Source of the DNA: Polyangium spumosum
GTDB taxonomy: Bacteria; Myxococcota_A; Polyangia; Polyangiales; Polyangiaceae
Length of the DNA stretch: 64,000 nt
Reading direction: 5' to 3'
NCBI RefSeq assembly: GCF_009649845.1
Contig: NZ_WJIE01000019.1
Coordinates: 62,001-126,000, forward strand
The first letter of the stretch is position 1; the number at the start of each line of letters is the position of its first letter. The translations under genes and the position numbers were made by a program. Under the pieces are notes generated by a model that saw nothing but the letters and a program-made list of their open reading frames with translations, ran no database searches and was not told the origin of the DNA. Positions 1 through 64,000 of the stretch are shown piece after piece.

Positions 1-1
1 C

Positions 2-1354
2 CGGGTGTTGCTGTCGGGGTCGATGGACAAGACGGGTGTGGCGCGGGCCTGGAACCTCGCGACGCGGGAGGTCGTGGTGCTCCGGGGTCACGCCGAGGAC
101 GGGGGCCACGTCACGCTGAGCCCCGACGGGACGTGGGCGTTCAGCGGCTCGATTCACAACACGGCGCGGGCCTGGCGGCTCGCTTCGGCCACGACGGCGC
201 ACGCATTCGGGCATGCCGCGCCCATCTGGGCGGCCGAGGTGCATGGCGACCGGCTGGCGACGGCGTCCCAGGACGGGACGGCGCGCATCTGGCACATCGG
301 GGAGGCGGGCGCGCCGCGCGAGGCGGCGGTTTTACCGAGCGCTCCGGCGACGCGCGTGTTTCTCGCGACGTTCAGCCCGGATGGCAGGCGGGTGGCGACG
401 AGCTCGAACGACGGCAAGGCGCGTCTCTGGAACACGGACGGGAGCGGCGCGGCGGTGGTGCTCGACGGGCACGAGGAGTGGGCGTATGCGCTCTCGTTCG
501 CGCCCGACGGCCGCGCGTTGTTCACCGGGTCGAAGCGCGGCTGCATCCGGCGTTTTCGTGTCGAGGGCGGCGCGCCGGAGATCGTTCATTGCCAGGCGCG
601 CCAGCAGGGGATCCCGACGCAGGTCAATCACATCACGCTGAGCCCGGACGGGCGGCTCGGGGTGGCGGCGCTGGCGAGTGGTCACCTCGTCCTGTGGGAG
701 AATGGCGGAGCGGAGGTCTCGCGCGCGCCCCGGGTGATCCCGGCGCACGGCGACGTGGCGCAGGCGCTCGCGTTCAGCCCGGATGGGCGAAGGCTGGTGA
801 GCGTGGGCCGGGATCGGAAGGTGCGTGTATGGGACCCGGCATTCGATACGGCGCCGCGGGACCTCGTGGGGCATGAAGGCGCGGTGTATCACGCGCGCTT
901 CAGCCCGGATGGGCGAAGGCTCGTGACGAGCTCGGCGGACGGGACGGCGCGGATATGGCCGATCGAGGGGGAAGAGGCGCCGGTTGTCCTGAAGGGGCAC
1001 GAGGGCTGGGTGGTATGGGCTGAATTCGACGGGGCGGGGCGGCGCGTGGTGACGTCATCGTACGACGGGACGGCGCGGCTATGGAACCTGGACGAGCCCA
1101 CGACGCCGCGCGTGTTGCGAGGTCACTGGGGCCCCTTGCGATATGCGGCATTCGCCCGGGAGGGGCGGCGGGTGATCACGGCGTCGATGGATGGGACGGT
1201 CCGGAGCTGGGACGTGACGGAGGAGCCGGTGGAGCGCCTGCAAAAACGCCTGCGGGAGGCGACGCGGGCGTGTTTGTCGGCGCGGCAACGCATGAAGCTG
1301 CTCGGGGAGGACGCGACGGCGGCGGCGGCGCGGGCGTCGGGGTGTGAGCGGTGA
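2..1354 (+). CDS. WD40 repeat protein, 3' part (5' end outside window)
   Basis: The reading frame is open at the left edge, so only the C-terminal 450 or so residues are visible. They consist of about nine WD40 units, each with the pattern SPDG...SxDGTARxW (for example TSSADGTARIWPIE and TSSYDGTARLWNLD), enough for at least one complete beta-propeller. After the last blade comes a short helical tail with two cysteines (ERLQKRLREATRACLSAR... then ASGCER). That kind of tail follows WD40 arrays in large bacterial NTPase-WD40 or kinase-WD40 proteins, but no kinase or NTPase domain lies inside the window, so the effector part is unknown. The likely role is protein-protein scaffolding in the cytoplasm. 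The next gene lies about 107 bases downstream on the same strand. Confidence 0.85.
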   Translation, partial: RVLLSGSMDKTGVARAWNLATREVVVLRGHAEDGGHVTLSPDGTWAFSGSIHNTARAWRLASATTAHAFGHAAPIWAAEVHGDRLATASQDGTARIWHIGEAGAPREAAVLPSAPATRVFLATFSPDGRRVATSSNDGKARLWNTDGSGAAVVLDGHEEWAYALSFAPDGRALFTGSKRGCIRRFRVEGGAPEIVHCQARQQGIPTQVNHITLSPDGRLGVAALASGHLVLWENGGAEVSRAPRVIPAHGDVAQALAFSPDGRRLVSVGRDRKVRVWDPAFDTAPRDLVGHEGAVYHARFSPDGRRLVTSSADGTARIWPIEGEEAPVVLKGHEGWVVWAEFDGAGRRVVTSSYDGTARLWNLDEPTTPRVLRGHWGPLRYAAFAREGRRVITASMDGTVRSWDVTEEPVERLQKRLREATRACLSARQRMKLLGEDATAAAARASGCER

Positions 1355-1461
1355 TGCAGGACGAACCCGCGTGCTGATTTTCAAATCCCGGGCGGGGGGA
1401 TCGGCGACTACCGGGACATGACGTGCGCGACGCACGGCATGGACCATCGAGAGGTTGTCGC

Positions 1462-3318
1462 ATGGGTGCTTCATTCGCCGCGTACGCGCGGCTCGGTCGG
1501 ACGCGTGTCTCCACGGGCGTCCTGTTTGCTTCGCTGATGACGGCGTGCCTCGCCTCCGGGTGTGGTGACGCCGGGTGGAACGAGCTCGCGGAGGGGGAGA
1601 CCGCCACGTCCATCGAGGCGATCACCTACAGCGCCAAGGCCATGAGCACGGCGCGATACGCCGCGACCGGGACCGTGCTCCCCGATGGCCGGGTGCTCGT
1701 CGCCGGCGGGCGGAACAGCAGCTCGGCGGCGCTCTCGTCGGCGCAGATCTACAATCCGGCGACGGATGCGTGGTCGTCCGCGGCGAACCTGCCCGCGGCC
1801 CGCACCCGGCACACCGCGACGCTGCTCGGAGGCGGCCGGGTCCTCGTCGCAGGCGGGAGCACCGGGAGCAACACGGCCAGCACGTCGTACCTCTACAACC
1901 CGAGCACGAATGCATGGACCACCGGCGCGGGCATGTCCGTGGCGCGCGAGGAGCACACCGCGACGCTGCTCGCGAATGGCAAGGTCCTCGTCGTCGGCGG
2001 CGGGAGCGGGGCGACGAACCACAAAACCGCGGCGCTCTACACGCCGGCGACGAACACCTGGGCGAATACGGGGAGCATGGCGGAGGCCCGCCGCCTGCAC
2101 ACGGCCGTGCTGCTCGACGACGGCAGGGTCCTCGTGACGGGCGGGAGGAGGGCCACCACGAGTGGCTTCGACGTCAGCTACACCTCGGAGATCTATAATC
2201 CGGCGACGGGGACCTGGAGCCTCGTGAGCGGGTCGAGCGGCGAGCGACACTCGCACACGGCGACCCGGCTCGCCAATGGAAAGGTCCTCATCGCGGGCGG
2301 GCTCGATTTTGATGGCAATGCCATCGGGTCCCGGATCTTCGATCCGGCGACGGGGGCGTTCACGAGCATCGTCGGCTCGGCCGCGCAACGGTATGCACAT
2401 TCGGCCAGCCTGCTGCCGGACGGCCGGGTGCTGCTCGCGGGCGGCCGGAACGCGAGCGGATCGCCGCTGAGCAGCGCCCACCTCTTCAATCCCGCGACGA
2501 ACACGTGGCAGACGACGGATCTGCTGCAAAACGCCCGCAGCAACCATATCGCCCTGAACCTCCAGGGGGACCGCGTGCTCTTCATCGGCGGCCTGGGCGC
2601 GGGGACGACCGCGCTCACCAGCGTGGAGATCTCCCGGCTCTCGGTGGACGCGAACCTCGGCTCCAGCGCGACGGTCGCGGTGACAGGGAATACCTGCGGC
2701 GGGAACCATGATTTCACGCCGTCGTGCACCTCGTACAGCCACGAGGAGCGCGCCTACCTCTGGCAGGCCCCCTCCGCGGGGGAATACGTGTTCAGCACGA
2801 TCGACGCGGGGTTCACGCTGGACACGATCCTCTACGTGCTCGACGCGCGCACGGACGCGCCGCTCGCGAGCAGCGGCGGGGGGCTCGCGTGTAATGACGA
2901 TGCGCCCGGCACCAAGCAATCGAAGGTCACGGTGAACCTCGCGAGCGGCCAGCGGGTGCTCGCGGTCGTGGAGGGGTATGGGGCGCCGCCGCAGAACACG
3001 TGTGGCTCGTTCAAGCTCTCCATCACGTCGGGCTGCAAGGGCGGGGACCCGTGCACCGTGCCTGGTAAGCAGGGCGTCTGCGCCCAGGGGGTCACGCAGT
3101 GCGTGAACGGCGTGCAGAGTTGCGCGCAGGTTCAGGAGCCGAGCATCGAGGTTTGCGACGAGCTCGACAACGACTGCGATGGACTCGTCGACGAGTTCAA
3201 GGCATGCCTCATCCCGCAGGAGATGTGCTGTTCGAGCGGGCCGGAGACAGGATTCCCATGTTCGAGCAGCGCGGATTGCGGCGGGTACGCCTGCAAGATG
3301 CTGTGTCCGATATGGTGA
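1462..3318 (+). CDS. Kelch-repeat lipoprotein with C-terminal MopE-like motif
   Basis: A 618-residue protein. The ATG at 1462 is preferred to the upstream GTG at 1423 because GAGAGG lies about 8 bases before it and because it opens directly into a lipoprotein signal peptide ending in LASGC (Cys34). Residues 50-390 hold seven Kelch units of about 50 residues, each RxxHTATLLxxGRVLVAGG followed by YNPATxxW, the number needed for one closed propeller. A domain rich in Asp and Cys follows (about 400-530) and resembles pre-peptidase C-terminal domains. Near residue 565 is CDELDNDCDG, the short acidic motif seen in MopE-like metal-binding proteins of myxobacteria. It is probably a surface lipoprotein on a lipid anchor, with a binding rather than enzymatic role; the ligand is unknown. 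It is convergent with the next gene. Confidence 0.85.
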   Translation: MGASFAAYARLGRTRVSTGVLFASLMTACLASGCGDAGWNELAEGETATSIEAITYSAKAMSTARYAATGTVLPDGRVLVAGGRNSSSAALSSAQIYNPATDAWSSAANLPAARTRHTATLLGGGRVLVAGGSTGSNTASTSYLYNPSTNAWTTGAGMSVAREEHTATLLANGKVLVVGGGSGATNHKTAALYTPATNTWANTGSMAEARRLHTAVLLDDGRVLVTGGRRATTSGFDVSYTSEIYNPATGTWSLVSGSSGERHSHTATRLANGKVLIAGGLDFDGNAIGSRIFDPATGAFTSIVGSAAQRYAHSASLLPDGRVLLAGGRNASGSPLSSAHLFNPATNTWQTTDLLQNARSNHIALNLQGDRVLFIGGLGAGTTALTSVEISRLSVDANLGSSATVAVTGNTCGGNHDFTPSCTSYSHEERAYLWQAPSAGEYVFSTIDAGFTLDTILYVLDARTDAPLASSGGGLACNDDAPGTKQSKVTVNLASGQRVLAVVEGYGAPPQNTCGSFKLSITSGCKGGDPCTVPGKQGVCAQGVTQCVNGVQSCAQVQEPSIEVCDELDNDCDGLVDEFKACLIPQEMCCSSGPETGFPCSSSADCGGYACKMLCPIW

Positions 3319-3322
3319 TCCC

Positions 3323-3357
3323 TCCCCCGGGGCGCCCGCTCGAGGCGCCCCGGGGGA
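3323..3357. terminator. Bidirectional intrinsic terminator hairpin
   Basis: A perfect 14-base-pair stem (TCCCCCGGGGCGCC at 3323-3336 against its complement at 3344-3357) closes a 7-base loop. It sits 4 bases after the stop of the Kelch gene and 19 bases before the stop of the convergent gene, so it can end transcripts from both sides. There is no long T-run on either side, which is common in very GC-rich genomes. Confidence 0.8.
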
Positions 3358-3375
3358 AGGCGGGGTGACGACCGC

Positions 3376-6300
3376 TCAATTCGACGAGCGCGCCTTGCGT
3401 CGATGGCCTGCACGCCTGGCCAGCGCCGCGAGGAGCCCGATCGCCGTCGCGGCGAACGGCATATCGGAGGTCGTACCGTTGCCCGCGGCGCGGCAACCAC
3501 ACTCGGTGCCACCTCCCGGCACGGTCGCGACGCCGCCCGCGCCGCCGGTGCCCGTCGTTCCGCCGGAAGCCACCATTCCGCCGGAACCCGTCATGCCCAT
3601 TCCACCAGCGCCGCCCACGCCGCCGACGCCGCCCACGCCGCCCATTCCACCGGCGCCCGCCATTCCACCGGCGCCACCGGAACCACCGGCACCGCCCATT
3701 CCACCAGCGCCGCCGCCGGAACCACCGGAACCACCGGAGCCACCAGCGCCGCCCATGCCGCCCATCCCGCCGGATCCATTTCCTTCACCCACGCAGACCC
3801 CGCCGGTGCAAACGCCGCCATTACATTCCGCGTCCATCGTGCAGGACGTGAAGTCGACGATCTTCGCGAGGACCCGCGACGTCCCGAGAGGCGCCTCCGT
3901 CACGAATTGCGGGTAAGCCACGAGGACCTTGCCCGCGTTCGTGGACGCGAGCGCGGGCAGGCCCTCGGGCCGAGCGTCGTTCGTGATCGGGAGGGACGTG
4001 ATCGGCGAAAGCATGCCGTCGACGACGATGGCCAGCACGTCCGTGAGGCCCTGCGCACACGTGCGATACCCGATCACGGTGCGGCCCCCGTCAGCGACAG
4101 CGCCGCGCCCCGCGAGGCCCACGTACGCGCAGCCCGGCGTGCTCGCGAGTTGCACGGCCACGGGATCGAGCACGGTCCCCGCAGGATCCACGCGCGCCCC
4201 GAAGAGGCCCTCCCCGTCCACCCAGACGACGACATGGTTCGTCCCGTCAAAGGACACGGACACCCCGGCCGGCGCGGCGAGGACACCCGAGAGGACGATC
4301 GGCGCCGGATCGACCACGCTCCCCTGCGGCGTGACGCGCCTGGCGACGATCTGTTTTGCCTCGTCTTGCCACACGACGAGGTGATGGACGCCGTCGAACG
4401 ACGCGCTGAGCGCCGGCGCGCGGAGGTCCGGCGAGACCGGCGTGGACAAGCCCGAAGGCGTGGCGCCGATGATCGTCGTCGCGATCAGGCTCTCGTAGTT
4501 GCCCCCGACCACGAGCGTCGCGCCGCCGCCCGCCGAGAGCGCCACGTGCTCCCCGCCCTCCTGGAAGTCCGGGATCACGATCGGATCCGCGTCGAGCACG
4601 ACGCCTTGCGGGCTGAGCCGGCTCGCGCGCAGGTCGCAGAATTGACCGTCGTAATAAATGTCGCACTCGAACCACGAGAACAACGTGTTCGTCCCGTCGA
4701 ACGCGGCCATCGGATGGACCACGTCGTACGCCCCATTCTCCATTTGAATGGCGTTCTGATCCAGGACCATCCCCGAGGGAGCGACGCGCACGGCGTACAG
4801 GTTCGTCTCCTTCTTCGCGGTGAAATCGCGGCTGTCCTGCCAGCCCACGACGAAGTTTTGCCCGTCGAACGCCGCCGCGGGCACGCGCTGCTCGCTCGCC
4901 CCGCGCGAGACGACGATGGGCGCGGCGTCGAGCGCCTGGCCATTCGGATCGAAGCGCCTGCCCTCGATGGTGAGGGCAGAGGGGGCGAAATTGTCGAAGT
5001 ACCCATTCCTCCACACGTGGAACGCGTGCGCGCCATTCGAGGCGCCCCGCGCCACGGTGCCGAGCGGCGCATACTGGAAGCCATCGGGGTCGAGCACGGT
5101 CCCCTGCGGCGTGACGCGCGCCCGCAAGAGCGGATGGACCACCAGGTCGTCGAGGTAATCACTCCACGTCATGACGGCGTTCGTGCCGTCGGTCGTCACG
5201 TCGATCTCGTAGATCGAGTTCCCGAAAGGACCAGCGACCTGGATGGGCGTCGCGTCGAGCGCCACGCCTTGCTGCGCGTCGAAGCGCGCCCCGACGACGT
5301 TCCGCTCAGCGTCGTTGTTTTCCACGATGTACCCCACGAGGTACGACTCCCCCGTCCACACGGGCGTGGGGGTATTCTGACCGACGGCGTCGTGCATGAA
5401 GGGGATGCCCATCGGATCGAGCAGAGCGCCCTGGGCGTCGATCCGCGCGACATACGCTCGGGGGAATCCAGGGGTGTCCCACGCGAGCAAGGCCCCCGCG
5501 CCGCTCGACGCGACACGCAGGTGCTGGACCGTCCCCGCCCCGAACGCGACGCCGCCGGGATCGAGGACCTGCCCGGACGGCGTGACGCGGGCATAATAAC
5601 CCGTGGCGTTCGCGCCGCCCCAGGTGACGAGATAGTTCGTCCCGTCAAACACCACCGAGCTGCCGCCGCCGCTCGGCGCCACGGAGATCGGCGCGCCGAT
5701 GGGCTGGCCATTCGCGTCGAGCAGCCGGCCGGTCGTGCCGACCTGGAGATAAAATCCCGCCCCATCACTCGCGAGCTGCGGATAACTCCCGCTCCCCAGA
5801 GGGAAACCCGAGAGGTCGAGCACGTTGCCGTCGGCGCCGACACGCGCGGCATAGATATGATTCTCCATGACCGGATCGAGGAACCGGCGCACCTGCCAGG
5901 CCACGAGGTACTGGGTGCCGTTCCAGGCCACGGCCGGATCGTCGTGGTTCCCCGTGCCGAGGCCATTGACGGGCTCGTCCATCGCGATCTCGGAGCTCAA
6001 GAGCGGATCGAGCACCGCCGGATAGGCCGACGCGGCGAGCACGCGGGAAGGGACACGCAGGACGATCCGGCTGCCCTCGGCGCGCGCCTCGACGCTGGAC
6101 TTCTTGCCACGCGCGTCGATCCACGTCGCCCGCCCGAACCGCACGCCGAGCCCGGTCGCCGGGTCCGCATAATGCAACCCGCGCGGCGTCGCGCCGACGT
6201 ACCGCTCGCCCTCGGTGTCGAGCACGACCGAGAGATCCCCCTCGCCCTCGGGCGCACGCGCGAACGCCCAGGAGAGCTCCACGCCCTCCTCGCGGTTCTC

Positions 6301-6750
6301 GATGTGCTCGGTGACGTCCCCCGCCGTGATGGCGAGGTGGTCTGCCCGCTCCATGCGCCCCGTGGCGCCCTCGCCCAGGAGATCACGACCGCCGCGCTCG
6401 ACGCGGGCCCGCTTGATCCGCAACGCCGCGCCCGCACGCGCCTTCGCCCCGGCCGCACGCGAGGGCACGACGGGCGCGACCTCGACGCCCTCCACCGTGG
6501 CCGAGACGCGATGCGCCGGCCCGGCGCCGACCCACCCGCCCCCTTCCGCGCGGAACGACCGCCGCGCAACACGCGCCTCCGCGCCGAGGTCGACGGGCGA
6601 AGAGACCCGCGCCCCGGTCGCCCGCGCAGGCGGCGCCGCCGAAGTGCCCGGATCCGGGGCCTTCGTACACGCGACCACGACGCCCGCGACGAGGAGAAGG
6701 GCCGTGCGTTTCGTGAGGGATCGGATGCTGGGAACGTTTGGCTTGTTCAT
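3376..6750 (-). CDS. Large repeat lipoprotein with Gly-rich linker and MYXO-CTERM-like tail
   Basis: A 1124-residue exported protein of unknown function. The N-terminus has a lipoprotein signal peptide ending VVVAC (Cys28). The main body, from about residue 250 to 960, repeats a module of 50-60 residues built around 'FDGTNYLVxW' and 'RVxPxGxVLDPxxIxL', as expected for a many-bladed beta-propeller. A Cys-rich strip (CTMDAECNGGVCTGGVCVG) leads into about 85 residues of GGMGG/GGAGG low-complexity linker. The C-terminus has CGC, a hydrophobic stretch and an Arg/Lys-rich end, like MYXO-CTERM sorting tails. Both ends therefore carry envelope-anchoring signals, which is odd because a lipid anchor should make the tail redundant. 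A weak AAGG lies about 9 bases before the ATG, inside a palindrome that covers the start codon. Confidence 0.85.
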   Translation of the reverse strand: MNKPNVPSIRSLTKRTALLLVAGVVVACTKAPDPGTSAAPPARATGARVSSPVDLGAEARVARRSFRAEGGGWVGAGPAHRVSATVEGVEVAPVVPSRAAGAKARAGAALRIKRARVERGGRDLLGEGATGRMERADHLAITAGDVTEHIENREEGVELSWAFARAPEGEGDLSVVLDTEGERYVGATPRGLHYADPATGLGVRFGRATWIDARGKKSSVEARAEGSRIVLRVPSRVLAASAYPAVLDPLLSSEIAMDEPVNGLGTGNHDDPAVAWNGTQYLVAWQVRRFLDPVMENHIYAARVGADGNVLDLSGFPLGSGSYPQLASDGAGFYLQVGTTGRLLDANGQPIGAPISVAPSGGGSSVVFDGTNYLVTWGGANATGYYARVTPSGQVLDPGGVAFGAGTVQHLRVASSGAGALLAWDTPGFPRAYVARIDAQGALLDPMGIPFMHDAVGQNTPTPVWTGESYLVGYIVENNDAERNVVGARFDAQQGVALDATPIQVAGPFGNSIYEIDVTTDGTNAVMTWSDYLDDLVVHPLLRARVTPQGTVLDPDGFQYAPLGTVARGASNGAHAFHVWRNGYFDNFAPSALTIEGRRFDPNGQALDAAPIVVSRGASEQRVPAAAFDGQNFVVGWQDSRDFTAKKETNLYAVRVAPSGMVLDQNAIQMENGAYDVVHPMAAFDGTNTLFSWFECDIYYDGQFCDLRASRLSPQGVVLDADPIVIPDFQEGGEHVALSAGGGATLVVGGNYESLIATTIIGATPSGLSTPVSPDLRAPALSASFDGVHHLVVWQDEAKQIVARRVTPQGSVVDPAPIVLSGVLAAPAGVSVSFDGTNHVVVWVDGEGLFGARVDPAGTVLDPVAVQLASTPGCAYVGLAGRGAVADGGRTVIGYRTCAQGLTDVLAIVVDGMLSPITSLPITNDARPEGLPALASTNAGKVLVAYPQFVTEAPLGTSRVLAKIVDFTSCTMDAECNGGVCTGGVCVGEGNGSGGMGGMGGAGGSGGSGGSGGGAGGMGGAGGSGGAGGMAGAGGMGGVGGVGGVGGAGGMGMTGSGGMVASGGTTGTGGAGGVATVPGGGTECGCRAAGNGTTSDMPFAATAIGLLAALARRAGHRRKARSSN

Positions 6751-6785
6751 CTATTTGACCTTACATTGTAAAGATGAAATAGATG
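6748..6785 (-). promoter_or_regulatory. AT-rich palindrome covering a start codon
   Basis: CATCTATTT (6748-6756) is repeated in inverted order as AAATAGATG (6777-6785), around an inner TTACATTGTAA (6761-6771). The whole 38-base element is AT-rich in a genome of very high GC, which argues for selection. The ATG of the lipoprotein gene is inside one arm and its weak Shine-Dalgarno sequence is between the arms. In DNA it could bind a dimeric repressor; in mRNA the AUG would pair with an upstream CAU. Confidence 0.5.
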
Positions 6786-6817
6786 AACCCGAAAGACGCA
6801 AATTCGACGAGGCGACG

Positions 6818-8113
6818 TTATCCGATCGACCTGAGCGCCGCGACCACGCCTCCCAGCGATGCCCGATCATCCTGATCGAGCGCGCTCGTCCCGCGGGTGA
6901 GCGCCTCCACCAGGGCCCGCAAATCCTCGTCGCGCACCGGCGGCTCGATCGACGAGACCCGCTCGGCCCGCGCCACGTCGTCGAGCAGGAGCCCGAACTC
7001 GCGCTCGTCCAGGCCAAACGCCCGCGCCTGCTTCGAGATCGCCCCCGCCGCGCTCGCCACCTCTGCCAGGCCCCGCTGCGCGCGCTGGCCGAGCCGCGAG
7101 AGCTCCGCTCGCTCCCGCAATGACCGGTATGCCGACTCGATCACGTCGAGGTCCGCACGCGCGTGCGAGAGCGGATCCTTCGGGCGCACATCGTCGTCGT
7201 CGTCGTCATCATCGTCATCGTCGACCGCGGCCGGCGGGACCGTGGGCCGCCGCGTCGCGACCTCCTCGAGCTCGGCCCGCGCCTCCGCGATCGCCACGAG
7301 ATACCCGTCGATCGCCGACGTCGCCGCCGCGAGGCGCGCCTCCGGATCGCCCGGCGCGCTCGGGTCGAGCCCCGCGATCTCCGCGGGCCGCCTGCGCACG
7401 AGCTTCTTGATCGGCATCGCGCACGCGAGCCGGAACGCCGCGGCCTCGCCCGCCGCGAGCACCCGCTCGCCGAGCTCGATCCGCAACGTGAGCTCGTCCC
7501 GGAGCTTCGCCACCTCCGGCTCGAGCTTCGCGACGCCGCTGGATCCCTTCACCATCGCGAGCTTCTGCCCGAGCGCCGCGCGTGTATCGACGAGCGTCCC
7601 GAGCGCCTCGCGCAGCCGCCCGAGCGCCGCGTCCGCCGTCGTGATCTCCGCGCGCAGATCGTCCCCCGCGAGCCGCTTCTTCACCTTCGCCTCGAGCGCC
7701 GCCGTCTCCTTCACCTTCGCCGCCGAGAGCGCCTTCACGCGGCCCGCGCGCGCGCCTTCGAGCTTCGCGGCCGTGCGCATGCCGAGCATCGAGAGCGCGA
7801 GCGTCCCGCCGCGCGCGAGCGCGCCGAGCGTGACGGCAAACGCGAGCGTGCCGAGCGTGCCCCCGACGGTCGACGTCGCGATCACGAGGCCCGCCGCGCC
7901 GAGGCCGAGGACCGCGGCGATCGCGCGCAGGATCCGCGCGCGCCCCGCGACGAGCTCCGGACGAACGCCGGGCGGCGCGGCGAGCCGCTCGAGCCCCTCC
8001 GCCGCCGCCGCGAGCACGTACGCGCCGGCCGCGAGCACGAGGAGCAACGAGACGAACGCCACGGCCCCCGCGAGCGTCGCCACGATCTGCCCGAGAAAGG
8101 TGATCTCGATCAT
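6818..8113 (-). CDS. Membrane protein with coiled coil and poly-Asp tract
   Basis: A 431-residue protein of no family I recognise. Two or three hydrophobic segments at the N-terminus (about residues 8-38 and 65-115, with LGTLAFAVTLGALARGGTLAL) are followed by a long Ala/Leu/Arg/Glu-rich region likely to form coiled coil, then a run of 11 aspartates near residue 300 encoded by GAC/GAT repeats, then more helix. GAGGAG lies about 7 bases before the ATG. It starts 15 bases after the stop of the FecR/VIT/VWA gene, so the two are almost certainly co-transcribed, and it may be the membrane partner of that protein. A membrane-anchored structural role is plausible; no catalytic motif is visible. Confidence 0.75.
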   Translation of the reverse strand: MIEITFLGQIVATLAGAVAFVSLLLVLAAGAYVLAAAAEGLERLAAPPGVRPELVAGRARILRAIAAVLGLGAAGLVIATSTVGGTLGTLAFAVTLGALARGGTLALSMLGMRTAAKLEGARAGRVKALSAAKVKETAALEAKVKKRLAGDDLRAEITTADAALGRLREALGTLVDTRAALGQKLAMVKGSSGVAKLEPEVAKLRDELTLRIELGERVLAAGEAAAFRLACAMPIKKLVRRRPAEIAGLDPSAPGDPEARLAAATSAIDGYLVAIAEARAELEEVATRRPTVPPAAVDDDDDDDDDDDVRPKDPLSHARADLDVIESAYRSLRERAELSRLGQRAQRGLAEVASAAGAISKQARAFGLDEREFGLLLDDVARAERVSSIEPPVRDEDLRALVEALTRGTSALDQDDRASLGGVVAALRSIG

Positions 8114-8128
8114 GCGCGTCTCCTCGAA

Positions 8129-11100
8129 CTAGAGCGCGACCTCCGTGTCCTTCGCCCCGAGCTTCGCCTTGCGGATCGTCACACGAAACGCCTTCCCATC
8201 CCAGGCGATCGCGTGCAGCACGACGGGCACCTCGCGCCCGGGGCGCGCCTTGCGCAGGCGCGCCAGGAACAACAGGCGCCCCTCGTCGCCGAGCGGCAGC
8301 TCCGCCGCCGAGACGCCGATCGACGCCGCGTCCGAGAGCTCCGCGAGTGTCGCCTCGGCCTCGCCCTCCTTGCCCACGAGCCCGAGCGTCGCGTCGAGGT
8401 CCTCCCACGTCAGGATCACGAGCGCGCTCGGGCCGCTGAAGAGCGAGAGCTCCTTCAGCTTGCGCGAGAGGCCCTCGGCGAGGCCGGGCTCCACCGGTTT
8501 GCCCTCACCCTCGAGCAGCCGCGCGAGGTGCGCCGCGGCCCAGAGCCTCGCCCAGAGGCGCGGATCCCGCGGCCCCGGCGTGCCTTCGGCCGAGGCCACC
8601 TGCCGCTCGATACGCAGCGCCTCGTCCACGCGCCCGCTGCCCGCCGCCGCGAGCGCGAGGCGCAAGAAGCTCGGCGCGTCCGCGCTCGGCGCGTCCGTGA
8701 GCGTCTTGTACTGCCGGTAGGCCGCGCCGTACCAGCCGTGCCGCAGGAACACGTCGCCGAGCAGCCGCCGCGACGCCGGGCTCTGCGCGTCGAACTCGAC
8801 GATCTCCGAGTACGTGCGCAGCGCCTCGTCCGGGAACCCTTGCGCCGCGAGCACATCGCCGAGCGCGAGCGCGAGGTCGGGGCTCATGAACCCGCGGTCG
8901 CGCAACCTCCGACCATGCGCGAGCGCGTCGTCCTTCTTGCCCGCCTCCGCGAGCAGCCGCACGACCCGCAGATCCCCCTCGGGATCGCCCGGCGCGACGA
9001 GCATGCGCTCGCGTAACTTGGCGAGCTTCGCGTCCACGCCGTCGATCGCCGCGAGCTCCGCGTCGACCTGATCCCAGGCGATCGTCTCGCCGAAGAGCGT
9101 GCGCCGCACGGACGCGGCGATCCGCGGATCGACCGTGCGACGCAGGATCGCCTGCGCCACGTAGGCCCGCGTGTCCGGCGCGCCCGCGAAGTGCGCGAGC
9201 AGCGTGATCACGGCGTCCTCGGTGCGGGCCTTCTGCTGGAGGAGGTCGAGCAGCGCTTGCTCGGCGCGCCAGTCGGGGATCTCGCACGCGCCCCGCGCGG
9301 CCTGGTAACGCGAGACCAGCGTCTTGCCGTCGAGCTCGCCGCGCAGGCGCTTCGACCACATCACGATGCGGTCCGCGAGCGGCCGCCGCGCCACGTCGCT
9401 GCACGGCGTGAGCGGCGGCGCCCTCGGGGGCTCGGGCTTGCGCGTCGCCTCGGCCTGGAGCGTGGGGGCGGGCGCGGGCGCGCGGGACTTCGGGGGCGCG
9501 GGCGCCGCGGGCAGATCCTCGTCGTTCGAGAGAGACCTGGGCCTCAGGGGTTGCGGCGGCGGCGCGACGTAACCCGTCGCGGTCGCGAGCTCCGCGGGCG
9601 TGGCCGTCGCCGCCGCCATCACCGGCATGGCCTCACGCTTCTGCTCCTGATCCTCGGCCGGCTTCTCTTCGGTCGACAGCTGCGTGGGCGTGGGCGCCTG
9701 CTGCAACGGCGCAGGCTCGACCGCCACGGTCTCCACGGACGCCGGCGCGTCCTCCCGCTTCGAGCAGCCGAGCGCGCTCGCGGACGCCGGGTTCAGCGCC
9801 GCATCCACGAGCGCCCGCTCGGTGCGTGTTTCGAGCGCCGTGAGCCGCACGCCCCGCAGCGGCGAGTGCCTCCGCCGGATGCCCTGCCGCGTATACGCGG
9901 CCTCGCTCTCCAGCGCGAGGATACTCGTGAACGGCGTCATCAGCCCGTATTCGAGGCCGATCTCCACGATCTTGCCGCGCAGCTCCTCCGGGTCCGTCGC
10001 CTCGCCGAGCAGGCGCCGCACCTTCTCCGCGGCCCACAGCCGCGGCACGAGGCTCGTGCTCGTCCCCTGCGCGAGCGTGAGCGGGTACTTCTTCTCGAAG
10101 TCCTTGCCGCCCACGCGCCCCTTCACCGTCGCCTCGGCCGGCAACGCGTGGTGCGTCCGCGCGAACAGGAGCACCTCCTCGCCGCGCGAGACCTTGCCGC
10201 TCGCCGTCAGCATCGCCTCGTCGAGCCCCGCGCCGAGGTCGATGGCGAGCTCCGTGATCGTCGGCGTCTTGATCGCGCTCGCGAGCCTGAGCACCTCGCT
10301 CGTCGCCGTCTCCATCCGATCGATCCGGAAGCTCTGCCCCCCGCCCTGCCGCGCGAGCTCACGCAAGAGCCCCACGTTGCTCTGGGTCCCGACGGCCACC
10401 GTGAAGAGACGCGCCCGCGACGTCGACAAACTCCGGCGCAACCGCTCCGAGAGCCGGTCGCCGTTCACCTCGCCCGACGTGGGCAGACCATCACCGATGT
10501 AGACCACCGCGGGCTGCTCGGCGCCGTGCAGCCGCCCGAGCGCCGCGTCGAAGAGCGCGCCGAGGTCCGTCGCCCCGCCCGACGCGTGCTCGGCGAGCCG
10601 CGCCAGCGCCGACGCGATCTCCTTCTCCGTCGCCTCGGCGAGCCCCTCCTTCGGCCAGAGCACCGTCGGCGCCGAGTCGATCGCGATGAGCACGAACCTG
10701 TCCTTCTGCGACAGCGCCCGCAGGATCGCCTCCGCCGCGGCCGCCTTCTGCTGCCGCACCGCCTCGTCGCCCGAGGCCGACGTGTCGACCACGACCGCCA
10801 CGTCCCCCGGCGGCTCGGGCACCCCGCTCCAGTCGATGTCGGGCACGTAGCGCGCCATCACGTAATCGGCCCGATCCGCGCCCGCCGCGAACCGCCCGAC
10901 GGTCAGCGGCGCGCGCTTCTCCTGCTCGATCGGCGTCGCCTCGAGCTGGAAATCCGCGCGTGGCAGGTACCCGCTCCGGCGCATGGTCACGCGCCGCCCG
11001 CCCTCCTCGATCACCGCGTCCGCGAGGCTCGCGATCCGCATCTTCGCGCCCGCCGCGCCGAGATCGACCACCAGGGAGAACTCGCCGATCCGCGGCGGAT

Positions 11101-12214
11101 CCTCCGAGCGCATCGGATAGAGGTACTCGAGCTTCCCGCCCTGCGAAGGCAAGACCTCGAGGTACCGCAGCACCACGCGCCGCGAGCCCGACGCCGGGAT
11201 CGGGTAGATGCGCGAGCGATACGTGCGCCCGTCGACCCACTCGAGCAGCGCCGGCGAGTGCCCCGTCGAGACGGCCGTCGTGTACTTCGCCGCCGCCTCC
11301 TTGCGCTCGGTCACCTCGCCCTCGACGAGCACGCCGTCCGTCTCGACCGCGAACGACGTCACGATCGCCCGCTCCGGCACGCTGAACCAGTACCAGCCCT
11401 CGAGCACGCCGCCGCCCGGGTTGCCGAAGGTCTGATCGACCTCGGTCTCCGCGAGCCCCTCGCGCACCACCGCCCGCACGGACTGGCGGCTGACCTCGAG
11501 GACCTTGGCCTTCTCGCCAGGGAGATTCGGGCTCACGCCGTAAATCTTGCCCGCGCCGCTGCCCGCGCCCGCGAGCGGACGGCCGTCGCCCATGCCGCCG
11601 GTCCAGTCGTCCCAGAAGAGGACCGGGCTCACCTTGGGCTTGTCCTTGCCCGCGGCCAGCGCCTGCTCACCGGCGCTCACCTCTACGCGCCCGCCCGGCG
11701 ACGTGAGCACCGCGAGCCCACGCGTCACCACGACCACGACCTCGGCGCCCGCGCGCCGGATCGACAGGCCCGCGTCCGCCGCGGCGATCGTCGCGTCGCC
11801 GGCCTTGTGCTCGAGGCCCCCGCGCTCCGAGGGCGGCGCGTCGAGCCAGACCTCACCCGCCACGATCTCGGCGCCCTCCGGCTGGAGGCGCACCGTCGAA
11901 TCCCCGCGCAAAAACAGGGACGATCCGTCCGAGAGCCGGACGAGCGCCCGCGCCCCGGCGCCCGTGGCGAGCTCCGCGCCCGCGGGCAGCGGCGCGCCCG
12001 AGATCACCGTACTCGTCTTGCCCGTCTCGACGAGCCGCACCTCCCCGGCGGCGAGCTCGAGCCGCGCGTCGACCACACCTGCGCGCACCGGCGGGACGCG
12101 CTGGGTGGTGATGAACACGACGAGGCTCGCGACGAGCACGAGCAGTCCGATCGCCGCGCGCAGCGGCAGGGGGTGATTCTTGGCGAGCGCCCTGATTCGA
12201 TCCAGCGAGGTCAT
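8129..12214 (-). CDS. Membrane-anchored FecR / VIT / VWA protein with TPR-like C-terminus
   Basis: A 1361-residue protein. The ATG at 12214 is chosen over a start 54 bases upstream because GGAGA lies directly before it. An N-terminal membrane segment (about residues 20-36) is followed by a FecR-like domain (about 50-180: GEVRLVETGK..., LSDGSSLFLRGDSTV), then a VIT domain (about 230-360: AETEVDQTFGNP, YWFSVPERAIVTSF) and a von Willebrand A domain whose MIDAS motif DTSAS begins at Asp477. A Pro/Ala-rich spacer (about 850-930) leads to helical repeats of TPR type. VIT and VWA domains occur together in inter-alpha-trypsin inhibitor heavy chains and in many bacterial proteins, where they bind other proteins in a metal-dependent way. 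The protein probably assembles an envelope complex; the partner is unknown. It is co-transcribed with the coiled-coil membrane protein. Confidence 0.85.
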   Translation of the reverse strand: MTSLDRIRALAKNHPLPLRAAIGLLVLVASLVVFITTQRVPPVRAGVVDARLELAAGEVRLVETGKTSTVISGAPLPAGAELATGAGARALVRLSDGSSLFLRGDSTVRLQPEGAEIVAGEVWLDAPPSERGGLEHKAGDATIAAADAGLSIRRAGAEVVVVVTRGLAVLTSPGGRVEVSAGEQALAAGKDKPKVSPVLFWDDWTGGMGDGRPLAGAGSGAGKIYGVSPNLPGEKAKVLEVSRQSVRAVVREGLAETEVDQTFGNPGGGVLEGWYWFSVPERAIVTSFAVETDGVLVEGEVTERKEAAAKYTTAVSTGHSPALLEWVDGRTYRSRIYPIPASGSRRVVLRYLEVLPSQGGKLEYLYPMRSEDPPRIGEFSLVVDLGAAGAKMRIASLADAVIEEGGRRVTMRRSGYLPRADFQLEATPIEQEKRAPLTVGRFAAGADRADYVMARYVPDIDWSGVPEPPGDVAVVVDTSASGDEAVRQQKAAAAEAILRALSQKDRFVLIAIDSAPTVLWPKEGLAEATEKEIASALARLAEHASGGATDLGALFDAALGRLHGAEQPAVVYIGDGLPTSGEVNGDRLSERLRRSLSTSRARLFTVAVGTQSNVGLLRELARQGGGQSFRIDRMETATSEVLRLASAIKTPTITELAIDLGAGLDEAMLTASGKVSRGEEVLLFARTHHALPAEATVKGRVGGKDFEKKYPLTLAQGTSTSLVPRLWAAEKVRRLLGEATDPEELRGKIVEIGLEYGLMTPFTSILALESEAAYTRQGIRRRHSPLRGVRLTALETRTERALVDAALNPASASALGCSKREDAPASVETVAVEPAPLQQAPTPTQLSTEEKPAEDQEQKREAMPVMAAATATPAELATATGYVAPPPQPLRPRSLSNDEDLPAAPAPPKSRAPAPAPTLQAEATRKPEPPRAPPLTPCSDVARRPLADRIVMWSKRLRGELDGKTLVSRYQAARGACEIPDWRAEQALLDLLQQKARTEDAVITLLAHFAGAPDTRAYVAQAILRRTVDPRIAASVRRTLFGETIAWDQVDAELAAIDGVDAKLAKLRERMLVAPGDPEGDLRVVRLLAEAGKKDDALAHGRRLRDRGFMSPDLALALGDVLAAQGFPDEALRTYSEIVEFDAQSPASRRLLGDVFLRHGWYGAAYRQYKTLTDAPSADAPSFLRLALAAAGSGRVDEALRIERQVASAEGTPGPRDPRLWARLWAAAHLARLLEGEGKPVEPGLAEGLSRKLKELSLFSGPSALVILTWEDLDATLGLVGKEGEAEATLAELSDAASIGVSAAELPLGDEGRLLFLARLRKARPGREVPVVLHAIAWDGKAFRVTIRKAKLGAKDTEVAL

Positions 12215-12368
12215 GGTTCTCCGGAGCCGACGAAGGCACGAACGGCCCTGGGGGCTCGGAGCTGACACCTCGTGATCCCCCGACCGCGCGGACCATGTTC
12301 GCGCCTTCCGCGCCCCGGGGGAAAGAACTCTTTCGTGTCGCCGCGCGAATGGGCCAGGTTATGGCAAT

Positions 12369-12839
12369 TTATTCGTCGGTCTTCTTCTCGTACCCGGGCA
12401 GGGGCGCGAAGCTGCCGGTCGGGATTTTCACGCCCTCCGGCGCCGCCGAGCCCCGCCCTGGCGCGGAGGGGGGGATGGATGGCGGGATGGATGGCGGGAT
12501 GGACGGCGGGATGGACGGCGGGACCGAGGCGCGGGCGATCCGGGCCGCCACCCGCTCCGACGTCTCCCCCTCGGACGACTCCATCCCCATCGTCTCGCGC
12601 ACGAGGATCCCCATCTGGTGACAGATGGTCGCGCCCTCCCGCACGCCGCGCTTCACGAGCAAAGAGGACAGCGTCTTTTCGAGCACGACGATCATCTGCC
12701 GAGGCGTCACGTTCCTCGGCAAAAACCCGGCCTCCCGCAGCGCGAACCGCAACGTCCCCCGCGCCTCCAGGCGGCTCAGCTTCGAAAGCCGCTCGAGCTC
12801 GTCCGCGACCCGCTCGAAGACCCGTGATCCTTCACTCAT
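12369..12839 (-). CDS. Small hypothetical protein with PPSI tandem repeats
   Basis: A 156-residue protein that I do not recognise. The first 100 residues are charged and helical (SRVFERVADELERLSKLSRL) with no catalytic motif. Then comes PPSI repeated four to five times (about residues 108-127) and a short basic/acidic tail. The PPSI run is encoded by a perfect-length 12-base tandem repeat, so its length may vary between strains. There is no signal peptide, so it is probably cytoplasmic. It lies between the amylase gene and the VIT/VWA gene on the same strand, separated from each by more than 90 bases. Confidence 0.65.
   Translation of the reverse strand: MSEGSRVFERVADELERLSKLSRLEARGTLRFALREAGFLPRNVTPRQMIVVLEKTLSSLLVKRGVREGATICHQMGILVRETMGMESSEGETSERVAARIARASVPPSIPPSIPPSIPPSIPPSAPGRGSAAPEGVKIPTGSFAPLPGYEKKTDE
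12472..12519. repeat. 12-base tandem repeat, four units
   Basis: Four contiguous 12-base units of GGGATGGAYGGC: units one and two end in GATGGC, units three and four in GACGGC. On the minus strand they encode Pro-Pro-Ser-Ile. Because 12 is a multiple of three, changes in unit number would keep the frame of the host gene. Confidence 0.85.
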
Positions 12840-12871
12840 GATGCGGCTTCAATCGACGCGCAGACCGTATC

Positions 12872-12905
12872 ATGGCGGAGGGCTCGACGTCGAGCCCCCC
12901 GCCAT
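12872..12905. terminator. Long hairpin downstream of the amylase gene
   Basis: A 34-base inverted repeat with 17-base arms and a single mismatch, centred on the perfect palindrome GGGCTCGACGTCGAGCCC (12880-12897). It lies 25 bases after the stop of the minus-strand amylase gene and 32 bases before the start of the next gene. It probably ends the amylase transcript, but there is no T-run on the minus strand, so an operator or cruciform is also possible. Confidence 0.5.
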
Positions 12906-12929
12906 TCCGTTTTTCTCAGCGGTACGTTT

Positions 12930-15488
12930 CTAGTTGTTCTGGACGATGATCGCCCCGTACGCCGGCAGCTCGAACGACGTTCCCGTCGCGCCGGAGAGCA
13001 GCTCCGTCGCCGCCGCGGGCCACGTGATCGTCTGCGGCGTCGACGTCCGGCTCAGCACGACCGAGATCGACGCCGCGCCCTTCTCGAGCCTGTATTCGTA
13101 GACGTCCTCCGCGTTCTTCACCAGCGTGATCGTCGCGTCGAGGTCCGTGAACACCGCGTGCGCCTTCCGGATCCCGATGAGCTTCCGGTAGTGGTGCAAG
13201 AGGCTCGACGTGTCGGCCTCCTGCGCGGCCCACGAGGCCGGCTCCTCTTCCGACATGAACTTCACGAACGGATAATCCGGGTTCGGCGCCACCGTCATGC
13301 CCACGCCGGCGAAGGGCAGCACGCCGTCGTTCATCGTGTTCGTCGCCGCGGCGTCGATGTTCCAGCCCGTCGTCTTGTCGCCGACGAACACGTTCTTCTG
13401 GAACCAGCTCATCGGCTCGCGGATGAACTCGTCGCGGTCCCACGCCTCGTCACCGATGTACTTGTCGCGCTTGCCCTTCTTGCCGAACTCCTCGCCGTAA
13501 TAGACGACCGGCATGCCGGGCACCGTGAGCACGATCGTCGCGGCCTGCGCGAGCTTCGCGGAGAGCGCCGCGCCCGCGCCCTCGAACTGCGTCGCCGGGC
13601 GCTCGAGGTCGTGGTTCGAGAGGAAACGCTCGAAGTAATGGTGGGGGCTGCCGCCATTACCGCCCGCCGCGAGCTCGGCCTGGAGCTTCTTCACGTACCC
13701 CACGAAATCGACGGCGTCGCCCGTCCCCCCGTTCACGAAATTGCCGACGATGCTGCGGAACGGGAAGTCGAACTGCGAATCCATGCCGCTGCCGTACGGC
13801 ACCATCTTGCCGTACTGGGCCGGGTCGTCCCAGCGGTTCTCGCCCGTCAGGAGCACCGCCGCCGAGCCCGCGGGCCGGACGACGTCCTTCTTGACGAAAT
13901 GGTTGAACTCCCTCCACCACACGTGCGTGCCGTGCTTGTCGAGCGCGATCGTGTTGTTGTCGTCGAACTGGTCGATGTGCTTCGACGCGTCGAGGCGATA
14001 CCCGTCCGCCCCGAGGTCGATCCAGTGCTCGGCGATCTTCTTCATCTCCGCGCGGACCTCGGGGTTACGGTAATTGAGCTCCGGCATCGGCCCGCCGAAG
14101 ATCTGGTGGTAACACTGGTAATTCTTGCACGCCCACATCACGGCCGAGCCGTCCCACGGGTGCCCGTCCGCCAGCATGTTCGAATACTGATCGGACCAGA
14201 CGAACCAGTCGTGGTACTTCGTGTAATCGGCGTGCTTCGGGTCCGCGCCCGCGACGAACCAGGGGTTCACGTCGGCCACGTGGTTCTGCACGAGATCGAG
14301 GATGATCTTGATCCCCTCGGCGTGCGCCGCCTCCGTGAGGTCGGTGAAATCCTTGATCGTGCCGACCGACGGATCGATGTCGTAAAAGTCCGTGGTGTCG
14401 TAGCCGTGGTAGCTCTTCGCCTTGAACACCGGCGTCATCCAGATGGCGTCGGCGCCGAGGTCCTTCAGGTACGGCAGCGCCTTGCGCAACCCGACGAGAT
14501 CACCCACGCCGTCGGTCTTCGTCTCGTCGATGCCGCTCTCCGTCTTCGAATCGCCCACCGCCTTCGTCGCGCCGCCGTCCGCGAACGTGCGGACGATGAG
14601 CTGATACATGATCCCCTTGCCGCCCCACGACGCCCAGTCGGCCGCGTCCGTGATCGGCGCATAGGAGATCGGCGTCAGGTCGAGCACCTCCGACGTGTCC
14701 GCGAGGAGCTCCCCATTCACGTCGAGCGACGTCGATATCTTGTAATACACCGGCTGGCCCGGCGTCAGGCCGGTGATCACGAGGCCATCCTTGTTGATGT
14801 CGTCCGCGGCCGTCCACGTCGCCGTCTGGTCGAGCGTGCCCGCGGCCGCGCCGTACTCGACCGTGCCCGTCGAGCCCTTCGCCACCCGGAACATCAGGCG
14901 CACGCTGCCATCGCCGAGGTCGATGAAATCCTTCGGGCGCGAGATTTCGTAGGCCGGCCCGGACGCCGTCGGCGGCGCGACGGAGACCGCCTGCCCCTGC
15001 GTGATCCAGCACTCGGCGATGCTCGGATCCGTGGCGTTTTTCGTGAGGTCGGCGAAACGAACCCCCGTCTCCACGTCCTTCTTGCAATCGCCGTTCGAGC
15101 ATTGCACCGGGATGAGCCCGAGCCACGCGTCGTCGGCCTCGCCCGTCACGGTCACCCGCACGTCGGTGTACACGCCGAACGCGTCGGTCCCGTCGAACAT
15201 CTGCGGCGAGCCCCACATCGGCGAGGCCGAGCCTGCGCCCCAGAAATGCACGCCCCACGTCTTCGGATCCCCGCCGTCCTGCAGGCGGTAATGGATCCGG
15301 ATGAAGCTCTCCTGCATCGCGCCGCCGGCGCCGCCCGTGCCCCCGCCCGCGCCGCCGCCGCCCGTATTCGGGGTGAGCCCGCTCCCGCCCGCGCCGCCCG
15401 TGTTGAGATCCTCGCCTTCACACCCCGCGGAGATCGCGAGGAGGCAAGCGAACGAAGCGAGGACCGAATAACCAAGATATCGTCTCAT
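12930..15488 (-). CDS. GH13 alpha-amylase lipoprotein with CBM41/PUD-like domain
   Basis: An 852-residue extracellular starch-degrading enzyme. The start at 15488 has GGGAG 7 bases upstream and opens a lipoprotein signal ending ISAGC (Cys23). After a Gly/Thr-rich linker, residues about 50-165 (IRIHYRLQDGG, WGVHFWGAGS) resemble the pullulanase-associated starch-binding domain, followed by a beta-sandwich. The catalytic barrel carries the four GH13 regions: DLVQNH, GYRLDASKH with the nucleophile Asp500, TGENRW with the acid Glu550, and LSNHD with Asp627. Known GH13 enzymes hydrolyse alpha-1,4 glucosidic bonds. The lipid anchor would keep the enzyme at the cell surface. Alpha-amylase rather than pullulanase is inferred; the exact specificity cannot be read from sequence alone. 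The DUF2330 gene ends 20 bases upstream, so the two may be co-transcribed. Confidence 0.9.
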   Translation of the reverse strand: MRRYLGYSVLASFACLLAISAGCEGEDLNTGGAGGSGLTPNTGGGGAGGGTGGAGGAMQESFIRIHYRLQDGGDPKTWGVHFWGAGSASPMWGSPQMFDGTDAFGVYTDVRVTVTGEADDAWLGLIPVQCSNGDCKKDVETGVRFADLTKNATDPSIAECWITQGQAVSVAPPTASGPAYEISRPKDFIDLGDGSVRLMFRVAKGSTGTVEYGAAAGTLDQTATWTAADDINKDGLVITGLTPGQPVYYKISTSLDVNGELLADTSEVLDLTPISYAPITDAADWASWGGKGIMYQLIVRTFADGGATKAVGDSKTESGIDETKTDGVGDLVGLRKALPYLKDLGADAIWMTPVFKAKSYHGYDTTDFYDIDPSVGTIKDFTDLTEAAHAEGIKIILDLVQNHVADVNPWFVAGADPKHADYTKYHDWFVWSDQYSNMLADGHPWDGSAVMWACKNYQCYHQIFGGPMPELNYRNPEVRAEMKKIAEHWIDLGADGYRLDASKHIDQFDDNNTIALDKHGTHVWWREFNHFVKKDVVRPAGSAAVLLTGENRWDDPAQYGKMVPYGSGMDSQFDFPFRSIVGNFVNGGTGDAVDFVGYVKKLQAELAAGGNGGSPHHYFERFLSNHDLERPATQFEGAGAALSAKLAQAATIVLTVPGMPVVYYGEEFGKKGKRDKYIGDEAWDRDEFIREPMSWFQKNVFVGDKTTGWNIDAAATNTMNDGVLPFAGVGMTVAPNPDYPFVKFMSEEEPASWAAQEADTSSLLHHYRKLIGIRKAHAVFTDLDATITLVKNAEDVYEYRLEKGAASISVVLSRTSTPQTITWPAAATELLSGATGTSFELPAYGAIIVQNN

Positions 15489-15508
15489 CGTGAGCTCCCG
15501 TTCCATCG

Positions 15509-16981
15509 TTATTGCGCATTCCTGCGCAGACCACGCCTCGACCGGGTCGCCGCGAGCACCACGCCGATCGTGCCGAAGAGCCCCGCGCCCGCGCCGAGGC
15601 CGAGGCCGAGCAAGAATCGCCTCCCTGCCCCGACGGGCTCGGGCCGCGGCGCCGCCACGATCCCGGCGGCGGGCACGGAGTCGAGCACCATCGTCGAAAG
15701 ATCGACCTCTCCGCGCGTCACGTCGAAGGGCCCCGCGGCCACCTTCACGCTCGCCCGATCCCCGCTCGGCGGCCCGCCCCAGATATCGTAATCGGGGTTC
15801 GGGCACGTCACCGGGCCCTGCCATCGATGACGGAGGATGTAGCGCCCCTGAAACGTGCTCACCTCCGCGGGCACCGCCGCCTGGCCCTCGCCGCCGCGCC
15901 CTCCTTGTATCGGCGGCGCGACCCGAAAGACGAGGTCCTCCCCGAGCTCGTCCTTGCCATAGTGCGCGTGGAGACGTGTATGCACGAGCATGCCCGGCGG
16001 CGCGCCGAGCAGCCGTTGCTCCTCGGCCGAGAGCACGGGGCCCGGGCACGGATCACACGACCCCGTGTCCCACGCATATTCGGTCACGATGACCCCGGGG
16101 TTCTTCTCGAGCGTCGCGTCGAAGAGCGCCGCGTAAAACTCGCCGAAACGCGCGCGGGCCGCCTCCTCGACCTCGATGTTCGTCGGGATCGTGACGTTCC
16201 GATGATTCGCGACCTCGTATCGGTCCTGCGCGAGCACGTGCACGACGAGGTCCTGCGCGCCGGCCGCGTTGACGAACCCGAGGCGCGCGGGCAGCCGGAG
16301 CGTCTCCTCGTCGTATTCGAACCGGAGCGGCGAGAGCACGGCGCGGCCGTCCCGCAGATCGATCTTCGAGGCGTCGACCTTCGCCACGAAGAACTTCATT
16401 CCCGCCTCGACGTAGGGCCGCAGCGCCTGCGCGGCGTCCCTCGGAAGGGGATAGCCGTGATCCACGAGCCAGGCGTCGAGCCCGCGTGGATCCTCGGCGC
16501 CGAGGATCACGACGTCGTATTCGCCGACCGTGAATTTTGCTTCGACCTCGACGCGGCGCCCTTGCATGCCCGCGCCCACGAGGCCCACGTCCGGCGGCGG
16601 GCCCTCGCCGCTGGGCGCAAACGCGAGCCCCGACGTGATGTCCGCGTACGTGCAAGGGTCCTGCTGCCACGATTCGACGAGCCGCGGCGCGCTGATCACG
16701 TCGAGGCGCTCGAAGAGGCCCTTCGGCAGCGTCTTCACCGCGTCCGCGGAGAGCACGACCGGCACGGGCACGACCATCACGAACGCCTCGGCCGGGCCCG
16801 CGTAGTCATTCTGCATCGAAACGACGGTGCGCGTCCCGCTGCGCGCGAGCACCACGCTCGCCGCGCCGCTCTCGAGCTTCGCCTCCGCGCGGCCCACGTA
16901 AAAACCCGGGAACGCGTCGGCCGGTGACGTCAGCACCATCGACGTCGAGAAGGCCCACGCGAAGACGCCCGCGGCGCGCAT
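15509..16981 (-). CDS. DUF2330 domain protein with C-terminal membrane anchor
   Basis: A 490-residue exported protein. The signal peptide (VFAWAFSTSMVLTSPADA) is followed directly by the typical DUF2330 opening FPGFYVGRAEAKLESGA, with VVLARSGTRTVVSMQNDYAG a few residues later. The domain spans about residues 24-330. At the C-terminus a transmembrane stretch (about 455-480, LGLGLGAGAGLFGTIGVVLAA) with basic residues behind it anchors the protein in the inner membrane with its bulk outside. Proteins of this family have no known biochemical function. It stands 20 bases upstream of the amylase gene on the same strand, and is divergent from the membrane protein gene that follows. The Shine-Dalgarno sequence is weak. 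Confidence 0.85.
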   Translation of the reverse strand: MRAAGVFAWAFSTSMVLTSPADAFPGFYVGRAEAKLESGAASVVLARSGTRTVVSMQNDYAGPAEAFVMVVPVPVVLSADAVKTLPKGLFERLDVISAPRLVESWQQDPCTYADITSGLAFAPSGEGPPPDVGLVGAGMQGRRVEVEAKFTVGEYDVVILGAEDPRGLDAWLVDHGYPLPRDAAQALRPYVEAGMKFFVAKVDASKIDLRDGRAVLSPLRFEYDEETLRLPARLGFVNAAGAQDLVVHVLAQDRYEVANHRNVTIPTNIEVEEAARARFGEFYAALFDATLEKNPGVIVTEYAWDTGSCDPCPGPVLSAEEQRLLGAPPGMLVHTRLHAHYGKDELGEDLVFRVAPPIQGGRGGEGQAAVPAEVSTFQGRYILRHRWQGPVTCPNPDYDIWGGPPSGDRASVKVAAGPFDVTRGEVDLSTMVLDSVPAAGIVAAPRPEPVGAGRRFLLGLGLGAGAGLFGTIGVVLAATRSRRGLRRNAQ

Positions 16982-17065
16982 GCCCCGCAGGGTATCGATG
17001 GCCGCGGCGCGTTGTCACGGTTTTTCCCTCGCGAGAGAGGGCCCGGTCCGGATACGCTGCGCGAC

Positions 17066-18211
17066 GTGGCTGACAAGGACGCCGCGGCGAGCCCCGAAGT
17101 GCGAGCCCGCCGCGCATCACGACGCACGCGGCAAAACCTGGCCGTCGCGACGATAACGCTCCTCGTCCCCATCACGGTCGCCCTCGTCCTGCTCGCCGAG
17201 TCCGAGGCGGGCCTCGCGCGGATCGCGCTCTTCAACCTGCACCTCGCCGAGCCACGCGCCGCCCTCGCCGTGGGCTTCGCGATCGGCTTCGCGCTCGCCG
17301 CGACCGCCGGGCTCGCGCGTTTCGTCGCCGATCGGCGCGCCCCGGCGTCGCTCGTCTGCCTGCCGCCCGCGCTGCTCGCCGCGATCACCTTCGCCGCCGG
17401 CCTCTCGTGGCTGCCCGATCCGCTTTCGCCCTTGCCCGACCTCCCCTTCGGCGAGCGCGCGCGCGCCGCGGCCTTCGCGCTCACGGTCCGCGCAGCCGTC
17501 TACGACGCGGGCCTGCTCGCCGCGGCGATCACGCTCGGCGCGGCCGCGCTCGCGCTCCGCCCCGCCCGCGCCACGGCCTCGATCAACAAGGACAAACGCC
17601 CGCTCGCCGCGCTCGTCGTCGCGACGCTCTCGCTCCCGGGCGCGGCGCTCGTGGCGCGTCTGCTCGGCGAGGAGGACCTCGGGCGGTACGCGGTCGGGAG
17701 CTGGGTCGCGGCGTTGCCCGCGGGCATGGGCCTCGTCGCCGTGGTGCTCGGCGCTTCGCGGACGAACCGCGGCGATGGTTACGCCGCCACGCGCCTGCTC
17801 GCCGCGGCGTGCGCGGGCATCGGGGGCGTGCTGCTCGCGGCGCTCGCGCCGGCGATGGGCGAGGCCATCACCCTCTCGACGCCCGGCACCCCCCTGGAAG
17901 AGCTCGCGCGCGCCGCGCACGACCTCCGCGGCAAGAGCCTCGACCTCGCGGCCTCGGGCGTGATCTTCGTGCTTCCGCTCGTCCTCACGACGTTCGCCGC
18001 GATGCCGCCGCGTGGGCTACGAGTGGCCCTCTCCCGCGCGCGCCCTTCCCTGCTTGTGACGCTGCTACTCGCGCTCGCGCCGGCCCTCTTCGTGCTCCCC
18101 ACGCGCGCGGCGCTCAGGCACGTCGAGGCGCTCGCGAACGAGGAGCGCCGCCTCTCCGCGCACCCCGGCGGCCCGGCCGAGCCCCTCGAGCCCTACCCCC
18201 CCGCCCCCTGA
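17066..18211 (+). CDS. Polytopic membrane protein, unknown
   Basis: A 381-residue protein with about eight or nine hydrophobic segments (for example NLAVATITLLVPITVALVLL, AAITLGAAALALRPA and LLVTLLLALAPALFVL). Neither the segments nor the loops show a motif that I recognise. The start is uncertain: GTG at 17066 or TTG at 17012, neither with a good ribosome binding site; the GTG is given because it is the start nearest the first charged segment. The last 19 bases overlap the 3' end of the convergent kinase/phosphatase gene. Confidence 0.7.
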   Translation: MADKDAAASPEVRARRASRRTRQNLAVATITLLVPITVALVLLAESEAGLARIALFNLHLAEPRAALAVGFAIGFALAATAGLARFVADRRAPASLVCLPPALLAAITFAAGLSWLPDPLSPLPDLPFGERARAAAFALTVRAAVYDAGLLAAAITLGAAALALRPARATASINKDKRPLAALVVATLSLPGAALVARLLGEEDLGRYAVGSWVAALPAGMGLVAVVLGASRTNRGDGYAATRLLAAACAGIGGVLLAALAPAMGEAITLSTPGTPLEELARAAHDLRGKSLDLAASGVIFVLPLVLTTFAAMPPRGLRVALSRARPSLLVTLLLALAPALFVLPTRAALRHVEALANEERRLSAHPGGPAEPLEPYPPAP

Positions 18212-19482
18212 TCCTCCACGTGTGGCGGCAACGCGAACCGCTTCTCCTCGCAGCCGTACGCCGTCGGCGTCAACTGGATCACCGTGTGTAGCGGCACGCT
18301 GATCGACGGACACTCGCCCGGCGGCCGGTCCATCAGGTACGCGTAAATCGACCGGAGCACCGCCTGGTGCGCGATCACCAGCGTCGGCGAGCGCTGGCGC
18401 TCGAGCTGGATGATCAGCGGGTCGAGCCGCTGGATCACGTCCTCGTACGATTCCCCGCGGGGATAACGATACCGGAATTTGTCGGCGCTCCGCGCGGCCC
18501 ACACGTCCGGCATCTCGATCCGCACCTGGTCGTACGTCATCCCGTCGCAGACCCCCGCGTCGATCTCGTCGAGCGCGCGCCACGTCCGCGGCGAGCGCGT
18601 GATCTTCGTCGCCGTCTGGATCGTCCGCCGGAGCGTGCTCGTCCAGACCGCGACCTCCTGATCCCGCTTCGCGTTCTTCCGAACGAACTCCGCCAGGTGC
18701 TTCGCGTACTCCTCGCCCGCCGGCGAGAGCTCGGGGTCGCCGCCGATGCGGCCGTGCTGGTTGTAGGCGCTCTGCCCGTGCCGCGTCAGCCATATCGGCC
18801 GCGGCGAGACGTGCAGGTCGATGAGCAGCGGCGCCAGGCGCGCGGGCAGATAGCCGTGGATCCGGTTCAGGATCACCTGCCGGCCGACGTCGATGATCTT
18901 GATGTAGCTCTGGTTCGGATCGTCGAGCGTCTCGTACATGGACTCGTAGTGGGCGATGCGCCGCAGGAAGTCCTGCGCCGCCGCGTCCGGGTCCATGTCC
19001 ACGTAGTCGGGTGATTTGAGCTTCGTGTCGCGGACGTTCGCCTCGATCACCGCCGGGTCGTTGCAGAACGACTCGATGAAGACGACCGGCAGCCCCTCCT
19101 TGCGACACCGCTCCTCGACGAAGCGCCTTCGCTCCTTCGTGCTGTTCGTCGCGTCGAAGATGCCGACCTCGCCGCCCTCGCGCAGCCAGGCGAGCATGTC
19201 GTCGAGCGCCGTCATGGCGAGGTCGTGCAGGACCTGCCGGCCCTCCTTGTTCGTCGGCGCGAAAAAATCCGCAGGCTGGCTCGCCCCGATCTGCCGGCGG
19301 CGGTAGCTGCCCACGTTGAACACGCGGGTCGGATGGCCGAGCCAGCTCAGGTAACGCGCCACGCGGCGCCCGATGTACGTCTTTCCCCGCGCGGGGAGGC
19401 CGACCATGGACAGAACGGTCGTCGCCTTGTCTCGCTCGCCCGGCACCCTTTTGCTCCGTACCCCCGACACGGCACGCTCCAT
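18193..19482 (-). CDS. 6-phosphofructo-2-kinase / fructose-2,6-bisphosphatase homologue
   Basis: A 429-residue bifunctional protein very close in layout to the animal and fungal enzyme. Residues 20-225 form the kinase, with Walker A GLPARGKT (Lys34), FNVGSYRR, FDATNSTKERR, FIESFCNDP and LKSPDYVDMDP. Residues 230-420 form the phosphatase, with LTRHGQS (His235), GRIGGD, LDEIDAGVCDGMTY, YRYPRGESYEDVI and VIAHQAVLR (His372). In eukaryotes this enzyme makes and destroys fructose 2,6-bisphosphate, the controller of glycolysis; that signal is not established in bacteria. The ATG lies 6 bases after the stop of the double radical SAM gene, so the two form an operon. That context leaves open a role on another phosphosugar. 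Its 3' end overlaps the convergent membrane protein gene. Confidence 0.85.
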   Translation of the reverse strand: MERAVSGVRSKRVPGERDKATTVLSMVGLPARGKTYIGRRVARYLSWLGHPTRVFNVGSYRRRQIGASQPADFFAPTNKEGRQVLHDLAMTALDDMLAWLREGGEVGIFDATNSTKERRRFVEERCRKEGLPVVFIESFCNDPAVIEANVRDTKLKSPDYVDMDPDAAAQDFLRRIAHYESMYETLDDPNQSYIKIIDVGRQVILNRIHGYLPARLAPLLIDLHVSPRPIWLTRHGQSAYNQHGRIGGDPELSPAGEEYAKHLAEFVRKNAKRDQEVAVWTSTLRRTIQTATKITRSPRTWRALDEIDAGVCDGMTYDQVRIEMPDVWAARSADKFRYRYPRGESYEDVIQRLDPLIIQLERQRSPTLVIAHQAVLRSIYAYLMDRPPGECPSISVPLHTVIQLTPTAYGCEEKRFALPPHVEDQGAGG

Positions 19483-19488
19483 ACCGCC

Positions 19489-21324
19489 CTACGAGGGAGG
19501 CGGGAAGGACGAATGCGCTCCACGCACGACCGCTCTCGCCTCCGCCGTTCCATGAAGCTCGGCATAACTCCGCCGAAACCCGAAGCAGCGTGTATTCAGC
19601 TCACACCGCCCGCACGCTTCGGCGCGGACGAACTCGCCCCCGTCGTGCCCCGCGGGGATCTCGGCGAGGTCGAAGAAACCACGCGGATCGACGGGCGCGA
19701 GGCAGAGCGGGATCCCGCACATCGACTCGAACCCGAGCACGGAAATGCCGGCCGCGCGCGCGATCTCGAGGCCCTCTCGCATCGCGGGCAAGAGATCGCC
19801 GTACCGCGGGATCAGGCTCTCCGTGCGGGGCACGAGGTCGGTGAACCCTCCGACGACCGAGACGTTGATCTGCGCGGCCGGCCAGCGCGCCGCGACGAGG
19901 CGCACGAAATCCGGGAAATCCGCCCTGTTCGGCGCGCAAAAGACGAAGTTCAGCCGGACCTGGATCTTCGTCTGCGCGAGCGCGTCGAGGCCCCGCGCCG
20001 TCTTCTCGAACGTGCCCGGCGCGCGCGTGATCACGTCCGAGACCTCGGCGCGTGATCCGTGCAGCGACACGAACGCCACATCGAGCCCGGCCTCTTCGAG
20101 GCTGCGCGTGAGCCCCGCGTCGGCGAGGCGCACCGCGTTCGTCTGCAGCTCCACGGTGATCGCGCCCTCACGCTTCGCGAGCTCGACGTACGCGAGGAGG
20201 CGGCCGTTCAAGGTCGGCTCGCCGCCCGAGATCTGCAACACGCCGCCCGCGCGGCCGACCTCGAGGATGGCGCGGCGCACGTCCTCCTCTTCGGGCGCCG
20301 GCAGGTGCGTCGAGACGAAGCAGAAATCGCAGGCCTGGTTGCACTGGAACTGGATCCGCACGATGTACGAGGGCACGAGGTGACCGTCGGGCGTGCGGTG
20401 GACGTCACGCGTGACGAGCTCGCGATCGATCTGCTCGCGGATCGACGAGATCACCGTGAGCTTGCGGCGGACCCGGTCCTCCGTGAGGGGACGGAAGCGC
20501 GACGCGGGTTCACGCGAGAGGAGCGGGCTCGGCACGCCGGGGCAACGATCCGCGACGACACACGTGCTGCACGCGGCGACGCGCGCGTGGCCCGGGCGCG
20601 TGGCGCCGCCGGGGCTCAACGCGTAGAGGTGCGCGAGGCGCGCGGGGCGCTCGAACGAGCAAGGAGGGATCGCCGCGCCGGGGTCGAGCGAGAGCGGGAT
20701 CGCGGCCTCACGCGCGGCTTGATCGAGCCGCTCGAGCGCGCGCGCGGCGCCTTCGAGGGGCGCGAGCGTCGCGGGATCGGGCGCGTCCACGGGGACCGAG
20801 GCGACGAGGCGCGAGACCGGGAGATCCGCGGCGCGCAGGCGGCCCGGGATCGACGCGACGAGCTCGAGGTTCTCCCGGACGATCGGCGTCGCGATCTCGA
20901 GCGGGATCCCCGCCGCGACGAGGGCACGCGCGCCCGCGAGCGTGGCGGAGAACCCGCCCTCGTCCCGCGTGATCACGTCCGCCTCGGGGCCAAACGCCGG
21001 CATGTGCACGCGCGCGATCGAGAGGCCCGCGTCCACGAGGGAGCGCGCGAGGCTCTCCGTGACGAGCGCCGCGTTCGTCTCCAGCACGACGCGCTCGGCC
21101 CCGCGCGCGCGGGCGTGCTTCACGAGGGCGGCGAGGTCCCGGCGCATCGTGGGTTCGCCGCCCGTCAGGACGACCTCGCGCGCGCCCTCCGCGAGCGCGG
21201 CGTCGATGCGGGCGAGCACGGACCTCGGGCGAACGAGCTCCGGCCGCTCGGCCGGTCTTCGCGCCGAGCAGAAGCTGCAACCCTGGTTGCAGGTCTCGTT
21301 GGTGAGCACCCGCGCGACGCGCAT
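19489..21324 (-). CDS. Double radical SAM protein with two Cys-rich auxiliary regions
   Basis: A 611-residue protein with two complete radical SAM modules in tandem. The first has CNQGCSFC (Cys12, 16, 19) and TGGEPT; it ends in a Cys cluster CSTCVVADRC. The second has CNQACDFC (Cys328, 332, 335) and SGGEPT, and ends with CGIPLC and CGRCELNTRC. Each CX3CX2C set should hold a 4Fe-4S cluster that cleaves SAM, and the later cysteines resemble SPASM/Twitch auxiliary clusters. Two modules in one chain suggest a two-step or substrate-channelling reaction; the substrate is unknown. The start at 21324 is the ATG nearest the conserved core; 21333 or 21336 are alternatives. It is divergent from another double radical SAM gene with about 60 bases between them, and co-transcribed with the kinase/phosphatase gene. 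Confidence 0.85.
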   Translation of the reverse strand: MRVARVLTNETCNQGCSFCSARRPAERPELVRPRSVLARIDAALAEGAREVVLTGGEPTMRRDLAALVKHARARGAERVVLETNAALVTESLARSLVDAGLSIARVHMPAFGPEADVITRDEGGFSATLAGARALVAAGIPLEIATPIVRENLELVASIPGRLRAADLPVSRLVASVPVDAPDPATLAPLEGAARALERLDQAAREAAIPLSLDPGAAIPPCSFERPARLAHLYALSPGGATRPGHARVAACSTCVVADRCPGVPSPLLSREPASRFRPLTEDRVRRKLTVISSIREQIDRELVTRDVHRTPDGHLVPSYIVRIQFQCNQACDFCFVSTHLPAPEEEDVRRAILEVGRAGGVLQISGGEPTLNGRLLAYVELAKREGAITVELQTNAVRLADAGLTRSLEEAGLDVAFVSLHGSRAEVSDVITRAPGTFEKTARGLDALAQTKIQVRLNFVFCAPNRADFPDFVRLVAARWPAAQINVSVVGGFTDLVPRTESLIPRYGDLLPAMREGLEIARAAGISVLGFESMCGIPLCLAPVDPRGFFDLAEIPAGHDGGEFVRAEACGRCELNTRCFGFRRSYAELHGTAEARAVVRGAHSSFPPPS

Positions 21325-21385
21325 CGAGGGCATCATCCTACCCCAAGCCCGTGCCTCTTGCGCGCGACCTCTGCTGCGGCGAAGA

Positions 21386-24300
21386 ATGCGGGTACGCATG
21401 AGCCCCCGCGCCGGCACGACCGACACGAGCCTCTTGCTCGCGCCGGGTTGCAACCTCGCTTGCCCCGTCTGTGATTGCCGCGGCAAACCGGCCGACCTCG
21501 GCACGCGGCAGCGCGAGCTCCGGCGCGGCGGCGGCGTGCTCGAGCTGCGCGGAGAAGCTTCACGCCTGAAGGATCTCGGCGAGGCCGTACGAGCCGCGCG
21601 TGACGCGGGCTGGGGCGCGGTGTACGCGCGGACGAACGGCGTGGCCTACGCCGCGCAGGGGCGCGCCGAGGAGCTCCGCGCCGCGGGCCTCACGGGCGTC
21701 GTGTTGTTCCTCGCGAGCGACCGGGCGGCCGTACACGACGCGATCGCCCGCGTGCGTGGCGCCTTCTCCGCGGGGCTCGCGGGCCTCGGCGCGATCGCGG
21801 CGACCGGGCTCGACGTCGTGTTCGAGGTGCCGGTGCTCGACCCGTCGATCCAGGATCTCCGCGGGACGATCGCGCTGCTCGCGACCACGGCGCCGAGCAC
21901 GCGTCGCGTCCGCCTGTACACGCCCTCCGCGCTCCGCCCCGTGGATGGTCGCACGCCGCGTGAGCTCTCGCCGCCGCGCTGGGATCGAGCGCGGGAGGCG
22001 CTGCTCGCGGCGATCACGTTCGCCCGCGAAAGAGGCCTCGAGATCACGTTGACCGAGCGGGACGGCATCCCGCTCTGCGCCGTCGCGACGAAGGACCCCG
22101 ACGGCTCGGTCGTGATCCCCGAGCGCCTGCTCGCGGATCGCGGCGGCCGGCCGATCCCGCGCCACGCCACCTCCTCGCTCGCGCCGAGCTGCGAGGCTTC
22201 TTGCGGCGCCTCGCGCGCCTGTCCTGGCACGACGACGCTCTACCTCGCCACGCACGGCGCCGCGGGTTTGTCCCCCTTGCCTCGCGCCCCGCAGCAGCGC
22301 CCGCGCGAGCGCTGGGACGAGACCCGGAAAAACGCGGCGCGCGCGGCCTTCTTCACCGTCCTTCGGCCCACGGTCCACTGCAACCAGGACTGCTGGTTCT
22401 GCAGCGCGAACGAGACCTCGCACAACGTCGAGGAGGATCCGGGCCGGATGATGCGCAGGATCGCGCGGCTCGGCCGGACGGGCGTCGAGCAGATCTCGTT
22501 CAGCGGCGGCGAACCCACGCTCTCGCGCCACCTCGTCGATTACGTCTCCGTCGCCAAGCGGACCGGCGTCCGCAGCATCGAGCTCGTCACGAACGCCGTC
22601 CTCCTCGACAAACCCGAGAAGGTCGACGCGCTCGTCCGCGCGGGCCTCACGAACGTCTTCGTCTCGCTGCACGCGCACGACGAGGCGCTCGCGCGGCAGA
22701 TGACCCGCAAGATGGGCGACCACGCGCGCACCCTGCGGGCCTTGCACCTCTTCGCGCGCCACGACGAGCTCCGGCTCGACGTGAACCACGTCGTCTCCGC
22801 GCAGAACTTCCGCCACCTCGTGCGCTTCGTCGAGTGGATACACGCCGAGTTCGGCGCGCGGATCGGCATCTCGTTCGCGTACGTCACGCCGCAATACAAG
22901 GCCCTCGAGCGCCTCGCCGACCACGTCCCGCGTTTCTCGGACGTCATGCCCTACCTGAAGCGCGCGATCGCGCGGGCGAGCGAGCTCGGCGTCGAGGTCG
23001 TGGTCGGCTCGCGCCAGGGCGTGCCGCCGTGCCAGCTCGAAGAGATGATGCCGTGGAGCGACGTGCTCGTCTCCTTGAGCGGCGCGCTGACGGAGGACCT
23101 CCCGCAGAAGCAAAAAGGCCCGGCCTGCGCCGATTGCCGCTTCGACCTCGTGTGCACGGGCGTGTGGAAGCCTTATGCGGCGGTCTTCGGCACGGGTGAG
23201 CTCCGGGCGATCCCCGGCGAGAAGATCACGCCCGAGAAATGCCTGAACGAGCCACGTATCGCCCGCTTCCGGCCCGGGATCGATCGCCTCGACGAGCTGC
23301 GCTTCGGCGACGGCCGCGTCCCGCACAGCGCCGAGATCCCGCTCCCCGAAGCGCCCCGCGAGCGTGTCCACCTGCCCGTGGCCCCGACCGAAGCCACGTC
23401 GCCGGCCCTGCGCGTCGCGATCGTCGGCACGGGCCGGCGCGGCCTCGCCTTCGCGAAGGCCCTGGAGCAAGCGGGCGGGTTCGTCCTCTCGGGCATCACC
23501 TCGCCACACGCGCCCGACAAGGACCTGCCGGAGATCGCGGCCGATGTTCCACGCGCGCGCTCGCTCGCCGAGCTCTGCGCGCGCGCCCCGATCGACGCCG
23601 TCATCGTCGCCACGAGCACGCGCGAGCACGCGGAGATCACGCGCGACGCGCTCGCCCGGGGCCTGCCCTGCCTCGTGGAAAAACCGCTCGGCGCGACGCT
23701 CGCGGAGGCCGAAGCGCTCGCCGCCGAGGCCAAGGAGCGCATCACGGTGGCGCAGCAGCTCCGCGCGGCGGGCGGGCTCGAAGAGGTCCTCTCGGTGCTC
23801 GCGGATCGGAGCGGGGCCACGCGTCCCGTCGAAATCGAGGTCATCCATCGAGCGACGCCCTCCTCGCCCGCGAGCTTGCACGCGTGGTCGCGCACCGCGC
23901 TTTACGAGCTCCTGATTCACCTCGGCGACCTCGCGCGCGCCGTGGCCGGCGAGGACCTGCGGGTGCGAAAGGCCTCGGCCAAGGGCGGCGGCAGGCCCGA
24001 GCGCGTGACCGTCCGCGCGCGTGGACAAGGCCCTCTGCAGCCCGACGTGACGATCGAGCTCTTGCTCGCCGAGGTCGCGGACGCGCTCGAAGTACGCGCG
24101 CGCCTCGCCGATGGAAGGCGTGTGTCGTGGATACGGTCCGAGGGCCGGGACCTCGTGGAGGTGAGCGACGCCGGCGGCAAACGGACCCGCACGCCGCCGC
24201 GCGGCGGCGACCTCGCGCGCCTCTGCGTCGCGTTCCGGGAGAGCGTCCTCCGCGGCGATCGGCCGAAGGTCACGGCGGAGGACGGCGCGCGCGCGATGCG

Positions 24301-24409
24301 GCTCGCCGCGGAGGTGATCACAGCGCTGGAGGCCTCCGGTGCGCCGTTTGATCGTGCCGCCGAGCCGAAGCGCGTGGCCTCGGTCCCGCTCCGGGATCGG
24401 GTCGGCTGA
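21386..24409 (+). CDS. Two radical SAM domains fused to a Gfo/Idh/MocA oxidoreductase
   Basis: A 1007-residue three-part enzyme. Module one has CNLACPVC (Cys22, 26, 29), but its GGEPT motif is degraded to LRGEAS; it ends with CEASCGASRAC. Module two has CNQDCWFC (Cys332, 336, 339), SGGEPTLSRH, and ends with GVPPC and CADCRFDLVC. From residue 675 there is a Rossmann fold (RVAIVGTGRRG), then VEKPLG and YELLIHLGDLA, the conserved Lys and His/Asp of Gfo/Idh/MocA enzymes, which oxidise or reduce sugars using NAD(P). The order suggests radical chemistry followed by redox on the same substrate, probably a sugar or cyclitol; this is inference. ATG at 21386 or 21398 could start it. The nearest genes are the divergent double radical SAM gene and, downstream, degraded gene remnants. 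Confidence 0.85.
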   Translation: MRVRMSPRAGTTDTSLLLAPGCNLACPVCDCRGKPADLGTRQRELRRGGGVLELRGEASRLKDLGEAVRAARDAGWGAVYARTNGVAYAAQGRAEELRAAGLTGVVLFLASDRAAVHDAIARVRGAFSAGLAGLGAIAATGLDVVFEVPVLDPSIQDLRGTIALLATTAPSTRRVRLYTPSALRPVDGRTPRELSPPRWDRAREALLAAITFARERGLEITLTERDGIPLCAVATKDPDGSVVIPERLLADRGGRPIPRHATSSLAPSCEASCGASRACPGTTTLYLATHGAAGLSPLPRAPQQRPRERWDETRKNAARAAFFTVLRPTVHCNQDCWFCSANETSHNVEEDPGRMMRRIARLGRTGVEQISFSGGEPTLSRHLVDYVSVAKRTGVRSIELVTNAVLLDKPEKVDALVRAGLTNVFVSLHAHDEALARQMTRKMGDHARTLRALHLFARHDELRLDVNHVVSAQNFRHLVRFVEWIHAEFGARIGISFAYVTPQYKALERLADHVPRFSDVMPYLKRAIARASELGVEVVVGSRQGVPPCQLEEMMPWSDVLVSLSGALTEDLPQKQKGPACADCRFDLVCTGVWKPYAAVFGTGELRAIPGEKITPEKCLNEPRIARFRPGIDRLDELRFGDGRVPHSAEIPLPEAPRERVHLPVAPTEATSPALRVAIVGTGRRGLAFAKALEQAGGFVLSGITSPHAPDKDLPEIAADVPRARSLAELCARAPIDAVIVATSTREHAEITRDALARGLPCLVEKPLGATLAEAEALAAEAKERITVAQQLRAAGGLEEVLSVLADRSGATRPVEIEVIHRATPSSPASLHAWSRTALYELLIHLGDLARAVAGEDLRVRKASAKGGGRPERVTVRARGQGPLQPDVTIELLLAEVADALEVRARLADGRRVSWIRSEGRDLVEVSDAGGKRTRTPPRGGDLARLCVAFRESVLRGDRPKVTAEDGARAMRLAAEVITALEASGAPFDRAAEPKRVASVPLRDRVG

Positions 24410-24416
24410 CGAGGCT

Positions 24417-24597
24417 TCACGCCCCGAGCTCGATCTCCACGACCCCCACGTTCGACGTCACGAGCCCATCCCGGTCCACGTCGTGTCCACGCTCGCGCCC
24501 GTGTCGTAATCGATCGTGTGCAGGATCCCGAAAGAGGCGATCGCCGCGTACACGGCGCGTTTCTCGGGATCCCAGTCGCATCCCCAGGAGAAGCCGA
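24417..24597 (-). pseudogene. C-terminal remnant of an unknown gene, frameshifted
   Basis: Read on the minus strand, one frame gives GFSWGCDWDPEKRAVYAAIA... up to IDYDTG, and after a frame change the next gives DVDRDGLVTSNVGVVEIELG ending in a stop at 24417. Both pieces look like protein, and neither has a start. The remnant ends exactly where the epimerase fragment on the other strand begins. The parent family is not recognised; the style suggests a beta-propeller C-terminus. Confidence 0.4.
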
Positions 24598-24811
24598 GGC
24601 GGGGCTCCGCTCGTTCGATCGGACGATGCCCGAGGAGATCAACCGCGTGGTCACGGACGGCGTCGCCGACCTCCTGCTCACCTCATCGATCGACGCCGAG
24701 GCGAACCTCCTGCGCGAAGGCACGCCACGCGAGCGCATCCGCTTCGTCGGCAACGTGATGATCGCCGCGCTGCACGCCGCGCTGCCGCGCGCTCGAGAGC
24801 ACGGCCTCGTG
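24596..24811 (+). pseudogene. UDP-N-acetylglucosamine 2-epimerase fragment
   Basis: About 70 codons match the middle of WecB-type epimerases: EAGLRSFDRTMPEEINRVVT, then DLLLTSSIDAEANLLREG, and RIRFVGNVMIAAL. In intact enzymes (about 370 residues) this block begins near residue 110, so the first third and the last half are missing. There is no start codon or ribosome binding site. The matching begins abruptly at the conserved Glu of the HVEAGLRS motif and fades after NVMIAALHAALPR. It is a dead fragment of a sugar-nucleotide enzyme, perhaps left from a former polysaccharide locus. Confidence 0.65.
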
Positions 24812-24997
24812 GAGTGCGCCGAGACGAATCGCTTCGGCCGCAAGGACATCCCGAACGTCACCACGAAGGGCCTGCTCACGCCGAAGCGCAACTTGCCGCG
24901 TCCGCTCGTCCAGCACCTCGCGAGCACGGTCCTCGGCGCGCTCGCCGACGGGGTGCGCCATCGCGCGCGCGAGCACGAACGCAAACGGAGCCCCCGC

Positions 24998-25346
24998 ATG
25001 AGCCGCGCCGCGGCCACCTCCGGCCCCGCGGAGTGGATCTGCTACGCCGCCTCGGCGCTGCCGGGTGTCTGCCTCGCCCTCGCCACGCGCGCCGGCATCG
25101 TCGGCGAGACGGCCGCGCTGTACGTCTTTTCCTCGAGCTTCGTCGGCCTGAACCTCGCGCACATGGCGGCCACCTGGTCCCGCTGTATGCCCTCGCGAGC
25201 GGGCATTATGTTCAATATCTGTATTTCCTCCCTGGGCCGCGGCCATGATCGGCGTCAACCTCGCCCATTACTGGTTCGACCACCGCATCTGGCGTGTCCG
25301 CCCCGCCCCCTCCGGCGCGAGCCCGGCGCTGCCCGAGCCCGCCTGA
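24998..25346 (+). pseudogene. Membrane protein gene broken by frameshifts
   Basis: The 5' end looks like a real gene: ATG at 24998 with GGAG 7 bases before it, then two hydrophobic segments (WICYAASALPGVCLALATRA and ALYVFSSSFVGLNLAHMAAT). Near 25190 the coding sense moves to another frame (GHYVQYLYFLPG), and near 25228 to the third frame (AMIGVNLAHYWFDHRIWRVR), which ends at a stop at 25344-25346. The product is shorter than a normal polytopic protein, so an internal deletion probably accompanies the frameshifts. The family is not identified. Its stop is one base from that of the convergent HTTM-like gene. Confidence 0.5.
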
Positions 25347-25347
25347 T

Positions 25348-26319
25348 TCAGCCCGCACCCCAGCCCACGGGGGCGATCCAGGCGAGCACGATCAGCACGC
25401 AGAGGAGGATCCACATCGCGTCCGGGATGATGGCCTTGCCAAACGCGGGCCTGCGCTCGAGCAGCGGATCCTCGATCCGGGGGCGCCCGAAGATACGCGG
25501 AAAGGGGAGCGCGAAGAGGAGCAGGAGCGACATCGGCTCGAAATACGGCATCGTGCAGAGCAGGATGATGTTCACGTGCAGCGCGCATATCACCCACGCC
25601 CACGCGAGGCGCCAGCGCGCGCCGAACAGGAGGACGAACGAGCCCCCCTCGATCACGAGCGTCAGCAGCGCGGAGAGCCGCGCGAGATCCGGGCTCTCGA
25701 CGAGGGCTTGTCGGTACGAGAGGAGCCACGGCCACGCCGCGAGTGGCTCCTGCGAGAGGACGAGCCAGCGAATCTGGCTCGGATTGACCCAGCCAAACCC
25801 CGACGCAAAGAGCTTGCTCAGCGCCGAGCCCACGTACCCGGCCGCGATACAGGCCATCGCGCCCGCCTCGGCGAGCGACTCGCGAAACGGGCGCCCCTCG
25901 GGCGTCTCGGCGATAGGCCCCGCGACGACGCGGGCCCAGACGGCGCCGAGGACCCAGCCGAAGAGCATCGCCCCCGGGAAGAAGCAGTTCCGCGACGGCG
26001 TGCCGAAGAGCTCGATCTGCCACTGGCTCAACACGGCCATCCACGTGATCGCCCAGAGGCCCGCGGCGATCGTCCACCGACCGAGGGCGACGAAGAGGAG
26101 GCCCACCGCGGCGAGGCCAAAAAGCGCCCAGGCGAGGGCCGGGGTGTTCGGCAAGAATTGCAGGACCCCGGGCGATTTCGGCGCAAAATGGGGGTCGCTC
26201 GCCATCCGCGCGACGGACCAGGCCTCACCCAGGAAGACGAGCCCCGCGATCGCGGCGAGGCCGATACGCAGCGGGGCGCGCGAATACCCATCCCACGGGG
26301 AGCCGTACGCGAGGCTCAA
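25348..26319 (-). CDS. HTTM-like polytopic membrane protein
   Basis: A 323-residue protein with about seven or eight membrane segments. The start is the TTG at 26319: GGAGG sits about 7 bases before it, and it overlaps the stop of the upstream gene as TTGA. The layout and motifs (GYVGSALSKLFASGFGWVNP, then WALVLSQ-like segment RWLVLSQEPLA, and ALHVNIILL) resemble the HTTM family, relatives of vitamin K-dependent gamma-carboxylase. In that family the membrane core is common, but the substrate in most bacteria is unknown. Coupled translation with the upstream small anchored protein suggests that the two work as a unit, as seen for HTTM proteins paired with a short partner. Confidence 0.75.
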   Translation of the reverse strand: MSLAYGSPWDGYSRAPLRIGLAAIAGLVFLGEAWSVARMASDPHFAPKSPGVLQFLPNTPALAWALFGLAAVGLLFVALGRWTIAAGLWAITWMAVLSQWQIELFGTPSRNCFFPGAMLFGWVLGAVWARVVAGPIAETPEGRPFRESLAEAGAMACIAAGYVGSALSKLFASGFGWVNPSQIRWLVLSQEPLAAWPWLLSYRQALVESPDLARLSALLTLVIEGGSFVLLFGARWRLAWAWVICALHVNIILLCTMPYFEPMSLLLLFALPFPRIFGRPRIEDPLLERRPAFGKAIIPDAMWILLCVLIVLAWIAPVGWGAG

Positions 26320-26786
26320 GGCGCCCTCCGGCGTACGCGGCAAACGGCGATCTCGCAATCGTCGATCGCCGGCGGCCCCGGGCGATCTTCGAGCTTCCAC
26401 GTCCGCCAGACGAGGCGCGCGCCTTCCATCCCCGAGGCGTCGGACGTCACGTGCGCGTCGAAGTGGACCTGCAGGTCGCGGGCGACGTATTCGACGCGCC
26501 CTTGATCATGGTGCGCGCAGTGCCGGACGTCGTCGAGCTTCGGCCACGCGGGCGCGCAGGAGAAGGCGTCGAACGCCGTGATCTCCGCGGCCTCGCCCGA
26601 GGCGTCGATCACCACGAGGACCCGCGACGCGACGTCGGGCGAGCGCCCCTGGTACATGTCGAAGACCGAGAGCGGGAAGAAATTGCGTACGCCCCTCGCC
26701 GCGAGCAGATAGGCGATCGCAATCGCCCACGCAGCGACCATGGCGAGCTTGTGGCGTTCGTCCCGATGCCCGCCCGCGAGCGACAT
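26316..26786 (-). CDS. Single-pass membrane protein, partner of the HTTM-like protein
   Basis: A 156-residue protein. The ATG at 26786 is chosen because it directly precedes a charged stretch and one membrane segment (about residues 13-32, LAMVAAWAIAIAYLLAARG); the frame is open further upstream but composition there is not coding. The rest, starting FFPLSVFDMYQG, is a soluble domain with four cysteines (FSCAPAW, RHCAHHD, DDCEIAVCRV) that would lie outside the membrane and may form disulfides. I do not recognise a family. Its stop overlaps the TTG start of the HTTM-like gene, so the two are translationally coupled. Confidence 0.7.
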   Translation of the reverse strand: MSLAGGHRDERHKLAMVAAWAIAIAYLLAARGVRNFFPLSVFDMYQGRSPDVASRVLVVIDASGEAAEITAFDAFSCAPAWPKLDDVRHCAHHDQGRVEYVARDLQVHFDAHVTSDASGMEGARLVWRTWKLEDRPGPPAIDDCEIAVCRVRRRAP

Positions 26787-26880
26787 TGGCGGGAGCCTAC
26801 CATTCACGGATCGACGCGCGCAACACCTCCCTCGCGAGGGCGCTGGCACATCGGCTCCGCCCGGCGTAACCTCCCGCCCC

Positions 26881-27957
26881 ATGCGTACCCTCCCGGCTCT
26901 CGCCCTCGCGGGCGTCGCCCTGCTCTTCGCCCCCGGCGCCCTCGCCGAGGGCGACCCCGCGCGCGGCAAGCAGCTCCTTTTCGAGCGCGGATGCGCGGCC
27001 TGCCATTCCTTCGACGGCTCCGCGCGCCCCGGCCCGACCTATCAGGGCCTCGTGGGCAAGACCCGCAAGGTCATCACCCAGGAAAAACCCCGCGAGCTCG
27101 TCGCGGACGCGGCCTACATCCGCCGCAGCATCCTCGAGCCGAACCACGACATCGTGGAGGGGTACATGCCCGGCGCCATGCCGGGGCTCGCGATGCGCGA
27201 GGGCGACGTCGATCACCTCGTCGCCGCGATCGTGGAGATCGGCACGCCCGAGAAACCCGCGGAGGTGGCCACGAAGGCGAAGGACGGCAGCCTCGGCGTG
27301 CTCGCGGCCGCGACGCTCGCCTTTTTCCTCGGCCATGTGGGGCTGTCGAGCCTGACGATCCGGCGCCCGCTCATCCAGAAGCTCGGCGACAAGGGATTCC
27401 AGGGAATCTATTCGATCCTCGTCCTCGCGGCGTTCGTCTGGATGATCTTCGCTTATCGCGCGGCGCCTCACGAAGAGCTCTGGCGCGCGCCGCCGTGGAC
27501 GCGCGGGATCCCGCTCGTCGTCATGCCGATCGCGTTCTTCTTCATGGTCTGCGGCTTCACCACGAAGAACCCCACCGCGGCGGGCCAGGAGAAGACGATC
27601 GGCGCCGAGCCACGCGGGATCGTGCGCATCACGCGGCACCCGGGGTTATGGTCGTTCGCGCTCTGGGGCCTGGCCCATATCCCGCCGAACGGGGACGTGG
27701 CGTCGGTCTGCCTCTTCGGCGGGATCGTTTGCCTCGCGATCGCGGGGATGTTGCACATCGACAGCCGCCGCAAGGCCACGCTCGGCGAGGCGTGGGCGCC
27801 GTTCGCCGAGAAGACCTCGATCGTGCCGTTCGCCCGCGGGGGCGTGGGCAAGGCGTTCGCCGAGATCGGTATCGTGCGGTTCGTCGTGGTGATCTTGCTT
27901 TACGTCGGCATGCTGCACGGGCACCGGATGCTGATCGGCGTGTCGGCGATGCCTTAA
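26881..27957 (+). CDS. Cytochrome c fused to an NnrU-type membrane domain
   Basis: A 358-residue protein joining two usually separate parts. A signal peptide (to about residue 22) leads to a class I cytochrome c with heme motif CAACH (Cys38, Cys41, His42) and a likely axial Met in GYMPGAMPG (about residues 95-103). Residues 135-350 contain six hydrophobic segments with FFLGHVGLSS, RITRHPGLWSFALWGLAH and RRKATLGEAW, features of NnrU, a family linked to nitric oxide/nitrite metabolism and related to 15-cis-zeta-carotene isomerase, which itself carries heme. The fusion suggests that electrons pass from the periplasmic heme to the membrane domain. This is inference. Its stop codon overlaps that of the convergent histidine kinase within TTAA. 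Confidence 0.85.
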   Translation: MRTLPALALAGVALLFAPGALAEGDPARGKQLLFERGCAACHSFDGSARPGPTYQGLVGKTRKVITQEKPRELVADAAYIRRSILEPNHDIVEGYMPGAMPGLAMREGDVDHLVAAIVEIGTPEKPAEVATKAKDGSLGVLAAATLAFFLGHVGLSSLTIRRPLIQKLGDKGFQGIYSILVLAAFVWMIFAYRAAPHEELWRAPPWTRGIPLVVMPIAFFFMVCGFTTKNPTAAGQEKTIGAEPRGIVRITRHPGLWSFALWGLAHIPPNGDVASVCLFGGIVCLAIAGMLHIDSRRKATLGEAWAPFAEKTSIVPFARGGVGKAFAEIGIVRFVVVILLYVGMLHGHRMLIGVSAMP

Positions 27958-30080
27958 GCCTCCGTCAGCGGAATCCCGCACAGATTGGCGATGAGCGACA
28001 CGAGCCGCCCGAGGTCCACCGGCTTCGGCACGTGCCGCTGGAACCCCGCGGCGAACGCGCGCTGGCTGTCCTCGCTGCGGGCATAAGCCGTCAGCGCGAT
28101 CGCCGGGGTCCGCCCGCCGACCTCCGGCGGCAACGTGCGAATGCTGCGAATCAGCGCATAACCATCCATCCCCGGCAGGCCGATGTCGCTCACGAGCACG
28201 TCGGGCCGCGAGCGCGAGAGGTCGTCGAGCGCCTCGTCGCTCGACGCGGCGAGCGTCACGGTCGCGCCCCGCTCCTCGAGCACACGCCGCAAGAGAGAAC
28301 GCGCGTCCTCCTCGTCGTCGACCACGAGCACCTTGAGCCCCGACAAACGCACCTGCTTCTCGGTCGGCGCGGCGCTCTCGTCCTCGGACGCGCGCGTCGC
28401 CGGCGTGCTCCGGATGGGCAGCTCCACCGTGAATGTCGCGCCCTTGCCCACGCCGTCGCTCGCGGCGCGGATCGTCCCGCCGTGCGCCTGGACCATTTGC
28501 TTGACGAGCGCGAGCCCGAGCCCGAGCCCTCCATGCCGCCGCGCCGTCGATCCGTCCGCCTGCCGGAAGGCCTCGAAGAGATGCGGCATGAACGCAGGAT
28601 CGATCCCCTGCCCGGTGTCGCGCACCCGGAGGAGCAGCTTCGAGCCGCGAAGACACGCGCTGAGCTCGACCTCGCCGTCCTTCGGCGTGAATTTGATCGC
28701 ATTCGACAGAAGATTCCAGACGACCTGCTGGAGCCGCTCGGGATCACCGAGCGTGAAGCCGAGCGGCCCGAGCCGGACCACGAGCTTGACGCCGCGGGAC
28801 TCCGCCACGGGCCGGAGCGACTCGACGGCGGCCTGGGTGACCTCCACGAGGTTCGTCGGCACCATATCGAGGCGGAACTTGCCGCTCACGATACGCGAGA
28901 TGTCGAGCACGTCGTCGATGATGCGCGCCTGCGCCCGCGCATTCCGCTCGATGACCGAGAGCGCCCGCTCGACCTGCGGCGGCGCCTTCTGGCGCGCGAG
29001 GACGGCCCAGCCGAGGATCGCGTTGAGCGGCGTCCGGAGCTCGTGCGAGACCGTCGCGAGGAATTGGTCTTTGGCCAGGCTCGCGAGCTCCGCCTCGGCG
29101 CGCGCGGCGCGCTCGCGCTCGAGCAGCGCGGCGCGCTCGGCCTCGTGCGCCGAGCGCTGGAGGTGCCGGGCCACGGCCCAGGCCGCGCGCTCCGCCATCG
29201 CCGCGAAGAGCCGCTTGTCCAGATCGGCGAACCGGCTCGCCTGGCTCGATCCGATGACGGCCACCCCGACGACCTCCCCGAAATGGAGGAGCGGCACGCC
29301 ATAAAGCGCCCGCGTGCCCCTGGATTTCACGCACGCGCAATCCGGGAACGACAGGGCGCCCTCCATTTCGACCGGCTGCTTGCCCGCGGCGATCGTCCCG
29401 CAGAAGCCCTCTCCGATACGCACGGAGAAACCCTCGTCGACCTCGTGCGGGCCCACGACGGCGCGCACGCGGAGGTCCTCGCCCTCGCGGAGCAAGACCA
29501 TCGCCGAATCCGCCGCGTCCGCCGCGCCCAGGAAGACATCGAGCAGCTCGCGCAAGAGCACGCCGAGCTCGTCCGTCTCGAGCGCCGCCGTCGCGATCCG
29601 CTCGAATGCCACGAGCCGGCGCACGGCCTCGTCGCGCTCCCGCGTCCGGAGCTCGACCTGCGCCTTGCGGATCTCCTCCCTCTGCTGGAAGAGATCCACG
29701 AACGCCTTCACCCGCGCGCGGAGCACGTCGACGTTGAACGGCTTCGTGATGTAATCGGCGGCGCCGCTCGCATACCCGCGGCGCGCGTACGCCTCGTCGC
29801 GGTGGATGGCCGTCAAGAACAGGATCGGCACCTCGCGGCCATACTCGGTCTCGCGCATGCGGCGCGCGACCTCGAAGCCGTCCATGTCCGGCATCTGGAC
29901 GTCGAGCAGCACGGCCGCGAACGGCTCACGACGCACGCACTCCAGGGCCTCGATCCCCGATTTCGCCTCCACGAGCCGGGCCCCGAGGGGCTTCAGCACC
30001 GCGGCGAGGACGAGCAGGTTTGCGGGGGTATCGTCGACGAGCAGGACGCTCGCCAGCGGCGTGCGTTGTTCCGCGTTCAT
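27954..30080 (-). CDS. Hybrid histidine kinase REC-GAF-HisKA-HATPase-REC
   Basis: A 708-residue cytoplasmic signalling protein. Domains in order: receiver (about 8-125, LLVDDTPAN, LLDVQMPDMDG, TKPF), coiled coil, GAF (about 165-315), dimerisation domain with phosphorylatable His346 in SHELRTPLN, ATPase with N-box NLLSNAIKF and G-boxes DTGQGI and GLGLGLALVKQ, and a second receiver (about 590-705, VVDDEEDARSLL, SDIGLPGMDGY). There are no membrane segments. ATG at 30080 has AGGAG 3 bases before it; an ATG at 30113 that overlaps the upstream stop as TGATG is the alternative. It directly follows the large HAMP-array kinase and is probably its signalling partner, receiving phosphate on its N-terminal receiver. 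Confidence 0.88.
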   Translation of the reverse strand: MNAEQRTPLASVLLVDDTPANLLVLAAVLKPLGARLVEAKSGIEALECVRREPFAAVLLDVQMPDMDGFEVARRMRETEYGREVPILFLTAIHRDEAYARRGYASGAADYITKPFNVDVLRARVKAFVDLFQQREEIRKAQVELRTRERDEAVRRLVAFERIATAALETDELGVLLRELLDVFLGAADAADSAMVLLREGEDLRVRAVVGPHEVDEGFSVRIGEGFCGTIAAGKQPVEMEGALSFPDCACVKSRGTRALYGVPLLHFGEVVGVAVIGSSQASRFADLDKRLFAAMAERAAWAVARHLQRSAHEAERAALLERERAARAEAELASLAKDQFLATVSHELRTPLNAILGWAVLARQKAPPQVERALSVIERNARAQARIIDDVLDISRIVSGKFRLDMVPTNLVEVTQAAVESLRPVAESRGVKLVVRLGPLGFTLGDPERLQQVVWNLLSNAIKFTPKDGEVELSACLRGSKLLLRVRDTGQGIDPAFMPHLFEAFRQADGSTARRHGGLGLGLALVKQMVQAHGGTIRAASDGVGKGATFTVELPIRSTPATRASEDESAAPTEKQVRLSGLKVLVVDDEEDARSLLRRVLEERGATVTLAASSDEALDDLSRSRPDVLVSDIGLPGMDGYALIRSIRTLPPEVGGRTPAIALTAYARSEDSQRAFAAGFQRHVPKPVDLGRLVSLIANLCGIPLTEA

Positions 30081-30112
30081 GATCTCCTGGGGGGCCAACA
30101 TTCGCAATCCCA

Positions 30113-35599
<5,487 letters not shown>

Positions 35600-35733
35600 T
35601 CCTCGTTCCCCCGGGACATGCTTGGTCCGCCACACGACCACTCCTCGGAGTGAGCGGTCCTGACCCAGTGTGGCCAAGGGCACAGGCTTAGCTTGGTTCG
35701 AGACACCGTGCCCGCACCTTAATGCATGAGGCC

Positions 35734-35746
35734 GTCACGTCGTGAC
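35734..35746. promoter_or_regulatory. Palindrome between divergent kinase and regulator genes
   Basis: GTCACG-T-CGTGAC is a perfect 6-base inverted repeat around one base. It lies in the 240-base gap between the poly-HAMP kinase gene and the winged-helix regulator gene, 94 bases before the latter's TTG. A dimeric regulator could bind here. Nothing else definite was seen in this gap. Confidence 0.35.
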
Positions 35747-35839
35747 ACGAGAATGCACGCCTCCGCCTGCCTCGCCGCGCTCCGCAGCTCGGTTGCAGGG
35801 TATGCACGCGGGTGGTACGCACTCGCCCCGGGAGCGAAA

Positions 35840-36241
35840 TTGACCGAGGAGCGGCGATTGCCTGACGAGGTCGCGCGGTTCATCGCCGACCACATCACTT
35901 CGGTGGAGCAACTGGAGATCCTGTTGCTCCTGCGCAGCACACCCGAGGAGGAGTGGACGGCCCGCGCGATCTCCGAATCTTTGCGCACGAGCGAGCAATC
36001 GGTGAGCCGCCGCCTGGCCGATCTGGAGTCGGGCGGCCTCGTCGCTTCCCGCCCGGGCTCCGCGCAACGCGTCTACCAGTACGCTCCTGCGACGGACGCT
36101 TTGCGCGACGGCGTCACGAACCTATCGTCGGCCTACACGGAGCTGCGTTACAAGGTGCTCGACAGCATCTTCTCGAACCCGATCTCCAACCTGCACGTCT
36201 ACGCCGAGGGGTTCCGGTTCAGAAAGGATCGGGATGGCTGA
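35840..36241 (+). CDS. Winged-helix transcriptional regulator
   Basis: A 133-residue protein. The TTG at 35840 is chosen because GGGAG lies 5 bases before it, and because the conserved part starts soon after; an in-frame ATG at 35726 would add 38 residues of poor coding character. Residues 15-80 form a helix-turn-helix: ITSVEQLEILLLLRSTPEEE, then TARAISESLRTSEQSVSRRL, then a wing SGGLVASRPG. The C-terminus (YKVLDSIFS) is likely helical and may dimerise. It overlaps the first DUF5985 gene by 8 bases, so these three genes form one operon. It may sense membrane or energy state and control the operon or the divergent kinase gene; this is inference. Confidence 0.8.
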   Translation: MTEERRLPDEVARFIADHITSVEQLEILLLLRSTPEEEWTARAISESLRTSEQSVSRRLADLESGGLVASRPGSAQRVYQYAPATDALRDGVTNLSSAYTELRYKVLDSIFSNPISNLHVYAEGFRFRKDRDG

Positions 36242-36491
36242 GTTCGTCTATTCCCTCTGCCTGGTGGCCAGCCTGGTCTGCGCAGCGCTGCTGCTCAAGA
36301 ATTACCGGCACACCCGGCTGCGCCTCATGTTGTGGACGGGGCTCTGTTTCTCCGCGCTCGCCCTGAACAACCTGCTGCTCCTCACGGACCTCTTGATCGG
36401 GCAGCTCGCCGATCTCGCGATCCCGCGCGTCGCCACCGCCGTGATCGCCGCGGGGCTGCTGCTGTACGGCATGATCACGGAGGTCACGTGA
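36234..36491 (+). CDS. DUF5985 small membrane protein, first copy
   Basis: An 85-residue protein made up of three membrane helices: FVYSLCLVASLVCAALLL, LMLWTGLCFSALALNNLLLL and VATAVIAAGLLLYGMI. The opening MAEFVYSLCLVASL and the loop KNYRHTRLRLMLWTGLCF fit the DUF5985 family, whose function is not known. AAGGATCGGG precedes the ATG. It overlaps the regulator gene by 8 bases and its stop overlaps the GTG start of the second copy (GTGA), so production should be closely linked; the two probably form a hetero-oligomer. Confidence 0.8.
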   Translation: MAEFVYSLCLVASLVCAALLLKNYRHTRLRLMLWTGLCFSALALNNLLLLTDLLIGQLADLAIPRVATAVIAAGLLLYGMITEVT

Positions 36492-36769
36492 TCCAGGTCC
36501 TGTCGGGCGCCTTCGTCGGCATGGCCCTGGCCATCAGCCTCTTTTTCTTTCAATTCTGGCGAAAGAGCCACGAGCGGCTGTTCGCGCTGCTCGCGCTGAT
36601 CTTCGCCCTCCTCTCGATCGAGCGCTCCGTGCTGGCGTTCGTCCCCGCCGGGCACGAGAGCCGGCACCTCATCTTCCTCGTCCGGCTGCTCGCGTTCGTG
36701 CTCCTCATCGTGGGCATCGTCGACAAGAACCGCGGACAGCCCCGCCGCTTCGGGCCGCGGCCGCGTTGA
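36488..36769 (+). CDS. DUF5985 small membrane protein, second copy
   Basis: A 93-residue protein with three membrane helices (LSGAFVGMALAISLFFFQFW, FALLALIFALLSIERSVLAF and LIFLVRLLAFVLLIVGIVD) and a basic tail ending RRFGPRPR. It begins with GTG at 36488, overlapping the stop of the first copy by four bases. FFQFWRKSHERLFALLALIF is like the other DUF5985 form that usually accompanies the first. The tail could face the cytoplasm and bind the regulator encoded two genes upstream, but that is a guess. It ends 21 bases from the stop of the convergent cytochrome gene. Confidence 0.75.
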   Translation: MIQVLSGAFVGMALAISLFFFQFWRKSHERLFALLALIFALLSIERSVLAFVPAGHESRHLIFLVRLLAFVLLIVGIVDKNRGQPRRFGPRPR

Positions 36770-36790
36770 CGGGGCATTCCGTCATTTCCT

Positions 36791-38500
36791 TCAGAGGTCG
36801 ATCGACGCCTGCGCCGCGACCGAGGGGACGGGCGGGCGCGCGCTCGCCATGCCCGAGAACCGCACGGCCGCAGGCTGAGGCACCTTCGCGAGCGCCTCGA
36901 GCTCCGAAGGACGCACCGTCTGATAAAGCAGCTCCACCGTCACGCGCCGGACGGCCGCGCCGCCGCCAATCTCGTACCGGACCCGGTCGGAGCCGGCCTG
37001 GAACGTGGCGTCCCCCGCGACGCCGACCGGCCCGATCCATTCGATCCACGTGTCCGCGCTGGACCAGCCGAGCGGCAAGAGGCGATTGTCTTTGGTATAC
37101 CCCACCGCGGCGAGCGGCCTGTGCGTGGGCGCGCCCGAGGCGTCCCTGGGGACGGCCTCGTAGACCTGCACCTCGGACTCGTTCGTGATGACGTCTCGAT
37201 GGGGCAGGACCGTATCTCCGCGGTCGAGCCGCGCGCCATGACGGTCGACGAGTGCGCCCGCCGCGTCGAAGGCGCCCGATTCGAAGAGCAGCTCGCCGCC
37301 CGCGCCCTCGGCGCGCAGGTGGAGCCACGCGCGCCGGCTCGGATACCCCGTGGGGAATTTGTGCCCCGCGTGGTTCTCGACCTGCACCTCGACGGCGAGC
37401 GCCGTGCCCGAGAGGGACGCCGAGAGAATGCTGACGACCGCGCCCTCTCGAATGTGCTCTTCGGCCCGCGCGGCGGCCTGCTCGAGCTCTTCTTTGGGCA
37501 CGCCCCCGCCCGTCCATTCCGTGTTGTCGGCGAGGATGCGCAACATGTAGGCATTGCCGCCGCTGAACCGATGCTGCCCGAACGGCTTGCGCGCGCCGAG
37601 CCCCTCGGGCCACTTGGCGATGGGCGAGGAGATATCCATCTTCGCGCCGTCCTGCGTGGGCATGTGGCACGTCCCGCAAGGGACCCCGGGCTCGAAGGTG
37701 GAGTTTTTCCACTCGAGGTACGGCGCCTGCTCCAGGAAATCACCCACCTTCTGGTTTCCCTTCATGACGGGCACGAGGACGGTGTGGCACGTCGCGCAGA
37801 CCTCGCTCTTGGTGATATGCGTGGAGGCGGTGGGCGTGTAATTCACGATGAGCTGCATCGGGTCCACCTTGGGCACGAGGTGCGGGCCATAGATCTCCCG
37901 CTCGTATCCGATGACGAAGCCGCCGCCGAAGCTCGACGTCTTGCCGAGCCCCTCGTCGGCGATCTGGTGGCATAACGTGCACGTCACGCCGTCGCGGGCG
38001 AGCAGCGCCTCCTCGCCGTCGCCCGCGACCAGGGCCTCGTAGCTCAAGTGTCCGCCGCCCTGCGCGTGCTCCTCGGACCCGGCGGGGGCGTGGCAACGCG
38101 TGCACGTCTGCTCGACGAACGCCTCCTTCCCCGCGTGTTCGACGAGCTCCTCGCCGAAGACCGCGAGGTAATAGGGATCCCGCGCGGCGAAGGCCATCAT
38201 CGAGCTGCGCCACAGGTACACCGGGGAGATGTCGTTGCCCGCGGCGTCGTGCATCACGGTCGTCTCCGGCCCGGCGAGATGGCATTGCCCACACTGGCCG
38301 CTCGTGGCGAAGCGATCGGTGCTCGCGGGCTCTCCGGGCGGCAGCGGGTCGAGCGGCGGCGGGAGCACCACCTCGGGCTCGGGCGCGGGCCCGGTCGAAG
38401 CCCCCCCGCCCGGCTGCGTCTCCCCACAAGCAACGCCGGCCGGCAAAAGGAAGAGCAAGAGGCTCACGCGGAGCACGCGTCGGCTGTTCGTCACGTTCAT
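36791..38500 (-). CDS. Pentaheme cytochrome c lipoprotein
   Basis: A 569-residue protein with five CxxCH heme sites: CGQCH, CTRCH, CTLCH, CATCH and CGTCH. All lie in the first 300 residues. The signal peptide ends PAGVAC, a lipobox, so the protein is lipid anchored. The second half (about 330-560) has HAGHKFPTGYPSRRAWLHL, typical of the C-terminal domain found with multiheme cytochromes in this family. Two ATGs lie close together; the one at 38500 has GGAGGG 6 bases before it. The protein probably passes electrons across the periplasm or to an outer acceptor. No partner oxidoreductase gene is adjacent, so the electron source is unknown. Confidence 0.85.
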   Translation of the reverse strand: MNVTNSRRVLRVSLLLFLLPAGVACGETQPGGGASTGPAPEPEVVLPPPLDPLPPGEPASTDRFATSGQCGQCHLAGPETTVMHDAAGNDISPVYLWRSSMMAFAARDPYYLAVFGEELVEHAGKEAFVEQTCTRCHAPAGSEEHAQGGGHLSYEALVAGDGEEALLARDGVTCTLCHQIADEGLGKTSSFGGGFVIGYEREIYGPHLVPKVDPMQLIVNYTPTASTHITKSEVCATCHTVLVPVMKGNQKVGDFLEQAPYLEWKNSTFEPGVPCGTCHMPTQDGAKMDISSPIAKWPEGLGARKPFGQHRFSGGNAYMLRILADNTEWTGGGVPKEELEQAAARAEEHIREGAVVSILSASLSGTALAVEVQVENHAGHKFPTGYPSRRAWLHLRAEGAGGELLFESGAFDAAGALVDRHGARLDRGDTVLPHRDVITNESEVQVYEAVPRDASGAPTHRPLAAVGYTKDNRLLPLGWSSADTWIEWIGPVGVAGDATFQAGSDRVRYEIGGGAAVRRVTVELLYQTVRPSELEALAKVPQPAAVRFSGMASARPPVPSVAAQASIDL

Positions 38501-38605
38501 GGCCATCCCTCCGATCCGTCAGCCGCATGAAACCAGACCGGCGCGCACGAGGCGATCGTATTGTGCAGGCGGGAGGGGAAAAGCGGTAACGAAACGGAAT
38601 GTCAG

Positions 38606-39658
38606 CTAGCATTCCGGGACGAGGTCCACGCCACCAAAAAACGCGTCGACGAGGCTCTTCCAGGCGCGCGTGTTCTCCTCGGGCCCACATTTGAACGCGG
38701 GCTTGCCGAGCTTCTCCCCGCGCAGCGTGGCGCGGGTCTCGCGATAATACCGCGCGGCGAGGTCGGCGCCGTACTCGTTCACGGCGTCGCCGTTGTTCGG
38801 CTGGAAGGCATAATAGGTGCCGCCGCGGACCATCGTGGGCATGGGCGCATAAGGCGCGAGGCAAGGGGCGCGCGTGCCGCATTTCTGGAGGATGGCGTCG
38901 TGGATCGGTCCGAGCGTCTTTCGTGACCAGGACGTGGGCCCGGGGAGGCGCGTGGCGTCGTTCAGGTGGAAGATCTCGTGGAACAGGGTCTCGCGCACGG
39001 CCTCGGCGGTGTGGTGGAGCGAGCCCGAGACGTTGTACCCGATGCTCCAGCCGCTCGCGTAGGCCGAGGGGGTCGTGCGGCCGACGGAGCGGAAGAACTT
39101 CCATGCAATGGGGCGATGTCGATACTGGACGCTCGTCTTCGCGCGGGCGGCGATTCCGTTGAAGAAGGCATCGAAATCGGCGCTCGACGCGGCGATCCAG
39201 GCGAGGTGTTTTTCGTGGCGGCCGACGGGCAGCTCCGGGACGATACGGATCGCGCCGCGAAACCCGCCATCCATGACGTAGGCCTGCTCGACGCCGACGA
39301 CGCTGCCGGTCTTCTCGTAGAGGGAGAGCACGGTGGCGAGGGCGGAGGCGTGCCCCTCGTAGCGTCTCGCGAGCAGGCAACGAATCCGCGCGGGCTCGTC
39401 GGCTTCGAGGCAGGTATTCGGAGGCGGTACGACGTCGGGGAAGAGCAGGATGACGGCGTCATTGGCCGAAATGGCCGGCGGGGCGGGGGCGGCCGGCGCA
39501 GGAGCGGACGCGGGAGCGGAAACGGGAGCGGTCGCGGCGGGAGCGGTCGCGGCGGGAGCGGTCGCGGCGGCGGGCGCCGGGTCGGGGGGCGCGGGGGGCT
39601 TCGCGCAGGAGACGAGCAGGAAAAGCGCGGGGAGGGCGCGGCGCATGCGAGAAAACAT
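38606..39658 (-). CDS. HExxH putative metallopeptidase lipoprotein
   Basis: A 350-residue protein. The signal peptide (ALPALFLLVSC) ends with a lipobox, followed by an Ala/Pro/Thr-rich linker of about 50 residues and a globular domain. In the domain, LFHEIFHLND contains HEIFH, the zinc-binding and catalytic motif of many metallopeptidases, and NEYGADLAARYY lies downstream where a third ligand is expected. Six cysteines could pair as disulfides. No family name is assigned. ATG at 39658 or 39646 could start it; neither has a clear ribosome binding site. Upstream lies a copy of the palindromic repeat that also borders the far side of the accessory island. Confidence 0.7.
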   Translation of the reverse strand: MFSRMRRALPALFLLVSCAKPPAPPDPAPAAATAPAATAPAATAPVSAPASAPAPAAPAPPAISANDAVILLFPDVVPPPNTCLEADEPARIRCLLARRYEGHASALATVLSLYEKTGSVVGVEQAYVMDGGFRGAIRIVPELPVGRHEKHLAWIAASSADFDAFFNGIAARAKTSVQYRHRPIAWKFFRSVGRTTPSAYASGWSIGYNVSGSLHHTAEAVRETLFHEIFHLNDATRLPGPTSWSRKTLGPIHDAILQKCGTRAPCLAPYAPMPTMVRGGTYYAFQPNNGDAVNEYGADLAARYYRETRATLRGEKLGKPAFKCGPEENTRAWKSLVDAFFGGVDLVPEC

Positions 39659-39703
39659 ACCGCAAGCAGGGGCCACGGGGTCGCTCGGGCTCGTCTTCGG
39701 GGC

Positions 39704-39762
39704 GTGTGGACGAGACTTTTTGTCTCGTGAAGGAGACTTCGAGGCGTGTGGGCGAGGCATGG
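39704..39762. repeat. Isolated copy of the palindromic island-border repeat
   Basis: Fifty-nine bases beginning GTGTGGACGAGACTTTTTGT and ending GGCGAGGCATGG match almost exactly the repeat units at 42.87-43.09 kb. The core ACGAGAC-TTTTT-GTCTCGT is a hairpin. Next to it, 39781-39820, are GTGGGGTACTT and GTGGGCCCTTTTG, words that also occur beside the other copies but in the opposite order. Confidence 0.8.
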
Positions 39763-39863
39763 TGGCTCACCGCGCGGGTAGTGGGGTACTTTCGGGCAAA
39801 GTGGGCCCTTTTGCCCACAAACCTTGCGTGACGTCGTAGGTTTGCCGGGCCTGGAAAAGGCGC

Positions 39864-39895
39864 CGCCCCGGAAGGTCTGGGAACCGTCCGGGGCG
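39864..39895 (+). promoter_or_regulatory. Inverted repeat upstream of the HTH gene pair
   Basis: CGCCCCGGA (39864-39872) and its exact complement TCCGGGGCG (39887-39895) enclose 14 bases. The element ends 35 bases before the ATG of the HTH gene, a position suited to an operator for autoregulation or to a leader hairpin. Confidence 0.45.
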
Positions 39896-39930
39896 ACTTG
39901 ACGCAACCACGCTCACACGAGGTCACGCCC

Positions 39931-40290
39931 ATGCACGATCTGTCATGGCCCGGCTCGTACGGCCAAGAGAACGATCCGCCCTGCCCGCCCGACGCACCCG
40001 AAACCGAGACGCCGCGCCGCCGCAAGTCGGGCGCGCTCATGCTCTCCGCGGAGGAAGCGCGCCACGTGCGCGTCGCCGTCCGCAAGCTCCGCCGCGCGTT
40101 CGGGAGCTTCCGCGCGCTCTCCGCCATGACCGGGATCCCGGCGAGCACCTTGCGCCGCGCCGCGAACCCGAAGAGTTCCCCCACTGGCACGCTCGCGATC
40201 CGCATCGCCGCCGCTGCGGGCGTCGCGGTCGAGGTCCTTCTCGGCGGCAAGCTCGTCGTGACCACGCCCGTCATCGGGAGGGCGGCATGA
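39931..40290 (+). CDS. Small HTH DNA-binding protein
   Basis: A 119-residue protein. The ATG at 39931 has GAGGT 8 bases before it, favoured over an in-frame GTG/TTG upstream. The first 40 residues are Pro-rich and likely unstructured; residues 45-110 (LMLSAEEARHVRVAVRKLRR, then FRALSAMTGIPASTLRRAAN, then GTLAIRIAAAAGVAVEVLLG) form a phage-repressor-like helix-turn-helix with the TGIPASTLRR recognition part. Its stop overlaps the ATG of the next gene (ATGA). Such two-gene units with a small HTH protein recur in accessory DNA of large myxobacterial genomes. It probably regulates its own operon through the inverted repeat just upstream. Confidence 0.7.
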   Translation: MHDLSWPGSYGQENDPPCPPDAPETETPRRRKSGALMLSAEEARHVRVAVRKLRRAFGSFRALSAMTGIPASTLRRAANPKSSPTGTLAIRIAAAAGVAVEVLLGGKLVVTTPVIGRAA

Positions 40291-40544
40291 AGCGCTCCCG
40301 CGTGAGGGAACGTGAGCGCCTTCGGGCGCCCGTCGAGACGACCGACCCGGCCGCGCTGGCGGCCTACGCGGGCGAGTTGCGCCCCGTTGTCGCGAACCTT
40401 CGGGCCCTCGCCGAAGATGCGACCACTGCGCCGTCGCAACGCGTCCACGCCCGTGCCTTCCTGCGCCGGGAGATCCTCCGCGGGATCCGCGAACTGGAAG
40501 CCCGGATCGACGCCGCCGCGCCTGCCCCGTCTCCCGCCTCTTGA
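40287..40544 (+). CDS. Small helical protein, second gene of the HTH unit
   Basis: An 85-residue, strongly charged protein, predicted mainly helical (ERERLRAPVETTDPAALAAY, RVHARAFLRREILRGIRELE), with an Ala/Pro tail. No motif is recognised. The ATG overlaps the HTH gene's stop by four bases and GGGAGG lies 6 bases before it, so coupled translation is expected. A DNA- or protein-binding accessory role for the HTH protein is the simplest idea. Confidence 0.6.
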   Translation: MKRSRVRERERLRAPVETTDPAALAAYAGELRPVVANLRALAEDATTAPSQRVHARAFLRREILRGIRELEARIDAAAPAPSPAS

Positions 40545-40626
40545 CGCCCCGTCTGTAACCGACCATCCATGCCCGCGCCGGGCGGTTCGCCGCTCGGTCG
40601 GCGCGCCCATCCCGGGCTCGTCGGGT

Positions 40627-40776
40627 CTACTCGCTCGGCTTGGCGTTCTTCAACGCTTGTTCGACCAAGACCTCCAACGTCATCAACTTCGTCGCCAGAA
40701 CTTTTCGAGCCTCCCTCACCTCGTTGCGCGCGGTCTCGATCACTTCGACCAAACGTTCCGTACGTTGTTCATTCAT
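40627..40776 (-). CDS. Predicted 49-residue coiled-coil protein
   Basis: A short gene: ATG at 40776, TAG at 40627, with GGAGGT about 10 bases before the start. The product (opening MNEQRTERLVEVIETARNEV, later KLMTLEVLVEQALKNAKPSE) is one continuous amphipathic helix with Leu/Val in heptad-like spacing and no Cys or Trp. The codon use is far less GC-biased than in neighbouring genes and matches the divergent gene 26 bases away. The pair looks imported together. Small helical proteins divergent from a larger gene can be antitoxins or regulators, but no family is identified. Confidence 0.55.
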   Translation of the reverse strand: MNEQRTERLVEVIETARNEVREARKVLATKLMTLEVLVEQALKNAKPSE

Positions 40777-40802
40777 CGGACTATCTACCTCCATGGGGTT
40801 AC

Positions 40803-41420
40803 ATGCAGAACCTAGTGCAAAAGCGAGATGCGCAACGACATGCCCTGCTCCGCGCCGTATACGAAATGGCCAACGGTGAGCCGGGATCCTACAGTTACGA
40901 GGGGCTCTACAAGTGCAGCGAATCGATCGGGCTTTCCCGAGAGGAGACCGATTCCGCCTTTGAATGGCTCGTCGACCGCGATTTGTTAGCGCGGTTCGCG
41001 ACAGGCTATTTTGAACTTACTCGCTATGGCGCAGACGAGATCGAGGACTCGTTACGCCATCCGGAGAAGGAGACGGAGCACTTTGCCCCGATTGTCAATA
41101 TGAATATTTACGGCGGCAACGTCGGTGCAATTCACACCGGCCGAGGAAACATCGATCGCGTCGCTCAACAGGTAAACGCCGCGGCGACCTCGGACGTCTT
41201 GGCACTTTTCGACAAGTTGCGAGCCGGACTCCAGGACCTTCCGCCGGAAAAGCGGGAAGAGGCGAAGGAGATTGTGGATGCTTTTCAAGAGCAAGCTACG
41301 TCTGCGAAGCCCAAGATGGCTCTGATTAGGAGTTATGCAAACACGCTCAACGAATATCTACTCGCGTACGGTCCAACGATCTCCACACTCGTTGAACTGT
41401 GCGCAAAGAATTCGGGGTAA
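40803..41420 (+). CDS. Winged-helix-like accessory protein with GN-rich strand motif
   Basis: A 205-residue protein of lower GC than its surroundings. ATG at 40803 has GGGG 6 bases before it. Residues 1-85 (LLRAVYEMANGEPGSYSYEG, then LYKCSESIGLSREETDSAFE, and WLVDRDLLARF) form a winged-helix-like domain. Residues 98-125 contain PIVNMNIYGGNVGAIHTGRG, a short Asn/Gly/Ile strand motif often seen as a linker in bacterial conflict or signalling proteins, followed by a helical C-terminal part (LFDKLRAGLQDLPPEKREEA). The function is unknown. It starts 26 bases from the divergent 49-codon gene and lies beside a transposase gene inside the repeat-bounded island, which suggests horizontal transfer. Confidence 0.7.
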   Translation: MQNLVQKRDAQRHALLRAVYEMANGEPGSYSYEGLYKCSESIGLSREETDSAFEWLVDRDLLARFATGYFELTRYGADEIEDSLRHPEKETEHFAPIVNMNIYGGNVGAIHTGRGNIDRVAQQVNAAATSDVLALFDKLRAGLQDLPPEKREEAKEIVDAFQEQATSAKPKMALIRSYANTLNEYLLAYGPTISTLVELCAKNSG

Positions 41421-41440
41421 TTGCCCGCCCAATGCGCGCA

Positions 41441-42550
41441 TTACGAGTCGTCGTCTTCATTGAAGAACGCAAGCTGCCGCTCCTTCTTCCGCCACAGAAG
41501 CAGATCCATCTGCTCCCACCGCTCCTCGTAGTCCTCCACGTGCGGCGTCGGATACCGGACCGGAACGGGAGACGGCGGGGGAGGCTTCTGCACCTCGCTC
41601 GGCTTGGCCTTGCCGCCGTCCACAACCCGCAAGAAACCTCGACCGTTCGGAAGCTCTCGCGCCGGGCCTTCCGGCACGCGCGGGGCCAGCGGCTTCTTCT
41701 CGGGCCTCTCGACGGGCGCAGCCGAGAGGATCGCTTGCATGAACTCCTCCAGCGACCACACGTGAGAGGTGACGCCCGCGGCCATCGCAGGCGTCACCCG
41801 CAGCGTCGAGACCACGTGGCAGAGGTTGTAGTACGCGTAGGCAAGTGAGATCGCGGCGCGGTGGTTCTCGGCTTTCTTGCTGAACGCGTAGCAGAGCCGG
41901 CGCAGCCGACCGATCGTGTGCCGCATGGTGGCGTTCTGGCGCTCGACGTAGGCCGTTGACACCTTGCCCATGTCGGGCGCCCCGAAGATGGGCTTCTTCG
42001 TGATGAAGGGGTCTCGGGGCGGCTCGTAGCGGTGGTCATCGTCGCGGCGCCGCTTGCTCGTGTAGTTCTTCGACATGACGGCGTAGTCGACGCCGGGCCC
42101 GAAGGACGCGCCCACCGCGGCCACGTAGGGCGCGAACCCGTCCGTCGCGACCATGGGCATCACGACGAGCCGGGCCCGGACGTCGGTCATGAACTCCCGC
42201 GCGCTCTGCTCGTCGCGCTTCCCCACGTACCAGCCGATCACGAAGCGGCTCGACGCGTCCAAGGCCGTGAACGTGTACGCCTCGCCGACGTCGGGCCCGT
42301 CCTCCTCGGTCACGCGCGCCTGCTTCTTCCCGACGTAGCTCCAAATCTCGTCGCACTGGATGAGCGAGCACCGGAGGTCACGCGCGAGCGCGTTGTGCAG
42401 ATTCAAGGCGCCCTGCCCGAACGTCAGCGCGAGGCGGCGGACCGTCTTCCGATCCACGTCGGTCATGCGCTCGACGGCACGTTCAGAGTTGCCGTCGACC
42501 AAAGCAGCAAGCACGCGGAGACGCTTCTCCGGATCCAGGACGTTCGCCAT
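41441..42550 (-). mobile_element. IS1-like DDE transposase gene
   Basis: A 369-residue transposase. ATG at 42550 (MANVLDPEKRLRVLAALVDG) has GAGGGG before it and is preferred to one 54 bases upstream. An N-terminal helix-turn-helix (EDR-like SERAVERMTDVDRKTVRRLA) is followed by the catalytic triad: Asp67 in QCDEIWSYVGKKQ, Asp137 in VATDGFAPY and Glu203 in AYVERQNATMR. The following AFSKKAENHRAAISLAYAYYN and TLRVTPAMAAG are typical of IS1-like transposases. The final 110 residues, Pro-rich and then acidic, are longer than in most relatives. The frame is intact, so it may be active. Convincing terminal inverted repeats and a target duplication were not found. Confidence 0.85.
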
Positions 42551-42605
42551 GGTCCCCTCGCCAGCGCTCCGGCATCGGGCCGCGTCTCGCGGCGCCCGAC
42601 TCATC

Positions 42606-42872
42606 GGAGCGGTTCAAGTGATGAGACCAATCTACCACGAAACGCCTAGGTTTCGCGGGTTTTTCTGTCATAGGTAGGACACGCATTGTCCTAGCGCTAT
42701 GGTTCGTCCGGGTACGTGGTATGGGATCTCGGCGGGGTCAAGCGTGCCAGCCGTGCCGATCGGACGATGGCCGTCCGCGCCGTCCGTTCAGGGCTCCGAG
42801 GTGGGCCCGATCGGCGCTCTTAGAGTGGGCCCTTTTGAACGCGGAGTGGGGTACTTACCCCACCACCACCGC
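42606..42872. other. Non-coding stretch with two small hairpins
   Basis: No gene is visible between the transposase start and the tandem repeats. Two hairpins stand out: CGAAAC-GCCTAG-GTTTCG followed by CGGGTTTTT (about 42638-42666), and TAGGAC-ACGCATT-GTCCTA (about 42674-42692). The first has the look of an intrinsic terminator on the plus strand. Beyond them are AGTGGGCCCTTTTG and AGTGGGGTACTT, words also found beside the repeat copy at 39.7 kb. Confidence 0.5.
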
Positions 42873-43086
42873 GCGCGTCTCCAGGTCGTGTGGACGAGAC
42901 TTTTTGTCTCGTGAAGGAGACTTCGAGACGCGTGGGCGAGGCATGGAAGCTCACCGCGCGCGTCTCCAGGTCGTGTGGACGAGACTTTTTGTCTCGTGGG
43001 CGAGACCTGGAGACGCGTGGGCAAGGCATGGAAGCTCACCCGGCGCGTCTCCAGGTCGCGCGGGCGAGACCTCGGGGTCGCGTGGG
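42873..43086. repeat. Tandem 85-base palindromic repeats, two full and one partial
   Basis: Units start at 42873, 42958 and 43043, exactly 85 bases apart, each opening GCGCGTCTCCAGGTCG. The first two contain GGACGAGACTTTTTGTCTCG, a hairpin with a T-loop. In unit two the arms extend further: GCGTCTCCAGGTC on the left pairs with GACCTGGAGACGC on the right, giving a stem of about 25 bases. The last unit is truncated and has lost the T-loop hairpin. The array ends about 60 bases before the acyltransferase gene. The isolated copy at 39704 belongs to the same family. Confidence 0.85.
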
Positions 43087-43147
43087 AGGGTTCCCCGCGC
43101 ACATCTCTCTCGCGCCCGGTCGCGAAATTTCCTACACAGGATGAGCC

Positions 43148-44830
43148 ATGCAGGACGACGCCCCCATCTTCGGGTTCAACGCGGCGCGGGAGGACATCGT
43201 GCGGGCCGTGGTCTCGCGCGTCGTGCTCTCCACGAAGGATCCGCTGCTCGCGCTGAACGACGCGGCCTACCACGAGACCAAGCGGCTCGAGGCGCAGAAG
43301 CGCTCGCCCGAGGAGCACAAGGAGCTCGCCGAGTGGCAGAGGCTCGCCCGCGCCCTCGGCCGCATGGACGACGGCGAGCGGCGCGAGAAGCTCGCCTCCT
43401 TCGTCGAGCACATCGGCTGGGACGTGGCCGGCAACTTCGATCCCCGCGTGTTCAAGGTCTCGTCGAAGCTCCTGCCCCCGATCGTCACCTACCTGCTCGC
43501 GCCGCGCACGCTCGCGCGCCTGGCCCGGGATCCGCGGCGGCTCGTCAGCCTGTCCGCGCTCGACGACAAGGTGCGCGTCGAAGGGCCCGTCGAGGAGCTG
43601 CGCGAGCTCTCGCGGCGCGGGACGGCGGTGTACGTCCCGACGCACCTCTCGAACATGGATTCGATCGTGTTCGGCTACGCCCTCGAGCGCGCCGGGCTGC
43701 CGCCCGCCACCTACGGCGCAGGCAAGAACCTGTTCACGAACCCCGTGCTCTCGTTCTTCATGCACAACCTCGGCGCCTACCGCGTCGACCGGCGGATCCG
43801 GCACAACCTGTACAAGGACGTGCTGAAGACGTACTCGTGCGTGCTGCTCGAGCGCGGCTACCACTCGCTGTTTTTCCCGGGAGGGACACGCTCGCGATCG
43901 GGCGGGGTCGAGCGGCGGCTCAAGCTCGGGCTGATGGGCACGGCGATCGAGGCGTACGCGCGGACCTTGCTCGCGAACAAGGAGCGGCGCGTCTACTTCG
44001 TGCCCGCCACGATCAACTACCTCATCACGCTCGAGGCCGAGACGCTGATCGCGGATTTCCTCGCCGAGGCAGGCAAGGGGCGCTTCATCATCGAGGACGA
44101 CGAGTCGTCGCGCCTCGGCCGCGTGACCGCGTTCATGCGCAAGATGTTCGACATGCAGGGCGCCGTGGTGATCCGCTTCGGCAAGCCGATCGATCCGTTC
44201 GGCAACGTGGTCGACGAGCGCTGCCGGTCGTTCGATCGCCGCGGCCGCGAGGTCGATCCGGCGAGCTACGTGAAGGACGAAGCCGGGCGCGTGACGCTCG
44301 ATCCCGTGCGCGACGCGCAGTACACGCGTGAGCTCGGCGAGGAGATCTGCAAGGCGTACCTGCGCGACACGGTGGTGCTGGAGACACACGTCGTGGCGGC
44401 CGCAAGCTTCGAGCGGCTGCGGCGCGCCTCGCCCGCCGGGGATCTCTTCACGGTGCTCCGGCAGCGCGACGTGGTGGTCGTGCCACGCGACGACCTCGCC
44501 CGCGACGTGGTGAAGCTACGCGACAGGCTCGTCGAGCTCGCGGATCGCGGCGGGATCGTGGTCGGAGGTTACTTGCGCACGGCCTCGGGCGGCGACATCG
44601 TGGAGCGCGCGCTCCGGGCCTTCGCCGGCTACCACGCCTCGCCCGTGCTCGCGCCGCGCTCGGACGGGATCGCCATCGTGGACACGAATTTATTGTTTTA
44701 TTACCAGAACCGGCTCGCCGCCCACGGGATGGCCTGGGACGTCATCGCCCCGCCGGGCATGCCGCCCGCGCGGCCGCCGGTCTTCGACAAACCCACGGCG
44801 CAGGAGGCAGCGCAAGGAGGCGCGTCGTGA
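43148..44830 (+). CDS. Glycerol-3-phosphate acyltransferase (PlsB-like)
   Basis: A 560-residue membrane-associated enzyme. AGGAT lies about 8 bases before the ATG. The acyltransferase core has block I as PTHLSNMDSIVFG (HX4D), block II around GAGKNLFTNP, block III FFPGGTRSRSGG and block IV YFVPATINYLITLEAE. This order is that of the PlsB/GPAT group, which transfers an acyl chain to position 1 of glycerol 3-phosphate, the first step of phospholipid synthesis. E. coli PlsB is longer (about 800 residues); this protein lacks part of the N-terminal region. Its stop overlaps the GTG of a GpsA-like gene, whose family makes the substrate. A relaxed specificity towards other acyl acceptors is possible. 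Confidence 0.85.
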   Translation: MQDDAPIFGFNAAREDIVRAVVSRVVLSTKDPLLALNDAAYHETKRLEAQKRSPEEHKELAEWQRLARALGRMDDGERREKLASFVEHIGWDVAGNFDPRVFKVSSKLLPPIVTYLLAPRTLARLARDPRRLVSLSALDDKVRVEGPVEELRELSRRGTAVYVPTHLSNMDSIVFGYALERAGLPPATYGAGKNLFTNPVLSFFMHNLGAYRVDRRIRHNLYKDVLKTYSCVLLERGYHSLFFPGGTRSRSGGVERRLKLGLMGTAIEAYARTLLANKERRVYFVPATINYLITLEAETLIADFLAEAGKGRFIIEDDESSRLGRVTAFMRKMFDMQGAVVIRFGKPIDPFGNVVDERCRSFDRRGREVDPASYVKDEAGRVTLDPVRDAQYTRELGEEICKAYLRDTVVLETHVVAAASFERLRRASPAGDLFTVLRQRDVVVVPRDDLARDVVKLRDRLVELADRGGIVVGGYLRTASGGDIVERALRAFAGYHASPVLAPRSDGIAIVDTNLLFYYQNRLAAHGMAWDVIAPPGMPPARPPVFDKPTAQEAAQGGAS

Positions 44831-45762
44831 CGGAGCACAAGCAGGCGCCGAGCGTGGGGGTCGTGGGCGGCGGGCCCTGGGGACGGGCGCTCGCGACGGC
44901 GGCGCGAAGGGCGGGCGCGGAGGTCGTGCTGCATTCGCGGCGCGATCAGAAGGACGACGATCCGGGGCTCTCCGTGACGGTCGATTACGCGGAGGTCGCG
45001 AGGGCGCGGCTCGTCGTCATCGCGGTGCCGTCGCCGGTCGCGCGGGGCGTGCTCCGGGCGCTCGGGGATCACCTCGGCGGACAGCACCTCGTCGTGCACG
45101 GGGTGCGCGGGCTCGGCGCCGAGGGGCTCGAGACGGTGAGCGATCTCGTGCGCGAGGAGACGCCCGCGCGGCGCCTCGGCGCGCTCGGAGGCCCGGTGCA
45201 GGCCGGAGAGCTCATCGAGGGCAGGCCGTCGGCGATGGTGATCGGGTCGCGGTTCCCGGAGGTGATCGCGGCCGTGACGCGGGCCTTCCAGGGCCCGAGC
45301 CTGCGCGTGTACGGGACAAACGACCTGCGCGGGCTCGAGTGGGCCTCGGCGCTCGTCGGTTGCCTCTCGATCGGGGTCGGCTACGCGGAGGAGGCGGGCG
45401 CGGGGCCGGGGCTGCTCGCGGCCTTGATCTCGCGCGGGGTCGAGGAGGCGGCGCGGCTCATGGCGGCCGCGGGCTGCGAGGAGCGGACGATGTTCGGGCT
45501 CGGCGGCTACGGCGACCTGCTCGCGTCGATCGCGCTCGAAGACCGGCCCGAGGTGGTGCTCGGCAAGGCGCTCGCGCGCAAGGTGCCGCTCGAGCAGGCG
45601 ATCGGGATGGCGAAGCTCCGGGTGGAGGCGATCCCGCTGATCCCGCGGATCGCGCGGTTCGCGGAGGAACGGAAGGTGGACGCCGCGACCTTCCGTGCGC
45701 TCTCGGACATCCTCGCCGGCGGCCGTCCACAGGCGATGCTGGATCGCATGTTCTCGGGCTGA
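44827..45762 (+). CDS. Glycerol-3-phosphate dehydrogenase-like protein, catalytic lysines replaced
   Basis: A 311-residue protein with the GpsA layout: GVVGGGPWGRALA dinucleotide fold at the N-terminus, VVIAVPSPVARGVL, ALGGPVQAGEL, and FGLGGYGDLLAS in the C-terminal domain. Known GpsA reduces dihydroxyacetone phosphate to glycerol 3-phosphate with NAD(P)H. Two lysines of the active site in characterised enzymes are not where expected: the KGL motif reads VRGLG (Arg94), and ALKN reads ALVG (Val177). The protein is also shorter than usual by about 20 residues. It starts with GTG overlapping the acyltransferase stop (GTGA), so the two are translationally coupled. It could be a divergent enzyme or a regulatory relative; activity is doubtful. 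Confidence 0.8.
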   Translation: MTEHKQAPSVGVVGGGPWGRALATAARRAGAEVVLHSRRDQKDDDPGLSVTVDYAEVARARLVVIAVPSPVARGVLRALGDHLGGQHLVVHGVRGLGAEGLETVSDLVREETPARRLGALGGPVQAGELIEGRPSAMVIGSRFPEVIAAVTRAFQGPSLRVYGTNDLRGLEWASALVGCLSIGVGYAEEAGAGPGLLAALISRGVEEAARLMAAAGCEERTMFGLGGYGDLLASIALEDRPEVVLGKALARKVPLEQAIGMAKLRVEAIPLIPRIARFAEERKVDAATFRALSDILAGGRPQAMLDRMFSG

Positions 45763-45779
45763 TCTCGCGCAAACCCTCG

Positions 45780-45819
45780 TCGGTCCGATCCCGCTTGCAC
45801 GGGCGCGCGATCGGACCGA
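45780..45819 (+). promoter_or_regulatory. 11-base inverted repeat just before the kinase start
   Basis: TCGGTCCGATC (45780-45790) is followed 18 bases later by its exact complement GATCGGACCGA (45809-45819). The second arm ends 2 bases before the ATG of the Ser/Thr kinase gene and so covers its ribosome binding region. It could attenuate the kinase within a GpsA-kinase transcript, terminate the upstream operon, or be an operator. Confidence 0.5.
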
Positions 45820-45821
45820 AC

Positions 45822-47381
45822 ATGGGCTGCGTGTCTGCCGCGCAGAGCCTCCCCGACAAGCAGCCGGTGAGCATAGGTAAGTACAAGCTCATCGCGAACC
45901 TCGGGCGCGGAGGAATGGCCGATGTGTTCCTCGCGGTCGTCGCGGGGCCGCTCGGCGTGAACAAGCTGCAGGTGGTGAAGCGGCTGCGCGCCGAGTTCGC
46001 CGAGGATCCCGAGCGGCTCGAGATGTTCCTCGACGAGGCGCGGATCGCGACGCGGCTGAATCACCCGAACGTGGTGCAGACGTTCGAGGTGCACGCGGAG
46101 AAGGACACGTACTTCATCACGATGGAGTACCTCGAAGGCGCGCCGCTGAACCGGCTCGTGAACCGCGCGCGGACGAAGGCGGCCCCGCCGCCCGGGGTGC
46201 TTTTGCGGATCCTGGCGGACGTGCTCGCGGGGCTGCACTACGCCCACGAGCTCTGCGATTACGACGGAAAACCGCTGAACATCGTCCACCGCGACGTGTC
46301 GCCGCACAACGTGATCGTGTCGTACGACGGTCAGGCCAAGCTGCTCGATTTCGGGATCGCGAAATCGGACGTGCGGATGATGGAGACGCGCACGGGTATC
46401 ATGAAGGGCAAGCTCGGGTACATGGCGCCCGAGCAAGTGCGCTGCCGGCCGCTCGACCGGCGGGCCGACGTGTTCGTCGCGGGGATCGTGCTCTGGGAAA
46501 TCCTCGCCGGCCGCAAGATGTGGGACAACAAGGCGCCGGACATGGAGGTGCTCCACAAGCTGGCGACGGGGGATCTGCCGACGATCGAGTCGGTCCGCCC
46601 GGACGTCGCCCCGGAGCTCGCGAAGATCTGCGGGAAGGCGCTCTCGTACGATCCAGTGAATCGATACCCGACGGCGGCCAAGATGCGGGCCGCGATCCTC
46701 GATTACCTCGACAGCGCGGGGCTCTGGGTCACGCCGGAGGACATCGGCAAATACGTCTCGACGGTCTACGCGGACAAACGCGCCGAGATCCGCAAGGTCA
46801 TCGAGAAGCAAATCGCCAAGCTGAAGCAGAGCGAGATCGAGATCGAGGCCGCCGCGCCGGCCCCCGAGGAGGTGCCGGCGTCGTCGATGCGGGTGCTGCG
46901 GATGGATACGGCGCACGGCGGGAGCGACGCGGGGGCGTCGATCTTGCCGAACCTGCGGAGCATGCCGCCTTCGGGGGAGTCGGCCGAGGTGCTCACGCCG
47001 GAGATCCCGCGGCCGCCGGGGCTGCCCGCCGCGCTCGCCATGGAGCCGCCGCCGGTCACGCCGACGCTGGACCGGCGGGCGGACGTCTTGCCGAAGACCG
47101 ATCCGCCCGCGCCGCGGGCGAAGACGAACGAAAAAGCGCCCGCCGCGCCGGGGGCGGAGCTCGCCGAGGCCGAGCCCGAGTCGAAGCGAGGTTCCGATCG
47201 ATTGCGGCTGATCGTGGCCCTCGTGGTGGTGTTCGCCGCGGCGGTGGGCGCGTTCGTGGCCTTGAGGTTCCGACAAACCCAGGCGCCGCCGCCCCCGCCG
47301 GCGGCGTCGGCGTCACAAGATCCAAAACAGCCGAGCCCCGGGCCGGTCTCGCCCGCCGCGACGAACACGCCGCCGAGATGA
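45822..47381 (+). CDS. Membrane-anchored Ser/Thr protein kinase
   Basis: A 519-residue eukaryote-like kinase. Residues 18-290 hold the catalytic domain: glycine loop NLGRGGMADVFLA, ATP lysine in VVKRL, Glu in DEARIATRLNHPNV, catalytic loop HRDVSPHNVIV, DFGIAKS and the APE motif in YMAPEQ. All invariant residues are present, so it should be active. A Pro/Ala-rich linker (about 330-460) is followed by one membrane helix (about 463-485, LRLIVALVVVFAAAVGAFVA) and a short Pro/Ser tail outside. There is no recognised extracellular sensor domain. The ATG at 45822 is the first in a coding-like context; the ribosome site is weak and is within a hairpin. Substrates are unknown; the neighbours suggest lipid metabolism. 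Confidence 0.88.
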   Translation: MGCVSAAQSLPDKQPVSIGKYKLIANLGRGGMADVFLAVVAGPLGVNKLQVVKRLRAEFAEDPERLEMFLDEARIATRLNHPNVVQTFEVHAEKDTYFITMEYLEGAPLNRLVNRARTKAAPPPGVLLRILADVLAGLHYAHELCDYDGKPLNIVHRDVSPHNVIVSYDGQAKLLDFGIAKSDVRMMETRTGIMKGKLGYMAPEQVRCRPLDRRADVFVAGIVLWEILAGRKMWDNKAPDMEVLHKLATGDLPTIESVRPDVAPELAKICGKALSYDPVNRYPTAAKMRAAILDYLDSAGLWVTPEDIGKYVSTVYADKRAEIRKVIEKQIAKLKQSEIEIEAAAPAPEEVPASSMRVLRMDTAHGGSDAGASILPNLRSMPPSGESAEVLTPEIPRPPGLPAALAMEPPPVTPTLDRRADVLPKTDPPAPRAKTNEKAPAAPGAELAEAEPESKRGSDRLRLIVALVVVFAAAVGAFVALRFRQTQAPPPPPAASASQDPKQPSPGPVSPAATNTPPR

Positions 47382-47424
47382 AGCGCTTGCCGGGGCGGCG
47401 CGCCGTGCTACTCGCCGGCTCGAC

Positions 47425-48072
47425 ATGAGCCGATTCTCCCCGCGCGCGCTGATCTTCGACATGGACGGGCTGCTCGTCGACTCGGAGCCGCTCTGGCACC
47501 ACGTGGAGCGCGCGTTCTGCGCGGCGCGCGGGGGCGATTGGACCGACGAGATGGCGCTCGCCTGCACGGGGCAAGGGATCGGGCGGATCGTGCACATCAT
47601 GGGGGAGCGATTCGGCTTCGAGGTGGACGAGGCGCGCGACGTGGCCGAGCTCGAGGATCGTTTCCTCGCCGAGGTGGAGACGCTCTCGCTGAAGCCGTTC
47701 GCCCGCGTTTTCCTGGACGAGGCGCGCGGGCGGCTGCCGATCGGGCTCGCGTCGTCGTCGCCGCGGCGGCTGATCGACGCGAGCCTGAAACGGTTTGGCA
47801 TCACGGACCATTTCGACGTGACGGTGAGCGGGCAGGAGGTGCCGCGGGCAAAGCCGTGGCCGGACGTGTATCAGCGCGCGGCGGAGCGGCTTCTGGTCGA
47901 GGCGGCAGCGTGCCTCGCGCTGGAGGATTCGAAGAACGGGGCGCGGGCCGCGAAGGCCGCGGGGATGCGCGTGATCGCGGTGCCAGAGGGAGATTTCGTG
48001 GCGTTCGAGGAGATCGCGGACGTGGTGGTGAGGAGCCTCGAGGAGGCGCGGGGGCTCGTGCGGTTGCCGTAG
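47425..48072 (+). CDS. HAD-superfamily phosphatase (HAD-IA)
   Basis: A 215-residue cytoplasmic hydrolase. The nucleophile motif is FDMDGLLVDSEP, motif II is LASSSPRR (Ser/Thr site), motif III Lys is in RAKPWPDVY, and motif IV is ALEDSKNGARAAKAAGM. The DMDG and SEPLWHHVERAF cap region resemble the group of sugar-phosphate phosphatases and beta-phosphoglucomutases such as HxpB. The mutase-specific cap motif is not evident, so phosphatase is preferred; the substrate is probably a small phosphosugar or glycerol phosphate. It follows the kinase gene by 43 bases on the same strand and could belong to the same transcript. Confidence 0.82.
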   Translation: MSRFSPRALIFDMDGLLVDSEPLWHHVERAFCAARGGDWTDEMALACTGQGIGRIVHIMGERFGFEVDEARDVAELEDRFLAEVETLSLKPFARVFLDEARGRLPIGLASSSPRRLIDASLKRFGITDHFDVTVSGQEVPRAKPWPDVYQRAAERLLVEAAACLALEDSKNGARAAKAAGMRVIAVPEGDFVAFEEIADVVVRSLEEARGLVRLP

Positions 48073-48097
48073 CGGCCGGCGCCGGGAGGCGCGTGAC

Positions 48098-48919
48098 TCA
48101 TCCGGGTTTACGCGCCCATGCGCCGAAGACCATGTCGCCGATGTAAACGGCGTTCGAGCGTCGGAGTTCGTCGGCGAGGCGTTCGTCCAGCGTGTCGACG
48201 TCGATCTCGGCCTCCGTCGCGACCCCGTGGCCGACGATCCGCGGCATCATGGCGCGAAGGATGGGCGCTCCCCCGTGACGTGCCTTCGCCGTTTGCACGA
48301 CGGCCTCGGCGCGCACGTCCTCCACGACGAGCCCCGCCTCCTCGAGGACGAACGGCAGCTCGAATCCCATGGAGGTCGTGGCTCCCTCGCGTGCCACGGT
48401 CTCCCACATCCAGCGATGTACCTGCGCGTGGAGCGGGAGCGGCGTCCGCGACGCCGGCACCATCGTCGCGTCGACTTCGTGAAAGACCATGACGCCGCCG
48501 GGGCGCAACGCGGCAGAGAGCGCTCGGACCGCGGCGACACGATCCGCTTGGTACATCAACACGCGCCGTCCGACGACCGCGTCGAATCCATGACGATCAG
48601 GATCCGGCGCGGCGAGATCGGCTTCCATGAATTCGACGTTCGAAAGCCCGAGCTCTCGCGCCCGTTCGCGCGCGATGGACAGGGCCCCCGTGTCTCGATC
48701 GATGCCGAGCACGCGGCCACCATCACCGACGAGGCGAGCGACCAGAAACGTCACATCACCCCGCCCGCAACCAGCATCGAGCACCCGCATGCCGGCGCCG
48801 ACACCCGCATCGCGGAGCAGTCGTTCGGTCATCTTTCCAACGCGGTCGAGCATTTCGAATTCGCCTTTCGTGTCCGACGTGAGAAACCCACGAGCCACCC
48901 CGGCGGGGCCTCCACCCAC
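48098..48919 (-). CDS. Class I SAM-dependent methyltransferase
   Basis: A 273-residue methyltransferase. Motif I is VLDAGCGRGDVTFLV (about residues 46-60), motif II ends LGIDRDTGALSIARERA, motif III is FMEADLAAPD, then FDAVVGRRVLMYQAD and ALRPGGVMVFHEVD (motif post-III). The C-terminal half (TSMGFELPFVLEEAGLVVED, RAMMPRIVGHGVA) is of the kind that binds a small-molecule acceptor. The acceptor cannot be told. GTG at 48919 gives the full product; internal GTG codons near residue 8 are alternatives. It is convergent with the HAD gene, with 25 bases between stops. Confidence 0.83.
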   Translation of the reverse strand: MGGGPAGVARGFLTSDTKGEFEMLDRVGKMTERLLRDAGVGAGMRVLDAGCGRGDVTFLVARLVGDGGRVLGIDRDTGALSIARERARELGLSNVEFMEADLAAPDPDRHGFDAVVGRRVLMYQADRVAAVRALSAALRPGGVMVFHEVDATMVPASRTPLPLHAQVHRWMWETVAREGATTSMGFELPFVLEEAGLVVEDVRAEAVVQTAKARHGGAPILRAMMPRIVGHGVATEAEIDVDTLDERLADELRRSNAVYIGDMVFGAWARKPG

Positions 48920-49033
48920 GCCACGGGGAGGTCGTAGCGTGGAGGAGGCCCGCGCAGGAGGGCGGGGATTTCTATCGGATCGGCGAGTTTTTCGGGCGGG
49001 ATGGGAGAGGTGATCCCGCCGCGGCGCGGAGCG

Positions 49034-51415
<2,382 letters not shown>

Positions 51416-51553
51416 CGTTGACCCTTGCTTTGGGAAGTCCGAGGACGTGGCACACGCACGGGAAAGGACGTGTCCGAATGCGATCCTAGGAAGCCCCGAA
51501 AGCGAGGGCAACGATTGGAATCGTCCGACGAGAATGTAGCGACGGAGAATTGA

Positions 51554-52093
51554 CTAGCCGCGGATGCCCTCGCACGCGGGGCAGCTCGCCTTGAGGCGCT
51601 CGGTCGCGCGCTCGACCTTGCCCTGCGCAGCGGCGCACCGGGCGTCTTCTTTTCCAGCGAGCTCGCAGAGACGCGACGCCGCGCGCTGCATGGACGAGTA
51701 AGCGCGGCACGCGCCTTCACACGCAGAAGCCCCGCCGCTCGCCGACAGGGGGCTCGGCTGCGCCGGCGTCGCAGCAGGCTTGCGCGGCGCCTTCTGCTCC
51801 GCGTCGGCGCCGGCGCCCGCCTCCGCCACGCGCATGTCCCCGGTCACGGGCATGGCGCCGAAGAGGGCCGTCTCGGCGCGAAGGAGCTCGGCCTCGGCCG
51901 CCTCCGGCGAGCTGAGCTCCTCCTTGGAGGTGACCGGCGCCGTGGGCGGCGGAGGAGGCTCGGGCTCGGCAGCCGCTCCCGCGGGCGCCACCTCCGAGGA
52001 CGCCGCAGGCGGCGGGGACGCCGCACACGCGACGAGCGCGAGGGGCACGAGAGCGAGCAGGCACGACGCCAGACGAAGAGGACACGAGGACAT
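51554..52093 (-). CDS. Small Ala/Pro-rich lipoprotein
   Basis: A 179-residue protein. ATG at 52093 has GGGGG about 8 bases upstream. The signal peptide (RLASCLLALVPLALVAC) ends with a lipobox at Cys23. A Pro/Glu/Ala-rich linker leads to a helical C-terminal region with six cysteines (ACEGACRAYSSMQRAASRLC, DARCAAAQGK, and SCPACEG), which should form disulfides. No family is recognised; this size and style is typical of small myxobacterial surface lipoproteins. It lies between the protease gene and the tRNA gene, on the same strand as both. Confidence 0.75.
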   Translation of the reverse strand: MSSCPLRLASCLLALVPLALVACAASPPPAASSEVAPAGAAAEPEPPPPPTAPVTSKEELSSPEAAEAELLRAETALFGAMPVTGDMRVAEAGAGADAEQKAPRKPAATPAQPSPLSASGGASACEGACRAYSSMQRAASRLCELAGKEDARCAAAQGKVERATERLKASCPACEGIRG

Positions 52094-52189
52094 GATCAAA
52101 CCCCCAAACGCGAAAAAGGCCGGCACCTTACGGCGACCGGCCCTTTTCACTTTCTTTCGGACACGCGGCTCGAATGAACCGCGTCGGGG

Positions 52190-52271
52190 TGCGAAGGGGG
52201 GGACTTGAACCCCCACGGTGTTACCCGCTAGCACCTCAAGCTAGTGCGTCTGCCAATTCCGCCACCTTCGC
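52190..52271 (-). tRNA. tRNA-Leu (anticodon GAG)
   Basis: Read on the minus strand, an 82-base cloverleaf: acceptor GCGAAGG pairs with CCTTCGC; D-arm GGCGGAATTGGCAGACGC; anticodon stem CTAGC/GCTAG with loop TTGAGGT, so the anticodon is GAG (CUC/CUU leucine codons); a long variable arm CGGGTAACACCG as expected for a class II tRNA; and T-arm GGGGGTTCAAGTCCCCC. The CCA end is not encoded. No integrase gene or duplicated 3' end is visible beside it. Confidence 0.92.
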
Positions 52272-52357
52272 TCGGAACCGCTTGCTTCGGGCGACGGAAC
52301 CTACCCGTTTCGCCCCCGATGTCAAACACTTTTTTCAAGAGCACGCAGAACGGACCG

Positions 52358-53464
52358 TCAGGCCGTGAGCGCCGCGACGATCTCCCCGATCTCGAAGGGC
52401 TTGCGCACCGCCGTGGCCCGGAAGGACGCAGGCAAACCCGGCAGGTCGGAGACGTTGCCCGAGATGAGGACGATCCGCGCACCAGGGTTCGTCTCGCGGA
52501 TCTCGCCGAGCGCACCAAGCACGTCCGCGCCGAAGGGAGAGAGGTCGCAGAGCGCCGCGTCGACGCCGCCGCTCTTCAAGGCGACGGCGAGCTCGGCCCG
52601 CGTCCGCGCATGCACGACAGTCGCGCCGCGGCTCGTGAGCGCAGCCTCGAGCAGGTCGAAGACCGCGTCGTCGTCCTCCACGACGAGGAAACGTTTGCCC
52701 GCGAAGACCATCGCAGGCTTGCGGCTCGAGCGCGGCGGCGTGGGCGGCGAGGAGGGGCGGCGAGGCCAGCGAAGCTCGAACCGCGCCGAAGGCTCGGCCC
52801 GCACGAGCGAGAGCATCCCGCCCGACTCACGCGCGAGCGCAGCCGCATAACGAAGCCCGATGCCCGCGCCACCAGCGCGCGTGGTCACGCCCGCGTCGAG
52901 CAGGTTCGCCCGACGCTCGACAGGCACGCCCGGGCCTTCGTCGGTCACGCCGAAGACGACGTCGTCAGGGCCGTCGAGCGAGGCGTCGAGCAGCACCGAG
53001 CCCCGCGCAGGCGAGACAGCGACGGCGTTGAGCAGGAGGTTCGTGAGGATCTGCAAGATGGTCGAGGTGCCCGGCAGGTGCGCCGCCTCGAGCGCAGGGT
53101 CGAGCGAGGTGCGGAGCTCGACGCCGCCGCGCTTGGCCTCGGGCTCGCAGCCCTTCGCAGCCTCGGCGAGGATCGACGCGACCGAGGCCGGCGCGTCGTC
53201 CGGTACATCAGCGCCGATCGCGCGCCGGACGATCTGACGCGCATGGCGCGCGCGCGAAGCCGCGACGGTGAGCGCGTCCTCGACGGTGGGCATCGAGTCG
53301 ATCTCACCACGCGCGCGGTCGATCCATCCAAGCACGACCGTGAGCGCGTTCGAGACCTCGTGCAGGACGCCCGCGAGGTCCCGATCACTCGGGCGTCTGA
53401 TGGTCGGCTCCGCGTCGTTCCGCAGGTTCTCTCGGTCCATCGCACCGGTGTCGGAATCCGCCAC
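52358..53464 (-). CDS. Histidine kinase-receiver hybrid
   Basis: A 368-residue soluble protein. Residues 28-75 form the phosphoacceptor helix with LHEVSNALTVVLGWIDRA, whose His is the likely phosphorylation site, and the form HEVSNALTVV differs from the usual HELRTPL. The ATPase has NLLLNAVAV, DEGPGVP and GGAGIGLRYAAAL. A Pro/Ser linker leads to a C-terminal receiver (about 250-365: FLVVEDDDAVFDLLEAAL, LCDLSPFGADVL, VLISGN, RKPFE) in which the phosphorylatable Asp is kept. There is no sensory domain. The start is GTG at 53464; an ATG at 53440 is the alternative. It may act as a phosphorelay node for a sensor encoded elsewhere. Confidence 0.83.
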   Translation of the reverse strand: MADSDTGAMDRENLRNDAEPTIRRPSDRDLAGVLHEVSNALTVVLGWIDRARGEIDSMPTVEDALTVAASRARHARQIVRRAIGADVPDDAPASVASILAEAAKGCEPEAKRGGVELRTSLDPALEAAHLPGTSTILQILTNLLLNAVAVSPARGSVLLDASLDGPDDVVFGVTDEGPGVPVERRANLLDAGVTTRAGGAGIGLRYAAALARESGGMLSLVRAEPSARFELRWPRRPSSPPTPPRSSRKPAMVFAGKRFLVVEDDDAVFDLLEAALTSRGATVVHARTRAELAVALKSGGVDAALCDLSPFGADVLGALGEIRETNPGARIVLISGNVSDLPGLPASFRATAVRKPFEIGEIVAALTA

Positions 53465-53533
53465 GCCTCCAGCCTATCCCGGACCGAGGCGAGCGTGTAC
53501 CCCCGGGACGCAGCCGTGAGACAGGGCGCTGGG

Positions 53534-55303
53534 CTACCTCGATGAAGAGAGGGACGGCGCGAGGGGCAACATGTATCGGCCGTCGAAGCCCGTGGCCCCC
53601 TCGGCGATCTGAATCACCACGGTCTCCTCGGTGCCCGAGGCCGTGACGGGCATCCACGCGCGGATGGTCGCGTTCGGAACGATCTTTCCGAGCGGATCAC
53701 GGACCTCGCCGCGGAGCACGGCGGGGTACGGGAGGGTGAAGGTGTTGAAGTCGAAGGCCTGGCCGACCTCGACGTGGAGCTGCGGATCCGCGAGCCACGG
53801 GTAGAGCGAGCCAGGCGGCGGGACGATGAGCAGATCGGCGAAGCCGGGATCGGCGAGCAAGGAGAACTCGCCGCCGAAGCCGAGCGGCGTGGACATGGGC
53901 TGCGAAGCCGGCGTGTCGGCGAGCAAGCTGCGCGAGAGGTAGGGGCGCGAGGGCGAGCGCGAGGGCGAGACGGAGGCGGCGCCGACGGTGAGGGGCTCGC
54001 CGTTCGGCAGGACGACGACGCCGGAGACGATGGACTTGTCGCGCACGGTAAAACCCTTGCCGCAGACGCATTCGCCGTCGGCGGGGACCTCGAAGCCGTC
54101 CTCGGTGGTGACGGCCTTCGTGAGGTCGATGGGGTGCGTGGTGACGCGGTACTTGCCAGGCGGGAGCTTCGTGGTGAAGCGGCCCTCGGGGTCGGTCTGG
54201 ACGACGGCGCTGTAGATGGCGCTGTTCGAGGCGTTGCCCGAGAGCTCGAGGCTGCGGAAGGAGACGGTGGCGACGACGGCCTTGCCCTGGGCGTCGACGA
54301 CGAACGACTCGACCTCGCGGCCGACGGCGTCGAGGTCGATGAGGGTGAGGTCGGCCTGGATGCTCTTGCTGTCGGGGTTGAGCGGGCTGAGCGAGGCGAC
54401 CTGCCAGAAAAACTTGGGCGCGTCGGGGTCGTCGGCCGGAGGCCGGAGGCGGAGGATGGGCGAGCTCTCGAGGCCGAAGTCCCAGTAATACTCGAGGTTG
54501 TAGGTCGTGAAGAGGGCGAGGGGCGGATCGACGGTGAGGACCTGCGTGCGCGAGACGGGGATGCCGTGCTTGGGCTCGACGACCTCGATCGACCAGTTCG
54601 CGAGGTCCTTGCCCTCGGGGAAGGAGATGCTGCCGGAGATGACGCGGGGCTCGGCGGTGAGGTGGAGGTCGATCTTGCCGCCCTGGGCGAGGTCGACGCC
54701 GCGATAGTACATGGGCGGCGGCGGAGGCGCGGTGCAGTTCACGGGGGCGCGCGGGACGACGTGTACGTCGTAGACGCCGGGCGGGACCTCGACGGTGTAG
54801 GCGTCGGTGCTGCCCTCCATGAGGACCGCGCTGGCCTCATGGTCGGGCAGGCCGGCGTGCTGGGCGTCGCGGTAGAAGGTGAAGTCCGCCTCGAGCTTGC
54901 CCTCGGGCGAGAGCGGGCAGCCCTTGTAGTCGTAGTCGACGAAGAGCTCGATCGGCGAGACCTGGACGTGCGAGAGCGCGATGTCGTGGTCGACGACGAG
55001 GCCCTCGCTCGCCTGCATGACGAAGCCCTGGCCGCCGAAGGGCACGAGGTAGGGCGTGTTGGCGCCGGAGTTCGCCTCGACCGTGGGGCGCACCTCGAGG
55101 ATGAGCCCGGGCAGATCGGCCTTGGTCCCCACGCAGGTCTGCGCGCCGTCGACGAAGGCGCAGACGCCGCCGCCCGCGCAGTCGTCGTTCGAGGAGCACG
55201 CGTTGCGCTCGGCCACGTCGAAGCCCCCGAGGGCGAAGCAGCCGGAGAGCGCAGGCACGGCCGCTAGCAGAGAAACGATCAAAGTCAAGGATAAGTGTCT
55301 CAA
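53534..55303 (-). CDS. Lipoprotein with carboxypeptidase-regulatory-like domains
   Basis: A 589-residue surface lipoprotein. The TTG at 55303 is the start because GGGAGG lies 6 bases before it and the frame opens straight into a signal peptide (LSLTLIVSLLAAVPALSGC). After a Cys-rich strip (CSSNDDCAGGGVCAF, QTC), several beta-sandwich segments follow, each with the pattern of carboxypeptidase-regulatory or transthyretin-like folds (PEGRFTTKLPPGKYRVTTHP, SGVVVLPNGEPLTVGAAS, LRGEVRDPLGKIVPNATIRA). Such domains bind surface polymers or assemble envelopes. No enzyme motif is visible. The stop of the upstream lipoprotein gene lies 2 bases before this TTG, so translation is coupled. Confidence 0.8.
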   Translation of the reverse strand: MRHLSLTLIVSLLAAVPALSGCFALGGFDVAERNACSSNDDCAGGGVCAFVDGAQTCVGTKADLPGLILEVRPTVEANSGANTPYLVPFGGQGFVMQASEGLVVDHDIALSHVQVSPIELFVDYDYKGCPLSPEGKLEADFTFYRDAQHAGLPDHEASAVLMEGSTDAYTVEVPPGVYDVHVVPRAPVNCTAPPPPPMYYRGVDLAQGGKIDLHLTAEPRVISGSISFPEGKDLANWSIEVVEPKHGIPVSRTQVLTVDPPLALFTTYNLEYYWDFGLESSPILRLRPPADDPDAPKFFWQVASLSPLNPDSKSIQADLTLIDLDAVGREVESFVVDAQGKAVVATVSFRSLELSGNASNSAIYSAVVQTDPEGRFTTKLPPGKYRVTTHPIDLTKAVTTEDGFEVPADGECVCGKGFTVRDKSIVSGVVVLPNGEPLTVGAASVSPSRSPSRPYLSRSLLADTPASQPMSTPLGFGGEFSLLADPGFADLLIVPPPGSLYPWLADPQLHVEVGQAFDFNTFTLPYPAVLRGEVRDPLGKIVPNATIRAWMPVTASGTEETVVIQIAEGATGFDGRYMLPLAPSLSSSR

Positions 55304-55305
55304 GG

Positions 55306-56061
55306 TCAACCTCCCGTGGTCCCGGCGTCGTTCGTGTCGCTCGTCGCCGCCGTGGGATCGAGCGGGCAACTCGCTTGGGTGGATGGGCAATTCTCCAGGA
55401 TGGGCGGGCAGTCCCCCACGCCGCATTGCCGGAACTGCCAGGTGATCTGGCTGGAATCGCGCAAATCCTTGGGACACCCCGTCCCGGTGTCGAACTCGTG
55501 CGAGACGACGAGGGTGAGCCGATGGCAACCAGGCTCGAGCGGATAGACGCGAGAATTCCAGCGCACCCCCTGGAGCGGGCGAGGGCCATCGGCGAGCGTG
55601 GCCGCAGGCAGCTCCTGGAAATTCGGAAATGCAAAGCGGAAAGGCTGGCCAACAGGGTTCATTTCGCCGTAATCGACGTAAAGGGCGACTTTGACGGACT
55701 CCCCCGCGTCCTCCGAAGCCACGGTCGCGGTGATCGGAAACTCTTCGAGGCCCAGATCGCCGCCGACGAGCAAGATGGAGCGCGGATCAGGGTCGATCCC
55801 CGAGGCGACGATGATGGGAGGGGTCTGCTGCGGCTCGTACGTGACGGGATCCGCGGTGACGAGGCATCCGGGAGCGAGCACGGCGAGCACGAGCCCCTGA
55901 AGCGATCTTCGGGCCAGCACGAAGGAGCCTGGGAAATGGCCAAGAGGCCGAGGCGGAAGGCGCGGCCCCCCTGACAACGCTGTCAGGTCGTGGAGAGCCT
56001 CCGGCGCGAGCAGGCGAGGCGCGGGCGAGAGGGCTCGAGAGAGCAGGCGAGCGACGAGCAT
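55306..56061 (-). CDS. Lipoprotein with unusually long leader
   Basis: A 251-residue protein. The start at 56061 is set by a perfect AAGGAGGTG ending 3 bases before the ATG. The signal peptide is odd: a 45-residue stretch with several basic and Pro residues comes before the hydrophobic core (LQGLVLAVLAPGC), so Cys65 is the lipidation site, whereas ordinary lipoprotein leaders are 20-30 residues. A shorter GTG start at 55920 would give a normal leader, but it has no good ribosome binding site. The mature part is a beta-rich domain with a Cys-rich C-terminus (CHRLTLVVSH, FRQCGVGDCPPIL, ENCPSTQASC). The function is unknown. The downstream lipoprotein gene is translationally coupled. Confidence 0.7.
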   Translation of the reverse strand: MLVARLLSRALSPAPRLLAPEALHDLTALSGGPRLPPRPLGHFPGSFVLARRSLQGLVLAVLAPGCLVTADPVTYEPQQTPPIIVASGIDPDPRSILLVGGDLGLEEFPITATVASEDAGESVKVALYVDYGEMNPVGQPFRFAFPNFQELPAATLADGPRPLQGVRWNSRVYPLEPGCHRLTLVVSHEFDTGTGCPKDLRDSSQITWQFRQCGVGDCPPILENCPSTQASCPLDPTAATSDTNDAGTTGG

Positions 56062-56118
56062 GGGCACCTCCTTGGAAGGCGGGGCACGGCGCAACAAACG
56101 CCGCGCGAGCCCCTCCCA

Positions 56119-59100
56119 TCAAGTGCCACGGAATCGGCTCGGCGGTCCGTTCTTGTTCCCGTCGGAGGGAGACGCCGCGCGGAAGCGGGCTTCGGCATAC
56201 TCACTACGCGTGGCGAGTCGAACGAGATCGGCGAGGGCCGGATGCGCCACGCAAGCCCGCGCGAGGCCGCCCTCGGCGGTGAGGGGCATGTCGAGGTCGA
56301 GCTCGAGCTCGGCGACGACGAGGCGGAGCGCGGTAGGCAGGTCGCCGCTGGCGAAGAGGCCGGCGCGGCGCGCGGCGCGGCGGGCGCTGTCGAGGGCGGA
56401 CGGGTAGGTGACGCCATCAGGCTGGGCGAAAATCTCCCGGAGGCGACGGTCGCCACGGGGAGGGACGATCTGCCAGAGGTCCTGGCCGAGGCGCGCGACG
56501 CCGGGGTCGGTGCCGCCGGTGGGGCCGACAGGGCCGAAGGCGGCGCGGAGGGCCTCGATGAGGGTGCGCAGGTGCTCTTCGGGGAGGCGGACGAGGACAT
56601 GCTCGGGCATGGCGCCGGCGATGGCGGCGCCGAGGAGGTAACGAAGCTCGGGGGTCTCCTCGCGGGCCTCACCCGCGAGGACGACGGCCGGCGGCGCGAG
56701 GAGGGCGACCTGGACGTTCAGCGCGGAGCTTTGGTTCGGGGGGCTCGAGGCGGAGGGGCCGGCGGCGGGGCGGCGATGGAAGAGGGGTGTACGAGCCGCG
56801 CCGAAGACACGGGTGATGCCACCCCAGACCTCGCCGAGGACGGTGGGCGCGCCGGGCTGGACGCGCAGGGCGCCGGTGAGGCCGTAGTGGCTCGGCTCGC
56901 GGCGGTAACGGCCCGTCTCCCAGGTGATGGCGAGGGCCTCGTTGATGGGGCTCTCGACGTTGCGGAAGAGGAGGGCGAGGACGAGCTCGGGCGCAGAGGC
57001 GAGGGCCGAGAGCGGAGGCGGAGGGACGGCGCGGCCGGCCGGGTCGAAGCCGGCGAGGACGTGCTCGATGGCGCGGGCATACGCGGCGTTGCGATCGAGC
57101 AGCGCGGCCTCGAGGAGCTTCTGGAGGGTGCCGCGATCGCCGGGGCGCAAGGAGGCCTGGTGCTTGCGCACGACGAGCAGGTCACGCGAGCGAGCCTCGG
57201 CGTGCGCGCCGTAGAGCTCGACGAGGCGCTCACCCGCGTCGTAGGAGCCAGCCATGAGCTGCTCGAAGAGCGCGGTCTCGCGGGCAGGTCCGCCGCCCGG
57301 CGCCGGGGTCGGCGGCGATGTGCGCGTGCGCGGCGGCGGCGGAGGCGGCTCGGCGGCGGGTGGCGCTGGGAGCGGTCGCTCGGGAGGTGGAGGCGGGCGG
57401 ATGCCCGTCGGCATGGAGCGGATGGCGCTCGCCGCGAGGGGGATCGGGATCTCGTCTTCGTCGTCGACGTCGTCGTCGAAGGCGCTGTCGAACGCTTCCT
57501 CGAGGTCGAGCACGAGCGCCTGGCCGTCATCGGCGAGAGGAGCGCGCGGCGGCGGAGGAGGAGGAGGAGGCGGCGGAGGCTCGGAGGGCTCGACGATGAG
57601 GCGAGGCCTGCGCGCATGCGCGAGCTCCTCGGCGATCTGCGCGGCGAGAGAGCGATCGGGGGCAGCGAGGGGGAAGGCGTCGGCGTAGTGGCGAATGGCC
57701 TCGTCGGGATCGGTGGCGACGACGAGGCGGCCGAGCTGGTAGAGGAAGCGGGCACGATCGAGGCCGGCGCTCTGGCGAATGAGCTCGAGGAGCGCGGCGC
57801 GCGCAGCCTCGGGCTCGCCGTATCCCGCGACGAACTCGAGCTTCTTGCGCATCGCGAGCGGGCGGGTGTCGGGCTCGACGGCCGCCGTGTCGAGCAGGCG
57901 CGAGGCGATCTCGAGCTGGCCCGCGGCGAGGGCGGCGTCGGCCGCGGCGAGCGCGACGCGGCCACGGCTGCGGAGGCCACGCAGGTCGCCCGACAAGGCG
58001 CGATCGAAGAGCGGCAAGGCCGCGTCGAAGTTCTTGTTGCGCACGAGGCGCTCGGCCATGCCGAGGGCGATGAGGGGAGCCGGGCCAAACTCGGCGTGGC
58101 GACGCGAGAGCTCGCGCATGCCAGCGCCGCCGCCCTGGATGACGTCGAGCTCCTCGGCGAGCAAGAAGGCCTGGAGCTCCATCTGCTCGGGCGAGAGGCG
58201 ATCGGCGATACGCGTGAGCTCGTCGATCGCCTGCTGCGCTTCCCGAGGCGTGCCGCCGCCGCGCGCGCGGTACTCGAGGCGGCGCGCCTCGAGGACAGCC
58301 TCGGCCGAGTGCGGAGCGAGGCGGACGGCGCGACGGACGCGGTCGAGGGCCGTGGCCTCGTCGCCGGTCGAGGAGGACGCGCGGGCGGCCTCGACGAGGT
58401 AACTGGCGCGTTTGTCCGCGGGCTCGCGGGAAGCGGTAGCGAGCTGATCGAGGGCCTCGGAGAGGGTGCGGGCGTCGCCCTGGTGACGAGCGATCGCGAC
58501 GCGCAGCTCGATGACGGCGTCACGCGCGGCGATGGGCGCGATGCTCTCGAGGATGTTACGCGCGGCCTGGGCGTTGCCGCCGGCGAGCCAGTCGTTCGCG
58601 GCGCGGATGCCGTACTCGGCGCGCTCGTCGGTCTTCGCGGAGAGCTCGCCGAGGCGCTGCCAGAGGGGCGCGGCCCGGAGCGGCGAGCCGAGGCGCTCGC
58701 GGATGTCGGCGAGGAAGCGGAGCGCGCTCGGATCGTCGGGGGTCTCGGTGAGGAGCGCGTCGAGCTCGGCGCAAGCGTCCTCCAGGCGGCCGAGGCGCTG
58801 CTCGAGGACGGCGGCGCGGCGGAGGCGGAGGGTGCGGCGGAGATCGGGCGCGGACGCAGCGGCGATGCGCTTGCCGAGGATGTCGGCGACGGCCGCGTGA
58901 TCCCCCTGCGAGGCGGCGTGCGCTTCGAGCCCCTCGAGGGCCTCCTCGTTGTCGGGCGCGAGCTCGCTCGCGGCCTTGAGGTGCGCGACGCCGGCCTTGT
59001 GATCGCCGAGCGCTTCGAGGAGCGCGGCGAGCTCACGCAGGATGGAAGCGCGCGCGACGGCGTCCTCGGTCCGCTGGAGCTGGAGGTTCAAGAGCGCGAC

Positions 59101-62100
59101 CTGCGCAGGGCGATCGCCCGTGCGGCGCGCGAGGCGCAAGGTGGTCCCGAGCAGCTCGTCGGTCGGCTCGCTGTCCTGGAGGATGCGCTTCAAGACGTCG
59201 AGCGCGGCCGCGTCCTCGCCGCGGCTGGCGAGCATGGTCGAGAGGTCGACCGCGATGCGGACGCGGGACATGGGGCCGAGGTCCTGGCGCGCGAGCTCGG
59301 AGGCGAGCACGGCCTCGGCCTCGCTGGCGCGCTCGGACAGGACGAAGAGCCGGCGCATGCTGGAGAGCGCGGCCTCGCGTTGCTCGGGGCTGATCGTCGG
59401 CGAGCGCAAGGCGCGCTCGAGCGTCTCGATGGACTCGGCGAAGTTGCCCTCGCGCTCCCTCCGCTCGGCGACGTGCAAGAGGGCGAGGAGGCGGACGTCG
59501 GGGGCGACGGCCGCGTCGAGGTCGTCGGCGAGCGACGTGTCGCCCGAGGCAAACACGGCGGCGTCGGCCTCGCTCACGAGCAGCTCGTCCTCCGGAGTGC
59601 GGCGCGCCGCCTGCACGAGGAACATGCTCGTGATCCGCGGATCGCCGAGCGCAGACGCGAGCTTGCCGCCGAGGCGCAGGAGCGCGACGCCGACGCCCGC
59701 GTAGGGCCTGGCGACGGTCGCGAGCAACGCGTCGAGGAAGGCGCGTGTCGCCGCCGCGTCGCCGGCCGCGACCACGGGCGCGAGCTCGACGAGCCCGTCG
59801 TACTCGTCCACGTCGCCGTCCGCGGCCACGGCCTTCTCGAGGAGCGCGAGCCCGAGCGCGTGGGCGCCGAGCGTGGCGATCGCGACCCTGGCGAGGCCGA
59901 GGGCCACGCGCGCGCCGTCCGGCCCGTCGATGCGCTTCAGCGCCGCGGGGGCCGCGCTCTCGAAGCGAGCGACGAGCGGACCGACGTGGCCGACGGAGGC
60001 GGCGAGCTTGCCCAGGGTCTGGCCGATCTCCTCGACGGTCTGGAGATCCGGGCGCGCCGAGAGCGCGCGCAGGAGCAGGTCGAAGCGCATGCGGCTGCCC
60101 TCGCCCGCGGCCTTCGCGAGCGAGGCGGCGCGCTTCAACCACCCCGCACGCAAGGCGCCCTCGGCCGCCTCGGCGACTCGCTCGACGGCGCGGATGGCCT
60201 CCGTCGGGTTGCCGCCGCGCTCCGCGAGCCGCGCCATCAAGACGTACGACGTGCCCTCGGAGGGGACGGCCTCGAAGCAGGCGACCGCGTGGCGCAAGGC
60301 CGCGTCGATGGCGCCCCTCCGCTCGAGCTGACGCGCGCCGCGGTAGTGCGCCGCGCGCCGCCCGTAACGACCGAGGGCGGCCGCGGCGAGCACGTCGTAC
60401 GTGCGATCGAGGACGTCGATCCCACCCTCCGCGATCGACGATCGCTCGACGATCGCCACCGCCTCGGCGCGTGACGGGTCGATCTGGATCGCGCTCGCGC
60501 CGATCTCGAGCGCGCGCTTCGGCAGCCCGTTCGCGACGGCCAGGTTCGCCGCCTCGATGAGCAGGGTCGCGCGCCTGCGCGGCTCGGCCGTGAGCGTCTC
60601 GCTGCGCCGCACGATCGCGTCGAGCGCCGCGTCCGGGCCCGCGAACGTCACGAGGTCGCGCGCGTACCGCTCCATCCCGCCGCGCGGCGCGGCCATCGCG
60701 GCCCGCCAGAACGCGTCCTCCGCGCCCGTGGGATCTTGCGCGAGATCCCAGCGCACGGCCCCGAGGTCCCGCAGCCCGCTCGACAGGTTCTCGAGGGCCG
60801 ACTGCTCCGGCCCGTCCACGAGATCCCCGAGCGCGCGCACCCTCGCCTCGACGAACGCGACGAGCCCGTCCGAGCCGAGCGACGCTTGGTTCTCCTGCAT
60901 CTTGTCGTCGAGCGCGTCGAGGTGCTCGTGCAGGTGCCGCGACTCCGCGCCCTTCTCCGCGGCGCGCGCGAGCTCCGCAGCCGCGCCGTCCCAGTCCTCC
61001 GCCGCCGCGCGCCTCTGCGCGAGGTCGAAGAGCCGCTCGACCGTGCGCTCGTTTTTCGTGTCGGCCGAGACGAGCCGCTCGAGCAAGATCACGCCGAGCG
61101 CCACGTCCCCCGCGCGATCACTCATCTGGAGCAGGCGCCCTCGCAGCCCCGGCACCTTCGGCCCGTACATGTCGAGCGCGCGCCGCGCGACGTCGATCGC
61201 CCGCGGTGCGTCGAGCTCGAAGAGCAACGAGAGCGCGTCGCCGAAGAGGCTCGCCATGTCGTCGAGCGGCCGCGGCTGCGCGAGCACCCACCCGAGCGCG
61301 TCCTCCAGCCGGTCCGGATCGTACGCCTGGGACGCGAGCCGCACGAGTTCGCGCATCGCGGCGGGGCAGCCGGGGCGGAGCGCGAGCCAGCGCTGCGTCC
61401 ACGTCAGCGCGAGCGCCATCTCCCCGACCGCCTCGAACGACTTCGCCAGCCCCTCGCAGAGCGACGATCGAATGAGCATCGTCGACGCGCCGCCCTCGAC
61501 CGCCATCGCCGCGTCGAGGTCCGGCAGGGCGATCGTCGCCTTCGCGAGCGCCGAGAACGCCCGCGCCGACGTGGGATCCGTGAGGCACGCGTCCTCGGCC
61601 GTCCTCCGCGCGAGCTGCACGAGCCCGAGCCCGAGGTACCCCTCGGCGGCCACGGCGAGCAGGCTCGCGCAGATCTCTCCGCTCGTCTCGGCGGCGATCT
61701 GCAAGAGCGCGTCGGCGCGCTCGCGCTCCTTCGACGCGCCGAGCGTCGCCTGGAGCAGCGCCGCGGCCGCGACCTCCGCTCCCTTCGCCCGCGCCGCGAT
61801 CGCCGCGATGCTGCCGCCCTTCTGCCGGAGCTCGCGGCGCACGGACACGAGCCCGTCGAGCGACGCGAGCGTGAGGGCACGATCGGCGAGCGAGCCGAGA
61901 TCACTCTCGACCTCGGCCACGATCCCCGCGTCGAGCACGGCGGCCACGGCGCGCGCCGCGCTCCCCTCGTCGAGCGCCCGCTGCACGCGGCGCAGGTGCA
62001 CCTGCCGCGCGCGATACCGGTTCGTCGTGGAGACGGCGCTCGCGTGATCCCGCAGCGCCTCGTCGGCCGCGCCCGCGGCGCCTCGCGCGGCGAGCGCGTC

Positions 62101-62847
62101 GATCATCGTGTTCGCCGCCATCTCGTCGTCCGGCGTGATCTCGAACGCGCGCAGGCGATCCTCGAGCGCGCTGTCCGCGTCCTCGAGCGCCTCGTGCCGC
62201 GCCGCCGCCGTCAGGTAACCGGCCGCCGCGTCCGCCTTGGGGATCGCGTCCTCGGCCCACGCCGCGATCGTGCCGAGCAGCTCGAGCGGCATGGGCTGGC
62301 TCGCGTCGAGCGCCGCCGCCTCCCGGAGCGCCTCGGCCGCGCCCCTCGGATCGGCGCCACGCGCGAGCAGCACCGCGATCTTCAGGAGCGTCTGCGCGCT
62401 CGTCGCGGGCCGCGACGGATCACATGACGCGCGCAGCACCTCGGCCGCGAGCGCCGGCTCGCCGAGCCCCGCGAGCCACTCGGCGAGCTCCGATCGCAGC
62501 GCCTCGTCCTCCCCGAGCTCGAGCGCGCGCCGCGCGAGGTTCACCGCCGTATCGAGCTCGGTCTCGCGCGCGGCCAGGCCCCGCGCCAGCGCCGCTGCGG
62601 CCTCGCGCTCGCCTGCTGCGTCGCCGGCCTCGCGCCGCCGCGCGACCACGCCGCGCAGGTGTGCGATCTCGGCGCGTGGGCCGTGATGCCGCACGATCGG
62701 CTCTTCCGTGCGGTTCGCCTCCAGCACGAGCGAGCCCGCCGAGGTGGGCGCCGGCCGATCGGCGAGCTCGGGCGGCGGCATGGTGCCTCGCCGCGCGACC
62801 GGCGCGGCGTCTTCATCCGTCGCGGAGAAAGGGGCCGAAGAGCTCAT
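56119..62847 (-). CDS. Giant TPR-repeat protein
   Basis: A 2242-residue cytoplasmic protein with no signal peptide. Residues 60-1640 are almost wholly helical TPR-like pairs with A/L/G spacing such as AAARGLAARETELDTAVNLA and HLKAASELAPDNEEALEGLE. A run of prolines (about 1655-1670) and Asp/Glu stretch (FDSAFDDDVDDEDEI) separates them from a globular C-terminal region (about 1760-2230) that I cannot assign. TPR proteins of this size act as scaffolds for large assemblies or signalling complexes. The ATG at 62847 has a weak ribosome site. The 46-base gap to the SppA gene suggests co-transcription. Confidence 0.8.
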   Translation of the reverse strand: MSSSAPFSATDEDAAPVARRGTMPPPELADRPAPTSAGSLVLEANRTEEPIVRHHGPRAEIAHLRGVVARRREAGDAAGEREAAAALARGLAARETELDTAVNLARRALELGEDEALRSELAEWLAGLGEPALAAEVLRASCDPSRPATSAQTLLKIAVLLARGADPRGAAEALREAAALDASQPMPLELLGTIAAWAEDAIPKADAAAGYLTAAARHEALEDADSALEDRLRAFEITPDDEMAANTMIDALAARGAAGAADEALRDHASAVSTTNRYRARQVHLRRVQRALDEGSAARAVAAVLDAGIVAEVESDLGSLADRALTLASLDGLVSVRRELRQKGGSIAAIAARAKGAEVAAAALLQATLGASKERERADALLQIAAETSGEICASLLAVAAEGYLGLGLVQLARRTAEDACLTDPTSARAFSALAKATIALPDLDAAMAVEGGASTMLIRSSLCEGLAKSFEAVGEMALALTWTQRWLALRPGCPAAMRELVRLASQAYDPDRLEDALGWVLAQPRPLDDMASLFGDALSLLFELDAPRAIDVARRALDMYGPKVPGLRGRLLQMSDRAGDVALGVILLERLVSADTKNERTVERLFDLAQRRAAAEDWDGAAAELARAAEKGAESRHLHEHLDALDDKMQENQASLGSDGLVAFVEARVRALGDLVDGPEQSALENLSSGLRDLGAVRWDLAQDPTGAEDAFWRAAMAAPRGGMERYARDLVTFAGPDAALDAIVRRSETLTAEPRRRATLLIEAANLAVANGLPKRALEIGASAIQIDPSRAEAVAIVERSSIAEGGIDVLDRTYDVLAAAALGRYGRRAAHYRGARQLERRGAIDAALRHAVACFEAVPSEGTSYVLMARLAERGGNPTEAIRAVERVAEAAEGALRAGWLKRAASLAKAAGEGSRMRFDLLLRALSARPDLQTVEEIGQTLGKLAASVGHVGPLVARFESAAPAALKRIDGPDGARVALGLARVAIATLGAHALGLALLEKAVAADGDVDEYDGLVELAPVVAAGDAAATRAFLDALLATVARPYAGVGVALLRLGGKLASALGDPRITSMFLVQAARRTPEDELLVSEADAAVFASGDTSLADDLDAAVAPDVRLLALLHVAERREREGNFAESIETLERALRSPTISPEQREAALSSMRRLFVLSERASEAEAVLASELARQDLGPMSRVRIAVDLSTMLASRGEDAAALDVLKRILQDSEPTDELLGTTLRLARRTGDRPAQVALLNLQLQRTEDAVARASILRELAALLEALGDHKAGVAHLKAASELAPDNEEALEGLEAHAASQGDHAAVADILGKRIAAASAPDLRRTLRLRRAAVLEQRLGRLEDACAELDALLTETPDDPSALRFLADIRERLGSPLRAAPLWQRLGELSAKTDERAEYGIRAANDWLAGGNAQAARNILESIAPIAARDAVIELRVAIARHQGDARTLSEALDQLATASREPADKRASYLVEAARASSSTGDEATALDRVRRAVRLAPHSAEAVLEARRLEYRARGGGTPREAQQAIDELTRIADRLSPEQMELQAFLLAEELDVIQGGGAGMRELSRRHAEFGPAPLIALGMAERLVRNKNFDAALPLFDRALSGDLRGLRSRGRVALAAADAALAAGQLEIASRLLDTAAVEPDTRPLAMRKKLEFVAGYGEPEAARAALLELIRQSAGLDRARFLYQLGRLVVATDPDEAIRHYADAFPLAAPDRSLAAQIAEELAHARRPRLIVEPSEPPPPPPPPPPPRAPLADDGQALVLDLEEAFDSAFDDDVDDEDEIPIPLAASAIRSMPTGIRPPPPPERPLPAPPAAEPPPPPPRTRTSPPTPAPGGGPARETALFEQLMAGSYDAGERLVELYGAHAEARSRDLLVVRKHQASLRPGDRGTLQKLLEAALLDRNAAYARAIEHVLAGFDPAGRAVPPPPLSALASAPELVLALLFRNVESPINEALAITWETGRYRREPSHYGLTGALRVQPGAPTVLGEVWGGITRVFGAARTPLFHRRPAAGPSASSPPNQSSALNVQVALLAPPAVVLAGEAREETPELRYLLGAAIAGAMPEHVLVRLPEEHLRTLIEALRAAFGPVGPTGGTDPGVARLGQDLWQIVPPRGDRRLREIFAQPDGVTYPSALDSARRAARRAGLFASGDLPTALRLVVAELELDLDMPLTAEGGLARACVAHPALADLVRLATRSEYAEARFRAASPSDGNKNGPPSRFRGT

Positions 62848-62893
62848 GGAAGGGCGCGGCCAGGCTACCAGAGGCCGCGGACGAGCGGTGAGC

Positions 62894-64000
62894 TCAACGC
62901 ACGATCAGGCCGAACGGCATCGCCGCGAGCGTTCGTTCGCCCGCAAGCAGGGGCGCCATCGACCCCAGGTACCGGGCGACCTCGGGCAACATCGCGCCCA
63001 TCTCGGGCAACAAGGCCGAGACGGCGACCTGCCGCGCCACCTTCGCCGCCCCGCCGTCGCCTTCCGCGCGCGCCTCCCCGTTCTCCGAGGCCTCCAGGAG
63101 CTCCAGGAGCCCCGAACCTTCGCCCACCACCTCGGCCGGCGCGTCGTCGGGCAGATGCGCGAGCTTTCGCGCCAGGGTCACGGCGTCCGCGAGCCCGCCG
63201 AGCTCGTCGACGAGGCCCCTCTCCTTCGCCTCGACCCCGCCGAAGATCCGCCCCTCCGCGCTCTCGGCGACCTTCCCGACCGGCATGCCCCGCCCCTCCG
63301 AGATGCGCCGGACGAACAGGTCGTAGATCGACTGCATCGACCCGAGCACCTTCTGCCGCGTCGGCTCGTCCCAGCCGGTGAACGGCGACATGTACGTCGC
63401 GCGCGCGGCCTTCTGCGGATCGGGCGCCGCGGCGATCGTCTCGGTCGTCACCCCGATCTCCGCGAGCGTCTTGCCCACGGCGAGCTTGCCCGACACGACG
63501 CCGATCGACCCGAGGATGCTCGTCGGCTCCGCGACGATCTTCGTCCCGGCGCAGGCCAGGTAGTACCCGCCGCTCGCGGCCATGCCGCCGACCGACACGA
63601 CGAGCGGTTTGTCCGTGCGCAGCTTCATCAGTCGCTTCCACAAGAGGTCCGACGCGAGCGCCGATCCGCCGGGCGAGTCGATCCGGAGCACCACCGCCTT
63701 CGTCGACTCGTCCTTCGTGAGCCGCGCGATCGTCTTGCCCAGATCACGCTCGGTGATCCCGTCGCTCCCGCCGAGCGGCGACGCAGGCGCCCCGCCCATC
63801 GCGATCGCCCCGGTCGCCGGCACGATCGCCACGTGTGGCTCCCCGCCCGAGCCCGGCCCGGCGAGCACGCGGATCACGTCGATGATCCCGCCCGACACCG
63901 GCTCCTGCGACGCGCCTCCTCCGAAGCGCACGCTCATCCGCTCTGCGCTGGCGAGCTTCTTCGCCTCCTCGCGCGCGTCGTCGGCGTACCCGACCTCGTC
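62894..64000 (-). CDS. sppA: Signal peptide peptidase SppA-type protease (5' end outside window)
   Basis: The 3' part of a gene that runs off the right edge; 368 residues are visible, and the frame stays open upstream of an internal ATG at 63937. The S49 serine protease domain has VLRIDSPGGSALASDLLW (with the region expected to carry the catalytic Lys), and VSVGGMAASGGYYLACAGTK with the catalytic Ser in AASGGYY, then LGSIGVVSGK and a second conserved part DELGGLADAVTLARKLAH. SppA removes remnant signal peptides in the inner membrane. The window does not include its membrane anchor. The giant TPR gene follows 46 bases downstream. Confidence 0.88.
   Translation of the reverse strand, partial: DEVGYADDAREEAKKLASAERMSVRFGGGASQEPVSGGIIDVIRVLAGPGSGGEPHVAIVPATGAIAMGGAPASPLGGSDGITERDLGKTIARLTKDESTKAVVLRIDSPGGSALASDLLWKRLMKLRTDKPLVVSVGGMAASGGYYLACAGTKIVAEPTSILGSIGVVSGKLAVGKTLAEIGVTTETIAAAPDPQKAARATYMSPFTGWDEPTRQKVLGSMQSIYDLFVRRISEGRGMPVGKVAESAEGRIFGGVEAKERGLVDELGGLADAVTLARKLAHLPDDAPAEVVGEGSGLLELLEASENGEARAEGDGGAAKVARQVAVSALLPEMGAMLPEVARYLGSMAPLLAGERTLAAMPFGLIVR

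Follow-up and report, generated by a model that had tools for sequence, protein, structure and literature searches.

This study revealed that two neighbouring genes of the soil bacterium Polyangium spumosum, hereafter A and B, encode multi-module radical SAM proteins that are found in genomes encoding a His-Gly-Ser repeat peptide, HxsA4, and that are therefore probably part of the machinery modifying this peptide. We are confident that A and B are functionally linked to HxsA4. The peptide is also likely to be their direct substrate, and with slightly less assurance we favour the view that A and B take part in the maturation of a His-Xaa-Ser type RiPP, as subunits or as consecutive enzymes encoded in trans to its precursor. 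The genes were found in a window of 64,000 nucleotides, the whole stretch of DNA that was analysed, which lies on contig 19 of the 10.76-Mb genome. The locus comprises the following features:

18193-19482, minus strand: 6PF2K plus His_Phos gene adjoining A (Pfam 6e-76), excluded from the system
19489-21324, minus strand: gene A, double radical SAM, an open frame (Pfam Radical_SAM 3.7e-40, two stretches)
20392-21324, minus strand: module 1 of A, residues 1-311, with CNQGCSFC at residue 12, GGEP at residue 55 and auxiliary cysteines (Pfam 5.9e-22 alone)
19489-20391, minus strand: module 2 of A, residues 312-611, with CNQACDFC at residue 328, GGEP at residue 367 and auxiliary cysteines (Pfam 4.9e-17)
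21325-21397, no strand: A-B intergenic stretch between divergent starts, conserved in an alignment of three sister species
21398-24409, plus strand: gene B (Pfam Radical_SAM 3.1e-29, GFO_IDH_MocA 2.4e-18)
21398-22327, plus strand: module 1 of B, residues 1-310, degenerate (23.6 bits alone, Pfam cut-off 29.5)
22328-23392, plus strand: module 2 of B, residues 311-665 (Pfam 2.1e-24)
23393-24406, plus strand: Gfo/Idh/MocA domain of B, residues 666-1003 (Pfam 6.2e-19)

Protein A (611 residues) carries two intact radical SAM modules, and protein B (1003 residues) consists of a degenerate radical SAM module, an active-type module and then a Gfo/Idh/MocA domain. Modules with CX3CX2C and GGE motifs cleave SAM to generate the 5'-deoxyadenosyl radical, and Gfo/Idh/MocA domains transfer hydride with NAD(P). 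Both frames are open and coding where an earlier, sequence-only reading had placed them, and the limits of A were retained. For B, the start at 21398 is more likely than that reading's 21386, because in one (L041) of the three sister species compared an extra base between the ATGs shifts the first of them out of the reading frame. The same reading had counted four radical SAM modules, each followed by extra cysteines, and a fusion of B to a Gfo/Idh/MocA domain. The fusion was confirmed by the Pfam search, a four-cysteine auxiliary motif lies downstream of all four modules, and CX3CX2C occurs in each. The count must nevertheless be amended, as GGEP is gone from module 1 of B and, when the modules were searched separately as had been proposed, this module stayed under the Pfam cut-off, whereas the other three were recognised. 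CX3CX2C, a GGE-type motif and a Pfam score were found together in both modules of A and in module 2 of B. In the latter, CNQDCWFC (residues 328-335), GGEP (370-373) and the auxiliary cysteines 545, 577, 580 and 586 are all invariant in the 11 aligned B proteins. Judged by these motifs, A and B together comprise three intact radical SAM modules and one degenerate module. The two proteins share 30% identity (1e-39), with a similarity spanning both modules, and the closest named records to gene B are from Polyangium (90-91% identity). The structural models of A and B were poor (mean pLDDT 48.0 and 42.1, respectively), as the alignments held only four near-identical sequences.

Module 1 of B retains CNLACPVCDC and its four auxiliary cysteines in P. 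spumosum, with RGEA in place of GGEP. Among the 11 aligned B proteins, GGEP is missing from this module in all and the middle cysteine of CX3CX2C is lost in three, and the auxiliary cysteines are invariant. Across nine B proteins, module 1 averages 35% identity and module 2 averages 59%, and the four-cysteine motif of module 1 is kept in all nine despite this divergence. A third double-module type, D, lacks CX3CX2C in module 1 in all three of its members, one of which has the auxiliary motif in strict form and all three in a looser form. Module 1 of B probably no longer cleaves SAM, and since it keeps its four auxiliary cysteines, it would most likely serve as a docking or electron-relay platform. 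This points to radical SAM modules apparently devoid of SAM chemistry that nonetheless retain an auxiliary cluster site.

In a maximum-likelihood tree of 66 modules, rooted at the midpoint and containing some long branches, one branch (100/98) separates all first modules from all second modules, and the second modules share their side with HxsC4 and further proteins that have a single module. This split fits the descent of A, B and D from one double-module ancestor. A further Gfo fusion, of 938 residues (G142), has GGEP in both modules; its module 1 groups weakly with module 1 of B (94/36) and its module 2 with A and D (97/88). As its modules group differently, the Gfo fusion may have arisen once or more than once.

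The distribution of both genes was determined in 98 Polyangiaceae genomes from 48 genera, drawn from a larger group, and in a phylum sample of 188 genomes. Full-length B (E<1e-100) is present in 12 of the 98 family genomes (7 of 48 genera) and, among the phylum genomes outside Polyangiaceae, in G174 and G232. A-type genes (E<=1e-60) occur in 21 family genomes. Both genes are present in eight family genomes and adjacent in all eight, so that the neighbourhood which the sequence-only reading proposed to check is conserved and a conserved A-B gene pair is supported. Their orientation is divergent in five Polyangium genomes, tandem in G067 and G038, the latter with an overlap of 4 bases (ATGA), and convergent in G006. 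Four genomes with B have no A at E<=1e-60 (G016, G033, G036 and G060); in G033, B overlaps a D gene by 4 bases (GTGA).

The 6PF2K plus His_Phos gene, described by that reading as an associated phosphosugar kinase/phosphatase, is a partner of A only within Polyangium and is not conserved beyond it. In the 15 genomes tested, it adjoins A in the five Polyangium genomes with B, lies on contigs other than that of B in four (G006, G036, G060 and G232) and was not found at E<=1e-40 in six (G016, G033, G038, G056, G067 and G174), including a Polyangium genome that also lacks B (G056).

The components of a Hxs system are all encoded in P. spumosum above their NCBIfam cut-offs. HxsA4 (NF038313) is a peptide of 98 residues (111.8 bits, cut-off 55) whose C-terminal part consists of repeated HGS with a final Trp. 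It lies beside HxsB (TIGR03978; C6:142835-144241, 550 bits), and HxsD (TIGR03976; 60.3 bits, cut-off 50) and HxsC4 (NF038332; C12:53935, 599 bits, cut-off 500) are also present. The four genes are on contigs other than that of A and B, none of them near either gene, and a six-frame scan of the window found no HGS-repeat precursor. The same kind of scan found HGS-repeat peptides with 12-16 repeats in six of the fetched loci that were scanned.

Co-occurrence carries the assignment of A and B to the HxsA4 system. Above its cut-off, HxsA4 is present in 34 of the 98 family genomes: in 12 of 12 with B, including P. spumosum itself (on C6), versus 22 of 86 without (p=6.8e-7), and in 20 of 21 with an A-type gene versus 14 of 77 without (p=7e-11), the one exception (G065) having HxsA4 only below the cut-off. 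HxsB (E<=1e-60) is likewise found in 12/12 genomes with B versus 28/86 without, in G036 as two fragments below the cut-off. HxsC4 (E<=1e-100) is found in 11/12 versus 18/86; it is absent at this threshold from G033, where B, HxsA4 and HxsB are present, and just misses the cut-off in G016 (497 versus 500). Kinship was corrected for solely by taking one genome per genus, which left HxsA4 in 6/6 genomes with B versus 15/42 without (p=0.004). When B matches below 1e-18 were counted, a threshold placed in a gap of values after the data had been seen and admitting other radical SAM families, 34 of the 36 matching family genomes had HxsA4 over cut-off, compared with none of the other 62.

At phylum level, 29 of 188 genomes matched a B profile at E<=1e-50, some of them over module 2 only. 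HxsA4 at E<=1e-6 was detected in 28 of these 29 versus 43 of 159 others (p=5e-13), and above its cut-off in 25/29 versus 35/159 (p=6e-11). Of the four profile-positive exceptions, G099 lacks HxsA4 and G121, G123 and G146 have it only below the cut-off. The proposal that all relatives depend on HxsC4 was rejected, as HxsC4 (E<=1e-100) occurs in only 11 of the 29 profile-positive genomes. Given that HxsA4 is more widespread than A and B, the latter look like accessories rather than core components.

Alternatively, A and B could serve the HxsA4 pathway by acting on a small molecule (a sugar, an amino acid or a cofactor) attached to or used by the peptide rather than on the peptide. Among solved and curated proteins with a named activity, those closest to the Gfo domain do act on small molecules such as myo-inositol and sugars, but in the relatives inspected no small-molecule gene was conserved next to B, and the sugar-type gene next to A is limited to one genus. 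We regard this explanation as unlikely, if the best of the alternatives.

Coincidence is less probable again. In certain Myxococcota, radical SAM genes and Hxs genes are each common, and A and B could form part of some unrelated pathway; several of their relatives indeed sit in islands dense in radical SAM genes of several kinds, and the genes are scattered in P. spumosum. The pattern is seen in large and small genomes, however: in genomes of at least 8 Mb HxsA4 was matched in 21/21 with B-like genes versus 0/27 without, and in smaller genomes in 13/15 versus 0/35, both at the threshold set after seeing the data. In addition, five of the six genomes that have HxsB and no HxsA4 over cut-off lack B-like radical SAM genes. 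Physical linkage is also above expectation: of the 21 genomes with an A-type gene, 6 have it no further than 16 kb from HxsC4, HxsA4 or HxsB, compared with 0.25 expected (simulated p=5e-7). Only 2 of the 14 genomes with full-length B have it on a contig stretch that also carries Hxs genes. In G036, where the contig is 4150 bases long, B and the HxsA4 precursor are convergent and their stop codons 64 bases apart; in G174, HxsC4 lies 10 kb and HxsA4 16 kb away from B (C72:24581-27457). Inside a HxsC4/HxsA4 island of G232 is a protein of 506 residues with four auxiliary-type cysteines and a Gfo domain; of the called genes other than B, it gives the best match to B's Gfo domain (8.5e-65). The A-like proteins of G146 and G180 have neighbourhoods that look unrelated.

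It is very unlikely that the Gfo domain of B serves in binding or sensing rather than as a working enzyme. The domain has the Rossmann fold signature of the Gfo/Idh/MocA family, with GxG at residues 677-679, EKP including its lysine at 761-763 and a helix histidine at 841, and a profile search with it retrieves the structure 3c1a (1.5e-22). The acidic residue four positions before this histidine is variable (E in eight, Q in two and P in one of the 11 proteins), and one B protein (L020) has ERP in place of EKP and no histidine, which would suit a non-catalytic role. Against this, GxG is conserved in 11/11 and Lys 762 and His 841 in 10/11, and the G142 fusion shows that the domain also exists behind two intact modules.

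The least probable alternative is the sugar deoxygenation put forward by the sequence-only reading, in which a radical SAM dehydratase and a reductase act in the manner of AprD4 and its NADPH-dependent partner AprD3, a known two-protein case (cited text of PMC5461906): a radical step and an NAD(P) domain are indeed joined in one chain, but in 10 of 15 genomes the 6PF2K gene lies on another contig or was not found, it accompanies A only in the five Polyangium genomes, no other sugar-pathway neighbour was noticed in the relatives' loci inspected, and A and B associate with HxsA4 instead. As the 6PF2K gene is not a conserved partner, the sugar pathway was rejected as the leading explanation. What remains of that proposal is its chemistry, since a radical SAM step followed by an NAD(P)-dependent step in one chain is a fair reading of the anatomy of B. 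AprD4/AprD3 (PMC5461906, in the part cited) share this order of steps with B and differ in being two proteins acting on aminoglycosides, whereas B is one chain with no conserved sugar context; the pair may thus serve as a fair mechanical analogy only, and membership is not supported.

Compared with the known Hxs maturases, A and B are distinct enzymes. In the cited passages of PMC9062424, HxsB and HxsC are no more than putative maturases of His-Xaa-Ser peptides. Neither A nor B passed a curated NCBIfam cut-off among the best 25 of 66 and of 62 matches, respectively, including those of HxsC and HxsC4, and HxsB was not among the matches listed. HxsC4 (cut-off 500) and HxsC (cut-off 267.9) scored 124.9 and 108.3 bits with full-length A and 120.5 and 89.1 bits with full-length B. 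HxsC4 was also the top match of module 2 in both proteins, below its cut-off (74.4 bits for A). A and B thus resemble Hxs maturases in this weak similarity and in their co-occurrence with HxsA4, and differ from them in being double-module proteins, to which B adds a Gfo domain and a degenerate module. With SPASM/Twitch-like radical SAM enzymes they share CX3CX2C and a downstream four-cysteine motif, but their modules are in tandem, and module 1 of B without GGEP and module 1 of D without CX3CX2C keep the auxiliary cysteines. B likewise differs from usual Gfo/Idh/MocA oxidoreductases, with which it shares a Rossmann domain over the Pfam cut-off, in that this domain stands behind two radical SAM modules and its usual acidic residue varies.

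Among the papers listed in the literature searched (Hxs, tandem or fused radical SAM enzymes, myxobacterial RiPPs), none described the A-B pair, in agreement with the sequence-only reading, which knew of no described system with this gene set; the names HxsA4, HxsC4 and "His-Gly-Ser repeat" were also absent from that literature. NCBIfam already has models of Hxs systems, HxsA4 and HxsC4 among them, and A and B matched no curated family. As no cut-off was passed among the matches listed and no paper on A and B was found, they are probably a new addition to the known Hxs class.

If A and B act directly on HxsA4, the substrate would consist of a leader and about 12-16 His-Gly-Ser units with a terminal Trp. 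HxsB and HxsC-like radical SAM enzymes would carry out the basic modification of these units. Triceptide maturases link residues i and i+2, among others by C2(His)-Cbeta(Ala) and C4(Phe)-Cbeta(Ser) bonds (PMC11002830, in the part cited). His-Gly-Ser has the same spacing, which invites the guess that HxsB/HxsC join His to Ser in each unit; the analogy concerns only what these enzymes might do, and triceptide families were not among the best NCBIfam matches of A and B. Both modules of A, together with the intact one of B, may then abstract hydrogen at further Ser or His residues, with module 1 of B as the putative docking or relay platform. Within the same chain, the Gfo/Idh/MocA domain could transfer hydride between NAD(P) and the oxidised residue, in either direction; that it acts on the radical product in this way has about an even chance. 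An inverted, reduced or carbonyl residue is a candidate outcome, each particular product being improbable when taken singly.

A bolder and rather doubtful version holds that B is a one-chain, two-step modifier of each of the 12-16 His-Gly-Ser units, redox-neutral overall, which together with A and about ten scattered radical SAM families would form an unlinked assembly line. The intact module of B would oxidise Ser or His, the dehydrogenase would complete an inversion, deoxygenation or carbonyl reduction, and the SAM-inactive module with its auxiliary cluster site would grip the repeat peptide or relay electrons. Under the broader assignment to HxsA4, a specific repeat peptide gains two further enzyme families, one of which carries its own dehydrogenase, and this peptide would provide a concrete substrate.

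We also identified, by clustering the radical SAM proteins of the fetched loci, 12 families with a P. spumosum member, including A, B, HxsB and HxsC4. Several of the others occur in Hxs islands of G039, G047, G174 and G232 or beside A in G030 and G259. That these scattered families belong with the Hxs genes is suggestive only, because the loci were picked from matches to A. Gene calls in the loci were made with a simple script, and the neighbour labels MoxR/BatA-like and HAMP-like were assigned by eye, with no search behind them. The G047 island contains HxsB (538 bits, cut-off 370), a HxsD-like protein (54.8 bits, cut-off 41) and an aKG-HExxH peptide hydroxylase domain (102 bits, cut-off 40). 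In the two-contig assembly of G014, a single contig carries B at 1.79 Mb, HxsC4 at 4.07 Mb and HxsB with HxsA4 at 13.0 Mb. Pathway genes spread over the chromosome in this manner would be missed by mining for compact gene clusters. Finally, B is fused behind an additional protein in G174 and G060, and a stand-alone look-alike of this protein in G033 has radical SAM and DUF483 matches, both below cut-off.

In the P. spumosum genome itself, on contig 6 (L098:12440-17114), the genes for the His-Gly-Ser repeat precursor HxsA4 and its companions HxsB and HxsD adjoin a gene for a 680-aa protein, in which a Pfam search found seven Cu-binding_MopE stretches (PF11617, 1e-33). A protein resembling it is located at the equivalent place in the Polyangium relative G014 (L112:7225-8976). 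The presence of this neighbour might hint at a metal role of the HxsA4 peptide. Alongside the HxsA4 type, the genome of G014 carries an additional, more classical Hxs set:

L111:9131-12565, HxsA-like gene (below the cut-off), HxsB (above the cut-off) and one more radical SAM gene

Large proteins whose beginnings read ...LHSHADRS or ...LHARADQ were observed at L048:15886-18999, L051:5797-8490 and L054:13248-15941; the one of the three that was tested gave weak matches to DUF483 and radical SAM. In G060 and G174, a part resembling these proteins is fused N-terminally to gene B, the radical SAM–Gfo/Idh/MocA fusion. Another Gfo/Idh/MocA fusion was found in G142 (L097:10347-13163); in this protein of 938 aa the domain is joined to two radical SAM modules, both of them intact. 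The neighbouring gene encodes a carbamoyltransferase of 1207 aa that matches DUF483 weakly.

A radical SAM island in G006 contains a relative of WelO5-type halogenases (L046:591-1409; PF22814, 3.3e-77); a gene resembling PhyH and another of Rieske-like type belong to the same island. On contig 6 of P. spumosum, a further island (L101:4475-19402) combines radical SAM genes with two PhyH genes; it also encodes a Rieske oxygenase and a carbamoyltransferase whose tail is SxtJ-like. Finally, the window encodes a histidine-kinase-like protein of 1828 aa (30113-35599, minus strand) with numerous near-identical repeats of about 90 residues each, which appear HAMP-like by eye.
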